Assembly (NCBI GenBank): GCA_945885475.1
Contig: CAMCYR010000017.1
Span: 1-58,265 of the forward strand
Source of the DNA: Chitinophaga pinensis
GTDB lineage: Bacteria > Bacteroidota > Bacteroidia > 2-12-FULL-35-15
DNA length: 58,265 bases
Direction of reading: 5' to 3'
The notes under the pieces are model-generated. The model searched no databases, was not told the origin of the DNA, and saw nothing but the letters and a program-made list of their open reading frames with translations. This document shows positions 1 to 58,265 of the stretch, piece by piece. How positions within the stretch are numbered: position 1 is the stretch's first letter; the number at the start of each line of letters is the position of its first letter. A program made the translations under genes and the position numbers.

Positions 1-513
1 GATGCCATCAGGCAAAACACCTTTTCTTCTTAAATAAACCATAAATGTTTCTGCAAAATCTTCCATAGGTATTGTACTGGCATATTTAGTTAAATAAGCA
101 GAATCTTCCATTTCTGATGGCTTCCCATAATAATAAGCACAACCAAACACTTTTTCAAATTCCTCATTATCCACAATAAATTCAGGATAATAGTGCGCTA
201 ATACATGAGCATATTCGTGCCGAAGAATGTCTCTTAAAGAACCTCGTTCCTGTTTAAATAATTGCATTACAACATATTTTGGAATGTAAATATGCCCAGG
301 TTTATATCCTAAGATTTTATGCAATAATGTTGTATTGGGAAATACGAAACCAGCAGCATCAGGTACTGTAATAATTGGGTATGAAAACCAAATAATATCC
401 GCCTCCACTAATTTAGAATTTTCGTACCATAAGCCAATTGCATAAAGTTCTTTTTGGACTTGATAGCAAGCTTCGGTAGTTTGTTTTAAAGAAACTGTTT
501 CTCCTTTTTTCAT
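1..513 (-). CDS. Zinc metallopeptidase, partial (C-terminus off left edge)
   Basis: An open frame of 171 codons starts at an ATG (511-513) and runs off the left edge without a stop. It carries an HExxH zinc site, HEYAH, at about residues 99-103, followed some 50 residues later by the acidic motif EDFAE (151-155). An E-D-aromatic-A-E signature downstream of HExxH is typical of putative zinc-binding metallopeptidases, in which the later Glu is probably the third ligand. No signal peptide is seen at the N-terminus (MKKGETVSL), so a cytoplasmic location is likely. It is the last visible gene of a minus-strand row whose first member is cut by an IS21 element; the gene before it ends 41 bp upstream. 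The family assignment rests on motifs only, and substrate and role are unknown. Confidence 0.7.
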   Translation of the reverse strand, partial: MKKGETVSLKQTTEACYQVQKELYAIGLWYENSKLVEADIIWFSYPIITVPDAAGFVFPNTTLLHKILGYKPGHIYIPKYVVMQLFKQERGSLRDILRHEYAHVLAHYYPEFIVDNEEFEKVFGCAYYYGKPSEMEDSAYLTKYASTIPMEDFAETFMVYLRRKGVLPDGI

Positions 514-554
514 AAGTCAAATATAGGATTCCCTCTTTACTCAATAAAATTTAT

Positions 555-1340
555 TTAAAATTCAAACCAATGATCTAAATATTTTCCATCGATTGCCCCA
601 CATTTATCTTGTAAAATTAATTCTAACAACTCCTGAAAGTATACATGATTAATATTTGAAATATGCACATTTAATTTATTTGAATATTTAGTTATATCTA
701 TCATTCTATACTTATGATTCAACAATACTCTAGACATATATTCATTGTTAAATTCGTTACTTAACTTTTTTATCGAAGTTGCCTTCTCTGTAGTTTTAGT
801 ATATAATATGTTTTCTTTAAACTCATATGACTTTATTTCTTGCGGAACTGCTGGTAAAGTACATATAAATTGGTTATCATGTTTGTAAAAATAATGTTCA
901 TAAAAACGAGGTGTAAAACGTTCGAATTGAAGACTAATATCACCACTTCCTCTTTCCAAGTTTCTAACATTGTAACGTTCAATGCCACCTACAAATAGCC
1001 CATAAAACAAAGGTTCCTCAAAGTCTTTATTTGCAATTAGACTATCAATTGAAAATTTAAATTTACTGAATTCATATCTGTCCTTGAATTTTAATAAATT
1101 ATAAAAGTTTTCATTAATGTAAAACCGACAATAAGTTAGCACCTCGCTGTTATCAAATGAATTGGTGTCAAGGATATTTAATTTAGCCGATGTCGAATCA
1201 ATTGAATTTAAAATTTTTGATTGTCCCGTATCCTCGCCTACCATTTTTCCCACAAAAAATGAAAACATCACAACTCCTATGATCATAATGATTGCCGAAA
1301 TAATAATTACTACTTTTAGTAAAAGTTTCATTTTGATCAT
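555..1340 (-). CDS. Membrane-anchored protein of unknown function
   Basis: A 261-residue protein. Residues 5-32 form one strongly hydrophobic segment (Leu/Val/Ile-rich, preceded by Lys), which acts as an uncleaved signal anchor or signal peptide; no lipobox is seen. The remaining 230 residues are polar and mixed, rich in Phe, Tyr, Asn and Lys, and match no family I recognise. A second in-frame ATG three codons in (MIKMKLLLK) could be the real start. The gene begins only 9 bp after the stop of the archaemetzincin-like gene and ends 41 bp before the HEYAH peptidase gene, so it was probably co-transcribed with both. A role as partner of one of the peptidases is only an inference from position. 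Confidence 0.6.
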   Translation of the reverse strand: MIKMKLLLKVVIIISAIIMIIGVVMFSFFVGKMVGEDTGQSKILNSIDSTSAKLNILDTNSFDNSEVLTYCRFYINENFYNLLKFKDRYEFSKFKFSIDSLIANKDFEEPLFYGLFVGGIERYNVRNLERGSGDISLQFERFTPRFYEHYFYKHDNQFICTLPAVPQEIKSYEFKENILYTKTTEKATSIKKLSNEFNNEYMSRVLLNHKYRMIDITKYSNKLNVHISNINHVYFQELLELILQDKCGAIDGKYLDHWFEF

Positions 1341-1349
1341 TTAGGCTAA

Positions 1350-1595
1350 TTATGGTTTAACTAAATATTTTAGAACCTTTTTAGTAGAGCTTGCACATAG
1401 TTTCCCGTTTTCCGAATCTACCGTTTTAATAGTTCCACCTCCATCTTCCATTAGGCAATCTTTTACAGGACAATTAAGTAGGTTGAGAGTGTGGCCAATT
1501 TCATGGTTTATAATTTTCACTAATCTTTCATTAACTTTTTCCTTTATATGTGGAAAAGAATTGATTTCATCCTTATAAATTATACTTTGTATCAT
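1350..1595 (-). CDS. Archaemetzincin-like C-terminal half, degenerate
   Basis: An 81-residue protein with HEIGH at about 31-35 followed by CPVKDCLM. The spacing is that of archaemetzincins (HExxHxxGxxHCx4CxM-x17-C): Cys-x4-Cys-x-Met is exact and the next Cys comes exactly 17 residues after the Met. Three consensus positions differ: the Gly is Asn, the third zinc ligand His is Asn, and the last Cys of the usual CxxC is Ser. Known archaemetzincins are roughly twice this length; here the N-terminal half is missing and an in-frame stop lies directly before the ATG. It is therefore a truncated remnant or a small non-catalytic derivative. Its start overlaps the end of the TPR-like frame by 23 bp. 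The family call is fairly sure, activity doubtful. Confidence 0.6.
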   Translation of the reverse strand: MIQSIIYKDEINSFPHIKEKVNERLVKIINHEIGHTLNLLNCPVKDCLMEDGGGTIKTVDSENGKLCASSTKKVLKYLVKP

Positions 1596-1913
1596 TTAAC
1601 ATTCTATCAATATCCTTGAGCATCAGTTGGCCTGCATCAAACTTTAGGTAATTTTCTCTCGATGTGACTAAATGCTTTTTAGCATTTTTAAAATCATTTA
1701 TATTATAATATAGTTCCGAAATACTGTAATTTAAATCAGCTAGATTTTGGAAGTTATTTGTATCGTTTTTCAAATGTTGTTTGTAAAAATCTATTAACTC
1801 TTTATTTTTATTATTCTCTACATAGTAGTTTGATAAATCATTCAAAAAATTTCCATTGTTTTTATTTTTTAAATAAAAAGCATTTAACAATGAATCGTAA
1901 TTCTGATCTAACG
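1573..1913 (-). pseudogene. TPR-like gene, 5' end lost to IS21 insertion
   Basis: About 113 codons of host sequence, read on the minus strand from the IS boundary at 1913 to a stop at 1573. The protein has helical, Asn/Lys/Tyr/Leu-rich repeats resembling tetratricopeptide units (for example around ISELYYNINDFKNAKKHL). The open frame continues into the IS end as far as 2001, but there it only translates the terminal repeats as a periodic RSSGVS string, so that start is an artefact. The missing upstream part was not found in frame on the other side of the element, so deletion or decay may have accompanied insertion. The stop overlaps the ATG of the archaemetzincin-like gene. Function unknown; TPRs would suit a protein-binding partner. 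Confidence 0.55.
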
Positions 1914-1932
1914 TGGAAATTCCGCTGAAAGA

Positions 1933-2010
1933 GACCCCACTTGACCGGTTGAAATAGACCCCACTTGACCGGAGCAAACTGACCCCAGAAGATCGGAGCA
2001 AACTGACCCC
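1933..2010 (+). repeat. IS21 left-end array of four 24-bp phased repeats
   Basis: Copies begin at 1933, 1957, 1981 and 2005. The first two share GACCCCACTTGACCGG, the third reads GACCCCAGAAGATCGG, and the fourth keeps only GACCCCACCG. Units two and three also share the trailing AGCAAACT. The exact 24-bp step puts successive sites on nearly the same DNA face. They are probably IstA-binding sites. Confidence 0.8.
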
Positions 2011-2098
2011 ACCGTTTTTAGTTTAATCATACTGTTTTTCAGATTGATTTTTTTGTTTTTGATTCGTAAATTATACGCTTCAGTAAACTTAATAAATC

Positions 2099-3640
2099 AT
2101 GGCGAATAAAGCAATTAGTATGAGCAAAATACGACAAATCATAAAACTCTATTCCCAGCAAATGGGAAAGAGAAAAATCGGAGAACGTCTTGGCATGTCC
2201 AAGAATACAGTAAAGCTCTATATTGAGCAGTTTCACCAATTAAAAACTACCAAAGAAGATCTATTCAAACTTACAGACTATGAACTAAATAGGCTTTTTC
2301 ATCCGCCTTTAGAACTCACATCAAATGATAGAGTGAAACAGCTCTATGACTATTTCCCTGTCATGACAACACAGCTCAGAAGGCGAGGGATGACCGTGTC
2401 TAAGTTATTTAGAGAGTTTAAAATACTTCATCCGGAAGCTTTTGGAGAAACCTCCTTTTACTATTACTACAATCTCTGGCGCAGAAAAGTGAACCCTGCA
2501 ATGCACATTGAGCACAAAGTGGGTGATAAGATGTATGTGGATTATGCAGGTGTGACCCTAGCTTACGTTGATTTAGATACAGGTGAGATAAAGAACGCTC
2601 AGGTTTTTGTTGCGATTCTTGGCTGGAGTCAATATGCTTATGTTGAAGCCATGCCCAGCCAAACCATCGAAGATTTTGTTGCTGCATGCGAGAATGCAAT
2701 ACTTTATTTTAAGGGTGTTCCGCTTGCAATCGTTCCAGATAACTTAAAGTCAGCAGTGCAGAAAGCAAGCAGGTATGAACCTATTGTAAATGAAAACTTC
2801 AAAGCTTTTGCAGATCATTATGGCACCGTTATACTTCCCGCACGCTCTCGTAAGCCACAAGATAAAGCGCATGTAGAGAATATGGTAAAACTATCCTATC
2901 AGAAGATCTATACCAACCTTCCTGAAAAACAAATCGTTCCTTTAACTGAAATGAATAAACAAATCTGGGAACATCTTACTCAGCTTAATGATGCGCAGTT
3001 AACCGGTAAGGAATGTTCCCGAACCGATCAGTGGTTATTGGAACTATCATCACTTCAACCGTTGCCGGAAACAAGCTATGAAATGCGCAAGATAAAACAG
3101 GTAACAGTGATGAAGAACGGGCATGTTTACCTGAACGAAGATCAGCACTATTACAGCGTCCCTTATGAACTTATTGGCAAGAAGTTAAAGTTGCAATACT
3201 CGCGATCTGAAGTAGATTTGTTCCTAAAATATGAGCTTGTTGCAACACACAAAAGAGTGCGCAGTCCGCACAACTACACCACAGATCCTGCGCACATGCC
3301 TGCTGAGCATCGTTATGTAACAGAATGGAGTCCAAGCTTTTTTATGGAGAAAGCAAAAGTCATTGACCCTGTTGTTGAATATTACATCTCACAAGTACTC
3401 GCAAAAAAACAACATCCTGAACAAGCATATAAAGCCTGTATGGGTATTTTGTCTTTTGCTAAACGTGTTGGGAATATAAGGCTTACCAAGGCTTGTAAAC
3501 GCGCACATGAGATCGGCTATTACAACTACAAGATCATAGAAGACATTTTAAAAAACAATTTGGATAAATACGATGAAGATGTGCAGCCATCACACATGCC
3601 CTCGCACGACAATATTCGCGGAGGAAATTATTATCAATAA
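2099..3640 (+). CDS. istA: IS21 family transposase IstA
   Basis: A 513-residue transposase starting at ATG 2099. The N-terminus (about 8-45) has a helix-turn-helix (KIGERLGMSKNTVKLYIEQF) that would bind the terminal repeats. The central DDE integrase core shows the catalytic acids in context: Asp in MYVDYAG (about 148), Asp in VPDNLKSAV (about 213) and Glu in DKAHVENMV (about 260). The C-terminal part carries the usual IS21 beta-barrel region (YYSVPYELIGKKL). The length is typical for the family. It performs strand transfer with IstB; istB follows after 30 bp in the same direction, as in all IS21 elements. There is no frameshift or internal stop, so it is probably functional. Confidence 0.95.
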   Translation: MANKAISMSKIRQIIKLYSQQMGKRKIGERLGMSKNTVKLYIEQFHQLKTTKEDLFKLTDYELNRLFHPPLELTSNDRVKQLYDYFPVMTTQLRRRGMTVSKLFREFKILHPEAFGETSFYYYYNLWRRKVNPAMHIEHKVGDKMYVDYAGVTLAYVDLDTGEIKNAQVFVAILGWSQYAYVEAMPSQTIEDFVAACENAILYFKGVPLAIVPDNLKSAVQKASRYEPIVNENFKAFADHYGTVILPARSRKPQDKAHVENMVKLSYQKIYTNLPEKQIVPLTEMNKQIWEHLTQLNDAQLTGKECSRTDQWLLELSSLQPLPETSYEMRKIKQVTVMKNGHVYLNEDQHYYSVPYELIGKKLKLQYSRSEVDLFLKYELVATHKRVRSPHNYTTDPAHMPAEHRYVTEWSPSFFMEKAKVIDPVVEYYISQVLAKKQHPEQAYKACMGILSFAKRVGNIRLTKACKRAHEIGYYNYKIIEDILKNNLDKYDEDVQPSHMPSHDNIRGGNYYQ

Positions 3641-3670
3641 ACAATCAGTAAAAACCAAAACCAAAACAAA

Positions 3671-4432
3671 ATGAATGAAATCGTAACAAAAATGAAGCAG
3701 ATGCGGCTTCATGGAATGGCAAAAGCCTTCCATCTAACGCTTGAATCGGGTAAGAATGAACAGTTTACTCCCGATGAAATGATTAACCATCTGATCGAAT
3801 CAGAATGGGATGAACGTTATAACAAAAAGCTTAATCGTACTGTTCATGCAGCCCGCTTCCGCTACAATGCAAATGTGGAGCAGATTACGTACGAAAACAA
3901 TCGGGTAGATAAAAATCAGGTGCTCCGGTTGGCGGATTGTGATTTTATTAAACGAAAAGAAAACATCATTATTACAGGAAGTACAGGAATAGGGAAAAGC
4001 TTCCTTGCCTCCGCTATAGGCCATCAGGCTTGCGCACAAGGCTATCGTGTTCTTTATCAGCACAGTACCAAACTTTTTGGAAGGATGAAGATGGCTAAAG
4101 CAGATGGTTCTTATCTTAAAGAATTAGCCAAGATCGAAAGGCAACATATACTTTTAATCGATGACTTTGGAATACAGCCATTAGATGCTCAAAGCCGCTC
4201 TACACTTATGGAGATTATAGAAGATAGACATGGAAAATCATCTACCATTATTACCTCACAGGTCCCGGTAAGTATGTGGCACGAGATCATTGGTGAGCAA
4301 ACTATTGCTGATGCGATTCTTGACAGAATTGTTCATGACTCACATCGAGTAGAAATGAAAGGAGAGTCTTTAAGGAAAAAAAGACAGCCAAAAACTGAAG
4401 AAGAAATTGTATTAGAAAATTTTAAAAACTAA
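3671..4432 (+). CDS. istB: IS21 family helper ATPase IstB
   Basis: A 253-residue AAA+ ATPase of the IstB/DnaC type. Walker A is GSTGIGKS (about 104-111) and Walker B is LLIDDFG (about 161-167). The N-terminal region (MRLHGMAKAFHLTLES) is the family's usual helical segment that contacts DNA and IstA. IstB selects and remodels target DNA and stimulates IstA-driven transposition. Both the length and the placement 30 bp after istA are normal for the family. The gene is intact. Confidence 0.95.
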   Translation: MNEIVTKMKQMRLHGMAKAFHLTLESGKNEQFTPDEMINHLIESEWDERYNKKLNRTVHAARFRYNANVEQITYENNRVDKNQVLRLADCDFIKRKENIIITGSTGIGKSFLASAIGHQACAQGYRVLYQHSTKLFGRMKMAKADGSYLKELAKIERQHILLIDDFGIQPLDAQSRSTLMEIIEDRHGKSSTIITSQVPVSMWHEIIGEQTIADAILDRIVHDSHRVEMKGESLRKKRQPKTEEEIVLENFKN

Positions 4433-4490
4433 CTTAGCCAAACAATGAAAAATAGATTTAGATTAGACTAAAAATCGGAGTTGGAAATGA

Positions 4491-4539
4491 GGGGTCAGTT
4501 TAAAGCGATCTTGAGGGGTCTATTTGAGTGAAATTTCCA
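4491..4539 (-). repeat. IS21 right end with two 24-bp phased repeats
   Basis: The reverse-strand GACCCC boxes occupy 4515-4520 and 4491-4496, 24 bases apart, and the outer TGGAAATTT end lies at 4531-4539. The left end has four boxes and the right two, so the element's ends are asymmetric. Confidence 0.75.
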
Positions 4540-5057
4540 ATTAAACGAAAGAAAACTCTAATCACAACAAAAGTAGTCAAGAAATAACCTGTTTGTGTTC
4601 AGCAACATTTTCATTGATGAGATACCATTTTTTATTAAAAACCAATTTAATGTGACTACTCTATTATTTTGAATATATTTGTATATGCATATACTTCACT
4701 TCTTAACAATTGCAATAACACTTAAAGTTTGTGAATTCTTAGTTCTTAAATTTACTAAAGCCCCTATATTACTAGTTGTTTACCCTACAAAAAATGAGGA
4801 AAAAAGAGATGCCAATCTCAGCTTACAAATAAATTCAATAACTGATCGAAATTATCAATGCTTTTACTTTCAATCCAATTATAATTTACCTGAAGTATTC
4901 TGGTTAACATATTATATCAATCACTTTAATGCCATACCAAAATTTAATTCAGCTAGTGAAAAACCAATTTTTAAGTATTACACGAATTAAATTTAACAAT
5001 TCCTTCACTAGATTACCAGCTTATCATACTAATAAACAAACATCCTTAAATATAGTT
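4540..5057. other. Right flank of IS21, no confident gene
   Basis: This 518-base stretch holds one weak plus-strand open frame (4685-4990, listed separately). On the minus strand at 4577-4660 there is a stop-terminated run of about 27 codons without a start, ending in KWYLINENVAEHKQVIS; it could be the C-terminal scrap of a lost gene. I found no continuation of the TPR-like gene that the IS cut. Confidence 0.4.
4685..4990 (+). CDS. Doubtful small protein
   Basis: An open frame of about 101 codons with a hydrophobic N-terminus (residues 3-20) and no known motif. The case for it is a TATATTTG box (4674-4681) ending three bases before the ATG at 4685, which fits a Bacteroidota -7 element, and codirectional placement before the 5058 gene. 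Against it are the AT-rich composition, lack of similarity to anything I know, and no convincing -33 element. Treat it as a candidate only. Confidence 0.25.
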   Translation: MHILHFLTIAITLKVCEFLVLKFTKAPILLVVYPTKNEEKRDANLSLQINSITDRNYQCFYFQSNYNLPEVFWLTYYINHFNAIPKFNSASEKPIFKYYTN

Positions 5058-5861
5058 ATGAAAATACAAAATTCCAGAGGCCTCGTTCTCTTAATATGCA
5101 TCTTGATGAACATCCACTTAAGCGCAAAAGACAGTTTGAGTTCAAAAAGACCTCCGGAAATTACAATGAAGGAAGCCATCGATAAAGGCATTCTTGACTA
5201 TCGGATCTGTGGTTTATTTGACCCCAGAAATTTTGATGAAGTAGTAGACCAAGATGGCGTTCATTTTGGCAAATGTATGGTTATCATACTCCAAAGTAAA
5301 ATAGATAGCGTCATCCTTTTACGTTTAGATGCAGGAACTGAGCTTATTCCTGATGACTCATCTGTTCAAACAATGATTATTACTCATGAAGCAATTTTAG
5401 CACTTTATCCTAACCAAACCTATGCAACACGTTTATATGCAATGTGCGGACAACTGCATGAAAAGGCGCCAACAGCAATGCATAATTTTAAAGTTGGCGA
5501 ATTAGCGGATAGCAACATTGTAAAAATTGCAACATATTTAAATGACAACTATATCCAGAATATGATAGGACAGCATGCACTTTGGGCATGCACCGATCGG
5601 GCAACTTTCGAAGAGCTAAAAAAATATGGTGCAGACAGCGTATCTATTGCAATGACCAAAAATATTTTGACCAATCTAAAAATAGAAACAGAACTCACTC
5701 CCAAAGCACCTGAACCTCCTAAAGTAATGGTAGAAGAAACAAACGAAATACTTATTAATCAATACTATGTTTATGGAGGATTGGGCCTTATCCTCATCTT
5801 GACAACCTCGCTTATTGTTTCAATTGTTAAAGGCAAAAAGAAGACGGATACGATTGCATAA
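5058..5861 (+). CDS. Secreted protein with C-terminal membrane anchor, unknown function
   Basis: I place the start at ATG 5058 because it gives a standard signal peptide (MKIQNSRGLVLLICILMNI, cleavage near LSA-KD), while the longer frame to 4929 adds non-signal sequence. The product is 267 residues. The exported part (about 22-220) contains conserved-looking elements GLFDPRNFDE, a strand-rich region around RLDAGTEL, a Tyr/Ala/Cys stretch (RLYAMCGQLHEKAP) and QHALWACTD near 175-183. Near the C-terminus is a proline-rich linker (KAPEPPK), one membrane helix (about 233-257) and a short KGKKK tail. The layout suggests a periplasmic domain tethered to the inner membrane. I cannot name the family; two or three Cys could form disulfides. 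Confidence 0.7.
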   Translation: MKIQNSRGLVLLICILMNIHLSAKDSLSSKRPPEITMKEAIDKGILDYRICGLFDPRNFDEVVDQDGVHFGKCMVIILQSKIDSVILLRLDAGTELIPDDSSVQTMIITHEAILALYPNQTYATRLYAMCGQLHEKAPTAMHNFKVGELADSNIVKIATYLNDNYIQNMIGQHALWACTDRATFEELKKYGADSVSIAMTKNILTNLKIETELTPKAPEPPKVMVEETNEILINQYYVYGGLGLILILTTSLIVSIVKGKKKTDTIA

Positions 5862-6190
5862 AAGATTAAATTAACAATTCGATGCGCCTATAAATTGATT
5901 TAATTTATTAAAATACAATTTAAAATTTACCAAGGCTATTAGTTACAAATAACACGAAGAAGAAATTGAGCCTAGGAATAAGGTCCATTAAAAACATTTA
6001 TGATAGACTTGAGCTCAAGTAGGTATATCCCATTGAACTAGACAAAATTGAAAGAAGCAGTTTTATTGCGTCAAATTAAAAAGAAACGAAAGGGAATTTG
6101 CCTATTGCTTCAATTAATTCCGATTTTATAAAGGACAATTTGAATTTAGTAATGGCGATGAAATTTAATTAAAATCCATACAACACAATT
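5862..6190. other. 329-base intergenic stretch without gene
   Basis: The stretch is AT-rich with stops in all frames. Short uninterrupted runs (for example ASINSDFIKDNLN near 6110-6150) could be scraps of a decayed gene, but nothing is recognisable and no strong hairpin is present. Confidence 0.4.
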
Positions 6191-6988
6191 ATGACGAGCA
6201 CGAATAAATCCGTTAAACTCCTATATATTATGGGAATTAAACAAATCGACAACCTTATCGAGAAAAAATATCAGGGAGAAGATGTTTTTGTTTTGTTTTC
6301 TATTGAAAGAGATAAAATTGCACTAGTAATAGACGATTTTAAAATGACAATATATAAAAGTGATATTTCTGCTTTCCAACTCTTTTATGAGCATGGACAA
6401 TTGTCGTTTGAAATTAATTCCTCTGAATGCATTTTTAGTTATGAGCATCATTTTCCCTTTGAGCTACTTTGCTTTCTAAATTATCTGAATTCAAATAATG
6501 AGATTCCTGAATTTCTTATAAGCAGGTATCAACAAATGCTCAACAAAGATTTATTTTTGCTTATTGATGAAGCACAGTCTGTAATACCCGAACATGATTA
6601 TGTCCACTTTTATAATAATATTGATGAAACACAATATGCTTGTATCATAGAATCATTTGCTAAAGATGCAATTTGTGATGTACCCTTATTATATGTAAAA
6701 TATCAAAATTCAAGTGAGGAAGAAAGTGGGTTATTGATCACTTATAATAAAATATATTCCTATGATAATACTATTAAAATAAAAGATGTCAATAGTATGC
6801 ATATGGGACAAGCTGATGGATTAAATTACTATATCAATGGAGTATTATTTTCCGAATTAAGAGTAATTATGAATGAAACCATTTATATACCAATACAGCA
6901 TTTCTCATTGCCTGTCCATCTTAACGAATTTCCAATAAACCAGCTATTGAACCTGATAAGTAGGATATGTATTTGTTTAAATAAATAG
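6191..6988 (+). CDS. Protein of unknown function
   Basis: A 265-residue soluble-looking protein, acidic and rich in Ile, Tyr, Asn and Ser. No signal peptide, membrane helix, zinc site or nucleotide-binding motif is visible. An internal ATG at 6230 (MGIKQIDNLIEK) is an alternative start. It stands alone between two gene-poor stretches, and its AT-rich, Ile/Asn/Tyr-heavy composition is unlike the core genes to the right, which suggests recently acquired or fast-evolving DNA. No function can be given. Confidence 0.6.
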   Translation: MTSTNKSVKLLYIMGIKQIDNLIEKKYQGEDVFVLFSIERDKIALVIDDFKMTIYKSDISAFQLFYEHGQLSFEINSSECIFSYEHHFPFELLCFLNYLNSNNEIPEFLISRYQQMLNKDLFLLIDEAQSVIPEHDYVHFYNNIDETQYACIIESFAKDAICDVPLLYVKYQNSSEEESGLLITYNKIYSYDNTIKIKDVNSMHMGQADGLNYYINGVLFSELRVIMNETIYIPIQHFSLPVHLNEFPINQLLNLISRICICLNK

Positions 6989-7207
6989 GGCGCGTTTTAA
7001 TATTCTATTTTTATTTTAATAAATTAAACAATGCTAGCGTTGATTGAATAAGAGCAAAATGGAGATTCCTCAAAGACAGAGGAGAATCCCCAATATTTCT
7101 ATTTCTGTAATTTCAGCTTCTAGAATGATTTTTATGCTCTTGCGCTTTTGAAAATATAAATTTTGGTCTTTCAGCGTAGAATAAATCAAAATTATCTTTT
7201 TTACTAG

Positions 7208-7582
7208 TTACGAAATACAATTCAAAAGGTTTTTTTTATTGTTAGTAAAGAAAGCCAATCTGAATTCCTTCGCCTCCAACTTCCAGGTTTTAGAATTATC
7301 ATTGGTTCTTATAGCCGATCGTATTTCATTATCATCATCGAAGAAATGCGAAAATCCAGCACCACGCGATATTTTAGTATAGAAATCATTCAAATTTTTT
7401 TTGGTGCCATTCAACATAAGATGTATGTACCCTTTTTCCTTTCTTTCAAGTCCCTCTTGAACACGACAAAGTTTAGAACATGTTTTTGAATCATTCCTAC
7501 GGCTAATAAATTTCTTCCGACATCTAATACAGTTGATTTCAGTGATTTTTGAGTTGTATTTTAGAGGTTTTTTGTTTTTCAT
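7208..7582 (-). CDS. Small zinc-finger protein, unknown function
   Basis: A 124-residue basic protein. Residues 18-39 form a four-Cys knuckle, C-x2-C (CIRC) then C-x3-C (CSKLC) with Arg/Lys between, like the small treble-clef zinc fingers found in DNA-binding or RNA-binding accessory proteins. The rest, from GYIHLMLNG onward, is a mixed fold I do not recognise, with an aromatic and acidic stretch (FSHFFDDDNE). It has no export signal. Directly upstream of its ATG lie three direct repeats phased at 22 bp, which could be operator sites for this protein or another regulator. Probably a nucleic-acid-binding protein, by inference from the finger and charge only. Confidence 0.6.
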   Translation of the reverse strand: MKNKKPLKYNSKITEINCIRCRKKFISRRNDSKTCSKLCRVQEGLERKEKGYIHLMLNGTKKNLNDFYTKISRGAGFSHFFDDDNEIRSAIRTNDNSKTWKLEAKEFRLAFFTNNKKNLLNCIS

Positions 7583-7603
7583 TTTGATAGATAATACATT
7601 TAA

Positions 7604-7661
7604 TTTACACTTATTTTAAATATATTTTACACTTATTTTTCGAATAATTTATACTTAAATC
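7604..7661 (-). repeat. Three direct repeats phased at 22 bp before the zinc-finger gene
   Basis: TTTACACTTATTTT occurs at 7604-7617 and again exactly at 7626-7639. A degenerate copy, TTTATACTTAAATC (10 of 14 matches), begins at 7648. All three start positions are 22 bp apart, about two helical turns. The array begins 21 bases upstream of the zinc-finger gene's start codon (7582) and lies within its promoter region. Confidence 0.6.
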
Positions 7662-7720
7662 AAACACTAATCGCTAAAATAATATAAACAAAAAAAGAAA
7701 ATTAGTTGATGTATAGGATA

Positions 7721-7927
7721 CTAAAGTGAAAAATAGTAATCTTTCATTTTATTAGCCATTAGGGTTCTTCTTTCTTCCAAGAAATTAGCATAATCCGATT
7801 CGGTCATGTTTGCAATGTTTGATGGAACGCAGTTTGCTTTTAAGTTCTCAATTAACTCAGCTTCTGTTGATATACCAGTTACTAATTTACCGCCTTGCAC
7901 TTGCTTATTACCCCTAGTATCAATTCC
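7721..7927 (-). CDS. Small hypothetical protein
   Basis: The frame can start at 7960 (MIKQILAQII), but the internal ATG at 7927 (MGIDTRGNKQVQGG) looks more natural and gives 68 residues. There is no signal peptide or recognised domain; the second half (ESDYANFLEERRTLMANKMKDYY) is likely helical. It is divergent from the T9SS protein gene at 8004, with less than 100 bases between starts. Function unknown, and expression is plausible but not certain. Confidence 0.4.
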   Translation of the reverse strand, partial: GIDTRGNKQVQGGKLVTGISTEAELIENLKANCVPSNIANMTESDYANFLEERRTLMANKMKDYYFSL

Positions 7928-8003
7928 CATTATAATTTGGGCTAAAATTTGCTTAATCAATTAAAATTGATACATTTACAGTGAAACACTAACAAATAAA
8001 GTC

Positions 8004-9866
8004 GTGAAGAGAAAACTACTCATTATACAATTGCTTGCTCTCATTGGATTTAGCAGTTTGGCTCAGGATCAAAAACTAAAACTAGATGAAAGCAAAAAGC
8101 TTGGAAGTGCAACCAAGTCGGAAAAATTAACTACCGAAAAAGTTGGAGAAGCTAATATGTCTAGTACAGATTTGAAATGGAGACCTATTCTAACTAAAAA
8201 AGTAATTTCATTGGAGCCTGAAACTCCGGGTAAGGAAGTAATTGAAGCACTTAAAGCGCAAAAGCTTATTTTAAAACAGCAGTCTCAAAATAAAAATTTT
8301 GATAATGAAATGTCTACTCAATCGGTGACACCAATTGTTGGAACAAACTATTTAGGTAATGTAAATAGTGGATCATCGCCAATGGATAATCATTTGGCTA
8401 TTTCAAATGGTGGATGGATTGTAAGTGTTGCTAATAGTACTATTGAGTTTGATAATATGAGTGGCTCTACAATTTACTATAATGATATTGTTACCTTCAT
8501 GAATGACCCACTTATTACAAGTGTTTGCGATCCTTACGTGTTATATGATAAAATTGCTGATAGGTTTATTTTCTTTTGTCAAACAAGCCCGGTTGATGCG
8601 AACTCAAAAATAATGGTTTGTTTCTCAAAAACAAATGACCCCAATAGCGGCTGGTGGGTTTATAAACTTACAGGAAACCCTCTTAGTGTTTCAGAGGGAT
8701 TTGATTATCCTAAACTAGCAATTTCCAATAATGAACTTTATATAACGGGAAATTTATTTTTTGAACCTTCAGGAACATTTGATCAAGCAATTTTGTATCA
8801 AATTCAAAAATCAGGTGGCTATTCTGGTGGAACTTTAAATTGGCAATATTGGACCGGAATTGCAGGTTCTCCATTTACATTAGTGCCTGTTGGTAGCGGA
8901 CAAGGGTTATCTTTTGGACCAGGCTGTTACATGGTTGCAACCTCAAGTGCTGGTGCATCCACAGTAAAATTGTACGATTTAACAGACGATATGACGGGAA
9001 GCCCTGTTCTTAATTACTATTCTGTATCAACAACTGCGTATTCGCCGGCAGCGGATGCCAGTCAATTAGGAACTCCTTGTCTTTTGGATAATGGAGATTG
9101 CAGATCTTTGAGTGGTTTTTATTTGAATGGAATTATTCATTTTGTTTTCCAATCTGATATTGGAAGCGGCTGGAATGGTATAAATTATAATCGTTTAACT
9201 GTTGGAACGTTAACAAATGTTTCAAGTACATTTGGTTCTTCTGGTAGTTTTGATTATTCATATCCTTCAGTTGTTTCATTTGCAACTGCTGCTACTGACA
9301 AGTCTGTAATGATTGGATTTGGAAGATCTAGTTCAGCCATTTACCCTGAAGTAAGAGTTGTTAATTGCGATAATGCAATGGGCTGGTCGGGGTCTACATT
9401 TGTTAAATCTAATAGTTATGTAAATTGCTTTGGATCAGCTACGGTTCAAAGATGGGGCGATTATACTGGTACTGCTAGAAAACACAATAGTGCTAGTCCT
9501 TCAATTTGGATGAACGGGATGTATGGCAACGCATCAAAAGAATGGGATACATGGGTTGCAGAGATACATACGACTCCTGGGGCTGGAATTGTTGAAAATC
9601 AAAAATTAAATGATTTGAAAGTATATCCAAATCCAATTATAGAAACATTCTCAATTGAATTTTCTCTTTCAGTGGCTGAAAATATTGAAATTGGTATTTT
9701 TGATATTACTGGTAAAATGGTGAAAGAAATATACAAAGGAAAGGGACAGCAGGGAATTAATGTCTTTTCATTCAATAAATCTAACTTAGCTGTCGGCACT
9801 TATTTTTTAACTATTAAAAATTATTCAAATACTATTAAAAATGAAAAAATTATTATTGCTAATTAA
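8004..9866 (+). CDS. Large secreted protein with T9SS sorting domain
   Basis: A 620-residue protein with a GTG start at 8004. The signal peptide covers about 1-20 (MKRKLLIIQLLALIGFSSLA-QD). The central 110-520 is strand-rich with motifs such as DPYVLYDKIADRFIFF and a Trp-rich SGWWVYKL, as in secreted beta-propeller-like proteins. The last 80 residues are a type A T9SS sorting domain: KVYPNPI, then GIFDITGKMVKEI, then GTYFLTIKN. The protein would cross the inner membrane by Sec and the outer membrane by T9SS, ending on the cell surface or outside. Its stop overlaps the start of the lipoprotein gene by 26 bp, so the two are probably coupled. The enzymatic or adhesive role is unknown. Confidence 0.85.
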   Translation: MKRKLLIIQLLALIGFSSLAQDQKLKLDESKKLGSATKSEKLTTEKVGEANMSSTDLKWRPILTKKVISLEPETPGKEVIEALKAQKLILKQQSQNKNFDNEMSTQSVTPIVGTNYLGNVNSGSSPMDNHLAISNGGWIVSVANSTIEFDNMSGSTIYYNDIVTFMNDPLITSVCDPYVLYDKIADRFIFFCQTSPVDANSKIMVCFSKTNDPNSGWWVYKLTGNPLSVSEGFDYPKLAISNNELYITGNLFFEPSGTFDQAILYQIQKSGGYSGGTLNWQYWTGIAGSPFTLVPVGSGQGLSFGPGCYMVATSSAGASTVKLYDLTDDMTGSPVLNYYSVSTTAYSPAADASQLGTPCLLDNGDCRSLSGFYLNGIIHFVFQSDIGSGWNGINYNRLTVGTLTNVSSTFGSSGSFDYSYPSVVSFATAATDKSVMIGFGRSSSAIYPEVRVVNCDNAMGWSGSTFVKSNSYVNCFGSATVQRWGDYTGTARKHNSASPSIWMNGMYGNASKEWDTWVAEIHTTPGAGIVENQKLNDLKVYPNPIIETFSIEFSLSVAENIEIGIFDITGKMVKEIYKGKGQQGINVFSFNKSNLAVGTYFLTIKNYSNTIKNEKIIIAN

Positions 9867-10152
9867 TATTGTTTGTATTTGTTCGTTTTTAGTTTCTTGT
9901 CAAAATAGATATGCTAAAACAGCTGATAATGCTTCGGAAACAAAGCCTGTAATAAAAGATGCTTCAGTTGTTTCAGATACTTCTAAAAGTCAGACTCAAA
10001 CTTCAGGTTCGGTTTCAATCACAGGAGGTAGCTCGGCAAAAAAGGATAGTGTCGTACAGCATAATAATCCAAATGCAGTAATTCATAATTCTGAAGATCA
10101 GAGAAAATTAGATTCAATTAAAAATGCTAAGAAGAAAATAAAAAATGAATAA
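9841..10152 (+). CDS. Small lipoprotein
   Basis: A 103-residue lipoprotein. The N-terminus MKKLLLLINIVCICSFLVSC ends in the lipobox LVSC, with Cys20 as the acylation site. The mature part is low in complexity, rich in Ser, Thr, Lys, Asn and Asp, and ends in a Lys-rich tail, so it is probably disordered. It starts within the last codons of the T9SS protein gene and its own stop overlaps the first codons of the broken CHAT-like frame (ATG 10145). Three tightly overlapping frames imply one transcript. Function unknown. Confidence 0.7.
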   Translation: MKKLLLLINIVCICSFLVSCQNRYAKTADNASETKPVIKDASVVSDTSKSQTQTSGSVSITGGSSAKKDSVVQHNNPNAVIHNSEDQRKLDSIKNAKKKIKNE

Positions 10153-11074
10153 ATATTTCTTAATTGGTATTTTTTGTAATTATATTATTTAATTGTTTTT
10201 CACGAGGAATTCTGGTGAAGGAACAGATTACAGTTTTAATTTCCTTACGAAGAAGTATAGTATTAGCTCAACTAATGAACTTGATGAAAATGTGAAGCCT
10301 AAAACAGAATGGAAAGCAATTAAACTGGATAAGCTAGTTACATTTAAAACCTTTACCAAGCCTTATACATTGAAAATTAACGACATTACATTGTAGCTAG
10401 TTTATATTCTTATTTTCCGAAGCATCAGCTTTTCCTTGATTATATCCAGCTTTTTTGCCCATTCGAGTGATAAATTAATAAATAAGCTCTGTAGCATTTT
10501 TAATGTTGACAAAATAAATACCGTCAATGTATCGCCATTTTTTGAAAAAAATAAATTAAACCAATTTATAGGGCATGCAAAAACCAATAGTAAATCAACT
10601 GAGCAACTCTTAATTTTAAGTGATACGACTAGCATCAGTAGTAGCACTATTTTAAAAAATAATTTGGAAGGGAGTAGTTATTTATTGAATGCCAGCAGCA
10701 GCAATACCGGTAAGGAAGAACGTTACGATAAAATTAACAGCTTGCCTTACCAATTAATAAACCAGCATGCAAGTGCAGTTATAATTAGCTTGTGGCCATT
10801 AGACGATTATGAAAATGCGGAATTTTTAGAGGTATTTTATACTTTTATGGCTGAGGATTTAGCTGCTTCGGATGCCTTGTATAAAACCAAACTATTTTTT
10901 TTAGAAAAAGGATCTCCACCAGCTATGTGGTCGGCATACTTATATTATGGCCCTGATTTTTATTTACAGAAAAAAGAACCCTTTAACCTGCTACTTTATG
11001 TTTGTTCCTTTTTCATTATTTTAATTGTTCTGCTGTTGTACTTCCGGTACATTAAAAAAAGAAGAGCTCATTAG
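10145..11074 (+). pseudogene. CHAT-like peptidase gene, broken by two in-frame stops
   Basis: One reading frame runs from ATG 10145 to the stop at 11074 but is interrupted by TAA (10190-10192) and TAG (10394-10396). The first 15 codons look like a signal sequence. The last 200 residues resemble a CHAT domain (caspase HetF associated with TPRs): IGHAKTN aligns with the ATHGxTN catalytic-His motif, NASSSNTG sits where SACxTG carries the catalytic Cys, and SLWPLDD is the well-conserved SLWPVDD. The His is kept but the Cys is replaced by Ser. A membrane helix (LLLYVCSFFIILIVLLLYF) and KKRR tail end the frame. Split pieces starting at TTG 10193 or 10436 could be translated, but loss of the gene is the simpler reading. 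Confidence 0.55.
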
Positions 11075-11170
11075 CTATTTTAGCTTAGCGAATGCAGCCT
11101 TTCATTTGATTAATTTATATGGCTGATTTTACAACAAAAAAAGGAACATTCACCTACTTATCCACCTAAA

Positions 11171-11210
11171 AAAGAAAAAATCCTTGCAATCTATTGATTT
11201 GCAAGGATTT
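11171..11210 (-). terminator. Intrinsic terminator after tRNA-Glu
   Basis: On the minus strand AAATCCTTGCAAATC pairs with GATTGCAAGGATT around a short loop, followed by a T-rich run (reverse of 11171-11180). It lies about 15 bases past the tRNA 3' end. Confidence 0.8.
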
Positions 11211-11225
11211 AGATGTTGTTTATTG

Positions 11226-11297
11226 TAGCCCGTAGGGGAATCGAACCCCTCTTACCAGGATGAAAACCTGGCGTCCTAACCCCTAGACGAACGGGCC
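11226..11297 (-). tRNA. tRNA-Glu (anticodon TTC)
   Basis: Read on the minus strand the gene begins GGCCCGTTCGTCTAGGGG. The acceptor stem GGCCCGT pairs with ACGGGCT, with a G-U at 1-72 as is usual for this tRNA in Bacteroidota. The anticodon arm is CCAGG-TTTTCAT-CCTGG, giving anticodon TTC, and the T arm is AGGGG-TTCGATT-CCCCT. The CCA end is not encoded (CAA follows the discriminator A). The gene stands alone between the accessory and core parts of the window. Confidence 0.95.
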
Positions 11298-11370
11298 CTT
11301 TGATTTTGGGAGTGCAAATGTAAATGAAAATTCTATTTCTGCAAAATATTTTTAAAACTTTAAATAAAAA

Positions 11371-12063
11371 TCAATCAATTGAATCACTATCTGCTTGAAA
11401 ACGAAAGCCTAAGCGTTTTCCGGTTTTTATCTGCATGCTTTCACTAACCGACTGCATATCCATCACACTAATTTCCTTAATGGCGTCAAATGGCGGCGTG
11501 TACAGGTCGAAATTCAAGCAATATAGTATCGTTGATTCCAAAATTGCCTTGATCGCATGCTCATCTATAACAGCATGCACAAAGTCGTTGTACAAGAAAC
11601 CTAGCTGTCTTTTTCCTTCCACAAAATAATGGTTTTCTTTATTTACAAAGATTCGCCCAATCACATAACCTAAATCATTTATTCTGTTATATTTGAATGA
11701 ATCGTTCAGAAAATTATAGATATTGATCATCCCGCAGAAAGTCCGAAAATGATCTTCTTTTATATACGAACTCTTCCATATCGGATGGCTCCTGTCAAAT
11801 TCAAAAATATTTGTATGCATCGAGAAGATCAACAGGTCGCCAGCAATTCTGATCTCGAACTCAAATTCACCTTTTTCGCGGTACTCGATGATCACCCGTT
11901 TATCTTTTGTCGCAATTTCCTTTGACATCTCAGCCAATACTTCCTTTGCGACCGCCTTCAGCGTATTAAAGGAACTAAATGTATTCGCATACACGTCCTG
12001 CTTCATGCTCGACTTCTCGACAAGCGCTTTTAAGATCAATTCTCTTGGTGTTTTCTTTTCCAT
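11371..12063 (-). CDS. Conserved-type protein of unknown function downstream of proS
   Basis: I choose the ATG at 12061-12063 (MEKKTPRELILKALVEKS), giving 230 residues; the longer frame up to 12132 would overlap proS. The protein is soluble with no export signal and no motif I can name. Features are an acidic and aromatic core (FEFEIRIAGDLLIFSMHTNIFEF), a segment with regular Tyr/Asn (GMINIYNFLNDSFKYN), and a C-terminus ending in DSDSID. It starts 22 bp after the proS stop on the same strand and is probably co-transcribed with it. The function is not known to me. Confidence 0.7.
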   Translation of the reverse strand: MEKKTPRELILKALVEKSSMKQDVYANTFSSFNTLKAVAKEVLAEMSKEIATKDKRVIIEYREKGEFEFEIRIAGDLLIFSMHTNIFEFDRSHPIWKSSYIKEDHFRTFCGMINIYNFLNDSFKYNRINDLGYVIGRIFVNKENHYFVEGKRQLGFLYNDFVHAVIDEHAIKAILESTILYCLNFDLYTPPFDAIKEISVMDMQSVSESMQIKTGKRLGFRFQADSDSID

Positions 12064-12085
12064 TTTTTTCAATGAATTTGTTCGC

Positions 12086-13558
12086 TTAATACGCCCTTGC
12101 AAATACCACCCGCTGTGTGGACGGCTTCCCACTATAAATGCACAGGCCCTCCTCTTGTTTATTACCTATTGGGATGCAACGGATGGTCGCTTTGGTCTCT
12201 TCTTTTATCTTTTGCTCGCTCTCCGCCGTTCCGTCCCAATGTGCCATAATAAAACCGGGTGTTTCTTCCAGGATCTTTTTAAATTCTTCATACGTATCGG
12301 CCGAATAAGTTTTAGCCTCGCTCATCGCTTTTGCTTTCTGATACAGATTTTCTTGAATTTGCTCCAACAAATGTTCGATCTTGTTTTCAATGTCGGCTTG
12401 CTGCAGCGTTTCCTTTTCCATTGTATCCCTTCTTGCCACCTCAACGGTTCCGTTCTCCAGATCCCTTCCTCCAATCGCTATTCGAACAGGCACTCCTTTT
12501 AATTCATATTCCGCAAATTTCCAACCTGGACGCTGTGTATCTCTGTTATCGTATTTCACAGTGATTCCTTTGGCTTCCATTGCTTTTTTCATCTTTGCAA
12601 CCACTTCATTTATCTCTGCCAATTGCTCTTCTCCTTTATAAATCGGAACAATTACTACTTGGAATGGCGCTAATTTAGGAGGCAAAACCAATCCTTTATC
12701 ATCCGAATGTGACATCACTAAAGCTCCCATTAAACGGGTTGAAACCCCCCATGAGGTTGCCCAAACGTGCTCCTGCGTTCCTTCTTTTGTTGCAAATTTT
12801 ACATCAAATGCTTTCGCGAAATTTTGTCCCAAGAAATGAGATGTTCCTGCCTGCAACGCTTTCCCATCCTGCATCAATGCCTCAATACAATAGGTTTCAA
12901 CCGCTCCTGCGAAGCGTTCGTTTGCTGTCTTAATTCCTTTTATCACCGGCATCGCCATCCACTTTTCTGCAAATTCTGCATAGATGCCCAGCATTTTTTC
13001 TGTTTCAATTACTGCTTCCGCTGATGTTGCATGTGCGGTATGTCCTTCCTGCCACAGAAATTCTGTTGTTCTCAAAAATAAACGTGTCCGCATCTCCCAA
13101 CGTACCACATTCGCCCATTGATTCACCAAAATCGGCAGATCGCGGTACGATTGAATCCAGCCTCGGTATGTATTCCAGATGATGGTTTCGGAGGTCGGAC
13201 GAACAATTAATTCTTCGTCTAACTTTGCTGTTTCATCTACCACAACACTTCCATCAGGAGCCGTTTTCAAACGGTAATGTGTCACAACGGCACATTCTTT
13301 TGCAAATCCATCTACATGACTCGCTTCTTTGCTAAAAAAAGATTTGGGTATGAACAATGGAAAATACGCGTTGACATGGTCGGTATCTTTGAACATTTTA
13401 TCCAATGCCTGCTGCATTTTTTCCCAGATAGCATAGCCGTAAGGCTTAATGACCATACAACCTTTTACAGCTGAATGCTCTGCTAAATCAGCTTTGACAA
13501 CTAATTCGTTGTACCATTCAGAATAATTTCCTTCTCGCGTTGATAACTCCTTGCTCAT
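12086..13558 (-). CDS. proS: Prolyl-tRNA synthetase, archaeal/eukaryotic-type short form
   Basis: Charges tRNA-Pro with proline in the cytoplasm. The start at 13558 ([20 protein letters not shown]) gives 490 residues, the usual length of the ProS form that lacks the bacterial editing insertion; the frame extends upstream only as untranslated sequence. Class II synthetase motifs are visible: motif 2 region [12 protein letters not shown] and [15 protein letters not shown], the motif 3 region with [20 protein letters not shown], then an anticodon-binding domain ([12 protein letters not shown] onward) and the C-terminal domain ending in RVVFARAY. This type of ProRS is common in Bacteroidota. It probably shares a transcript with the hypothetical gene behind it. 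Confidence 0.97.
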
Positions 13559-13689
13559 AATCTTTTTTTTGTGGTATAGTATTTGTAATTTTATAACTGA
13601 CTTTAGGAATCGTAAAAATAGAAAATTAAACCTTTTGTCGTTTTTAAAAGAATTAAAAATCATCCCCTTTCATCAATTTAAAGTATAAA

Positions 13690-14997
13690 ATGAAAACCTT
13701 TCTAAGTATTCTGACCTTCTTTTCATTAGCGTTTACTGCCTGCAAAGCACCGGAGGGCGCTCAATCAAAAGCGTATAGCGATGATATTTATTATTCATCA
13801 AAAGACAAAGCAGCGGATAAGGAAAAACGTAAAATAGAGGATGCCCTTGCAAAAGAAGAGGCAAAAAAGCAGGCGGATCAGGCGGCATTGGCTGCACAGA
13901 ATACAAAACGCAGCAGCGACGCTCCCGCTGATGACTACTACACTCCATCAGATAATGGAACAACCACCATTAACAATACAACCAATAATTACAACGACAA
14001 TACACCATTCAACTACGACGATTATTATGATGACGCTTATTCTGTCCGCTTAAGACGTTTTCACAACAACTGTGGCAGTTATGGTTACTACGATAACTAT
14101 TATACCAACTCCTATTGGTATACAGGAGATCCCTACAATTACGGAACAAGCGTTTATATGGGCTACAATTTCTGGGGACCAAGCTACAGTAACTATTCAT
14201 ACAACCCAAGTTATTACTGGTTTGGCAACCAAGGTTGGGGATACGACCCTTGGTATAATCCTTATGGATATGGTTACAACCCTTATGGATATAGTTACGG
14301 ATACAATCCTTATGGTAATAACGGATACGGATATAATCCATACATGAATGGTTACAACAATGGTTATTGGGATGGATATTATAGCGGCTTGAACAACAAC
14401 AATTATTTCAATAGTTATGACAATAACAGTTATTACTACGGACCACGCGGAACAACAGGTTCAAACGGCAGAGTAACTGCTCAACCCTCTCTTGCAAGCC
14501 GCATGATGACCGAGATTGAAACACAAGCAAAAGCAAATCCGGAAAACTGGACGAAAGATGATTACGGACGCATCAAACCGGTATACACCAACTCTTCTGC
14601 TGCAGATGTTTATAAACCTGCGGATAACAGAAATGACAACGCAAATCCTGCCGGCCCGGTTAATCCTGCTTACAAACCAGATAACAACAGACCTGTATCA
14701 ACAGACAATCCGGCTTATAAGGAAAAACCAACTTATAGAGAGACGCCCGCTAACAAAGAGAATCCTGTTTATAAAGAGAAACCCGTTTACAACGACAGAC
14801 CGGTATACAAGGAGAATCCGGTGATCAAGGAAAAACCAGTCTATAATAACGACAGACAAAAACCGGTTGAACAACCTAAATTTGAAAGGCCTCAAAATAA
14901 TGCTCCAAGAATTGAACAACCGAAAAATAATTCTTCTAGCCCTAGCAGAGGAACCCCCAGCAATACCCCGTCAAGTTCAAAACCTCCAAGAAGGTAA
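13690..14997 (+). CDS. Tyr/Asn/Gly-rich lipoprotein with proline repeat tail
   Basis: A 435-residue lipoprotein: the signal MKTFLSILTFFSLAFTAC ends in lipobox FTAC (Cys18). After a charged Lys/Ala/Glu region (about 38-72) comes a long low-complexity stretch (about 110-260) of Tyr, Asn, Gly, Ser and Trp with repeats such as NPYGYGYNPYGYSYGYNP. Then follows a disordered tail with degenerate repeats of the type NPVYKEKPVYNDRPVYKE (about 325-395), ending in Ser/Pro and PPRR. No enzyme domain is seen. Its plan resembles the secreted protein at 46915-48117. It is divergent from proS and lies before a large hairpin. A structural or adhesive envelope role is only an inference from composition. Confidence 0.75.
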   Translation: MKTFLSILTFFSLAFTACKAPEGAQSKAYSDDIYYSSKDKAADKEKRKIEDALAKEEAKKQADQAALAAQNTKRSSDAPADDYYTPSDNGTTTINNTTNNYNDNTPFNYDDYYDDAYSVRLRRFHNNCGSYGYYDNYYTNSYWYTGDPYNYGTSVYMGYNFWGPSYSNYSYNPSYYWFGNQGWGYDPWYNPYGYGYNPYGYSYGYNPYGNNGYGYNPYMNGYNNGYWDGYYSGLNNNNYFNSYDNNSYYYGPRGTTGSNGRVTAQPSLASRMMTEIETQAKANPENWTKDDYGRIKPVYTNSSAADVYKPADNRNDNANPAGPVNPAYKPDNNRPVSTDNPAYKEKPTYRETPANKENPVYKEKPVYNDRPVYKENPVIKEKPVYNNDRQKPVEQPKFERPQNNAPRIEQPKNNSSSPSRGTPSNTPSSSKPPRR

Positions 14998-15005
14998 ATT
15001 TTCCT

Positions 15006-15059
15006 GAATCGCTTTTCCATTTTCACATACACACCATGTGAAAATGGAAAACCCGATTC
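15006..15059. other. Large perfect hairpin between two genes
   Basis: Bases 15013-15028 (TTTTCCATTTTCACAT) pair perfectly with 15036-15051 across a 7-base loop. After a small bulge (C on one side, CC on the other), GAATCG (15006-15011) pairs with CGATTC (15054-15059), giving 22 paired bases in all. There is no clean T-run behind it. It could end the upstream transcript, protect RNA ends or control the FadL-like gene whose ATG is 20 bases downstream. Confidence 0.7.
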
Positions 15060-15079
15060 GAAATTTAAAAAATAGTCAC

Positions 15080-16528
15080 ATGAAAAAACAAATTATAATC
15101 AGCGGCATGGCCTTGATATCTGCATGGCATTTACAAGCGCAAAATGATATTGACGCAATGCGTTACTCACAGATCACATTTGGAGGAACCGCCCGCTTCG
15201 CTTCTATGGCGGGCTCAATGGGAGCTCTTGGTGGCGATATATCCACACTTAGCTTTAATCCGGCCGGTGTTGCAATCTTCAAAAAAACAGAGATCTCCAT
15301 CAGCCCTTCTATCTTTTCACAAACCACTGCTTCTACCTACAACGCTAGCGCTTCGAGCGATAGCAAACTGAATTTTAATTTCGGCAATATCGGACTGGTG
15401 GCAAGTATCAACCTCATAAAAGAGTCTAATACGACAGGATGGGAAAATATAAATTTCGGATTCGGCTACAACCGGACAAATAATTTCCACAACAGAATGG
15501 ACATCCAGGCTGACAATAAAACGAGTTCATTGCTCGATGTTTTTGTTGCGAACGCCAATGGAAATTCTCCTTCCAACTTCGACCAATTTTCTACCGATCT
15601 AGCTTGGCAAACCTTTCTGATCAATCCAGATACATTGGGTGCTTTACTTTACAACAATGTAATCCCAAACTATGGTATCAAACAAAGAAAAGCAATAGAA
15701 ACAAGAGGAGCGATGGGTGAAACCGTAATTAGCTTTGGTGGAAATTATAAAAGTAAATTGTATGTAGGGGGCACCATCGGATTTGTGAAAGCTAAATATT
15801 TTGAAGAATCTACCTATGAAGAAATAGATGAGACCGATACAATCCCTGACTTCAAATCGTTTTCTTTTTCCCAAAATTTAACTACAAAAGGAAATGGTGT
15901 AAATCTAAAATTGGGCGCTATCTTCCGCCCGAACGACTGGGTTAGAATTGGCGCCGCTTTCCATACGCCAACATCTTTGAGGTTGAGAGATGATTACAAT
16001 AATTCAATGAAATCAGATCTGGAAAACGGCATTACATATGACACCATCTCTCCGCAAGGATCATTTGATTACACCATTACAACGCCTTTCCGCGCTATTG
16101 GCAGCATTGGCTTTGTCATAAAAAAATTGGCCTTATTAAATGTCGAGTATGAATACGTTGACTATACCTATGCGCAATTGCATTCAAGCCCGAATGTATT
16201 CAGCGACGTCAACAGCACCATCCGATCAAAATATACCGCTACAGGAAATCTCCGTGCCGGTGCTGAAGTGCGTTTAGATCCTCTCGCAATTCGCTTGGGA
16301 TACGCTTTATATGGCAGTCCGTTTAACAACAATGAAAATAAAAATGCTAACCGTACAAGTTATACCGGTGGTATCGGGTATCGCACGGACAAGTACTTCA
16401 TCGACTTTGCATACGTCTTCACAAAATATACCGAGTATAATTATCTGTATGATTCCCCGAAAGCAACTGCGGTAGAAAACAAATACAAGAATTCAAGTTT
16501 TATGTTATCCCTCGGATTACGATTCTGA
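15080..16528 (+). CDS. OmpP1/FadL-family outer membrane protein
   Basis: I choose ATG 15080, which opens a clean signal peptide (MKKQIIISGMALISAWHLQA-QN); the longer frame from GTG 15038 would lie inside the large hairpin. The mature protein (482 residues in total) begins with DAMRYSQITFGGTARFASMAG and carries the FadL hallmark SFNPAGVAIF near residue 60. Alternating strands with aromatic girdles run to a C-terminal Phe (SLGLRF), as in outer membrane barrels. Proteins of this family take up hydrophobic compounds such as long-chain fatty acids; the T9SS protein PorV is a distant relative, but this protein is longer. A bidirectional terminator separates it from the convergent zinc-ribbon gene. 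Confidence 0.85.
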   Translation: MKKQIIISGMALISAWHLQAQNDIDAMRYSQITFGGTARFASMAGSMGALGGDISTLSFNPAGVAIFKKTEISISPSIFSQTTASTYNASASSDSKLNFNFGNIGLVASINLIKESNTTGWENINFGFGYNRTNNFHNRMDIQADNKTSSLLDVFVANANGNSPSNFDQFSTDLAWQTFLINPDTLGALLYNNVIPNYGIKQRKAIETRGAMGETVISFGGNYKSKLYVGGTIGFVKAKYFEESTYEEIDETDTIPDFKSFSFSQNLTTKGNGVNLKLGAIFRPNDWVRIGAAFHTPTSLRLRDDYNNSMKSDLENGITYDTISPQGSFDYTITTPFRAIGSIGFVIKKLALLNVEYEYVDYTYAQLHSSPNVFSDVNSTIRSKYTATGNLRAGAEVRLDPLAIRLGYALYGSPFNNNENKNANRTSYTGGIGYRTDKYFIDFAYVFTKYTEYNYLYDSPKATAVENKYKNSSFMLSLGLRF

Positions 16529-16551
16529 TTTTATCAGCGATCAACTGACAC

Positions 16552-16590
16552 AAAAAAGCCCTTCGTAATTTTTACGAAGGGCTTTTTTTA
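16552..16590. terminator. Bidirectional terminator
   Basis: AAAAAAGCCCTTCGTAA pairs with TTACGAAGGGCTTTTTT around a TTTT-type loop. It has A-runs and T-runs on both sides and sits between convergent genes, so it can end both transcripts. Confidence 0.93.
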
Positions 16591-16606
16591 TGAGTAGTTT
16601 ATGTAA

Positions 16607-17371
16607 TTATACTCTTTCTGCTTTTCCGGTGAGAATATCAGCATCAACCAATATTCTTCCACAATGCTCACATACAATTACTTTTTTGTGCATTTTGATA
16701 TCCAAATGACGCTGAGGCGGGATCTTATTGAAACATCCACCGCAAGCATCACGCTCAACAGTAACAACGCCTAAACCATTTACCACATTTGAACGTAAAC
16801 GTTTGTAAGCATTCAATAAACGATCTTCGATAATTGCTTCAGATGCATTTGATTTTTTGATCAACGCTGCTTCTTCCTTTTCAGTTTCAGCAACAATATC
16901 TTCCAATTCTTTCTTTTTGATTTTAAGATCTTTTTGTCTGTCTTTAAAATCCTCCTCAGAAGCATCAATCACTTCTTTCTTAGCAAGAATATTGGCTTTG
17001 TACTCTTTGATACGTTTTTCAGCAAGTTGAATTTCTAAATTCTGAAATTCGATTTCTTTCGTGATCGCATCGTATTCACGATTGTTACGAACTTTACCTT
17101 GTTGTGTTTCGTATTTTTTTATTAGAGCCTGTGCATCTTTGATGACATTTTTCTTTTCTGTGATAGAATCTTCAAGATTTTTTAACTCTTCCGTGTAGTT
17201 AGTAATACGGGTTTCTAAACCAGCAACTAAATCTTCCAAATCTCTAACTTCCAAAGGCAATTCACCTCTAACAGTTCTGATTTTATCGATTTTTGAATCT
17301 ACTTGTTGTAATTCAAACAAGGCTTTTAACTTTTCCTCTACAGAAATTTCGTCAGTTTTAGTTTTTGCCAT
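16607..17371 (-). CDS. C4-type zinc ribbon coiled-coil protein (DUF164 family)
   Basis: A 254-residue protein. Residues 10-190 are almost wholly heptad-like and rich in Glu, Lys, Leu and Ile, forming a long antiparallel coiled coil. The C-terminus holds a zinc ribbon with two CxxC pairs, CGGC and CEHC (about 209-241), with the connecting stretch FNKIPPQRHLDIKMHKKVIV. This matches the family of C4-type zinc ribbon proteins widespread in bacteria, for which nucleic-acid binding has been proposed. It starts 3 bp after the Nif3-like gene on the same strand, a pair often kept together in Bacteroidota and likely one operon. Confidence 0.9.
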   Translation of the reverse strand: MAKTKTDEISVEEKLKALFELQQVDSKIDKIRTVRGELPLEVRDLEDLVAGLETRITNYTEELKNLEDSITEKKNVIKDAQALIKKYETQQGKVRNNREYDAITKEIEFQNLEIQLAEKRIKEYKANILAKKEVIDASEEDFKDRQKDLKIKKKELEDIVAETEKEEAALIKKSNASEAIIEDRLLNAYKRLRSNVVNGLGVVTVERDACGGCFNKIPPQRHLDIKMHKKVIVCEHCGRILVDADILTGKAERV

Positions 17372-17374
17372 TTT

Positions 17375-18469
17375 TTATAAATAGTTTATTGGATTTGTAT
17401 TGATTTTTGACAAATGGATTGCAAATGTACTAAATTTTTCACTTAATATATCATAAAATAATTCCATCGTGAATTGTTCCGTCTCATAATGACCGATATC
17501 AGCAATAACAATCTGATTTTCAGCATCAAAGAACTGATGGTATTTAAAGTCTCCGGTCACAAAAACATCTGCTCCTGCTGCAATCGCATTTTTCAGCAAA
17601 AAACTGCCGGAACCGCCACAAACTGCAACAGTTTTTATTTTTTTACCTTTTAAAGCAGTATAACGAACCATATCTGTCTTCATCGTTTGCTTCAGGTTTT
17701 TCAAAAATGTAGTTTCCTCCATTTCTTCTGCCAACTCTCCAACCATCCCGGCTCCAATCGAATTATTTGCATTGTCAAGTGCAAGGATATCATATGCGAC
17801 CTCTTCATAAGGGTGCGCTGTAAACAATGCTTTCAACAAACGTGACTCCAGATATCCGGGATAAATCAGCTCAATTTTAGTTTCCTTCTCCTCGTGTTGC
17901 TTCCCTTTTTCACCAACAAAGGGATTTGTATTTTCACCTGCTTTAAATGTTCCCAAACCAGAAGTGTTAAAACTACATTCATTATAATTTCCAATAGCGC
18001 CTCCACCAGCCGCAAACAATGCAGCGCGCAATGCGACAGCTTGATCATCAGGACAAAATGTAGTTAATTTTTTAAGTGTGTTGTACATTGGTGCAAGTAT
18101 CTTGCAATTGGTCAAACCGATCTTTTCAGCAATTTTTGAATTGACGCCCTTTGCTACATTATCCAAATTGGTATGCGCTGCATAAATGGCAATATTATTT
18201 TGGATCGCTTTTATAATGACACGCTCCACATAATTTTTCCCATTGAATTTTTTTATTCCTGAAAATACGATCGGGTGATGGGCAATCACAAGATTGCATT
18301 TATTTGCGATTGCTTCTTCAATTACTGCTTCGGTGCTGTCCAGAGAAATTACAGCGCCCGTAATTTCCATATCGTGATGACCACAAATCAATCCCGAATT
18401 GTCATAACTTTCCTGATAGGCCAATGGAGCAAAGGATTCTAAATAGTTAGTTATTTCTCTTAATTTCAT
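17375..18469 (-). CDS. Nif3-like dinuclear metal centre hexameric protein
   Basis: A 364-residue protein starting at ATG 18469. The family signature is clear at the N-terminus: AYQESYDNSGLICG, then VIAHHPIVFSG (His pair binding metal), then YAAHTNLDN. At the C-terminus VTGDFKYHQFFDA and ADIGHYETEQ supply the remaining ligands. A middle domain (about 125-235) is inserted between the halves, as in the longer YqfO-type members. The proteins form toroidal hexamers with two metal ions per subunit; the cellular function is poorly defined, and some act as GTP cyclohydrolase-like or regulatory factors. It is co-directional with, and 3 bp before, the zinc-ribbon gene. Confidence 0.93.
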   Translation of the reverse strand: MKLREITNYLESFAPLAYQESYDNSGLICGHHDMEITGAVISLDSTEAVIEEAIANKCNLVIAHHPIVFSGIKKFNGKNYVERVIIKAIQNNIAIYAAHTNLDNVAKGVNSKIAEKIGLTNCKILAPMYNTLKKLTTFCPDDQAVALRAALFAAGGGAIGNYNECSFNTSGLGTFKAGENTNPFVGEKGKQHEEKETKIELIYPGYLESRLLKALFTAHPYEEVAYDILALDNANNSIGAGMVGELAEEMEETTFLKNLKQTMKTDMVRYTALKGKKIKTVAVCGGSGSFLLKNAIAAGADVFVTGDFKYHQFFDAENQIVIADIGHYETEQFTMELFYDILSEKFSTFAIHLSKINTNPINYL

Positions 18470-18603
18470 GACGGTGCGAATTACGAATTTTCACGAATTT
18501 ACGAATCTGATTGATATAGATGGTGCATTCATCAGATATTTTCTTTTACATTTTCAAATTAGCAAATTTCCAAATTGTCACATTCATTTCGTATTTTAGG
18601 GCT

Positions 18604-19698
18604 GTGAAGTTTCTGCGGATCATATTATTCCCATTTTCCATTTTATATGGCTGTATCGTTTTTGTGCGAAACAAATTTTATGATTGGGGAGTATTCACTT
18701 CAAAAAAATTTGATATCCCCACCATCTCTGTTGGAAATTTAAGTGTCGGAGGAACAGGAAAAACGCCACACATCGAATACCTTATTCGATTGCTAAAACA
18801 AGAATTCTACATTGCTTCCCTGAGCAGAGGATATGGCAGAAAAACAAAAGGATTTATTCTGGCAGACACACAATCTTCGGCAAGCGATATTGGTGATGAA
18901 CCTCTTCAATTCAAAAAAAAATTTAGTGGATTGCGGGTTGCAGTTGATGGCAAAAGAGTTCGCGGAATTAAAAATCTGCTGAATGAATTTCCTTCCCTTC
19001 AAACGATCCTATTGGATGATGCTTTTCAGCACAGAGCGGTTAATGCCGGACTAAAAATTGTCCTCAGCGATTTTAGCAAACTCTATACAAACGATCATAT
19101 TTTGCCGACCGGAAGTTTGCGAGAATTTAAATCCGGTATTAAACGGGCTGATATAATTATTGTAACCAAATGCCCCGAAATATTATTACCCATTGAGCGC
19201 AAACGATTGCTGACAGAAATAAATCCGAATGCGAACCAGCGCGTATACTTCTCCTACATTAAATATGGTGATTTCATTCGTTTGAATGGCGAAGGGTCAA
19301 ACCCCTTGGCAAAAGATTACTACTTTGAACGGGGCTTCTCGATTGCTTTACTAACAGGCATCGCCAATACAAAACCATTGGAATACTATTTAAAAGATAA
19401 AGTAAAAAACATCACTCCAATCAAATATAATGACCACCATCACTTTACAAGTAGCGACATTGAAAATATTCGGAAAATATTTAATAACATTGCAACTGCA
19501 AATAAAATAATATTGACGACAGAAAAAGATGCAATGCGCCTAAAAAGTGCGGAGTATGCGGAAGCACTAAAAAACCTTCCACTTTTTTACATCCCGATAG
19601 AAATTGATTTTCACAATAAAGACAAAAACGAATTTAACAAACAAATAGTTAATTATGTTAGAACAAATCAAAAGCACAGCAGCTTACATACAAAGTAA
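18604..19698 (+). CDS. lpxK: Tetraacyldisaccharide 4'-kinase
   Basis: Phosphorylates the 4' position of the lipid A disaccharide at the inner face of the inner membrane, using ATP. I choose the GTG at 18604 because it opens the typical LpxK N-terminus (VKFLRIILFPFSILYG, a membrane-attached helix); the frame up to 18520 is otherwise unlike the family. The P-loop region VGNLSVGGTGKTP (about 44-56) is the LpxK signature, and DDAFQHR (about 139) carries the conserved catalytic region. At 364 residues the length is normal. The last 44 bases overlap punA. Together with lpxH and hldD in this window it shows that the cell makes lipopolysaccharide. Confidence 0.95.
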   Translation: MKFLRIILFPFSILYGCIVFVRNKFYDWGVFTSKKFDIPTISVGNLSVGGTGKTPHIEYLIRLLKQEFYIASLSRGYGRKTKGFILADTQSSASDIGDEPLQFKKKFSGLRVAVDGKRVRGIKNLLNEFPSLQTILLDDAFQHRAVNAGLKIVLSDFSKLYTNDHILPTGSLREFKSGIKRADIIIVTKCPEILLPIERKRLLTEINPNANQRVYFSYIKYGDFIRLNGEGSNPLAKDYYFERGFSIALLTGIANTKPLEYYLKDKVKNITPIKYNDHHHFTSSDIENIRKIFNNIATANKIILTTEKDAMRLKSAEYAEALKNLPLFYIPIEIDFHNKDKNEFNKQIVNYVRTNQKHSSLHTK

Positions 19699-20467
19699 AA
19701 TTTCAATGACACCCGAAGTCGGAATTATTTTGGGAACAGGACTTGGTGGACTCGTTCAGGAGATCAACATCAAACATACAATCCCGTATGAAGAGATCCC
19801 GAACTTCCCTGTTTCAACCGTAGAAGGTCATTCAGGAAAACTAATTTTCGGAGAATTAGGAGGAAAAAATGTAGTAGCGATGCAAGGCCGCTTTCATTAT
19901 TATGAAGGATATACTTTGCAGCAGGTCACATTTCCTGTGCGTGTTATGAAGTTCATCGGAGTAAAAAACCTATTTGTTTCAAATGCTTCCGGTGGTGTTA
20001 ATCCTGATTTTGAAATTGGTGACTTAATGATCATAAACGACCATATTAATTTCTTTCCTTCTAATCCCCTGATCGGAAAAAATAATAAAGAATTGGGGCC
20101 TCGTTTCCCCGACATGAGCGAAGCATACAGCAAAACAATCATCGCGAAAGCGAAAAAAGTTGCAGCAGCAAATAACATTAAAGTTCAAGAAGGTGTTTAT
20201 TTGGGACTGTCCGGACCAACATTTGAAACCCCTGCAGAATATAATATGGTAAGAGTATTGGGAGCAGATGCTGTTGGTATGAGTACCGTGCCTGAAGTAA
20301 TAGTAGCGCGTCACATGGATATGCCATGCTTCGCAATGTCCATCATTACCGACCTGGGTGTTCCCGGAAAAATTGTGGAAGTAACGCATGAAGAAGTACA
20401 ACATGTTGCCGCACAAGCCGAGAAAAAAATGACGGTCATCATGAAAGAATTAATAAAAGAACTTTAA
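19655..20467 (+). CDS. punA: Purine-nucleoside phosphorylase (trimeric PNP type)
   Basis: Splits purine nucleosides with phosphate to base and ribose-1-phosphate for salvage. The 270-residue length fits the trimeric PNP class. Motifs seen are the phosphate-binding GIILGTGLGGL (about 24-34), VEGHSGKL (His in the active site), the base-site FVSNASGGVNP, GPTFETPAEY (about 190-199) and GADAVGMSTVPEV (about 206-218). The start ATG at 19655 lies inside the lpxK end in another frame (44-bp overlap), so the two genes are translationally linked despite unrelated roles. Confidence 0.95.
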   Translation: MLEQIKSTAAYIQSKISMTPEVGIILGTGLGGLVQEINIKHTIPYEEIPNFPVSTVEGHSGKLIFGELGGKNVVAMQGRFHYYEGYTLQQVTFPVRVMKFIGVKNLFVSNASGGVNPDFEIGDLMIINDHINFFPSNPLIGKNNKELGPRFPDMSEAYSKTIIAKAKKVAAANNIKVQEGVYLGLSGPTFETPAEYNMVRVLGADAVGMSTVPEVIVARHMDMPCFAMSIITDLGVPGKIVEVTHEEVQHVAAQAEKKMTVIMKELIKEL

Positions 20468-20505
20468 TTAAAATCATTTCACTTTAATAAAAAAAATTCC
20501 GATTC

Positions 20506-21930
20506 ATGAAAAAAGACAAATTATTATTTATATTAATTGCTTTGCTCATTAGCTTCGGACTTTCGGCTCAATATAGTTCTCAAAACATTTCCTTATTGGG
20601 ACATTGGTTTAATCCTTTGCAAACGCCGGAACCATCCTATGGAATAAAATACAACAGCGTTTGGGGCTGGGTGGATTCAGCGCATTCAAATAAAGAATAT
20701 GCGATCTTAGGATCTGGATTAGGCACTCACATTATCGATGTATCCGTTCCTACACTTCCAGTCGAAGTTGATTTTGTTGCCGGAAGAAGAAATCAGGTAA
20801 TCTGGAGAGAATATAAAACCTATGGTAATTTTTTATACGCAATCAGTGATGATACCTCTCCAAATAGCTTGCAGATTATTGATATGAGCTATTTACCAGA
20901 TTCGGTTCATGTTGTGTATGACGATAATTCTCTTTTTGAACGTGCACACACGCTTTATATTGATGGCGACAAATTATACTGCGGAAGTGTAACATTGGCT
21001 GCAGGAGCCGGCTATCACTCCATGGGGGTTTATAGTTTATCGAACCCTCAATTGCCCGCTTTTTTACACTCACTGAGCTCTGAATACCCGCTCGTAAATT
21101 ACGCACACGACATGCTGGTGCGCAACGATACCGTTTATGCTTCCTGCGGATATCAAGGATTATATATTTACAAATACAACACCGGAGCGAATACATTCAC
21201 TGAAATAAATTCAGTCACTTCCTATCCCGATCAAGGCTACAACCACAGCAGCGCGCTTACTCCAGATGGAAAAACATTAGTATTTTGTGATGAAGTACCT
21301 GAGAACAAACCGGTACGTGTACTCGACATCTCAGATATTTCAAACATCTCTATTGCAAGTACGTTCAAATCAAACGAAGGTGCTACCGCACACAACCCGT
21401 ATATGTGGGGAAGCAACCGTGTAGTAATTGCCTACTATCAAGATGGATTACAGATCTTTGATATTTCAAATCCTGCAGCACCATACAGAACCGGCTATTT
21501 CGACACGGATACACTGCATGGATTAAACGACAACTTCCCGGTGTCGAATACCTATCACGGTGCCTGGGGCGCTTATATCGATCTGCCAAGCGGGGTGATT
21601 CTGGTTGGTGATATGCAAAACGGATTGTATGTTTTGGATGCCTCACTTGCATTAGGCCTAAACGAAAACACCTTCAGCGACAATGCCATTTCTGTATTCC
21701 CGAATCCGGCAAGTAACTATTGTTCTGTCAATATAAATTTGTTGCAATCGGAAGATATCTTGTTTGAATTGTTTGACGTAAACGGAAAGAAAGTCTTCAG
21801 TAAAAAAGAAACAATCGGAGCGGGAAAATCAAGCAGAACCTTGCACTTGGATGAATTCAACAGCGGCATGTATTTTTTAAATTTATCCGGCAATGGAATT
21901 AATTCTGCACAAAAAATAATTAAAAAATAA
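20506..21930 (+). CDS. Choice-of-anchor B family protein with T9SS sorting domain
   Basis: A 474-residue secreted protein with signal peptide MKKDKLLFILIALLISFGLSA-QY. The body (about 25-385) repeats strand units ending in ILD or IID motifs (THIIDVSVP, LQIIDMSYLP, VRVLDISDIS, LQIFDISNP, LYVLDASL), typical of choice-of-anchor B propeller-like proteins. The C-terminal 80 residues are a type A T9SS domain (ISVFPNPASNY, ELFDVNGKKVFSK, GMYFLNLSG). It is probably exported to the cell surface. It follows punA by 38 bp on the same strand, but a separate promoter cannot be excluded. A terminator hairpin follows. Confidence 0.88.
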   Translation: MKKDKLLFILIALLISFGLSAQYSSQNISLLGHWFNPLQTPEPSYGIKYNSVWGWVDSAHSNKEYAILGSGLGTHIIDVSVPTLPVEVDFVAGRRNQVIWREYKTYGNFLYAISDDTSPNSLQIIDMSYLPDSVHVVYDDNSLFERAHTLYIDGDKLYCGSVTLAAGAGYHSMGVYSLSNPQLPAFLHSLSSEYPLVNYAHDMLVRNDTVYASCGYQGLYIYKYNTGANTFTEINSVTSYPDQGYNHSSALTPDGKTLVFCDEVPENKPVRVLDISDISNISIASTFKSNEGATAHNPYMWGSNRVVIAYYQDGLQIFDISNPAAPYRTGYFDTDTLHGLNDNFPVSNTYHGAWGAYIDLPSGVILVGDMQNGLYVLDASLALGLNENTFSDNAISVFPNPASNYCSVNINLLQSEDILFELFDVNGKKVFSKKETIGAGKSSRTLHLDEFNSGMYFLNLSGNGINSAQKIIKK

Positions 21931-21946
21931 AATACTTTATAATTTT

Positions 21947-21992
21947 AAAATGCTTCTGAAAAAGAAATTTCAGAAGCATTTTTTGTTTTTTC
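21947..21992 (+). terminator. Intrinsic terminator
   Basis: AAAATGCTTCTGAAA pairs with TTTCAGAAGCATTTT (21968-21982), followed by TTGTTTTTT. It lies just after the T9SS gene stop. Confidence 0.92.
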
Positions 21993-22120
21993 TCGGATTA
22001 CTGTATTAACAACCATTGCATTCAAAATAGCAAAATAATTAGCAAATCCAGTAGCAATTTTAGCGCTTATACAATTCATTTTTTTTGTATCTTTAAGCCT
22101 TTAAAACAGCCGCTATAAAA

Positions 22121-23569
22121 ATGAACATTTACGATAAGTACGAAGCAGTTATTGGCTTGGAAATTCATACGCAATTATCCACCAAAAGCAAAGCGTATTC
22201 CAGCGATTCCACTGAATATGGTGTTTTACCAAATACGAATATAAGCGCGATTTCTTTAGGTCATCCGGGTACTTTACCCAAATCAAACAAAAAAGTAATT
22301 GAATATGCTGTCCGCCTCGGACTTGCATGCAAAAGCGATATACGGGAAGTGAATGAGTATGCTCGAAAAAACTACTTCTACGCCGATCTTCCAAAAGGAT
22401 ATCAGATCACACAGGACAAAACACCCATCTGTACCGGTGGTTTTCTTATGATTAAACTAAATGACGGATCCGAAAAAAAAATAAACATTACGCGGATTCA
22501 CATGGAAGAAGATGCAGGAAAAAGCATTCATGACATTGACCCTTTCGATACATTAATCGATTTAAATCGTGCAGGTGTTGCACTTTTGGAAATCGTGAGC
22601 GAACCGGATATCCGCAGTGGTGAAGAAGCGTATCAATATGTGACCGAAGCACGAAAACTTGTTCGTTACCTGGAAATTTGTGATGGAAACATGGAAGAAG
22701 GCAGTATGCGTTGTGATGCAAATGTGTCTGTCCGGCTAAAAGGTGCGAAAGAATTCGGTAAAAGAACGGAAACCAAAAACATGAATTCCATTCGAAATGT
22801 TCAACGTGCGATCGAATACGAAATAAAACGTCAGATCGATATCATTGAAAATGGTGGCGAGATCTCACAGGATACAATGGGATTTGATGCTGTTGCAGGA
22901 ACAACTTACTTGATGAGAAGCAAAGAGATGGCGAACGATTACCGCTACTTTCCTGAGCCTGACCTTCAACCGGTAATTGTTACCAAAGAATACATTGAAA
23001 AGGTAAAACAATCATTACCTCCTTTACCGAATGAATTATTTAAAAAATACACTTCATTGGGTTTATCTGAATACGATGCCGGTGTATTGACAGATTCAAA
23101 AGAAATTGCACTGTATTTTGAAAAGATCATTGCCAAAACAAAAAATGCAAAATCGGCATCCAATTGGCTGACCGTTCAGATAAAATCATTTTTGAATGAC
23201 AGCGCCCTGCATATCTCCGATTTTAAAATTTCACCGGAACGCATTGCCGATCTAGTAAATTTTATTGACAGCGGAAAAGTGAGTCACACGATTGCAACAC
23301 AAAAAATATTCCCGATGATGTTGGAAGATCTTTCGAAATCCCCGGCAGAAATCGCAGCAGAAAACAATTGGATACAGGAAAGTGATAGTGGCGCACTTAC
23401 TGAATTTGTAAAGGAAGCTATCGCAAAATATCCGGAAAAAGTAATCGAATACAAAAACGGCAAAACAAACTTACTCGGATTGTTCATGGGTGAAGTAATG
23501 AAACTTTCGAAGGGAAAAGCCGACCCGAAGGTAGCGACTGAATTAGTAAAAGAAATGCTTGAAAAATAA
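22121..23569 (+). CDS. gatB: Asp-tRNA(Asn)/Glu-tRNA(Gln) amidotransferase subunit B
   Basis: A 482-residue GatB, the kinase subunit of GatCAB, which amidates misacylated Glu-tRNA(Gln) or Asp-tRNA(Asn). The signature YEAVIGLEIHTQLST opens the protein; YFYADLPKGYQITQ, GSMRCDANVSVR, KRTETKNMNS and YRYFPEPDLQPV follow in order and include metal and substrate ligands. The last 150 residues form the YqeY-like tRNA-binding helical domain ending in GLFMGEVMKLSKGKADPK. GatA and GatC are not in the window, so the genes are dispersed. The tail overlaps the longest frame of the next gene, whose real start is downstream. Confidence 0.97.
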   Translation: MNIYDKYEAVIGLEIHTQLSTKSKAYSSDSTEYGVLPNTNISAISLGHPGTLPKSNKKVIEYAVRLGLACKSDIREVNEYARKNYFYADLPKGYQITQDKTPICTGGFLMIKLNDGSEKKINITRIHMEEDAGKSIHDIDPFDTLIDLNRAGVALLEIVSEPDIRSGEEAYQYVTEARKLVRYLEICDGNMEEGSMRCDANVSVRLKGAKEFGKRTETKNMNSIRNVQRAIEYEIKRQIDIIENGGEISQDTMGFDAVAGTTYLMRSKEMANDYRYFPEPDLQPVIVTKEYIEKVKQSLPPLPNELFKKYTSLGLSEYDAGVLTDSKEIALYFEKIIAKTKNAKSASNWLTVQIKSFLNDSALHISDFKISPERIADLVNFIDSGKVSHTIATQKIFPMMLEDLSKSPAEIAAENNWIQESDSGALTEFVKEAIAKYPEKVIEYKNGKTNLLGLFMGEVMKLSKGKADPKVATELVKEMLEK

Positions 23570-23582
23570 ACTGCTCAACACT

Positions 23583-24719
23583 ATGAAATTATACTTATTA
23601 AATCTAGCATTACCGATTGTGCTGCTTTCGGCATGCTCAAATACGAACTCGGATTCCACAACAGGTTTCGAATTAAAAGGAAAGTTAGGAAATGCACATA
23701 GCGACACCTTGTTTCTTGAACAGATGGCGACCGATGGATTGAAAAGAATCGATACGGCTTTTCTGGATGAGAATGGAGAATTCACAATGAATCCGTCAAT
23801 CACCGAGATCGGATTTTACAGGTTAAAAACTTCGGATAGAAATTTTGCAACATTCATTTTTGATGTGGATCAAAAAGTTTCAATAACAGGTGATGTTGCA
23901 GACCTTGGTAACACCTACACGGTTGAAGGCTCGGAAGATTCGAAATTATTCTGGGAAGTAAATCAGCGCTCTGCTGAAAATTATAAAAAACGCGATTCAC
24001 TGCAAAAGATATTTCAGGCATTTGTAAATATCACTAAAATGGATTCGCTCCGCATCGATTCTATGAGCAATGCAATGGAAAAACCATATACCGAATTGGT
24101 AAATGCTCATAACCAATACCTGAAAGAGTTCATTGAAAAATATTCATCATCATTCGCTTCACTTGCTGCTATTCAACAATTGCAGCCTGAAGAATTTATG
24201 GATACATATTTCAAACTGGATGATGGCTTATTTAAAAAATACCCAAACTCCGCCTACATCAAAGCATTTCACGATGGAATAACGTCGAGCAGAAAACTAG
24301 CTATCGGAACGCTTGCTCCGGAGATCAATATGAATACACCCGATGACAAACCCTTGGCTTTATCATCTTTAAAAGGGAAAGTTATATTGATCGACTTTTG
24401 GGCATCGTGGTGCGGCCCCTGCCGCGCGGAGAACCCTACCGTTGTAAAAGCATACAACAAATACAAATCAAAAGGATTTGATATCTATAGTGTTTCGCTC
24501 GACAAAGACATGGAAAAATGGAAAGGTGCAATCAGAGCAGACGGTCTGACCTGGACCAATCATGTTTGCGACTTTAAATTCTGGCAATCTCCCGTTGTTG
24601 CTTTGTATAATTTCAATTCTATTCCTACCAATGTGCTCATCGACAAAGAAGGAAAAATCATTGCGAAAAATTTACGCGGCGAAGCATTGGATAAAAAATT
24701 AGAAGAGGTCTTTAAATAA
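23583..24719 (+). CDS. TlpA-like thioredoxin-fold lipoprotein with DUF4369-type N-domain
   Basis: The ATG at 23583 gives a lipoprotein signal, MKLYLLNLALPIVLLSAC, with lipobox LSAC (Cys18). The N-terminal domain (about 30-125: FELKGKLGN, SDTLFLEQM, FYRLKTSDRNF) is the beta domain usually annotated DUF4369. A helical linker follows, then a TlpA/AhpC-type thioredoxin domain (about 240-378) with active site ASWCGPCRAENP near 274-285 and cis-Pro in SIPTNVLID. The protein is exposed in the periplasm or on an outer-membrane leaflet and reduces or exchanges disulfides; its substrate is unknown. It starts 13 bp after gatB and is followed after 19 bp by an M1 peptidase gene. Confidence 0.92.
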   Translation: MKLYLLNLALPIVLLSACSNTNSDSTTGFELKGKLGNAHSDTLFLEQMATDGLKRIDTAFLDENGEFTMNPSITEIGFYRLKTSDRNFATFIFDVDQKVSITGDVADLGNTYTVEGSEDSKLFWEVNQRSAENYKKRDSLQKIFQAFVNITKMDSLRIDSMSNAMEKPYTELVNAHNQYLKEFIEKYSSSFASLAAIQQLQPEEFMDTYFKLDDGLFKKYPNSAYIKAFHDGITSSRKLAIGTLAPEINMNTPDDKPLALSSLKGKVILIDFWASWCGPCRAENPTVVKAYNKYKSKGFDIYSVSLDKDMEKWKGAIRADGLTWTNHVCDFKFWQSPVVALYNFNSIPTNVLIDKEGKIIAKNLRGEALDKKLEEVFK

Positions 24720-24738
24720 GCACAATACAACTCCTGAC

Positions 24739-27700
24739 ATGAAAATAAAATATCTTTTATACTCCTCGATTATTCTACTTTCGCATTTTAAAAATGCAAA
24801 TGCTCAAACTTATTTTCAGCAAGAAGTAAATTACACCATCCATGTAAAACTGGATGACGTAAAAAATGAATTCACTGCCGATGAAAAAATTGAATACATT
24901 AACAATTCTCCTTCCACACTTACCTATATCTACATGCACGTATGGGCAAATGCATACAAGGACAATAACACTGCGCTTGCGAAACAACTGATTGAAGGCG
25001 GGAATAAAGTATTGTACAATGCGAAAGAGGATGAAAAAGGATACATTGACCAGCTGGACTTTAAAATAAACGATCAGCCAGTTAAGTGGGAATTCCTAAA
25101 AGACAGTATCGATATTTGTAAGATTATTTTAAATGAACCATTAAAAAGCGGAGACAAAATAATCATCTCCACTCCTTTCCATGTGAAAATCCCTTCAGGA
25201 AAAATTTCCCGTATGGGTCATATCGGTCAATCATACCAGATAACACAATGGTATCCCAAGCCGGCTGTTTTTGACAGAACAGGTTGGAATCAAATGCCGT
25301 ATTTAAATCAAGGTGAGTTTTATTCCGAATTCGGCAGCTATGATGTCAGCATTACGCTTCCAAAAAACTATGTTCTTGGTGCAACCGGAGATCTGGTTAA
25401 TGGCGAAGAGGAAATCGAATGGCTTGAAAAAAATGTAAAAATAACGGAGGCGATGACGACATTCGATAAAGATGATCTCACTTTTCCTGCCTCCGACACT
25501 GAAACAAAGACCTTGCGATTTACACAAAAAAACGTTCATGACTTTGCGTGGTTCTGCGACAAACGTTACCATGTTTTAAAAGGGGAGGTCACTACTCCTC
25601 ATACAAAAAACAAAGTCACAACCTGGGCGATGTTCACGAATGCTGAAGGAAGTTTGTGGAAAAATAGTATTCAATATCTGAATGACGCGATCTATTATTA
25701 TTCACAATGGAATGGCGATTATCCATATGCACAATGTACTGCGGTAGACGGCACAATCAGCGCTGGAGGGGGAATGGAATATCCGAACATAACTGTTATT
25801 GGTGGCAGTGGAAATGCGTTTCAACTGGATGTGGTGATAACGCATGAAGTGGGACACAATTGGTTTTATGGAATGTTGGGTTCAAATGAAAGACAACACG
25901 GATGGATGGATGAAGGACTAAATTCCTTTAACGAAAATAGATACATCGAAACAAAATATCCGGATCAGAAACTGCTTGGTAATATTGCAGACGGCCCCAT
26001 AGGAAAAGCATTTGATCTTTCTCGCTATAGACATAAAAGTCAATATGAACTATCCTACCTTTTCTCAGCAGCAAAAAATGAAGATCAGGCAATATCGACC
26101 CCTTCAAAAGATTTCACACAAATAAATTATGGCGGTATCGTCTATTCAAAAACAGCGATTGTCATGGATTATCTGATGGCTTATTTAGGCGAGGCCGAAA
26201 TGGACATAGCCATGCAAGCCTATTTTGATGAATGGCATTTCAAACATCCTTTACCAGAAGATTTCAGAAGATCAATAGAAAAAACATGTGGTAAAAATTT
26301 AGATTGGCTGTTTAACGGACTAATCAACTCGACTGAAAAATTAGATTATAAAATATCTTTTGCTCATAAAAATCAGGATGGAACATGGGATCTAGGTGTA
26401 AAAAATAAGGGAGGAATAAATAGTCCTGTTTTTATTCAAGGTGTAAAAGATGGCAAACTGATCGGGGAAGTTGTCTATGAAGGCTTTGCAGGGAAGCAAG
26501 CATTAACATTTCCGAAATCGGATATCGATTATTTTAAAATCGACATGCGTGAAGACATGCCGGAGATGAATAGAAATAATAATAAGATACGTACATCCGG
26601 AATTTTCAAAAAGGTGGAACCGATTAGACTACAATTCCTTGGCAGCCTTGATAACCCCGACAAAACACAACTTTTCTGGACACCCGTTGCCGGATGGAAC
26701 AACTATAATAAATGGATGTTCGGACTCGCATTTTACAACAACATACTACCTCAAAAGAAATTCGAATTTGAACTGATGCCGATGTTCAGCTATACTGCAA
26801 AGGACGTTGCTGGGTATGGACATATTGCTTATACTTTTTTTCCAAAAAACGCATTACAGCGTGTTACAATTGGAATCACAGGAACTCGATATTCGTTTTC
26901 CAATGATCCTAACGATATAAATAACGATCCGCTGAATTTAAATTTCAATAAAATTGCACCTGAACTTTTTATCCGTCTTAAAAAATCGGAACCGAGAAGT
27001 CCGTTCAACTTTGATATCCGCTACCGTCACATTACCATTATAAAAGATAATTTTACAGCGAATTATGCATTCCGACCCACGATCTACAAAAGAGATGATG
27101 CTGTAACAACTAACTTTAACGACCTGTCTTTTATTTTTTCAAAAGAGGATGCAATAAATCCGTTCGATGTGAACTTCAATTTCCAGCAGGGCGAAAAAAT
27201 GATGAAGACGGCCCTGACTGCTCATTATTCTATTAATTACAAACGTAAAAATAAAGGATTCGATATTCGTTTCTTTGCTGGAACATTTGTTGGAACAACA
27301 ACTACTGATGCCGGGCCATACCGCTTCCGGTTAAGCGGACAAACAGGTTCGCAGGATTACTTATACGACAATATCTTTCTGGGAAGAACTGAAATAATTG
27401 GTGACGGAAGTGTCCTTGCAAACCAATTTACAGAAACCGATGGAGGATTCAAATTCTATTCACCACTAGGGCAATCATCGTTATGGATCGCGGCCCTGAA
27501 TCTGAAATCATCTTTAGGAAACATAAAACTTCCGATCAATCTTTACGCTGATTTTGGAACTGCAGATAATAGTTCGTTAACAGGTGAAAACGTTTTATAC
27601 AATGCAGGTGTTTGCCTTTCCATCAGAAAGAACTTATTTGAAATTTATTTCCCTATTTTATTATCACAGGATTTGAAAAACTATAAGGAAGCGAATGGCC

Positions 27701-27783
27701 TTAAATATCAGGAAACGATACGATTTACTTTAAACATAAATCTGATCAACCCATTTAATCTGATGCGGAATTTTGAGCTGTAG
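24739..27783 (+). CDS. M1 family metallopeptidase, secreted
   Basis: A 1014-residue protein with a signal peptide (about 1-22, ending NANA-QT). The gluzincin site is HEVGHNW with the third ligand Glu in WMDEGLNSF, 18 residues after the second His, exactly the HExxH-x18-E spacing of M1 peptidases; GGMEYPN just before it is the variant GxMEN exopeptidase motif. The catalytic half spans about 25-540. The C-terminal 400 residues are strand-rich and resemble an outer membrane barrel or large beta domain (many alternating aromatic strands, ending LINPFNLMRNFEL). It would trim peptides in the periplasm or at the outer membrane. It follows the thioredoxin-like gene closely. Confidence 0.93.
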   Translation: MKIKYLLYSSIILLSHFKNANAQTYFQQEVNYTIHVKLDDVKNEFTADEKIEYINNSPSTLTYIYMHVWANAYKDNNTALAKQLIEGGNKVLYNAKEDEKGYIDQLDFKINDQPVKWEFLKDSIDICKIILNEPLKSGDKIIISTPFHVKIPSGKISRMGHIGQSYQITQWYPKPAVFDRTGWNQMPYLNQGEFYSEFGSYDVSITLPKNYVLGATGDLVNGEEEIEWLEKNVKITEAMTTFDKDDLTFPASDTETKTLRFTQKNVHDFAWFCDKRYHVLKGEVTTPHTKNKVTTWAMFTNAEGSLWKNSIQYLNDAIYYYSQWNGDYPYAQCTAVDGTISAGGGMEYPNITVIGGSGNAFQLDVVITHEVGHNWFYGMLGSNERQHGWMDEGLNSFNENRYIETKYPDQKLLGNIADGPIGKAFDLSRYRHKSQYELSYLFSAAKNEDQAISTPSKDFTQINYGGIVYSKTAIVMDYLMAYLGEAEMDIAMQAYFDEWHFKHPLPEDFRRSIEKTCGKNLDWLFNGLINSTEKLDYKISFAHKNQDGTWDLGVKNKGGINSPVFIQGVKDGKLIGEVVYEGFAGKQALTFPKSDIDYFKIDMREDMPEMNRNNNKIRTSGIFKKVEPIRLQFLGSLDNPDKTQLFWTPVAGWNNYNKWMFGLAFYNNILPQKKFEFELMPMFSYTAKDVAGYGHIAYTFFPKNALQRVTIGITGTRYSFSNDPNDINNDPLNLNFNKIAPELFIRLKKSEPRSPFNFDIRYRHITIIKDNFTANYAFRPTIYKRDDAVTTNFNDLSFIFSKEDAINPFDVNFNFQQGEKMMKTALTAHYSINYKRKNKGFDIRFFAGTFVGTTTTDAGPYRFRLSGQTGSQDYLYDNIFLGRTEIIGDGSVLANQFTETDGGFKFYSPLGQSSLWIAALNLKSSLGNIKLPINLYADFGTADNSSLTGENVLYNAGVCLSIRKNLFEIYFPILLSQDLKNYKEANGLKYQETIRFTLNINLINPFNLMRNFEL

Positions 27784-27826
27784 CTGAAAGAGATTTCTTC
27801 TCTGCGGTCGAAATGACAATAAAAAA
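27784..27826 (+). repeat. Dispersed intergenic repeat (GAGATTTCTTC...GGTCGAAATGACA type)
   Basis: The sequence GAAAGAGATTTCTTCTCTGC followed by GGTCGAAATGACAAT resembles a motif I have often seen scattered between genes in Bacteroidota genomes. Only this copy is in the window. The call rests on recall of its form, not on a comparison. Confidence 0.35.
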
Positions 27827-27881
27827 AATTATTGAACTCTTTCTACATGGTGAACAAGGAACTTTATAGTATAAATAAAAA

Positions 27882-28631
27882 ATGACATCGAACAAAAAAA
27901 TTTATTTTGCATCCGACTTTCACCTTGGTGTACCAAACTATGAAAAAAGTTTGGAGCGCGAAAAGTTTATTGTAAAATGGCTAGATGAAGTAAGCTTGGA
28001 TGCTCAGGAAATTTATTTGATGGGCGATGTATTTGATTTTTGGTTTGAATACAAACATGCAGTGCCGAAAGGGTTCATTCGCTTACTCGGAAAGATTGCT
28101 GAGATAGTTGATTCAGGAATCCCAATAACCCTCTTCACAGGGAATCACGATGTTTGGATGTTTGATTATTTAGAAAAAGAATTGGGAGTAACTATTCATC
28201 GCAATCCGATAACGAAAGAATACAATGGTAAGAAATTCTATCTAGGACATGGTGATGGATTAGGTCCTGGAGATTATGGGTATAAGTTCATAAAGAAAAT
28301 ATTTACAAGTCCGATAAATCAGTGGCTTTTTGCACGTATTCATCCGAATTTCGGAATAGGAATGGCTCATTTCTTGTCCCGAAAAAGCAGAGCTTCCAAT
28401 GCACCCAAAGACGAACAGTTTAAAGGAGAAGAAAACGAGTGGCTAGCTGTATACTGCAAAGAACTTTTACAAAAAGAATATTTCGATTATTTCATTTTTG
28501 GCCATCGTCATTTACCGCTGGATATACAACTCGATGAAAAAAGCCGCTACATCAATTTAGGTGAATGGATCAACTACAATACCTACGCAGTGTTTGATGG
28601 AGAGAATTTGGAACTAAAAATCTATAAATAG
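27882..28631 (+). CDS. lpxH: UDP-2,3-diacylglucosamine diphosphatase
   Basis: Hydrolyses UDP-2,3-diacylglucosamine to lipid X in lipid A synthesis, at the cytoplasmic side of the inner membrane. The 249-residue calcineurin-like phosphoesterase has all metal motifs in order: FASDFHLG (Asp, His), MGDVFDFWFE (Asp), TGNHDVWMF (Asn, His), GHGDGLGPGDYGY (His) and FGHRHLP (His pair). YINLGEWINYNTY near the end is typical of the Bacteroidota LpxH group. It is separated from the M1 peptidase by about 100 bases with a dispersed repeat and converges on gap. Confidence 0.92.
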   Translation: MTSNKKIYFASDFHLGVPNYEKSLEREKFIVKWLDEVSLDAQEIYLMGDVFDFWFEYKHAVPKGFIRLLGKIAEIVDSGIPITLFTGNHDVWMFDYLEKELGVTIHRNPITKEYNGKKFYLGHGDGLGPGDYGYKFIKKIFTSPINQWLFARIHPNFGIGMAHFLSRKSRASNAPKDEQFKGEENEWLAVYCKELLQKEYFDYFIFGHRHLPLDIQLDEKSRYINLGEWINYNTYAVFDGENLELKIYK

Positions 28632-28754
28632 AATAAGTACATTCTTTTTACTGTAAATTATTTTTTATAATTTATAATTTATTTCGAAAAATAAGCCTGT
28701 ATCGAAATTCGTTTTACAGCCTGGCTTAATCTCAATACAACAATTCTACTTATT

Positions 28755-29759
<1,005 letters not shown>

Positions 29760-29789
29760 TTAGTGATTTATCTTTAAATTATGGATTTT

Positions 29790-29808
29790 TAAACACATAG
29801 ACATATAG
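29790..29808 (-). repeat. Dispersed 19-bp repeat, copy 1 (inverted)
   Basis: On the minus strand this reads CTATATGTCTATGTGTTTA, 18 of 19 bases identical to copy 2 at 29989-30007 in inverted orientation. Confidence 0.6.
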
Positions 29809-29988
29809 TTTTTACCTTTTAGTTCCGAATGTGCGAATGCTGCAAAACGATCATTATTCTATTTTCTTAATTCTATTTTTCCTTCGTGTTTTCATAGGTT
29901 TGAAGCAAGCTAACAAAGATAGAGATATGTCTGTGTACAAAATTTATTTTTTCCTATGTAATAACACCCCAACCTTTTATATTTTTTC

Positions 29989-30007
29989 TATGTGTCTATG
30001 TGTTTAA
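29989..30007 (+). repeat. Dispersed 19-bp repeat, copy 2
   Basis: CTATGTGTCTATGTGTTTA, just before the stop of the pentapeptide gene. A third copy lies at 30847-30865. The form is similar to short intergenic repeats seen in other Bacteroidota. Confidence 0.6.
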
Positions 30008-30008
30008 T

Positions 30009-30581
30009 TTACGTTACATCAATGCCATACTTATGAAGCAAGCCATCCAATCCCATTCGTGAAAATTTTGCTTTCTTCATTCTATTTGCTTCCGGGTCAA
30101 TCGAAAAATGAAAGGCTGTTCTTAAATCTGCTTTTTCTAAAATAGAATTTCTGAAAATAGCACCCATCAAATCGCAATTATCAAAGGTTGCATTTGTTAA
30201 ATCCGTCTCCGTAAAGTCCACTTCGTGCAGACTACAATTTTTGAACTTTGTTGCTTTTAGTTTTTTATTGTAGAACATGGATAAATTCAACAAACAATCT
30301 TCAAAATTTACAGCAAACAAAAAGTCGTTGCATTCAGCAAAATTCAGTCCTAATACTTTGCAATTTTTAAAATTCACTGTCTTCAATGCAGTATTACTGA
30401 ATTTGGTCAGACTTAAATTGCAATCGATAAATTCACAATCCACAAAAATATAGTTGGATAAATGAGCATTTGAAAAATCACACTCTTTGAATTGACAATT
30501 TTCATATTCTCCTTTTTGCAAAGAAGTTTCAGGAAAATTGCTTTTTTCAAATGTTTTATTTTCGGTTATTGTTATGCTCAT
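30009..30581 (-). CDS. Pentapeptide repeat protein
   Basis: I choose ATG 30579-30581 (MSITITENKTFEKSNFPETS), giving 190 residues; the longer frame reads through an intergenic repeat. The product is built of five-residue steps of the A(D/N)Lxx and CxF type (YENCQFKECDFSNAHLSNY, VDCEFIDCNL, KFKNCSLHEVDFTETDLTNA), forming a right-handed quadrilateral beta-helix. Cys at the central position is frequent. It is close in plan to the QnrB/McbG-like small pentapeptide proteins, some of which mimic DNA and protect gyrase, but most members have no known role. It stands alone, flanked by dispersed repeats. Confidence 0.9.
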   Translation of the reverse strand: MSITITENKTFEKSNFPETSLQKGEYENCQFKECDFSNAHLSNYIFVDCEFIDCNLSLTKFSNTALKTVNFKNCKVLGLNFAECNDFLFAVNFEDCLLNLSMFYNKKLKATKFKNCSLHEVDFTETDLTNATFDNCDLMGAIFRNSILEKADLRTAFHFSIDPEANRMKKAKFSRMGLDGLLHKYGIDVT

Positions 30582-30654
30582 TTTACTTAGTGGAATTTCA
30601 TTACAAAGATAGAGTGAAAAGTAGTTCGATGCTGGAAAAATAATGCGACTTCGG

Positions 30655-30765
30655 ATGGAACATTCGTGGAAATGGAACACGGATGAAGCAGATAAAACGG
30701 ATTTACACTGATTTTTTCGGGGCAAGAAAGGATTTAAAACGGATTATTAATCTGCAAGCAGATTA
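30655..30765. repeat. Dispersed intergenic repeat (ACGGATTTACACTGATTTTT type) with small palindrome
   Basis: The stretch contains CACGGATGAAGCAGATAAAA and ACGGATTTACACTGATTTTT, resembling a scattered repeat family of Bacteroidota intergenic regions. It ends with the palindrome AATCTGC-AA-GCAGATT (30748-30763). It sits in the 290-base gap between lipA and the pentapeptide gene. Confidence 0.4.
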
Positions 30766-30846
30766 GATAAATACATACCCATAAATCGTTAACAATTTAT
30801 AGACTATGTGAAACGCTACACGAATAGTACTTAATCTTCCTTTTTT

Positions 30847-30865
30847 CTATGTGTCTATGAATTTA
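30847..30865 (+). repeat. Dispersed 19-bp repeat, copy 3
   Basis: CTATGTGTCTATGAATTTA, 17 of 19 bases identical to copy 2, placed just downstream of the lipA stop. Copies 2 and 3 lie at equivalent positions directly past a gene end. Confidence 0.55.
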
Positions 30866-30871
30866 ATTTTT

Positions 30872-31744
30872 TTAAAAAATATGTTTTTCAGCGTGATAAG
30901 AGGATCTCACTAAAGGTCCGCTTTCAACGAAACGAAATCCTTTTGATAGTCCAATCTCTTTGTATTTTGCGAATATTTCGGGACGAATAAATTCGGCTAC
31001 GGGCAAATGTTTTGTAGTCGGCTGTAAATATTGTCCGAGTGTTAATACATCACAACCAACTGCTCTTAAGTCATCCATTGTCTCAATTACTTCATCCTCC
31101 GTTTCACCAAGTCCAAGCATGACACCGCATTTTGTTTTTACTCCAGCATCTTTCAAGCGCTTTAATACTTCTAAACTTCTATCGTATTTTGCCTGAATGC
31201 GAACTTGTTTTGTTAACCTGCGAACTGTTTCCAAATTATGTGAAACAATATCCGGCTTCACATCAATGATGCGCTGTAAATTTTCCCACTTCCCTTGAAA
31301 ATCAGGAATCAATGTTTCAAATTTAGTTTGAGGACTTACTCTTCTGATGGCATTGATTGTTTCTGCCCAAATAGTGGAACCACCATCTTTTAAATCATCA
31401 CGATCTACAGAGGTGATCACACAATGTTTCACGTTCATCAAACGAACGGATTCGGCAACTCTTTCCGGTTCTTGCAGATCTGCCGCTAAAGGTTTTCCTG
31501 TAGCAACATTGCAAAAGCCACAAGATCGTGTGCAAATATTTCCAAGGATCATGAACGTAGCAGTTCCCGCACCCCAGCATTCGCCCATATTCGGACAGTT
31601 TCCACTTTCGCAGATTGTATGCAATTTATGCTTGGAAACAATTTCACGGACTTGTGCATACTCCTTACCAGTTGGCAATTTAACTCTCAGCCAATCAGGC
31701 TTACGTTGGAATTTTCTCTCTTCGGAAATTATACTATCAGACAT
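30872..31744 (-). CDS. lipA: Lipoyl synthase
   Basis: Inserts two sulfurs into protein-bound octanoyl groups to make lipoyl cofactor, using S-adenosylmethionine. The 290-residue protein has both iron-sulfur sites: the auxiliary cluster [12 protein letters not shown] (about 44-55) and the radical SAM triad CTRSCGFC (about 71-78), plus the C-terminal [10 protein letters not shown], where an RSSYHA Ser ligand to the auxiliary cluster is usual. [14 protein letters not shown] and [11 protein letters not shown] are further family blocks. It serves the pyruvate and 2-oxoglutarate dehydrogenase complexes. It lies alone between repeats and a beta-rich secreted protein. Confidence 0.97.
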
Positions 31745-31831
31745 ACGTATATTAATTAAATTAATCTGTAAAAGGCTGATCGAAGTATCGGCAAAAAAAG
31801 AAACAAGCCGTTTTTCAGCATTTACTACTTA

Positions 31832-32605
31832 TTAAAACCATTTTTTGCCCCATACCATTTTCAGGTATAAAGAAACAAACACTTGTTGTTTTTCGCTAAA
31901 GGCCATCATTGGAAGTACGGTGGGATAAACATCTAATACGGCTCCGGTTTCAATTGCCTTAATAACATTGTACCGTTTACCATACTCAAAACTCAAGGCC
32001 AGTTTCGCATATCCTCCCGGATAGATCCGTGTTTGATCTACTCCTTTAAAAAAAGACGCTTTACCATAAATTTCAGAAGGAAAATGTTCATCCGGATCGT
32101 ATCGCGTTGTAGAAACTGTACTGACAGTTGGATCTGCCGTAGGAACAATAATTTCAAGATAAACAGGTTTTGCAAATGCCAAGGTAGCTCCGATAAAATA
32201 GGAATATCTAATCTCTACATTTTTTTTCTCTGACTTTTCAAACAAGATATTTTGAACTCCAATTCCCGGACGGATGATCAAGAAAGAATTTAATTTACCG
32301 TAACTAAAACCCTTTGCGTTATCGTAATATGCATTTACACTTTTAATTTCTTTGGGATGTCTGAAATTCTGAACTTCAATTTCAAGCATACGTTTGCGTG
32401 TACCATGAACGTGGTATCCTCTGCGGTAAGCTAAACCTAATCCTCCGGCAGAGTGAACATACAATCCGATACTGGATTCGTTCCGATAAAGAACTTTTAA
32501 GTCCTCACCGCGCTCCAATCGCGAAAGATCATCTTGTAGCTCTTGTCCAGAAACGGAAAAGGTAAAAAGAGAAAATAAAATAAATAGATATAAATTCTTG
32601 CGCAT
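31832..32605 (-). CDS. Putative outer membrane beta-barrel protein
   Basis: The ATG at 32603-32605 gives 257 residues with a signal peptide (MRKNLYLFILFSLFTFSVSG-QE). The mature part has alternating polar and aromatic strands with turns (GLYVHSAGGLGLAYRRGYHV, FSYGKLNSFLIIRPGIGVQ, VEIRYSYFIGATLAFAKPVY) and ends in LYLKMVWGKKWF, a terminal aromatic typical of barrels. I cannot name a family. A TTTG-N22-TATATTTG promoter pair lies 16 bases upstream on the minus strand. Function unknown. Confidence 0.7.
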   Translation of the reverse strand: MRKNLYLFILFSLFTFSVSGQELQDDLSRLERGEDLKVLYRNESSIGLYVHSAGGLGLAYRRGYHVHGTRKRMLEIEVQNFRHPKEIKSVNAYYDNAKGFSYGKLNSFLIIRPGIGVQNILFEKSEKKNVEIRYSYFIGATLAFAKPVYLEIIVPTADPTVSTVSTTRYDPDEHFPSEIYGKASFFKGVDQTRIYPGGYAKLALSFEYGKRYNVIKAIETGAVLDVYPTVLPMMAFSEKQQVFVSLYLKMVWGKKWF

Positions 32606-32620
32606 TCGCTTATCTTTACT

Positions 32621-32654
32621 CAAATATAATACAGTTACAAATATACGAAACAAA
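32621..32654 (-). promoter_or_regulatory. Putative Bacteroidota promoter
   Basis: Minus strand: -33 box TTTG (32651-32654), 22 bases, then -7 box TATATTTG (32621-32628), about 16 bases before the ATG of the barrel-protein gene. Spacing is at the upper end of the usual range. Confidence 0.5.
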
Positions 32655-32680
32655 ACACATTTATCCCAACCATTAAAACG

Positions 32681-33085
32681 ATGAAAACATCAAAAATAGT
32701 ATACCAGGGGAATCTCCGAACTGAATCTACTCACCTGCAATCCGGCAGAGCCATCCTGACAGACGCTCCAATAGATAATAATGGTAAAGGGGAAGCTTTT
32801 TCTCCCACAGATTTACTAGCTACATCGTTGGGCTGTTGCATGGTCACAATCATGGGTATCGTTGCTGAAAGACACGCACTCAAAATTGAGGGAACAAGCA
32901 TTGAGATCACAAAGATAATGATATCGGATCCGAGAAGAGTAGCTGAGATTATCGTTGAATTTACAATGCCGAAAAACAATTATTCGGATGCAGATAAAAA
33001 ATTATTGGAACATGCTGCATTCACTTGCCCCGTTGCAAAGAGTCTTAGCCAGGAAATAAAACAAACAGTTATTTTTAACTATTAA
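32681..33085 (+). CDS. OsmC family peroxiredoxin-like protein
   Basis: A 134-residue member of the OsmC/Ohr fold. Conserved parts are AFSPTDLLATSLGCCMVTIMG (first catalytic Cys pair region, about 45-65), a mixed strand-helix middle, and FTCPVAKSLS near the end with the second catalytic Cys. Such proteins reduce organic hydroperoxides with two Cys in the cytoplasm. It lies convergent to ytxJ and their 3' ends overlap by 11 bp. Both neighbours deal with thiol redox chemistry, though convergent placement does not imply co-regulation. Confidence 0.9.
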   Translation: MKTSKIVYQGNLRTESTHLQSGRAILTDAPIDNNGKGEAFSPTDLLATSLGCCMVTIMGIVAERHALKIEGTSIEITKIMISDPRRVAEIIVEFTMPKNNYSDADKKLLEHAAFTCPVAKSLSQEIKQTVIFNY

Positions 33086-33422
33086 TAAATGCTGCAAGAT
33101 CTGTTACTGAAATATCAGAATGAGTAGCCGAAAAGATACATTTTCCGTTTTTGATGACCAATATTTGCGGCGATTGATGCGTAATACCATATCTCTGCTC
33201 AATTTCAGCTGAAATAGCCCTAAAGTTTAATAGATCCAGATAATAGGCAGGCAGCTTTTGCTCCGGAAAACTCCAGGAACGCTCCAATCGATTGAGTGCC
33301 ATTGAACTTATTGAGCAACGGGTACTATGTTTAAAGATAACAACAGCAGAAATATCAGGCTGATTAGATAACATATCAACTTGAGTTAACTCATCTAAAG
33401 TAACTAAGGGCAACCAGTTCAT
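33075..33422 (-). CDS. ytxJ: YtxJ-type bacillithiol redox protein
   Basis: A 115-residue thioredoxin-fold protein. The single-Cys active site KHSTRCSISSMAL (Cys near 32) matches YtxJ (FKHSTRCPIS type). QSPQILVIKNGKCIFSATHS toward the end carries the thioredoxin cis-Pro region. YtxJ acts as a monothiol bacilliredoxin in bacillithiol-using bacteria, including many Bacteroidota, so the gene suggests that the cell makes bacillithiol. The 3' end overlaps the osmC-like gene. Regulation is not evident. Confidence 0.88.
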   Translation of the reverse strand: MNWLPLVTLDELTQVDMLSNQPDISAVVIFKHSTRCSISSMALNRLERSWSFPEQKLPAYYLDLLNFRAISAEIEQRYGITHQSPQILVIKNGKCIFSATHSDISVTDLAAFINS

Positions 33423-33591
33423 AAGAAAGTGAAATTAAAAAGGATATATGATTGAGCTTAATTTACCTTAGCGGCTTAAAGAGTAACACCTGAATGTGAT
33501 GTATGAGACTTGTAATAAATAAATATTGTGCTCAAAAAGAATGCTGTTTCAGCAATTATAGACATTCTTTTCACCAGGAAAAAGGTTAGAA

Positions 33592-33744
33592 TTATATTGA
33601 CTTTTCTGTCTTATCAGAGATTTTCTTTCCTGAATCGATTTTGTTAATTTTCCCATATGCAGCACAACGCTCATGACTTCTGCATGAGGATAAAGTAGCA
33701 GCTATAAAAACAACCGACATGGTAATTACAAAAACTTTTTTCAT
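33592..33744 (-). CDS. Small lipoprotein
   Basis: I choose ATG 33742-33744 over the longer frame from 33831, since it opens a lipoprotein signal: MKKVFVITMSVVFIAATLSSC with lipobox LSSC (Cys21). The mature part is only about 30 residues (RSHERCAAYGKINKIDS then a Lys-rich end). Short lipoproteins of this type with a CxAYGK motif occur widely in Bacteroidota and have no known function. It is divergent from ung, with about 160 bases between starts. Confidence 0.6.
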   Translation of the reverse strand: MKKVFVITMSVVFIAATLSSCRSHERCAAYGKINKIDSGKKISDKTEKSI

Positions 33745-33901
33745 GAGAAGTATGATAATAATTAATACTGGACAATCTATAATGAGATGCAAAATTAGAA
33801 TAATTCTAGATTCATGCAACCCATTTAACAACTATTTTTTACACAAAGGATTAAAAACGCTAAATAACAGTACTTTTGATGCTTGAAACGACACTTAAAA
33901 T

Positions 33902-34582
33902 ATGACCAAACCCGATGTTGATATTCATAAAAGCTGGAAAAAGGTATTAGATGAACAATTCAATTCTGATTACTTTTATAAACTGAAACACTTTCTTTTA
34001 AACGAAAAGGAAAAGCATTTAGTATACCCTCCAGGAAATCTGATTTTTGCGGCACTCAACCGAACTCCATTCGATAATGTAAAAGTGGTCATTATCGGTC
34101 AAGATCCATATCATGGCCCCGGACAGGCAAATGGACTGTGTTTTTCTGTAAGCCCAGGAATTCGAAAACCACCGTCATTGGTGAATGTTTTTAAAGAATT
34201 AAGGGATGATCTAGGTATTCCGATTCCTCAGGACGGTAATCTAGAATCGTGGGCTGATCAAGGTGTATTATTATTGAATGCGACACTGACTGTTAGAGCG
34301 GGTGCAGCCGGCTCTCATCAAAAAAAAGGTTGGGAAAAATTCACAGACAGCATCATAAAGGCTATTTCTGATAACAAAAAAGGAATTATTTTTTTGCTTT
34401 GGGGGAATTTTGCCCAAACAAAAGCAGATCTGATCCTTAGCGATAAACACTTTATTTTAAAAGCAGCTCACCCGTCACCATTAGCAAGAGGTGCCTTTTT
34501 TGGTTGTAAACACTTTTCTAAAACGAATAAAATATTAGAGCATCAGGGGATTTTACCGATCGACTGGCGCATCGAAAAATAG
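33902..34582 (+). CDS. ung: Uracil-DNA glycosylase (family 1)
   Basis: Removes uracil from DNA as the first step of base excision repair. The 226-residue protein has the water-activating motif GQDPYHGPGQANG (about 68-80) and the DNA-intercalating loop HPSPLARG (about 193-200), plus LLWGNFAQ. Length and order are those of Ung. A TACTTTTG box (33871-33878) lies 23 bases before the ATG and may be its -7 element. It is followed by a weak hairpin and converges on the hydrolase gene. Confidence 0.96.
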   Translation: MTKPDVDIHKSWKKVLDEQFNSDYFYKLKHFLLNEKEKHLVYPPGNLIFAALNRTPFDNVKVVIIGQDPYHGPGQANGLCFSVSPGIRKPPSLVNVFKELRDDLGIPIPQDGNLESWADQGVLLLNATLTVRAGAAGSHQKKGWEKFTDSIIKAISDNKKGIIFLLWGNFAQTKADLILSDKHFILKAAHPSPLARGAFFGCKHFSKTNKILEHQGILPIDWRIEK

Positions 34583-34638
34583 AAAAGCCTGCCATTCAGC
34601 GTTTGAACGCCAGGCGCTTCTTTCCGCAGCAAAAAAAT

Positions 34639-36018
34639 CTATTGCTTTACTATTTTTTCAACAAATTTAAACGTAGTTGAACCTACCTCAATAAAATAAA
34701 TGCCACGCTTCAGTTCCATTAAAGACAACTTATGTGTCTGAATTTGATTTGCAATGCCATAAAAAGAATTCTGATAGACAACTTCTCCGATAAGATTCGA
34801 AATACGGATTGATATATCCGCTGTTGAAGGAGGTGTAAATAGCACCGTTATAAATTCATCCGAAGGATTCGGGTAAATACTTAAACCTTCAAGACCTGAA
34901 TTATTTGGTACACCCGTTGCAACAACATTTACTGTATTCGATGGATATGGACAGTTATTGTAATAGGTTACTTCCACGTAATAATTTCCCGCTACGGTTG
35001 CCGAATAATTTTGCGCTGTTGCGCCGGGAATAATCGATCCGTTGAAAAACCACTGGTAGGTTGCTGCAGAAGTTGATGTTAGCAAGGAACCAGAAAGTGA
35101 AATAACAGGATCAGCAATCGTACAGGATTGGTTGTGAGTAATACGAGGAGAAACAGATAGGGAATCATTAAAAGCATTCCATGAATTACACATATCTTTC
35201 AAATAATATTCTAACCACAATTTGAGAAAATCGGAAGAAGCATCCTGCTGTTGGCTGCGCGTAATAGTTGGTGCAGGCGTACAGGTAGATTGTCCGAATG
35301 AACAATTAAAATTAAAGTTTGCAAACTCGCAATGTGCTCCTCCCTTAATACTGATAAAAGTTTTACATGCAGTACCCAGAGAATCATACATGGGAATCTG
35401 ATGCACAGCAGGCGGAGCCACACAATCATTTTCACCAGCAAAAACAAGTGAAGGTACCAATACATTATTTGCGGCAGCTATCGAAGGGGGACTTGTATTT
35501 GCTGCGGCAAAAGTCACCATCGTAGTGATGTCCGTATTGCTTTCTGCAGCTAAAAATGCACTTCCTCCTCCCATAGAGTGACCCATAATCGCTGATTTTG
35601 TGTTTATATGATTGTAGAAAAGGGATGCTACATTAACTGCACTTTCACTTTGAAGTTTGGACACCAAAAATTTCAGATCCTTACCAAACTCAGCATGAAC
35701 AGGACTGATACTCCCCTCTGTGCGAGGAAACGCAACAATGTATCCTTGAGGAACCAAATTTTCCCAAACATTCTGGTACGCATCCCAAGCCATAACAAAA
35801 CCATGTCCAAAAACAATCAGAGGATACACTCCTGAAGATACAGGCACACTTTCTCCTGCTAAAACAGCAGGGTAATAGATCTCTGTTTGAATACTTCTGC
35901 CTCCCCTTGCCGGATCGGTATAGGTTATTTGGGTATGACCAACTTGATAAGGCTGGGCTTTCGATAAAAATGTTAAAAAAAATAAAATCGAAGCAAGGAG
36001 ATAATTAATTTTTTTCAT
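34639..36018 (-). CDS. Secreted alpha/beta hydrolase with T9SS sorting domain
   Basis: A 459-residue protein with signal peptide (MKKINYLLASILFFLTFLSKA-QP). The hydrolase domain (about 20-290) shows an oxyanion-strand HGFVMAWDAY and the nucleophile elbow GHSMGGGSA (Ser near 147); AGENDC probably carries the acid and GGAHCEF the His. It resembles dienelactone hydrolase or platelet-activating-factor acetylhydrolase-like lipases. An Ig-like domain (about 295-370: YQWFFNGSIIPGATAQNYS) follows, then a type A T9SS domain (LSIYPNPSDEFI, NLIGEVVYQ, RGIYFIEVGS). It is secreted or surface-bound; the ester substrate is unknown. Confidence 0.9.
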   Translation of the reverse strand: MKKINYLLASILFFLTFLSKAQPYQVGHTQITYTDPARGGRSIQTEIYYPAVLAGESVPVSSGVYPLIVFGHGFVMAWDAYQNVWENLVPQGYIVAFPRTEGSISPVHAEFGKDLKFLVSKLQSESAVNVASLFYNHINTKSAIMGHSMGGGSAFLAAESNTDITTMVTFAAANTSPPSIAAANNVLVPSLVFAGENDCVAPPAVHQIPMYDSLGTACKTFISIKGGAHCEFANFNFNCSFGQSTCTPAPTITRSQQQDASSDFLKLWLEYYLKDMCNSWNAFNDSLSVSPRITHNQSCTIADPVISLSGSLLTSTSAATYQWFFNGSIIPGATAQNYSATVAGNYYVEVTYYNNCPYPSNTVNVVATGVPNNSGLEGLSIYPNPSDEFITVLFTPPSTADISIRISNLIGEVVYQNSFYGIANQIQTHKLSLMELKRGIYFIEVGSTTFKFVEKIVKQ

Positions 36019-36128
36019 GATTTTTTTACAAATATGAGTAGGAATAAAAAGAAATAAAAGTCATTTAAGTAGCACTAAAAGTTAATTTAGTGCTGTAAAC
36101 AAGATAATTTTAAATCAGGCTCCGGAAA

Positions 36129-36158
36129 TAAAAAAAACTCCGAAATTTCTTTCGGAGT
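36129..36158 (-). terminator. Terminator after alaS
   Basis: On the minus strand ACTCCGAAA pairs with TTTCGGAGT around four bases and is followed by a T-run (complement of 36129-36137). It lies 7 bases past the alaS stop. Confidence 0.9.
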
Positions 36159-36164
36159 AATTAT

Positions 36165-38822
36165 CTAATTCAAATACGTCCTCGCTTTTTCCAATGCCTT
36201 AGCAATTCCTTGCAGATTACTTCCTCCAGCATTTGCATAAAAAGGTTGGCCACCGCCTCCACCTTGTATCTCCTTTGCAATATCACGCATGATTGTTCCT
36301 GCATTCAGATTTTTCTCTGTCACTAAATTATCAGAAATGATGATGGATAAACTTGGTTTTCCTTTCACCTCAGCACCAATTACCATAAATAAGTTATCAA
36401 TCTGGCTTCTTACTTCATACAATAGATCTTTAATTGCGTCAGCAGAATCCAGATCAATTTTTTCGGAAATAAAATTAATACCATTGATGCTTTGTTTTTT
36501 AGCAAGCAAATCTACTTTCAATCCTTTCGCCTTTTCACGTAGCAATTGATCAATCTGTTTCTGCAACTCAGAATTGTGGTCTAGTAATCCCTGCAAACTT
36601 TTAACGACATCTTTCGGATTTTTCAAAAGAGCTTTTACTTCGTTAACCAAACCAATCTGATCGTTGAAGAATTCCTCCGCCTTCACAGATGTGATTGCCT
36701 CGATCCTTCTGATACCTGCAGCAACTGCGCCTTCGGAAGTAATTTTAAACAAACCTATCTGCCCTGTTGCGGGAACATGTGTTCCACCACACAATTCAAT
36801 TGAATAATTTTTATCGAATGTAACAACACGAACAAGGTCTCCATATTTTTCACCAAATAAAGCCATTGCGCCGGTCTTACGTGCTTCATCAATTGGCATT
36901 TCTTTGATATCAGAAGCAATATTCTCCCGAATCTTTTCATTTACGATAGATTCGATTTGAGCAATCTCTTCATCTGTTACTTTAGAAAAATGAGAAAAAT
37001 CGAAACGCAGGTATTCATCGTTCACCAAACTTCCTTTTTGCTCTACATGTGTTCCTAAAACCTGTCGGAGAGCTGCATGCATTAAATGAGTTGTACTGTG
37101 ATTATTTTCAGTCATTTTTCTTCGTTGAGCATTTACTTTTGCAATAAATGTCTCTGTAAAATTTTCCGGAAGTTTATCAGCAAAATGGATGATGATTCCA
37201 TTTTCTTTCTTCGTATCAGTAATAGTAATCGTTTCGTTTTCCGACTTTAGCACTCCGTTATCGCCCACTTGTCCGCCACTTTCCGCATAAAAAGGAGTGT
37301 TATTCAACACTAATTGAAACTGCTCCTTTCCTTTCGCTTTTACTTTGCGGTATTGAATAATCTTGCTTTCTGCTTCCAATTGCTTGTAACCGACAAATAC
37401 CCGTCCGCCCTCTTCTGCTTTTCTACCTTCCACCAATATCCAATCACCGGTATCAACGGCTGTTGCTTCTCTCGAACGATTTTTTTGTTTTTCTAATTCT
37501 TTCTGAAAACCTGATTCATCTATACTCAAACCATAGCCACGGGCTATCAATGAAGTAAGATCGATTGGAAAACCGAACGTATCATACAATTCAAAAACGA
37601 TCGCACCATCCACTATTTGTTTCTTTTCACGCAAGGTTGTTGCGCATACTTGATCTATGCGCTTTAATCCATTTTCTAAGGTGCGAAAAAAAGCGATCTC
37701 TTCTTCTTTAATCACTTTCTCGATCAATAATTTCTGCGATACAAGTTCCGGAAAGGCATGCCCCATCTGATGTGCAAGAATAGGAACCAACCGATACATG
37801 AACGGTTCTTTTAAATTCAACGATTGATAACCATATCGGATCGCTCTTCTTAAAATCCTGCGGATCACATAACCTGCTCCTGTATTGGAGGGTAATTGCC
37901 CATCAGCAATACTGAAAGAAATAGCACGGATATGATCTGCAATAACACGCATTCCAATATTTACTATAAGTTGTTTCGGATGCTTCTCTTCGTCTTTCGG
38001 CTTATAACGCAAGCCAGAAAGTTCTTCAATCTTACCGATAACCGGCTTAAAAACATCCGTATCATAATTTGATTGTTTACCCTGAAGTACACGCACGAGC
38101 CTCTCAAAACCCATTCCTGTATCCACATGCTGTTTTGGCAATTTCACCAAGGATCCATCTGCCTTTCTTTCAAACTCCATGAATACATTATTCCACACTT
38201 CAATAACTTGCGGATCATCATTATTCACTCGTAAAGCACCACTTACTTTTGCAATTTCCTCATCTGTTCTGCCATCGTAATGAATTTCAGAACACGGTCC
38301 ACAAGGACCGATATCACCCATCTCCCAAAAGTTATCTTTTTTATTTCCTCGCAGAATACGCTCCTCAGGAATAAACTGTTTCCAGATATCATAGGCCTCC
38401 TGATCGAATCCTAAATTATCATCTTTACTGCCTTCAAAAACGGTTACATACAAACGTGATTTATCTATTTTGTAAACCTCCGTCAATAATTCCCAAGCCC
38501 AGGTTATTGCCTCTTTTTTAAAATAATCACCAAAACTCCAATTACCTAACATTTCGAACATCGTATGGTGATAGGTATCAACACCAACTTCTTCCAAATC
38601 GTTGTGTTTGCCGCTTACACGAAGACATTTCTGTGTATCCACCAGACGGTGGAATTTTATGGGCGCATTTCCCAAAAACAAATCTTTGAAAGGTGCCATC
38701 CCAGAATTAATGAACATTAATGTCGGATCATTTTTCACAACCATTGGTGATGAAGGCACAATTTCGTGCCCTTTCGACTTAAAAAAATCTAAAAATGTCT
38801 GGCGTACTTTACTTGATTCCAT
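36165..38822 (-). CDS. alaS: Alanyl-tRNA synthetase
   Basis: Charges tRNA-Ala and edits mischarged Ser or Gly. The ATG at 38822 ([21 protein letters not shown]) is the family start and gives 885 residues. The class II core includes [25 protein letters not shown] and GMGFERLV. The editing domain carries [14 protein letters not shown] (zinc His pair) and [15 protein letters not shown] (Cys, His). The C-terminal DHHA1 domain ends with [20 protein letters not shown]. Length and order are normal. It is divergent from an M23 peptidase gene, with a MerR gene next, a layout often kept in Bacteroidota. A terminator follows the stop. Confidence 0.98.
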
Positions 38823-38997
38823 AAAACTTGATTTATTAATATTTCTGAGAATCAAACAGCTATCCTATTTCTCCGTTTTTATTCTCTTTTATTTTAGAAA
38901 TTCACATTAAAATCTCTGAACTCCCAATTCCTAAACTAAACAAGATTGCAAATTTAGTTTATTTGTGTAAATTCGCATTAAGCAAAGCAAAGAAATA

Positions 38998-39969
38998 TTG
39001 AGTAAGATCAAATATAAATTCAATACCAAGTCGCTTACCTATGAAAAGGTGACTGTATCAATCCGTAAGCGGTTTTGGCAGGTGCTTTCATACTTGGCAA
39101 CAGGTTTGTTTTTTGCAACGATTACCATCATCCTCGCCTTCAAATACCTGAATTCGCCTAAAGAGAAGCAATTGAGACGCGAAAACGAGGTTATTTCCCT
39201 TCAATATGAACTTTTGAATAACCGTATGACTGAGGTGGCAGAAGTTCTGGACGATATTCAAGACCGAGATAACAATATCTACCGGACGATTTTTGAAGCG
39301 GAACCGATTCCCGCAACTATCCGCAAAGCCGGATTTGGCGGAGTAGACCGATACAAAGAATTACAAGGGTTCAACAATTCGGATCTGATGATTGAAACCA
39401 GTAAACGAATGGATAGGATTAGTAAACAACTCTACATTCAATCGAAATCATTTGATGAAGTTGTTAAGCTAGTGAAAGGGAAAGCCCAACTTCTGGCCTC
39501 TATTCCTGCTATTCAGCCGATTGCCAATGAAGATCTGAGACACCAGCCTTCTGGATTCGGATGGAGAACGCATCCAATTTACAAAACACCGGAGTTTCAT
39601 CCAGGAATGGATTTTGCCGCGCCACAAGGTACAGAGATCAGGGCAACCGGAGATGCCCTAGTTGAGCGGGCAGATGCCACCGCTCAGGGTTACGGAAATC
39701 ACGTTGTTTTAAATCACGGTTACGGTTATAAAACATTATACGGGCATATGTTAAAATTTGTAGTGCGTCCCGGACAAAAGATCAAACGTGGTCAGCTGAT
39801 CGGTTACGTTGGTAGCACAGGACTTTCAACGGCACCTCACGTGCACTATGAAGTGATGAAAAGTGGAGAAAAAATGAATCCGATCAACTATTATTACAGC
39901 GACTTAACACCGGAACAATATCAGAAATTGATCGAACTCTCGGAGCAATCGTCACAATCATTTGACTAA
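38998..39969 (+). CDS. M23 family peptidoglycan endopeptidase, membrane-anchored
   Basis: A 323-residue protein with TTG start at 38998. One membrane helix lies at about 27-48 (VLSYLATGLFFATITIILAF), followed by a helical coiled region (about 50-160), so the body is periplasmic. The LytM/M23 zinc domain (about 185-300) shows HPGMDFAAPQGTEI (His, Asp), YGYKTLYGHM and STAPHVHYEV (the HxH ligand pair). It would cut peptide cross-links in the cell wall or help division as a LytM factor. The start-to-start distance from alaS is about 175 bases. MerR-type regulator follows after 63 bp. Confidence 0.93.
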   Translation: MSKIKYKFNTKSLTYEKVTVSIRKRFWQVLSYLATGLFFATITIILAFKYLNSPKEKQLRRENEVISLQYELLNNRMTEVAEVLDDIQDRDNNIYRTIFEAEPIPATIRKAGFGGVDRYKELQGFNNSDLMIETSKRMDRISKQLYIQSKSFDEVVKLVKGKAQLLASIPAIQPIANEDLRHQPSGFGWRTHPIYKTPEFHPGMDFAAPQGTEIRATGDALVERADATAQGYGNHVVLNHGYGYKTLYGHMLKFVVRPGQKIKRGQLIGYVGSTGLSTAPHVHYEVMKSGEKMNPINYYYSDLTPEQYQKLIELSEQSSQSFD

Positions 39970-40032
39970 AAAATGTTTTTTTTCTTTCAGTATCAGTTAT
40001 AATTCATAATTTTCATTTTATACTATTTCGCA

Positions 40033-40392
40033 TTGCCTTATAAAGAAACCGATACCGTTAAATTATACTACACCATTGGTGAAGTTTCGGAAATGTTCTC
40101 AGTGAACACTTCCTTGATTCGCTTTTGGGAAAAGGAATTTGATATTATCAAACCAAAAAAAAACAAGAAAGGGAACCGCCTCTTTACTCCTGACGATATC
40201 GACAACTTCAAAGTAATCTTCAATCTCGTAAAGGAACAAGGACTTACATTAGAAGGTGCGAAAAAATATCTGAAAGAAAATAGGAAAACGGTAAAGCACG
40301 AAATGAAGATTGAGAAAAATCAATTTTCAGAAATTGAAAATAAATTGAAAACAATTAAGCTTTCCTTGATCAGCCTAAGTGCCTCTATTTAA
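40033..40392 (+). CDS. MerR family transcriptional regulator
   Basis: A 119-residue protein with a TTG start at 40033 (MPYKETDTVKLYYTIGEVSEMF). The winged helix-turn-helix DNA-binding domain covers about 10-80: YYTIGEVSEMFSVNTSLIRFWEKEFD is the MerR signature, then RLFTPDDIDNFKVIFNLVKEQGLTLEGAKKYL. The C-terminus is a short helix and lacks Cys ligands, so it is not a metal sensor of the classical type. It follows the M23 gene, a conserved neighbour pair, and may share its transcript. Its last 4 bases overlap the convergent hldD. Target genes are unknown. Confidence 0.92.
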   Translation: MPYKETDTVKLYYTIGEVSEMFSVNTSLIRFWEKEFDIIKPKKNKKGNRLFTPDDIDNFKVIFNLVKEQGLTLEGAKKYLKENRKTVKHEMKIEKNQFSEIENKLKTIKLSLISLSASI

Positions 40393-41354
40393 TAATACTT
40401 CTTCCCAAGCAAATAATTTTTCACATAATCACTTACGCCCTCTTCAAGCGTATGAAAAGGTTTTGAATAACCGATCGATTTCAGTTTCGTCATATTCGCT
40501 TCTGTATAATACTGGTATTTATCGCGGATATCGATTGGCGTATCAATGAACTCAATTTGTGCTTCTTTCCCCAGTCCAGCAAACGTATTTTTCACAAGAT
40601 CTAAAAACGTGCGCGCCTTACCTGAACCTAAATTATAGATCCCGGAATCTTTGCGGTGATGAAGCAAGAAATGACATACATCCACAACATCCTTCACGTA
40701 TACAAAGTCACGCAACTGTTCGCCATCTTTATAATCGGGATGGTGAGATCGAAATAATTTTACGGATCCTTTTTCCTGAATCTGATTAAATGAATGCATG
40801 ATCACAGATGCCATACGACCCTTATGAAATTCATTTGGCCCATAAACATTAAAGAACTTAAGTCCGACCCAAAAATATGGCTTCTTCTCTTGCTTTAAGG
40901 CCCACTTATCAAATTCATTTTTGGAATCTCCGTATGGATTCAAGGGCTTTAAGTTATCGATCAGAGACTCGTTGTCATCATACCCATTTTCACCCATTCC
41001 ATAAGTTGCTGCAGAAGAAGCATACACTAGTGGCAATCCAAATTCTACACACACATTCCAAATATCTTTAGTATAATTCAAGTTTAGTCTGTCAAATATT
41101 TCTTTACTGAATTCCGTAGTATCCGTGCGAGCTCCAATGTGAAAAATAAATTGCACTAAGCGTTGATTTTCTTTTAGCCATTGAACAAAACTATCCCGAT
41201 GTATCAATTGAGAATACTTTTTCCCGGCCAAATTTTTCATCTTCTCTTCAGAAGAAAAATCATCCACAAGAATAAGATCAACAAAACCTTCCTGATTAAG
41301 TTTGCTTACCAAACAACTACCAACAAAACCTGCTGCACCTGTTACTATTATCAT
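40389..41354 (-). CDS. hldD: ADP-L-glycero-D-manno-heptose 6-epimerase
   Basis: Converts ADP-D-glycero-D-manno-heptose to the L-form for the LPS core. The 321-residue protein is a short-chain dehydrogenase/epimerase with the NAD(P) loop IIVTGAAGFVGSCL (2-15), the acceptor-site ASSAATYG (Ser/Thr, about 112-119) and the catalytic Y-x3-K in NPYGDSKNEFDKW (about 138-150). FNVYGPNEFHKGRMASV and REFVYVKD-like LRDFVYVKDVVD are typical of HldD. Length is normal. It is the third LPS gene of the window and is unlinked to the others. Confidence 0.93.
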   Translation of the reverse strand: MIIVTGAAGFVGSCLVSKLNQEGFVDLILVDDFSSEEKMKNLAGKKYSQLIHRDSFVQWLKENQRLVQFIFHIGARTDTTEFSKEIFDRLNLNYTKDIWNVCVEFGLPLVYASSAATYGMGENGYDDNESLIDNLKPLNPYGDSKNEFDKWALKQEKKPYFWVGLKFFNVYGPNEFHKGRMASVIMHSFNQIQEKGSVKLFRSHHPDYKDGEQLRDFVYVKDVVDVCHFLLHHRKDSGIYNLGSGKARTFLDLVKNTFAGLGKEAQIEFIDTPIDIRDKYQYYTEANMTKLKSIGYSKPFHTLEEGVSDYVKNYLLGKKYY

Positions 41355-41387
41355 ATTATAAGAATTAAATATTTATTTTAACGATCA

Positions 41388-41460
41388 TTGCGAGGAACGA
41401 GTAAAGCGCTCTCGCTTTTAAACTGCAATGCTTCGTTCTTCGCATTAACGTTCATAAGAA
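41388..41460. repeat. Dispersed intergenic repeat (CATTGCGAGGAACGA type)
   Basis: CATTGCGAGGAACGAGTAAA and the inverted-looking AACTGCAATGCTTCGTTCTT lie in the 115-base gap between hldD and mqnD. Elements beginning CATTGCGAGGAACGA are scattered between genes in many Bacteroidota and other bacteria. Only one copy is present here, so the call rests on recall. Confidence 0.5.
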
Positions 41461-41470
41461 ACACTTCATT

Positions 41471-42337
41471 TTATGACGATCCCAAAAATATTTCGTCTTC
41501 AATTTTATTAATTATTCCCAAATCCTGAGCTTTATCAAATAGCAGCCGAACTGCTCGCTTGCCTTCAACTCCAAGATCAACCGAATAAGTATTCACGTAC
41601 AAACCGATGTGTTTATACATTACCTCTTCACTCATCTCCTGAGCATTTTCCTTTACAAAGCTAAGACTAGATTCAGGGTTTGCAAATGCATATTCTACAC
41701 TTTTTCGCAATATCCTGTCGAATTTCAATTTCAACGCTTCAGAAAAATTACGTTTGATCACAATCCCACCCAATGGAATTGGAGCATTCGAAAGAGCTTC
41801 CCAATATTCGCCAAGGTCAATAATTTTCTTTAAGCCTTTTTGCTCATAGGTAAACCGGTTTTCATGAATAATTAGCCCTGCATCTACTTTTCCAGATAAG
41901 ACCGCCTCCTCAATTTCAGAAAACACGATCTCTTCTTTATTTGCGGCCTCTGGAAAGGCAAGCGATAATAGAAAATTCGCTGTTGTATATTTTCCCGGAA
42001 TGGCAATATTCAATGAATTGATATTTTCGGGTAAATGACTCTTCAAAGAAATAAGCAGCGGACCGCAGGCATTTCCTAGCGCGCTCCCGGCATTCAGGAG
42101 TTGATATTTTTTTGTAAGGTGGGCATAAGCATGGTAGCTAAGTTTGGTAACGTCCAATTCGGCAACAAACGCCATACGGTTCAATGTTTCTACGTCTTCC
42201 ATAAACACGTTAAAGACCAAACCTTCCGTATCAATTTTTCCGTGCAACATCGCATCAAAAATAAAACAATCGTTCGGGCAAGGACTGAAACCCAAGGAAA
42301 TGACCTCCTGCTGCTTATTGATTTTTGACTGACTCAT
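41471..42337 (-). CDS. mqnD: 1,4-dihydroxy-6-naphthoate synthase
   Basis: Converts cyclic dehypoxanthinylfutalosine to 1,4-dihydroxy-6-naphthoate in the futalosine menaquinone pathway. The 288-residue protein has a periplasmic-binding-like fold with the signature SLGFSPCPNDCFIFDAML (Cys where Thr is more usual), then VTKLSYHAYAHL, NACGPLLIS and AGLIIHENRFTYE. It follows mqnB on the same strand (47 bp apart), which supports the pathway call. The mqnA, mqnC and mqnE genes are not in the window. Confidence 0.94.
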   Translation of the reverse strand: MSQSKINKQQEVISLGFSPCPNDCFIFDAMLHGKIDTEGLVFNVFMEDVETLNRMAFVAELDVTKLSYHAYAHLTKKYQLLNAGSALGNACGPLLISLKSHLPENINSLNIAIPGKYTTANFLLSLAFPEAANKEEIVFSEIEEAVLSGKVDAGLIIHENRFTYEQKGLKKIIDLGEYWEALSNAPIPLGGIVIKRNFSEALKLKFDRILRKSVEYAFANPESSLSFVKENAQEMSEEVMYKHIGLYVNTYSVDLGVEGKRAVRLLFDKAQDLGIINKIEDEIFLGSS

Positions 42338-42384
42338 AATTTGTATAGCACTGTCATTCCGATGGAAAAGGAAAAACAGTGTGT

Positions 42385-43041
42385 TTATAGCTGCTCGATA
42401 ATTTCGAATACCTGCTTATTTAAATTTACAATTGCCAAAGGAATATTCCATGCTTCACGATTTCTTTTTTCAACATAATTAGAGACTGCTCTGATTTGAA
42501 CGTAAGGAATATTCTCTTGTTCACAAACAAACATAAAAGCAGCCCCTTCCATACTTTCCGTGTATGGATGAAATTTATTGTATACTTTTTTTATGCTATC
42601 TTCATTCCCGTGAGCTGTATTTACGGTTATACCGGATACTTTGGGAAGTGCTTCAATTAATGGATGGAGCGCACCACTTAAATTTTCAATTCTCGAAACG
42701 CCGTTTAAATTTAATTCTTCCAGCGTAAGAATATCGCCATCATCTTCCGCTCCGAGTTCCGAAAAACGGTCATCATACACATTTACGACCGAACCTATTT
42801 CGATATTACGACTAAAACTACCACAAATGCCAATATTAAATGCGGCATCATAGGATTCATTCAGTACTTTACCCGTATGGTATGCCGTGGCCACCATTCC
42901 GATACCGGTAATCAAAAAATCAATTTCATGCTCTTTATAATTACAAGAAAAAATACGGCTACCGCTGGGATTAATTGCACCCAACCTTTCAATCAAGGGT
43001 TCAATCTCAAACTTTGTTGCAGCTACAATTAGTATTTTCAT
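42385..43041 (-). CDS. mqnB: Futalosine hydrolase
   Basis: Releases hypoxanthine from futalosine to give dehypoxanthine futalosine. The 218-residue protein starts at ATG 43041 (MKILIVAATKFEIEPLIERL); the GTG two codons upstream is possible. It has the MTAN-like nucleosidase fold with GIGMVATAYHTG, NIGICGSFS and MEGAAFMFVCEQENIPYVQIRAVSNYV (active-site Glu and Asp/Asn region). RNREAWNIPLAI near the end is typical of MqnB and differs from MTA/SAH nucleosidase. A TATCTTTG box (43047-43054, minus) ends five bases before the ATG. It is co-transcribed with mqnD. Confidence 0.93.
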   Translation of the reverse strand: MKILIVAATKFEIEPLIERLGAINPSGSRIFSCNYKEHEIDFLITGIGMVATAYHTGKVLNESYDAAFNIGICGSFSRNIEIGSVVNVYDDRFSELGAEDDGDILTLEELNLNGVSRIENLSGALHPLIEALPKVSGITVNTAHGNEDSIKKVYNKFHPYTESMEGAAFMFVCEQENIPYVQIRAVSNYVEKRNREAWNIPLAIVNLNKQVFEIIEQL

Positions 43042-43160
43042 GTACACAAAGATAGTTATCTTCTAAACAAAAAATACGTTCCGCTGTTTAATCTGAATGT
43101 AGATTTGTTTTATTCATATATTGTGGAGATAACTTATATTTGTATTCTATTAAAACGACT

Positions 43161-43574
43161 ATGATCCATATAACACGAAGAGAACATTTTAATGCAGCAC
43201 ATAAGCTGCACAATGCCAACTGGAGCGAAGAAAAAAACAACGAAATTTTCGGTAAATGTTCGAATCCTAACTGGCACGGACACAATTACCTTCTATATGT
43301 AACAGTAAAAGGAAATGTAAATTCGGATACAGGCTATTCAGTAAACTTAAAAGATCTGAGCCTGATTATCAGAAAGCACATCACAGACAAATTGGATCAC
43401 AAGAATCTGAATTTAGATGTGGATTTTATGAAAGGAATAATGCCTTCTACTGAAAACGTGGCCATCGCTATCTGGAAAGAACTTTTGCCACATGTAAACA
43501 ATCTTGATTGCAAATTACACTGCGTAAAACTGTTTGAGACTGAAAATAATTATGTTGAATATTTTGGTGAGTAA
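43161..43574 (+). CDS. queD: 6-pyruvoyltetrahydropterin synthase / QueD-like
   Basis: The ATG at 43161 (MIHITRREHFNAAHKLHNA) gives 137 residues. Zinc ligands are His in EHFNAAHKL and the pair in NPNWHGHNYLLYV; Cys in GKCSNP is the catalytic Cys and the region ending in ETENNYVEYFG is normal. The enzyme acts on dihydroneopterin triphosphate, forming either 6-carboxytetrahydropterin (queuosine) or 6-pyruvoyltetrahydropterin (biopterin). folE, which makes that substrate, follows after 81 bp, so the pair forms a pathway unit. The symbol is provisional, since the alternative product cannot be ruled out. A TATATTTG box (43135-43142) may be its -7 element. Confidence 0.85.
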   Translation: MIHITRREHFNAAHKLHNANWSEEKNNEIFGKCSNPNWHGHNYLLYVTVKGNVNSDTGYSVNLKDLSLIIRKHITDKLDHKNLNLDVDFMKGIMPSTENVAIAIWKELLPHVNNLDCKLHCVKLFETENNYVEYFGE

Positions 43575-43655
43575 CCTCAATGTTCAAACATGTTGATTTT
43601 CCTTTAAGACAAATCAATGCTAATAAATTAACTATTAATTGAACCAAAATACGAT

Positions 43656-44279
43656 ATGGGACACGATGAATTTGATGATGTAGAAGGATATAAAAAAATT
43701 GACCGCTATAATTTAAAATCGATTGATAACATTGCCTCTAAATACAAGGCTATTCTTACCGATATGGGAGAGAATCCCGAGCGCGAAGGTTTATTAAAGA
43801 CACCGGAACGTGTTGCTAAAGCGATGCAGTTTTTGACTCATGGTTATGATCTGAATCCTGCTGAAATTTTAAAATCAGCAATGTTTAAAGAAGACTACAA
43901 GCAAATGGTGATCGTTAAAGATATTGAAGTGTATTCGATGTGTGAACATCATTTACTTCCCTTTTTCGGGAAAGCACATGTGGCCTACATTCCCAATGGC
44001 TGTGTGGTTGGATTGAGCAAGATCCCGCGTTTAGTTGATGCATTTGCTCGCAGATTGCAAGTGCAAGAACGCCTAACAAACGAGATCAGAGATTGTATTC
44101 AGGACACGCTTAACCCAATTGGTGTTGCCGTAGTAATTGAATGTTCCCACTTATGCATGCAAATGCGTGGAATCCAAAAACAAAATTCGGTAACAACAAC
44201 TTCGGCCTTTACCGGGGAATTCTTAAAAGATACTACACGTAAGGAATTTATCAGTTTAATCGGGGCAAAATTGCATTAA
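43656..44279 (+). CDS. folE: GTP cyclohydrolase I
   Basis: Opens GTP to dihydroneopterin triphosphate, entry to folate, queuosine and biopterin. The 207-residue protein has the zinc site in [17 protein letters not shown] (Cys, His) and [12 protein letters not shown] (His, Cys), the [23 protein letters not shown] block and [12 protein letters not shown]. Length is typical; the N-terminal 25 residues are acidic and variable. It follows the QueD-like gene on the same strand. Confidence 0.96.
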
Positions 44280-44313
44280 ATGCAGACAAAAATTTGTTAA
44301 ACCTACTGACATA

Positions 44314-44345
44314 TTTGCATATAACAATAATCTGTATTATTTTTG
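44314..44345 (+). promoter_or_regulatory. Bacteroidota-type promoter of the Bax inhibitor-1-like gene
   Basis: A -33 box TTTG (44314-44317) and a -7 box TATTTTTG (44338-44345) are separated by 20 bases, close to the consensus TTTG-N19..20-TAnnTTTG. Transcription would start near 44350, about 25 bases before the ATG at 44375. Confidence 0.75.
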
Positions 44346-44374
44346 TTATATCTTTTTAATAAAAAATCAAAAAA

Positions 44375-45091
44375 ATGGGAATTAAGAATTATGCTCAGTC
44401 GGAACAGGAAACCGCATCAATGTCAAAGACATTTATTGCGAGCGTATTTTCTTGGATGTTTGCAGCTTTGGCAATCACTTCTATTGTAGCGTATTATTTC
44501 GGACACAACATGGAATTGCTTTCTTTGTTGGTGAACATGGAAGGAGGAGGTTTAACCATACTTGGATATGTTGTCATGTTCGCTCCTATCGGATTTGTTC
44601 TTGCAATGTCCCTCGGCTTTAACAAATTTTCATATCCGGTGATCTTGTTCTTATTCTTATTATACTCAGCAGTAATGGGAGCAAGTTTAAGTTTCATATT
44701 TCTTGTTTATACATCCGGTTCAATCTTCGGAACATTTGCTGCGGCGGCTGCAATGTTTGGATTGATGTCGGTAGTTGGTTACACGACAGAAACCGATCTT
44801 ACAAAATTTGGATCTATTATGATGATGGGTCTTATAGGAATAATTGTAGCGAGTGTGATCAACTGGTTCTTGCAAAGCGATAGTATGAGTTACATCATCA
44901 GTTTTATTGGTGTATTGGTATTTACCGGATTGACGGCATACGATGTCCAAAAACTAAAGAGAATCGGAGCGGGTGTAGAATTCGGACTGGAGTCTACCAG
45001 CAAACTTGTTATTTTGGGTGCGCTGAATCTATACCTTGATTTTATTAACTTGTTTTTATTCTTGCTGCGTCTATTTGGAAACAGAAAATAA
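44375..45091 (+). CDS. Bax inhibitor-1/YccA family membrane protein
   Basis: A 238-residue integral membrane protein with seven hydrophobic segments after a polar N-terminus of about 20 residues. The family signature appears in FTGLTAYDVQKLKRIG (about 186-201, with the Asp of the pore region), and ALNLYLDFINLFLFLLRLFGNRK closes the protein. Such proteins form calcium-permeable, pH-sensitive channels in model cases; bacterial roles are little known. A good promoter lies upstream and a strong terminator downstream, so it is a single-gene unit. Confidence 0.93.
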   Translation: MGIKNYAQSEQETASMSKTFIASVFSWMFAALAITSIVAYYFGHNMELLSLLVNMEGGGLTILGYVVMFAPIGFVLAMSLGFNKFSYPVILFLFLLYSAVMGASLSFIFLVYTSGSIFGTFAAAAAMFGLMSVVGYTTETDLTKFGSIMMMGLIGIIVASVINWFLQSDSMSYIISFIGVLVFTGLTAYDVQKLKRIGAGVEFGLESTSKLVILGALNLYLDFINLFLFLLRLFGNRK

Positions 45092-45111
45092 GCACACAAT
45101 TCATTGTGAAT

Positions 45112-45150
45112 AAAAAGAGTCCTGAAGAAATTCGGGACTCTTTTTATTTT
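45112..45150 (+). terminator. Intrinsic terminator
   Basis: AAAAAGAGTCC pairs with GGACTCTTTTT (45135-45145), with an inner GAA/TTC stem and GAAA-type loop, followed by T-rich sequence. Confidence 0.92.
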
Positions 45151-45224
45151 ATTAATATTGAAATGTAGTTAACCTCGGCGGAAAATCTTTCGGATGAAAA
45201 CAATTCGCTGATAAAATTAAAAAT

Positions 45225-46109
45225 ATGAAAGCATATGTATTTCCGGGACAAGGCTCCCAATTTGTTGGAATGGGAAAAGAGTTATATGAAACTTCCGCAC
45301 TAGCAAAAGAAATGTTTGAAAAAGCAAATGAGATATTAGGATTCAGAATCACCGACATCATGTTCAGCGGAACAGATGAAGAGTTAAAACAAACCAAAGT
45401 CACGCAGCCCGCAATATTTTTACACTCTGTGATCCTTGCCGCTACCTTAGGAGAAAGTATACTACCAGAAATGGTTGCAGGACATAGCTTAGGAGAATTC
45501 ACTGCATTGGTTGTAAACAAAACATTATCGTTTGAGGATGCCCTTGTTTTGGTTTCTAAACGGGCATTGGCAATGCAAAAAGCTTGTGAGATGAATCCAT
45601 CTACCATGGCTGCTGTATTGAATCTGGACGATAAGATCATTGAAGATATCTGTGCTGAGATCACTAAGAATGGCGATATTGTTGTTGCAGCAAATTATAA
45701 CTGTCCGGGACAATTAGTGATTTCCGGATCAATCAACGGAGTAAACATTGCTTGCGAACAACTAAAAGCCGCCGGTGCAAAACGCGCGTTGGTTTTACCT
45801 GTAGGAGGAGCATTTCATTCTCCTTTAATGCAGCCAGCAGCGTTAGAATTAGAAGCGGCTATCCATGCTACAAATTTCAGCCAGCCGATCTGCCCTATTT
45901 ACCAGAATGTAACGGCAAGTGCAGTGGCAAATCCGGAGGAAATAAAAAAAAATCTGATTGCACAACTTACAGCACCAGTGAAATGGACACAAACTGTTCA
46001 GCAAATGATCGCGGATGGAGCGACTTCATTCACAGAAGTGGGACCTGGAAAAGTATTGCAAGGCTTAGTAAAAAAAGTAAACCCAGCGATGGAAGCAGCA
46101 AGTGCTTAA
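45225..46109 (+). CDS. fabD: Malonyl-CoA:ACP transacylase
   Basis: Loads malonyl groups onto acyl carrier protein for fatty acid synthesis. The 294-residue protein starts AYVFPGQGSQFVGMGKELYE (oxyanion motif GQGSQ), has the nucleophile elbow GHSLGEFTAL (Ser near 87) and the catalytic His in GGAFHSPLMQPA (about 200). GPGKVLQGLVKKV closes the domain. Length and motif spacing are normal. It is flanked by a terminator upstream, so it has its own transcript, and is followed after 73 bp by a porin-like gene. Confidence 0.96.
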   Translation: MKAYVFPGQGSQFVGMGKELYETSALAKEMFEKANEILGFRITDIMFSGTDEELKQTKVTQPAIFLHSVILAATLGESILPEMVAGHSLGEFTALVVNKTLSFEDALVLVSKRALAMQKACEMNPSTMAAVLNLDDKIIEDICAEITKNGDIVVAANYNCPGQLVISGSINGVNIACEQLKAAGAKRALVLPVGGAFHSPLMQPAALELEAAIHATNFSQPICPIYQNVTASAVANPEEIKKNLIAQLTAPVKWTQTVQQMIADGATSFTEVGPGKVLQGLVKKVNPAMEAASA

Positions 46110-46182
46110 ACATTGAACGATTATTTTTTATTCAGGTAGCTTGTACTTTATAAATAATTTTGACGTTAAGCCTTAAAGAAAG

Positions 46183-46827
46183 ATGATGAAAAAAATAATC
46201 TCACTCGCCATTATTTTAACGATTGCATTTCAATGCAAAGCGCAGTTTGTAAATAGCATTGGATTAACAGCCGGAGTATCCTTGGGAAATCAGAAATTCT
46301 TTTTTAAGGATCCTGTTGCAATTTCAAAAAAAAAATACACGGTTGGTTTTAACGCTAGCTTCTTCGCTGAATTTTTCAGCCATGATTACGCGCGTTGGCT
46401 GAGCGAAATACAATACAACCAAAAAGGATCTATCGATAAACAGCCTGAACAGAATTATCCAAATAAATTACAGTATCTTTCATGGAACAACTATCTGAAA
46501 CTTCGGTACGAAATGTATAGCATAATTCCTTATATACTTGTTGGTCCGCGCTTGGATTACATGTTAACCCAAAGCACTACATCACCCGAGATCGTAAGTA
46601 GTTTTTCTAAACTTAATATCAGCGCGGGATTAGGTGGCGGAGTAGAGTTCATCAGCTATTCAAATTTTAAATTTTTGGTAGAAGCATTTTATAATCCTGA
46701 TATTACTCCTGCATACGTTACACCAGAATTACATGTAAAAAACAAAAACATCGAACTCAGGATTGGACTGAAGTATGAATTTGCAGGCAGAAAGGAAAGT
46801 TGTAATACGCCAACATATGTAGAATAA
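46183..46827 (+). CDS. Outer membrane beta-barrel protein (PorT-like)
   Basis: A 214-residue protein with a signal peptide (MMKKIISLAIILTIAFQCKA-QF). The mature part has eight or so amphipathic strands with turns: SIGLTAGVSLGNQKFFF, TVGFNASFFAEFF, WLSEIQYNQKGS, YLSWNNYLKLRYEM, IPYILVGPRLDYML, SAGLGGGVEFI, FLVEAFYNPD and IELRIGLKYEF. This matches the porin-family outer membrane beta-barrel (PorT-like) domain. The role is unspecified; it may be structural. A bidirectional terminator separates it from the convergent histidine-rich protein gene. Confidence 0.85.
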   Translation: MMKKIISLAIILTIAFQCKAQFVNSIGLTAGVSLGNQKFFFKDPVAISKKKYTVGFNASFFAEFFSHDYARWLSEIQYNQKGSIDKQPEQNYPNKLQYLSWNNYLKLRYEMYSIIPYILVGPRLDYMLTQSTTSPEIVSSFSKLNISAGLGGGVEFISYSNFKFLVEAFYNPDITPAYVTPELHVKNKNIELRIGLKYEFAGRKESCNTPTYVE

Positions 46828-46848
46828 AAAAGACTTCAATACATTTAT

Positions 46849-46887
46849 AAAAAAACTGCGGTCATTTTATTGATCGCAGTTTTTTTA
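46849..46887. terminator. Bidirectional terminator
   Basis: AAAAAACTGCGGTC pairs with GATCGCAGTTTTTT around an ATTTTATT-type loop, with A and T runs on both sides, between convergent genes. Confidence 0.9.
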
Positions 46888-46914
46888 TGTATTTAAGAGA
46901 ATTTCCAATCTGAC

Positions 46915-48117
46915 CTAACGGCCTCCTCTACCTTTATTTGTATTCGGTGCACTTTGTGCAGGCTTGTTTGATGGCTTTGGGTTTTGCCTTTGACTCGCCT
47001 TAGGAGTCTGCTTTTGAATTGGCTTCGCATTATCACGAGGCTTAGAAGCAGGTTTATTCCCATTATCTCTTTTATCACCCTTCGATGCCGGACGCGTATT
47101 GTTCGGTTTAACAGAAGGTTGATTTTTTATATCTTCACCCGTTAGGCGATCATCCTTCGGCTTAACAGCAGGATTTACCTTAACATCTTTGGGCTTGTCT
47201 CGATAAGCAGGATTTGTTTTTTCTGGAACTATCTTCCCATCACCTGTTCGGCTTTTTGACGTATACGTCCGCTGATAAACCTTTGCCGTTCTGTTTTGCT
47301 GAACCCTTGCAGAAACGGATCTGCGAGGACCATAATAATTATGAGCATTAGGAGCACGGTAGTAATTTGTGCGGTGATAATGATTATAATGGTGACGATA
47401 GTAATTATGATGATGCCAATAATAACTATGCCAATACCAGGGAGACCAAGCACTCCACCAAGAGGGGTAATAATACCAATGCCAAGGAGAAACATATACA
47501 ACATATGCCGGAGTATAAACATAGTGTATGATTGGCCATTGATTCACCACTACGTAGGTGTCTGGAGAATTATTTTGCGATGTAGTTGTATTATAGTTAT
47601 TGGTTGTATTATTAATGATCACCGTTTTACCATCAGAAGTTACAGAAGTATCTGATTTTTTATTCGGATCAGTAACTTTTGCTGTTGGATCATTTTCAGT
47701 AGGTTCAACGATATAATCTTTGCCGTACAGTACTTCATTACCGACAATCTGCACAAGCACTTTTCCGCTTTTATCTTTTTCAATTTCAATAACCGCTACA
47801 TCCTGAGTTTCTTTTTCGCTAACCAACACCTGCAATACAACAGCATGTGATTCACCTGTCTGATGATCAATTACTTTTATGTAATCTGTTTTATCATCAT
47901 TATTTAAATCCAAATTATTGATCTTTGAATCTTCCAGATTTAATTGCTTTTCGAATTCTTCAAACGTTTTCGACTTCTGAAAAAGATCCAGTACTGCATA
48001 TAGATTTAAATTATCACCTGGTAAACCTAATGAATCTACTTTCTCAATCTTTTGAGAAAAGGTAGCTTTATTATTACACACTGTAAATAATAAAAAAAGG
48101 AAGGCAATTTTTTTCAT
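46915..48117 (-). CDS. Secreted protein with His/Trp/Tyr-rich stretch and disordered tail
   Basis: The ATG at 48115-48117 opens a signal peptide (MKKIAFLFLLFTVCNNKATFS-QK), giving 400 residues. A region near 50-140 is a folded strand-rich domain with an Asp-rich calcium-like loop (DLNNDDKTDYIKV). Then come an NTTNNYN linker (about 170), an aromatic/His block (about 185-260: VVYVSPWHWYYYP, SYYWHHHNYYRHHYNHYH) and a disordered Lys/Pro/Asn/Arg tail with units like NPAYRDKP and RPASKG, ending in RGGR. Its plan of tail, linker and aromatic block is close to the lipoprotein at 13690. The His-rich block could bind metal. No family name is known to me. Confidence 0.75.
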   Translation of the reverse strand: MKKIAFLFLLFTVCNNKATFSQKIEKVDSLGLPGDNLNLYAVLDLFQKSKTFEEFEKQLNLEDSKINNLDLNNDDKTDYIKVIDHQTGESHAVVLQVLVSEKETQDVAVIEIEKDKSGKVLVQIVGNEVLYGKDYIVEPTENDPTAKVTDPNKKSDTSVTSDGKTVIINNTTNNYNTTTSQNNSPDTYVVVNQWPIIHYVYTPAYVVYVSPWHWYYYPSWWSAWSPWYWHSYYWHHHNYYRHHYNHYHRTNYYRAPNAHNYYGPRRSVSARVQQNRTAKVYQRTYTSKSRTGDGKIVPEKTNPAYRDKPKDVKVNPAVKPKDDRLTGEDIKNQPSVKPNNTRPASKGDKRDNGNKPASKPRDNAKPIQKQTPKASQRQNPKPSNKPAQSAPNTNKGRGGR

Positions 48118-48293
48118 ATTACTTTGAATTATCTGAGTCATTGACAAATTAAATAACGGATGGTTTAAAGTACAATGCCAAAAATCATTCCAATTCAACT
48201 AAGCCATGGCTAATAATTAAAAAAAAATCAAAAAAATAAAGGATAGAAAGGATTTTTAGGAAATAAAAAAATACTTTTTCAATTGTATCGGAA

Positions 48294-50297
48294 TTAGAAT
48301 AGATCTTTTAGCAGATCGTCATCCACCATATTCGGGATTGTGATCTTTAACTCTGGAGTTCGTTGCATTTCACGTTTGATAGCAAACAGAGCCTCTTCAT
48401 TTCTAGCCCAGCTTCTCCGGGCGATTCCATTGTTGACATCCCAGAACAACATTGATTTCAAACGTCTGTCGCTATCCGCAGTACCATCGAGTACCATTCC
48501 GAAACCACCATTAATAACTTCACCCCAACCTACTCCACCACCGTTGTGTAAGGAGATCCAGGTTGCACCACGAAAACCATCACCAACAAAATTCTGAACA
48601 GCCATGTCTGCAGTAAAAGAGGAACCGTCATAAATATTTGACGTTTCACGATAAGGCGAATCTGTTCCGGAAACATCATGATGATCCCTTCCAAGAATAA
48701 CTGGAGCAGACAATTCACCAGATTTAATTGCATCATTGAATGCTTCAGCAATTTTCACGCGCGCTTCGGAGTCGGCATATAATATGCGGGACTGCGAACC
48801 AACTACTAAATTATTTTGCATGGCATCCTTGATCCAAAGAATATTATCAGTCAACTGTTGTTTGATTTCATCCGGAGCCGTTTTGTACATTTCCTCCAAC
48901 ACATGAAGTGCTAATTTATCGGTCGTAGCAAGGTCATTCGGATCACAAGAGGAACACACCCATCGAAAAGGACCAAATCCATAATCAAAACACATTGGTC
49001 CAAGAATATCCTGAACATAGGATTTAAATTTAAAAGTTCCGTCAGCATTTACGATATCAGCTCCGGCACGAGACGCTTCCAATAAAAATGCATTTCCATA
49101 ATCGAAAAAATACATCCCTTTACCTGCCATCGTATTAATAGAATTTGCATGGCGAAGCAAGGTTTGCTGAACTTCTTTTTTAAATCGATCCGGATCAGTT
49201 GCCATTAATACATTCGATTCATCAAATGTTAATCCTGCAGGATAATAACCACCCGCCCATGGATTATGCAAGGAAGTTTGATCCGTGCCGATATCCACTT
49301 TCACATTTTCTTTCAGCAAAAACTCCCACAGATCAACAATATTTCCCTGGTAGGCCAATGAGATTGCTTCTTTTTCAGCTTGAGCTCTATTGATCCGTTT
49401 TAATAAAGCAGGCAGATCCTCAAATACCTCATCAACCCAAGCTTGTGAATGTCTTGTCTTTACAGCTTTCGGATTAATTTCAGCAACGACAGAAACCAAA
49501 CCGGAAATCTTACCAGCTTTTGGCTGTGCACCACTCATACCGCCCAATCCACACGTGACAAATAATTTCCCTTTGCGATCTTCCTCCGATTTAGAAATTT
49601 TACGAGCGGCATTCATTACTGTAATTGTTGTACCGTGAACAATTCCCTGTGGACCGATATACATAAATGAGCCCGCAGTCATTTGTCCGAATTGCGTTAC
49701 ACCCAGCGCATTAAACTTCTCCCAATCGTCAGGCTTACTATAATTCGGAATCATCATCCCATTGGTAATCACAACACGTGGCGCATCTTTATGTGATGGG
49801 AACAAACCCATCGGATGACCTGAATACATTGCCAGGGTTTGTTCATCGGTCATCTCTGACAAATACTTCATGGTAAGCAGATACTGCGCCCAATTTTGAA
49901 AAACAGAACCATTACCGCCATAAGTAATTAACTCATGAGGATGCTGTGCAACAGCGTAATCTAAATTATTTTGCAACATCAACATGATCGCGGCCGCTTG
50001 TTTCGATTGATGTGGGTATTCATGTATTGGCCGTGCATGAATTTTATAATCCGGACGAAAACGGTACATGTAGATGCGTCCGTATTCTTTGAGTTCCACC
50101 GCAAACTCTTTCGATAGCACAGCATGGTGCTTTTTATCAAAGTAGCGCAATGCGTTACGGATAGCTAATTTTTTCTCCTCTTTATTAAGAATATCTTTTC
50201 GCTTAGGAGCATGATTGATTGTTATATCGAAGGGTTTAATTGACGGCAATTCAGCAGGAATGCCATCCATTATTTGCAATTTAAATTCAGTATTCAT
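48294..50297 (-). CDS. hutU: Urocanate hydratase
   Basis: Second enzyme of histidine degradation, hydrating urocanate to imidazolone propionate with tightly bound NAD. The 667-residue length is that of the longer form, above the usual 555. Family blocks include QNWAQYLLTMKYLSEM, GQMTAGSFMYIGPQGI, CGLGGMSGAQPKAG (NAD site), WAGGYYPAGLTFDESN, FDYGFGPFRWVCSSCDP and NGGGVGWGEVINGGFG. No hutH, hutI or hutG is in the window. A DUF5522 gene ends 51 bp upstream on the same strand and may share its transcript. Confidence 0.95.
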   Translation of the reverse strand: MNTEFKLQIMDGIPAELPSIKPFDITINHAPKRKDILNKEEKKLAIRNALRYFDKKHHAVLSKEFAVELKEYGRIYMYRFRPDYKIHARPIHEYPHQSKQAAAIMLMLQNNLDYAVAQHPHELITYGGNGSVFQNWAQYLLTMKYLSEMTDEQTLAMYSGHPMGLFPSHKDAPRVVITNGMMIPNYSKPDDWEKFNALGVTQFGQMTAGSFMYIGPQGIVHGTTITVMNAARKISKSEEDRKGKLFVTCGLGGMSGAQPKAGKISGLVSVVAEINPKAVKTRHSQAWVDEVFEDLPALLKRINRAQAEKEAISLAYQGNIVDLWEFLLKENVKVDIGTDQTSLHNPWAGGYYPAGLTFDESNVLMATDPDRFKKEVQQTLLRHANSINTMAGKGMYFFDYGNAFLLEASRAGADIVNADGTFKFKSYVQDILGPMCFDYGFGPFRWVCSSCDPNDLATTDKLALHVLEEMYKTAPDEIKQQLTDNILWIKDAMQNNLVVGSQSRILYADSEARVKIAEAFNDAIKSGELSAPVILGRDHHDVSGTDSPYRETSNIYDGSSFTADMAVQNFVGDGFRGATWISLHNGGGVGWGEVINGGFGMVLDGTADSDRRLKSMLFWDVNNGIARRSWARNEEALFAIKREMQRTPELKITIPNMVDDDLLKDLF

Positions 50298-50348
50298 AAA
50301 TTATATTTTAACAGGCATATCAATTGCCAATTTTTCAAAAACACTTAT

Positions 50349-50537
50349 TTATTTCTTTTTATCGATTCTTCCTTTTTCCTTATTAAAACTATAAGGACAA
50401 TGCTTACAACCATTCTGACAACAATATCCGCGCTTCAACAAATACTTTTCAGTAAAAATAAGATAGCCCTGTTCGCTGTAATAAAAATCATCAGGATCCA
50501 ATTGTTTACTATTTGAAAAGCCAATATCATCTATCAT
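50349..50537 (-). CDS. DUF5522 family small Cys-rich protein
   Basis: A 62-residue protein with the conserved core YLIFTEKYLLKRGYCCQNGCKHCPYSF: CC, then CxxxC and CxHCPY, a compact metal-binding knot, followed by a basic tail. It matches the small DUF5522 proteins common in Bacteroidota, whose function is unknown. A strong promoter lies directly before the ATG, with only four bases between the -7 box and the start codon, so its mRNA may lack a leader. hutU follows 51 bp downstream on the same strand. Confidence 0.88.
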   Translation of the reverse strand: MIDDIGFSNSKQLDPDDFYYSEQGYLIFTEKYLLKRGYCCQNGCKHCPYSFNKEKGRIDKKK

Positions 50538-50541
50538 TTAA

Positions 50542-50572
50542 CAAAGATACTGCGCTAAATAGAATTGTCAAA
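50542..50572 (-). promoter_or_regulatory. Bacteroidota-type promoter with start codon at about +1
   Basis: Minus strand: -33 box TTTG (50569-50572), 19-base spacer, -7 box TATCTTTG (50542-50549), then TTAA and the ATG of the DUF5522 gene. Expected transcription starts coincide with the A of the ATG. Confidence 0.75.
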
Positions 50573-50630
50573 AGTATTTTTTCAATATCATCCATTTATT
50601 GAAAACACCTAAATGACATTCCAAAAATTA

Positions 50631-50638
50631 TATCTTTG
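50631..50638 (+). promoter_or_regulatory. Putative -7 box of the lipoprotein gene
   Basis: TATCTTTG matches TAnnTTTG and ends four bases before the ATG at 50643. No clear -33 TTTG was found at the right distance, so confidence is moderate. Confidence 0.45.
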
Positions 50639-50642
50639 TAAA

Positions 50643-50891
50643 ATGAGTCCAAGAAATGGTATTTTCTTTTCAGTTTTTATGGGCACATACTTATTGATCG
50701 CATGCTCAAAAGACCCGACTATTCCTTCTGAATCAATTAAAAAAGAGCCACAGCCTGTTTTGCCTAAAAAAGTATATTCCTATCTTTCAGATGCACTTCA
50801 AATTCATTTTAATTCACCGCCGCTAATATCCCATTCAAATGATACATCAACCGGTTCCACTTCAGAAAATCAATTCCAGATTTTTAGCTGA
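50643..50891 (+). CDS. Small lipoprotein
   Basis: The ATG at 50643 gives 82 residues with the lipoprotein signal MSPRNGIFFSVFMGTYLLIAC (lipobox LIAC). The mature part is short, Pro/Ser/Thr/Asn-rich and probably disordered. It overlaps the start of the PLP-enzyme gene by 53 bp in another frame. Such an overlap could also hint at a frameshift joining the two, but the enzyme's N-terminus looks complete from its own ATG, so I keep them separate. Confidence 0.55.
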   Translation: MSPRNGIFFSVFMGTYLLIACSKDPTIPSESIKKEPQPVLPKKVYSYLSDALQIHFNSPPLISHSNDTSTGSTSENQFQIFS

Positions 50892-51726
50892 GCATGAGAT
50901 ACATCTTTATGTTTATCGCCTTGATTTAAATCACACTTATATCAGCGGCAACAAATTATATAAACTGCATTACAATATTGAAGCAGTAAAAAAAGAAAAC
51001 AAAACAACGATACTTACATTTGGAGGTGCATTTTCCAACCACATTGCAGCAACAGCGGCAGCGGGAAAAGAGTTGAAATTAAAAACCATCGGGATCATAC
51101 GGGGTGAAGAATACCATGCATTAAATCCAACATTACGATTCGCGAAAGAGCAAGGAATGGAATTACATTATGTTTCGCGCACGCTGTATCAAAACAAGAA
51201 AGAATTAGAAGGCTATATCCATAAACAATTCGGAGCAGATACTTATTATTTGATCCCCGAAGGAGGTTCCAACAAATTAGGAATAGAAGGCTGCCGTGAA
51301 ATAACAAAAAGTATCCCAATTGATTTCGATACGATATGCTGCCCCTGCGGAACAGGAGCTACTTTGACAGGTATCGTCCTTTCGTTGCAGAAGCATCAAA
51401 AAGCTATTGGTTTTCAAATATTAAAAGCAGAAAAATATATTGAAAAGGAGGTTTCAGAATGGCTGCAACAATTTTCATCGGATCAAAAAAATTGGGATAT
51501 ACATGAGTCGTACCATTTTGGAGGATATGCAAAACTAAAAACCGAATTGGTAGATTTTATAAAACTATTTGAAAAGGAGAATGCCATACCACTGGATTAT
51601 GTTTACACCGGAAAAATGATGTTTGGAATATATGACCTCATCAAAAAGGGTGAATTTAAAAGGGGGCAGACTATAATTGCGGTTCATACAGGGGGATTAC
51701 AAGGAAATGCAGGCTTTGAGAATTAA
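50839..51726 (+). CDS. PLP-dependent D-cysteine desulfhydrase / ACC deaminase-like
   Basis: A 295-residue PLP enzyme of the fold-type II tryptophan synthase beta group. The start MIHQPVPLQKINSRFL is followed by the lysine site ISGNKLYKLHYNIE (Lys forms the Schiff base, near residue 39), the Asn/Ser block LTFGGAFSNHIAATAAAG, PEGGSNKLGIEG and CGTGATLTGIVLS. YVYTGKMMFGIYD carries the late active-site Tyr. Annotated relatives cover 1-aminocyclopropane-1-carboxylate deaminase and D-cysteine desulfhydrase; the sequence alone does not decide between them. It is followed after 68 bp by the glucosaminidase gene. Confidence 0.9.
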   Translation: MIHQPVPLQKINSRFLAEHEIHLYVYRLDLNHTYISGNKLYKLHYNIEAVKKENKTTILTFGGAFSNHIAATAAAGKELKLKTIGIIRGEEYHALNPTLRFAKEQGMELHYVSRTLYQNKKELEGYIHKQFGADTYYLIPEGGSNKLGIEGCREITKSIPIDFDTICCPCGTGATLTGIVLSLQKHQKAIGFQILKAEKYIEKEVSEWLQQFSSDQKNWDIHESYHFGGYAKLKTELVDFIKLFEKENAIPLDYVYTGKMMFGIYDLIKKGEFKRGQTIIAVHTGGLQGNAGFEN

Positions 51727-51794
51727 CAAAAAAGTGTTTGAAAGTTCATCCCTACGCAGATACATCAAGATCAATAATGTGTATATTTGAAACA

Positions 51795-52730
51795 ATGCGA
51801 ACATTATTATTCATAACAATTTTATTTTCATTTTACAATTCACCGTTGAATGCTCAACCGGCAGAGCATAAAATGACGCCATCACAATACATTGAGAATT
51901 TCAAAAACGAAGCGATCAAGGAAATGCTGATGTATAATATTCCTGCAAGCATTACACTGGCTCAAGGAATGCTGGAAAGCGGCAACGGGAATAGCGATCT
52001 TGCAGTATATGCAAACAATCATTTCGGAATCAAATGCCATAAAGAATGGAGCGGACCGACATTCATAAAAGATGACGATACAAAGGACGAATGTTTTAGA
52101 AAATATTCTTCCGTTTTGGATTCGTATACCGATCACTCTAATTTTTTAAAATCACGCAGCAGATATGCTGGATTGTTTGAATTAAAACGAACAGACTATA
52201 AAGGCTGGGCAAAAGGATTAAAACAAACGGGCTATGCAACGGATCCAAAATACGCACAGCGCTTAGTTGATCTGATCGAAACACATCAACTATACCAGTA
52301 TGATCAAGTAGATGAGTTACCAAACATCGTTGTCGCAGCAAGTACAAAAACTCCACCCGAGACAATGGAAGCGAGAGAAATTTTAAGATTCCGTTTCATC
52401 AAATATGTTGTTGTAAAACCGGGAGACTCATTTTATAAAATTGCGGTGGATACGGATAAAGATCTTTGGCAACTTTACAAATTCAATGATTTGGAGCCGA
52501 ACTCAAAGTTGATAGCGGGACAGAAATTGTATCTTCAGCCTAAACGAAACAAAGCAAAAGAGCCGTTTCACACAGTAAAAAAGGGCGAGACCATGAAATC
52601 GATCTCACAATTACACGGAATAAAACTCAAGAAACTTTACAAAAAAAACAATATGAAAGCTGGTGAAGAACCAAAAAGCGGAGATCAATTGTATATGCGG
52701 GCACAGAAGCCGGATAAAGAAGACTTCTGA
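51795..52730 (+). CDS. Glucosaminidase with LysM repeats
   Basis: I choose ATG 51795 (MRTLLFITILFSFYNSPLNA-QP), which opens a signal peptide; the longer frame lacks one. The 311-residue protein has an N-acetylglucosaminidase domain (about 28-165: SITLAQGMLESGNGNSDLAV with the catalytic Glu in LES, NNHFGIKCHKEW) and two LysM peptidoglycan-binding repeats (about 205-250 KYVVVKPGDSFYKIAVD; about 265-308 HTVKKGETMKSISQLHG). It trims peptidoglycan glycan strands in the periplasm. A TATATTTG box (51782-51789) ends five bases before the ATG. Confidence 0.92.
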   Translation: MRTLLFITILFSFYNSPLNAQPAEHKMTPSQYIENFKNEAIKEMLMYNIPASITLAQGMLESGNGNSDLAVYANNHFGIKCHKEWSGPTFIKDDDTKDECFRKYSSVLDSYTDHSNFLKSRSRYAGLFELKRTDYKGWAKGLKQTGYATDPKYAQRLVDLIETHQLYQYDQVDELPNIVVAASTKTPPETMEAREILRFRFIKYVVVKPGDSFYKIAVDTDKDLWQLYKFNDLEPNSKLIAGQKLYLQPKRNKAKEPFHTVKKGETMKSISQLHGIKLKKLYKKNNMKAGEEPKSGDQLYMRAQKPDKEDF

Positions 52731-52743
52731 TCCTTTTTTTCGA

Positions 52744-53979
52744 CTAGTGGAAAAATAGATAGGAAATAAAAATTGCAGCAATTACCCCAGCGAGATCAGC
52801 GATAAGACCTGCAGCGATAGCGTACCTCGTTTTCTTAATACCTACAGAACCAAAATACAAGGCCACGATATAAAATGTTGTATCGGCAGCACCTTGAAAA
52901 ACGCAGCTCAATCTACCTACAAAAGAATCGGCACCATTTACTTTCATTGTTTCCAACATCATTGCCTTTGCTCCGCTTCCACTAAGTGGTTTCATAAATG
53001 CTGTAGGCAGCGAACCAACAAAATCAGTATTGAAATTCATGGCATGAAACAAAAATGCAATACCATCAACAATATAGCCCATTGCTCCGGAAGCTCTGAA
53101 AACAGCAATTCCAACTAGCATAGCCACCAAATATGGAATAACTTTTACACCCGTCTCGAAACCCGTTTTAGCACCATCAATAAAAGCATCGTAAACATTT
53201 ACCTTTTTTCTTAATGCGCCCAGCATAAATGAAACGATGATTGTAAGCAAGATCAAATTTGCTGAAACCATTGAAATTTTAGCAATCTGATCAGGAGCGA
53301 GCGTACTGAAATACCAAATAATTGAAAAAATAAAAGCCGAAATTCCTAGGAGCCAACCGATCACCACACGGTTTAATAAATTTATTTTTTGCCAGAATGC
53401 AACGGCGAGTAAACCTGTAAGCGTAGAAAAAAATGTAGCAATCAGAATTGGAATAAATACATCCGATGGATTTGCAGCACCCATAATCGCTCGCTGCGCC
53501 ATGATTGTAACAGGAATGATCGTTAAGCCGGAGGTGTTCAAAACCAAAAACATGATCTGCGCGTTGGATGCTGTATCTTTTACAGGGTTTAATTCCTGCA
53601 TAGTATTCATCGCTTTTAATCCAAGAGGAGTGGCAGCGTTATCCAAACCCAGCATGTTAGCTGAAAAGTTCATCATTATTTGTCCATTTGCCGGATGATC
53701 TTTCGGAATCTCAGGAAATAATTTATTAAAGAAAGGACCGACAATACGCGATAGAAAATTGATTGCTCCAGCCTTTTCACCAATATTCATGAGCCCAAGC
53801 CATAAGGTCATCACACCAACAAGTGGAAGAGAAATATCCATGACGGCCATTTTTGAAGAATCAAAAGTTGCATCAATAATCGTTTTAAAAATTTCAGTAT
53901 CACCCGTAACCGCTAATTTTATGAGCGCAACAACGAAAGCAATAACAAAAAAAGCAATCCAGATATAATTTAGTACCAC
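52744..53979 (-). CDS. Nucleoside recognition (Gate) domain membrane protein, SpmA-SpmB fusion
   Basis: A 411-residue membrane protein with about ten hydrophobic segments. The two halves (about 20-195 and 250-411) both carry the Gate/nucleoside-recognition pattern; the first has NMLGLDNAATPLGLKAM typical of SpmA, and the second FRASGAMGYIVDGIAFLF and PLSGSGAKAMMLETM plus QGAADTTFYIVALYFGSVGI typical of SpmB. The fused form is common in Bacteroidota. It is thought to transport small molecules, but none is proven. It starts 1 bp after the amidotransferase gene stop and forms an operon with it. Confidence 0.9.
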   Translation of the reverse strand: MVLNYIWIAFFVIAFVVALIKLAVTGDTEIFKTIIDATFDSSKMAVMDISLPLVGVMTLWLGLMNIGEKAGAINFLSRIVGPFFNKLFPEIPKDHPANGQIMMNFSANMLGLDNAATPLGLKAMNTMQELNPVKDTASNAQIMFLVLNTSGLTIIPVTIMAQRAIMGAANPSDVFIPILIATFFSTLTGLLAVAFWQKINLLNRVVIGWLLGISAFIFSIIWYFSTLAPDQIAKISMVSANLILLTIIVSFMLGALRKKVNVYDAFIDGAKTGFETGVKVIPYLVAMLVGIAVFRASGAMGYIVDGIAFLFHAMNFNTDFVGSLPTAFMKPLSGSGAKAMMLETMKVNGADSFVGRLSCVFQGAADTTFYIVALYFGSVGIKKTRYAIAAGLIADLAGVIAAIFISYLFFH

Positions 53980-53980
53980 G

Positions 53981-54544
53981 TTAATTAAGTAAGGTTAGTT
54001 GACAAAAGTTATTTAATAATTTCAATCCGTTTTCAGCAGATACCTCAGGATGAAATTGAACACCAAATAAATTCAAGTGCGGGTGCTTCATTGCTTCCAC
54101 TTCATATTTTGCAGAGCATGCCAATCTCAAAAATGAATCAGGCAAGGTTATCCCTTCCGTATGATCCTCCATCATGAGAATTTTCTCCTCACATCCACCA
54201 AACAGATCATCCCTTGACAATAAGGTGATCTCTGTTTCACTCCGAACAGCATCCGACTTATAAACGCTGGATCCAAACAACAATCCAAGAAGTTGATGTC
54301 CGAAACAAATACCCAAAACAGGTATGTTTGTATTTTTCAAAAAGCTAAACCTTTCTAGATATTTCCGATAATCGCAGTCCGTAAGCAGAACAGGAGCGCC
54401 ACTCAAGATGACAGCGGAAAAATCATTCCAATTGGTCGTTTCTGCATCATCCCAATTGAGTATCCGTGAAGCAAAGCCGAGGGTGTCCATACAAGCCTGA
54501 ATGCGAACGGTTTTTCTACTGCCAAAATTTACAATGCAGATCAT
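53981..54544 (-). CDS. Class I glutamine amidotransferase-like protein
   Basis: The ATG at 54542-54544 (MICIVNFGSRKTVRIQACMD) gives 187 residues; the upstream extension is intergenic. The triad is visible: nucleophile Cys in VLGICFGHQLLGLLFG (about 79) and His-x-Glu in GVQFHPEVS (about 169). It resembles the glutaminase half of GMP synthase or anthranilate synthase component II, but has no synthetase partner in the window. Its stop lies 1 bp before the ATG of the nucleoside-recognition gene, so the two are probably translated together. Its role may be amidating or hydrolysing a nucleotide-related compound; this is inference. Confidence 0.85.
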   Translation of the reverse strand: MICIVNFGSRKTVRIQACMDTLGFASRILNWDDAETTNWNDFSAVILSGAPVLLTDCDYRKYLERFSFLKNTNIPVLGICFGHQLLGLLFGSSVYKSDAVRSETEITLLSRDDLFGGCEEKILMMEDHTEGITLPDSFLRLACSAKYEVEAMKHPHLNLFGVQFHPEVSAENGLKLLNNFCQLTLLN

Positions 54545-54712
54545 AACTGATTTTGAACGAATGTAATGATTAATATAGTAAGAGAGCAAGCCTAAACGAA
54601 GTAAAATATCAACCAAAATCATCTAAAATGTTAATAAAAATCGCTTATAGCCTCTAGTTTTATTTCTACTTTTGAAGGATAACTTTCAGGCCTACAAACT
54701 AGTACTAAATAA

Positions 54713-56017
<1,305 letters not shown>

Positions 56018-56083
56018 GCTGATCTGAACGTTAACCTTCTTCGGTGATGGGGAAGGTTAAAGAATAAATAATTTTTTTCATTA

Positions 56084-56116
56084 TTGTTTTTATATCATAA
56101 AATCCTTTTATCTTTC
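56084..56116 (+). promoter_or_regulatory. Putative promoter of citrate synthase
   Basis: TTG (56084-56086) and TATCTTTC (56109-56116) are 22 bases apart; the last base of the -7 box departs from the usual G. The start codon lies 39 bases further. Confidence 0.45.
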
Positions 56117-56154
56117 GGCAATAAGAAACAACGTATAAAAATTCATTTCAATTT

Positions 56155-57489
56155 ATGGATTCATTAAAAGAAAAGTTCGCAGCAAAAGCAGGCCCAATGG
56201 CTGCTGAAGTGAAACAAATCATCAAAGAAAAAGGTGATATTAAATTAGGTGAGTATACGGTAGCACAAGTATACCAAGGAATGAAAGGTATTGTAGGCTT
56301 GGTAACTGAAACCTCCAAACTCGATCCTGAAGAAGGTATCCGTTTTCGTGGATATACCATTCCTGAACTTCGTGAAAAACTTCCAAAAGCAACGGGTGGT
56401 ACGGAACCATTGCCTGAAGGAATTTTTTATCTGATGCTTTTGGGTGAACTCCCATCTCAGGAAGATGTTTTGAATTTAGGAAATGTATGGGCGCGCAGAG
56501 CGATTGTTCCAAAGCATGTTTTTGATGTTTTGGATAAAATGCCAGCATCTACACATCCGATGACGCAGTTTGTAATGGCAATTATGGCGATGCAAACAGA
56601 ATCGGTATTTGCAGCTGCATATAAAAAAGGAATCAGCAAAAAAGATTATTGGGATTATACATACGAAGATTCGATGAATCTGATTGCACGCTTGCCGCGT
56701 GTGGCGGCATACATCTACCGTAGAAAATATAGAAACGGTGAACACATTGAACCGGATCCGAAATTAGATTGGGCGGCAAACCTTGCACATATGATGGGTT
56801 ATGAATCATTTGATATGAAACGATTAATGCGCATGTATATGACTATCCACGTTGATCACGAAGGAGGAAATGTTTCTGCTCATACAACTCACTTAGTAGG
56901 TTCTGCATTAAGCGATCCGTATTTAGCGTTTGCAGCCGGTATGAATGGCTTGGCTGGTCCGCTTCATGGATTGGCAAACCAGGAAGTATTGAGTTGGATC
57001 CTTGAATTACGCGAAAATTTAGGAGGTGGATTGCCAACTGAAAAGCAAATTGAAGATTACATCAAAAAAACATTAGCAGATGGCAAAGTAGTTCCTGGAT
57101 ATGGGCATGCCGTTTTACGTAAGACGGATCCACGTTTTACTGCACAACAAGATTTCTACTACCGCTATATTAAACCACAAGGTGCAGATGACCTGTGTGA
57201 AATTGTTCAGATGGTTTATAAAGTTGCTCCTCCGATCTTGGAAGGCACAGGAAAAATCAAAAACCCATGGCCGAATGTTGACTCGCACTCAGGTGTATTG
57301 TTAACGCATTATGGAATGGTAGAACACGAATTTTACACCGTATTGTTTGGTGTTTCTAGAGCACTAGGGGTATTGTCTTCATTGGTTTGGGACAGAGCAT
57401 TGGGTCATCCGATCGAACGACCGGGCTCCATTACAACCGATGGCATCAAAAAGAAAATTGCTGCCGCAGAAGCTGCTGCAAAAGCATAA
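56155..57489 (+). CDS. gltA: Citrate synthase, eukaryotic type
   Basis: Condenses oxaloacetate and acetyl-CoA at the entry of the TCA cycle. The 444-residue protein follows the eukaryotic-like (mitochondrial) branch: SKLDPEEGIRFRGYTIPE near 58-75, HVDHEGGNVSAHTTHLVGSAL with the active His, AGPLHGLANQEV (His), VPGYGHAVLRKTDPR (Asp of the triad near 325) and PGSITTDGI at the end. Length and motif order are those of that group. It stands after eno on the same strand, 137 bp away, and ends with a clear terminator. Confidence 0.96.
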   Translation: MDSLKEKFAAKAGPMAAEVKQIIKEKGDIKLGEYTVAQVYQGMKGIVGLVTETSKLDPEEGIRFRGYTIPELREKLPKATGGTEPLPEGIFYLMLLGELPSQEDVLNLGNVWARRAIVPKHVFDVLDKMPASTHPMTQFVMAIMAMQTESVFAAAYKKGISKKDYWDYTYEDSMNLIARLPRVAAYIYRRKYRNGEHIEPDPKLDWAANLAHMMGYESFDMKRLMRMYMTIHVDHEGGNVSAHTTHLVGSALSDPYLAFAAGMNGLAGPLHGLANQEVLSWILELRENLGGGLPTEKQIEDYIKKTLADGKVVPGYGHAVLRKTDPRFTAQQDFYYRYIKPQGADDLCEIVQMVYKVAPPILEGTGKIKNPWPNVDSHSGVLLTHYGMVEHEFYTVLFGVSRALGVLSSLVWDRALGHPIERPGSITTDGIKKKIAAAEAAAKA

Positions 57490-57492
57490 AAT

Positions 57493-57525
57493 AAAAACCC
57501 CGAATTTACTTCGGGGTTTTTATTT
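57493..57525 (+). terminator. Terminator after citrate synthase
   Basis: AAAAACCCCGAA pairs with TTCGGGGTTTTT (57510-57521) around five bases, with a T-run behind it, 4 bases after the stop. Confidence 0.93.
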
Positions 57526-57712
57526 GAATCTATTTGATATTTCAATTTTATACTATGCTGTTTATCTCAGCAAGAGATGCTATCTAAAATCCAGATCAGA
57601 GTAGGAGAAAAATTAAAAGAATATAATAAGATAGGCAAACGATAACGCCTTCCTCCGATGAAGGGAAACTAAATGAGTACATCAAATTGGTAGAGCATAA
57701 ATAAAATCAGCA

Positions 57713-58265
57713 TCAAATAATCCCAAATAATGGTTTCCCTTTAACACCCAATGCATCAACACGCTTTTCTATTTCAGGATCTTTAATCAGTGGAGGAGCG
57801 TGATGAGGTTTAATTCGGACATCAATTATAAGTGCACCATTACAGCCCCAATGTTTATTTTCTATAAAACTTTCAACACCAAAAATATCATGCGAAGGAT
57901 TACTTCTTGTAAAGGTCGTCCATAAAAAATTGTTTAAGGTAGCGGAAACAAAATCTGCATCATCACAAATTAAGAACAAGGGAAACGAATTATCTTTCGC
58001 TTGTTGTTGAGCAAATAATTCCATTTGCCTTTCTGTTGTTTTCTGATCAACAAACGCATCGCACTGTATTGCAATGATGCCAGGCATAACGACTTTAGGA
58101 TTCCTGAATCCGTGAGGAAGCTTCAGATCAGGTAAGTTAGTTCCCAAAGATCTTTTCTTTTCTCCGGCCGCGGCAATCACAACTTTACTTCCACTATTTA
58201 ATCCGTCACCACTATAATCTAGGGTATCAATAGATGTTCGTGTATGAAAATGAAGATCTCTTTTC
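57713..58265 (-). CDS. UbiD-family decarboxylase, partial (N-terminus off right edge)
   Basis: About 184 codons of the C-terminal part are seen; the frame stays open to the right edge (beginning DLHFHTRTSIDTLDYSGDGL), so the GTG at 58180 is not the true start. UbiD-type blocks include VVIAAAGEKKR, LICDDADFVSATLNNFLWTTFTRSNPSHD (the late acidic region) and PHHAPPLIKDPEIEKRVDALG. UbiD enzymes use prenylated FMN to decarboxylate aromatic acids. The C-terminal PHHAPPL region resembles menaquinone-pathway decarboxylases of Bacteroidota, which would fit mqnB and mqnD elsewhere in the window. Substrate is inferred, not shown. Confidence 0.85.
   Translation of the reverse strand, partial: KRDLHFHTRTSIDTLDYSGDGLNSGSKVVIAAAGEKKRSLGTNLPDLKLPHGFRNPKVVMPGIIAIQCDAFVDQKTTERQMELFAQQQAKDNSFPLFLICDDADFVSATLNNFLWTTFTRSNPSHDIFGVESFIENKHWGCNGALIIDVRIKPHHAPPLIKDPEIEKRVDALGVKGKPLFGII

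Follow-up and report, generated by a model that had tools for sequence, protein, structure and literature searches.

A group of TAnnTTTG boxes that end directly before ATG codons raises the question of whether promoters at this locus place the start codon at or near the transcription start (+1). The window is the entire contig C17 (58,265 nt) of a 3.06 Mb, 84-contig genome (G000) from an uncultured member of the Bacteroidota, and d denotes the number of nucleotides between the end of a TAnnTTTG box and the start codon. A sequence-only reading of the window had proposed such boxes four or five bases before the ATGs of the DUF5522 gene, the ORF at 50643, the gene at 51795, and mqnB, and all four were found again, at d = 4, 4, 5, and 5, respectively. 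The window boxes have the -7 form TAnnTTTG of the promoter of sigma ABfr, the primary sigma factor of Bacteroidota, and as in that promoter there is usually no G at the variable positions. The features concerned are the following:

518..525, minus strand: -7 box TATATTTG, 4 nt before the ATG at 513, whose ORF leaves the contig end
43047..43054, minus strand: -7 box TATCTTTG of mqnB, 5 nt before the ATG at 43041
43135..43142, plus strand: -7 box TATATTTG of the divergent gene 43161 (PTPS family), d = 18
50349..50537, minus strand: DUF5522 gene, 62 aa with a single Met, PF17653 (71.6 bits)
50542..50549, minus strand: -7 box TATCTTTG of the DUF5522 gene, 4 nt before the ATG at 50537
50569..50576, minus strand: TACTTTTG, possible alternative -7 box of the DUF5522 gene at d = 31, containing the TTTG at 50569-50572
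50631..50638, plus strand: -7 box TATCTTTG, 4 nt before the ATG at 50643
50643..50891, plus strand: 82-aa ORF with a lipoprotein-like N-terminus (judged by eye), overlapping a PALP-family gene at 50839-51726
51782..51789, plus strand: -7 box TATATTTG, 5 nt before the ATG at 51795
51795..52730, plus strand: gene with Glucosaminidase (PF01832) and LysM (PF01476) domains

The divergent PTPS-family gene 43161, which we take to be QueD, is by box position the leadered counterpart of mqnB. No Pfam match was obtained for the 82-aa ORF, which occurs in just four other genomes of the genus among the loci searched, and the ORF at 513 (minus strand) matches Peptidase_Mx weakly. Other box-ATG matches in the window include one at 4685 (plus strand, d = 3) before a 101-aa ORF that the gene caller did not call, and six at d = 3-8 that lead only to ORFs of at most 56 aa. 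A match at 42250 (minus strand) was rejected as a promoter and is probably due to chance, because it lies inside a menaquinone-biosynthesis gene (41471-42337, minus strand, PF02621) called from 42337; it is a reminder that single box-ATG matches can arise in this way.

Box distances upstream of start codons

The count of boxes against random expectation that had been suggested as a check was run on 1.235 Mb of G000, with genes predicted by a home-made caller that makes no use of upstream sequence and that replaced an earlier codon-usage caller (702 genes). It returned 938 genes (87% coding, 905 ATG starts), and the analysis covered the 695 starts preceded by 40 nt or more of intergenic sequence. 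TAHHTTTG occurred at d = 4-5 before 16 of these starts, compared with 0.86 in dinucleotide shuffles (maximum 3 in 100 shuffles), 1.6 expected from the background at d = 60-119, and 4 of 6639 internal in-frame ATGs; these 16 are among 18 TAnnTTTG boxes at that distance. Small genes tend to escape this crude caller: it overlooked the DUF5522 gene and the 50643 ORF and placed the start of the 51795 gene at 51777, so mqnB is the sole window case among the 16.

The distance profile has two modes. TAHHTTTG boxes numbered 2, 11, 5, 4, and 3 at d = 3, 4, 5, 6, and 7, fell to 1, 2, 1, 1, 1, and 0 from d = 8 to d = 13, close to background, and rose to 95 at d = 14-32. For the three ranges d = 3-7, 8-13, and 14-32 the shuffles predicted 2.3, 2.5, and 8.4 boxes, respectively. 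Relative to the far-upstream background there was a surplus of 21 boxes in the range d = 3-7 and of 99 in the range d = 8-59, which gives a leaderless share of 17%. The share was 15% in G017, of the same genus, where 7 boxes lie at d = 3-7, and 27% in the outgroup G150 (10 boxes, with d = 7-12 empty); the counts at d = 4-5 exceeded those of the shuffles in both (5 vs. 0.26 and 7 vs. 0.10, respectively). No box at d = 3-7 was found among 55 starts of G061, a sample too small to judge since it covers 125 kb, 7 of the 20 stretches requested. The genes with boxes at d = 3-7 start with ATG in 24 of 25 cases in G000, 7 of 7 in G017, and 9 of 10 in G150, the remainder being GTG.

In F. johnsoniae, many predicted transcription starts lie 4 or 5 nt past the -7 element (PMC6847099), and by this spacing the A of an ATG that follows a box at d = 4-5 would itself be +1, provided that the box sets +1 in this genome as in F. 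johnsoniae, which we infer. The peak at d = 4-5 and the spacing conserved among relatives (see below) are those of promoters that would place +1 on the start codon, and the boxes of the four window genes belong to real promoters that most likely act in this way. In the mechanism proposed here, housekeeping promoters of Bacteroidota with a TAnnTTTG -7 box would be sited so that transcription starts 0 to about 3 nt from the A of the start codon; the resulting mRNAs would be leaderless or nearly so and translated from their own 5' AUG, which the ribosome must then recognise at the very terminus. Such transcripts would form a minority, equal to the above shares of box promoters in the two genus samples and the one outgroup sample, alongside a leadered class with the box mostly 14-32 nt upstream. 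On the same spacing, the hump at d = 14-32 would correspond to leaders of about 10-27 nt and the trough to leaders of about 3-9 nt, which would be rare. The existence of housekeeping TAnnTTTG promoters that place +1 on or near the start codon, as a leaderless minority beside a leadered class, is considered quite probable.

The DUF5522 promoter had also been read as a full promoter, TTTG-N19-box. The TTTG is indeed present, at 50569-50572, but as a property of the class it is not supported: the -33 TTTG was not kept as part of the signal, being unenriched in the genus. In G000, the proportion of boxes with a TTTG 17-21 nt upstream is 4% for the leaderless type (n = 25), 12% for leadered boxes (n = 108), and 4% for intragenic boxes (n = 743), and in G017 it precedes none of seven leaderless-type boxes. 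As a class, leaderless-type promoters of the genus differ from the sigma ABfr promoter in that a -33 TTTG is undetectable. In G150 it was found at 2 of 10 leaderless-type and 0 of 21 leadered boxes and may have a role in the leaderless-type promoters of that genome. In F. johnsoniae, the -33 TTTG is described as much less evident in general and the published motif as weak (PMC6847099). Promoter-flank scoring was set aside as proof, as the three genomes disagree. In G000, the flanks of leaderless-type boxes outscore those of intragenic boxes, resemble intergenic background (medians of -0.48 and -0.61, respectively), and fall short of leadered promoters; the seven in G017 score no higher than intragenic boxes, and those in G150 are on a par with leadered promoters.

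Proximal and distal boxes

The leading alternative is that the true promoter lies further upstream, the proximal box being accessory or unused and the mRNA carrying a leader. The DUF5522 gene offers a candidate in TACTTTTG at d = 31, which is found in 6 of 30 loci of the genus, the window among them, and a scan for TAnnTTTG is blind to promoters of other types. However, the proximal DUF5522 box occurs at d = 4-8 in 29 of the 30 loci (d = 4 in 9, 5 in 6, 6 in 10, 7 in 3, and 8 in 1), the one locus without it being L050, and the close relatives L039 and L045 keep it while lacking TACTTTTG. The gene was found in 34 of 36 genus genomes, and the 30 loci analysed include that of G000; as for all genus orthologs considered here, they share ancestry and the counts across them are non-independent. 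Across genes, a second box at d = 14-60 accompanies a d = 3-7 box in only 1 of 25 cases in G000, 0 of 7 in G017, and 0 of 10 in G150, whereas among the remaining genes a box in that range is found in 132 of 670, 45 of 225, and 27 of 171, respectively. Since the proximal box is rarely accompanied by a second one, it looks like the promoter of its gene and not an accessory element, and a more distal promoter appears improbable. Taken together, the F. johnsoniae spacing, the conservation in the genus, and the rarity of a second box support, at the level of sequence, the proposal that the start codon lies at or near +1.

Beyond the genus, the DUF5522 box arrangement is mostly lacking, being present in 3 of 26 readable loci of a phylum sample, with 4 of the 30 sampled loci giving no start codon. 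A box at d = 3-8 was found in 35 of 80 named DUF5522 loci, 18 of the 35 being contigs of genus genomes already counted. In L161, L167, L170, and L171, TACTTTGC, of the TAnnTTGY type, lies 4 nt before the DUF5522 ATG, and this alternative box may also be used at the leaderless distance. A stretch near TAAAAATAnTTAnTTTTG precedes and includes the DUF5522 -7 box in L021, L022, L027, L042, L043, L044, L048, and others; the extended TAAAAATAnTTAnTTTTG-like stretch in much of the genus is possibly a clade-specific promoter extension.

Predicted leader states of orthologs in the genus

The gene at 51795 has a box at d = 4-5 in 25 of 28 genus genomes (d = 5 in 23 and d = 4 in 2), and no TAnnTTTG in the other three. 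Among these orthologs the spacing is kept even though the box differs at its variable positions. The count rests on 29 scored loci, two of which are the same gene, with the weak partial match L286 left out, and each start was assigned to whichever ATG was closest to the position given by the alignment, with a shift of up to 6 codons in some. The 50643 ORF has the box at d = 4 in all 5 loci (G000 and four relatives), which adds little because the box letters are identical in all five.

The divergent pair mqnB and QueD exhibited both predicted leader states. Among 30 genus loci of mqnB, the box lies at d = 4-7 in 12 and at d = 17-39 in 13, and five have no TAnnTTTG; two of these five carry TAAATTGC at d = 4, which fits the alternative TAnnTTGY box reported for F. 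psychrophilum (PMC9723704). The QueD box lies at d = 4 in 10 of 30 loci, at d = 16-21 in 19, and at d = 61 in one. No box was found at d = 8-15 on either side of the mqnB-QueD intergenic regions, 31 of which were aligned from the 34 genomes with both genes. On a protein tree of these 34 genomes, a quick one with weak deep branches, the leader state changes at least three times in QueD and at least five times in mqnB, with TAnnTTGY cases typed leaderless by hand and the mqnB count leaving out G014, G017, and G022. Single genes, as typed by box distance, are seen to move between the leaderless and the leadered class without a visible intermediate. The broader proposal, that in Bacteroidota blind to Shine-Dalgarno (SD) sequences selection favours mRNAs with no leader or with one no shorter than about 10 nt, with about 3-9 nt avoided, separate modes between which genes jump, and a lineage-dependent share, is one whose chances we put at about even.

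The two genes of the pair often differ in state. In the 31 regions (43042-43160 in the window; L228-L317), mqnB is leaderless and QueD leadered in 17 and the reverse holds in 7; both are leadered in 4, both leaderless in 1, and 2 have no mqnB box. Shared ancestry may be the cause of these opposite states.

The same orthologs bear on a second alternative, that start codons are misassigned, translation beginning at a downstream codon of ordinary leadered mRNAs. The starts were indeed set either by a home-made caller or by choosing the longest plausible reading, and the second in-frame ATG of the 51795 gene, at 51777, would place its box inside the gene. However, the DUF5522 protein has no second Met at which translation could begin, the mqnB and QueD orthologs, 30 of each, can all be aligned from their first residue and retain the ATG there, and the identical QueD start codon is leaderless in 10 loci and leadered in 20. 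Misassignment is considered improbable, marginally more so than a distal promoter.

Missing Shine-Dalgarno sequences and the wider phylum

It had further been suggested that leaderless mRNAs would fit the near-absence of SD sequences. The two do occur together, and a survey of 260 species proposed that Bacteroidetes use mechanisms that are leaderless and/or involve S1 (PMC5397173). The explanation nevertheless fails here: leaderless promoters make up only about 17% of box promoters and therefore cannot explain the missing SD sequences, about 83% of the box-promoter excess being leadered. GGAG occurs at positions -20 to -5 of 1.2% of starts in G000, 1.9% of far-upstream stretches, and 4.4% of internal ATGs, and AGGAGG in 0.3%, 0.1%, and 0.1%, respectively, so that starts as a whole seldom carry an SD sequence. 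The genome encodes bS21, and SD blindness has been attributed to sequestration of the anti-SD by bS21, bS18, and bS6 (PMC9976891), while the work on F. johnsoniae rejects a link between leaderless mRNAs and SD in that species (PMC6847099). The 16S rRNA, sought for its anti-SD, was not found in the assembly. That leaderless mRNAs are the cause of the missing SD sequences in this genome is hence very unlikely. Least credible of all are chance matches in AT-rich DNA: the pattern is short and some window matches, such as 42250, surely are accidental, but none of nine permuted motifs exceeded 5 occurrences in the first or the second 5-nt bin, where TAnnTTTG occurs 17 and 16 times, respectively. Together with the enrichment, the two-mode profile, and the conservation this refutes chance for the box class as a whole, whereas single cases lacking orthologs may still be accidental.

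That leaderless genes form a minority in Bacteroidota is already known. Leaders shorter than 10 nt were reported for 3.7% of mRNAs in B. thetaiotaomicron (PMC7366714), 5.5% leaderless mRNAs in F. psychrophilum (PMC9723704), and predicted leaders of at most 10 nt for 13% in F. johnsoniae (PMC6847099). The system described here resembles these mapped species in its TAnnTTTG promoters and its minority of leaderless or very short leaders, and differs in that its share, which in the three samples amounts to about 15-27% of box promoters, is deduced from sequence. It also differs in being fixed in genus orthologs, with two-state switching and an avoided zone. A survey of 953 genomes, in which TANNNT was sought, recorded TA-led genes in a single one of 37 Bacteroidetes/Chlorobi genomes (2.4%) (PMC3160421); there, too, a -10-type signal at a fixed short distance upstream of the start codon is taken to mark leaderless genes, whereas the signal here is the Bacteroidota TAnnTTTG (for further related literature, see PMC3155529). 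A two-mode box distance or leader switching in Bacteroidota was not found in a literature search that was thin on subscription papers. What is added here is a predicted conserved leaderless set, apparently avoided leader lengths, switching, and lineage differences. The results bear on how ribosomes without usable SD pairing choose a start codon, a question for which genes that alternate between a short leader and none inside a single genus serve as natural experiments, and promoters that end beside an ATG provide an independent check on start-codon annotation.

Counts across the phylum suggest that leaderless use is uneven between lineages, so shares from a few model species may fail for the phylum. 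Raw counts at d = 4-5 were set against those at d = 9-12 and those at d = 16-20 over 158 genomes, but this comparison was dropped because codon phase and GC content shift the background, and was replaced by a phase-matched control at d = 10-11, counted over all ATGs and not called genes. The family sums derive from hand-copied counts for 113 genomes out of the 158, namely the 40 of the class and those of families f16, f17, f23, and f24, with 45 left unsummed. Boxes at d = 4-5 exceeded the control in all 40 genomes of the class (5664 vs. 3648, ratio 1.55), and the reversed pattern, summed for the class only, gave a ratio of 1.03 (21 of 40 genomes). The excess was small in f16 (1.02, 7 of 13 genomes), f23 (1.13, 14 of 19), and f17 (1.14, 16 of 33). 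In f24, which belongs to another class, 337 boxes were counted vs. 72 in the control (ratio 4.7, 8 of 8 genomes), and leaderless promoters may dominate in this family, whose genomes include G136, G140, G148, G171, G179, and three more.
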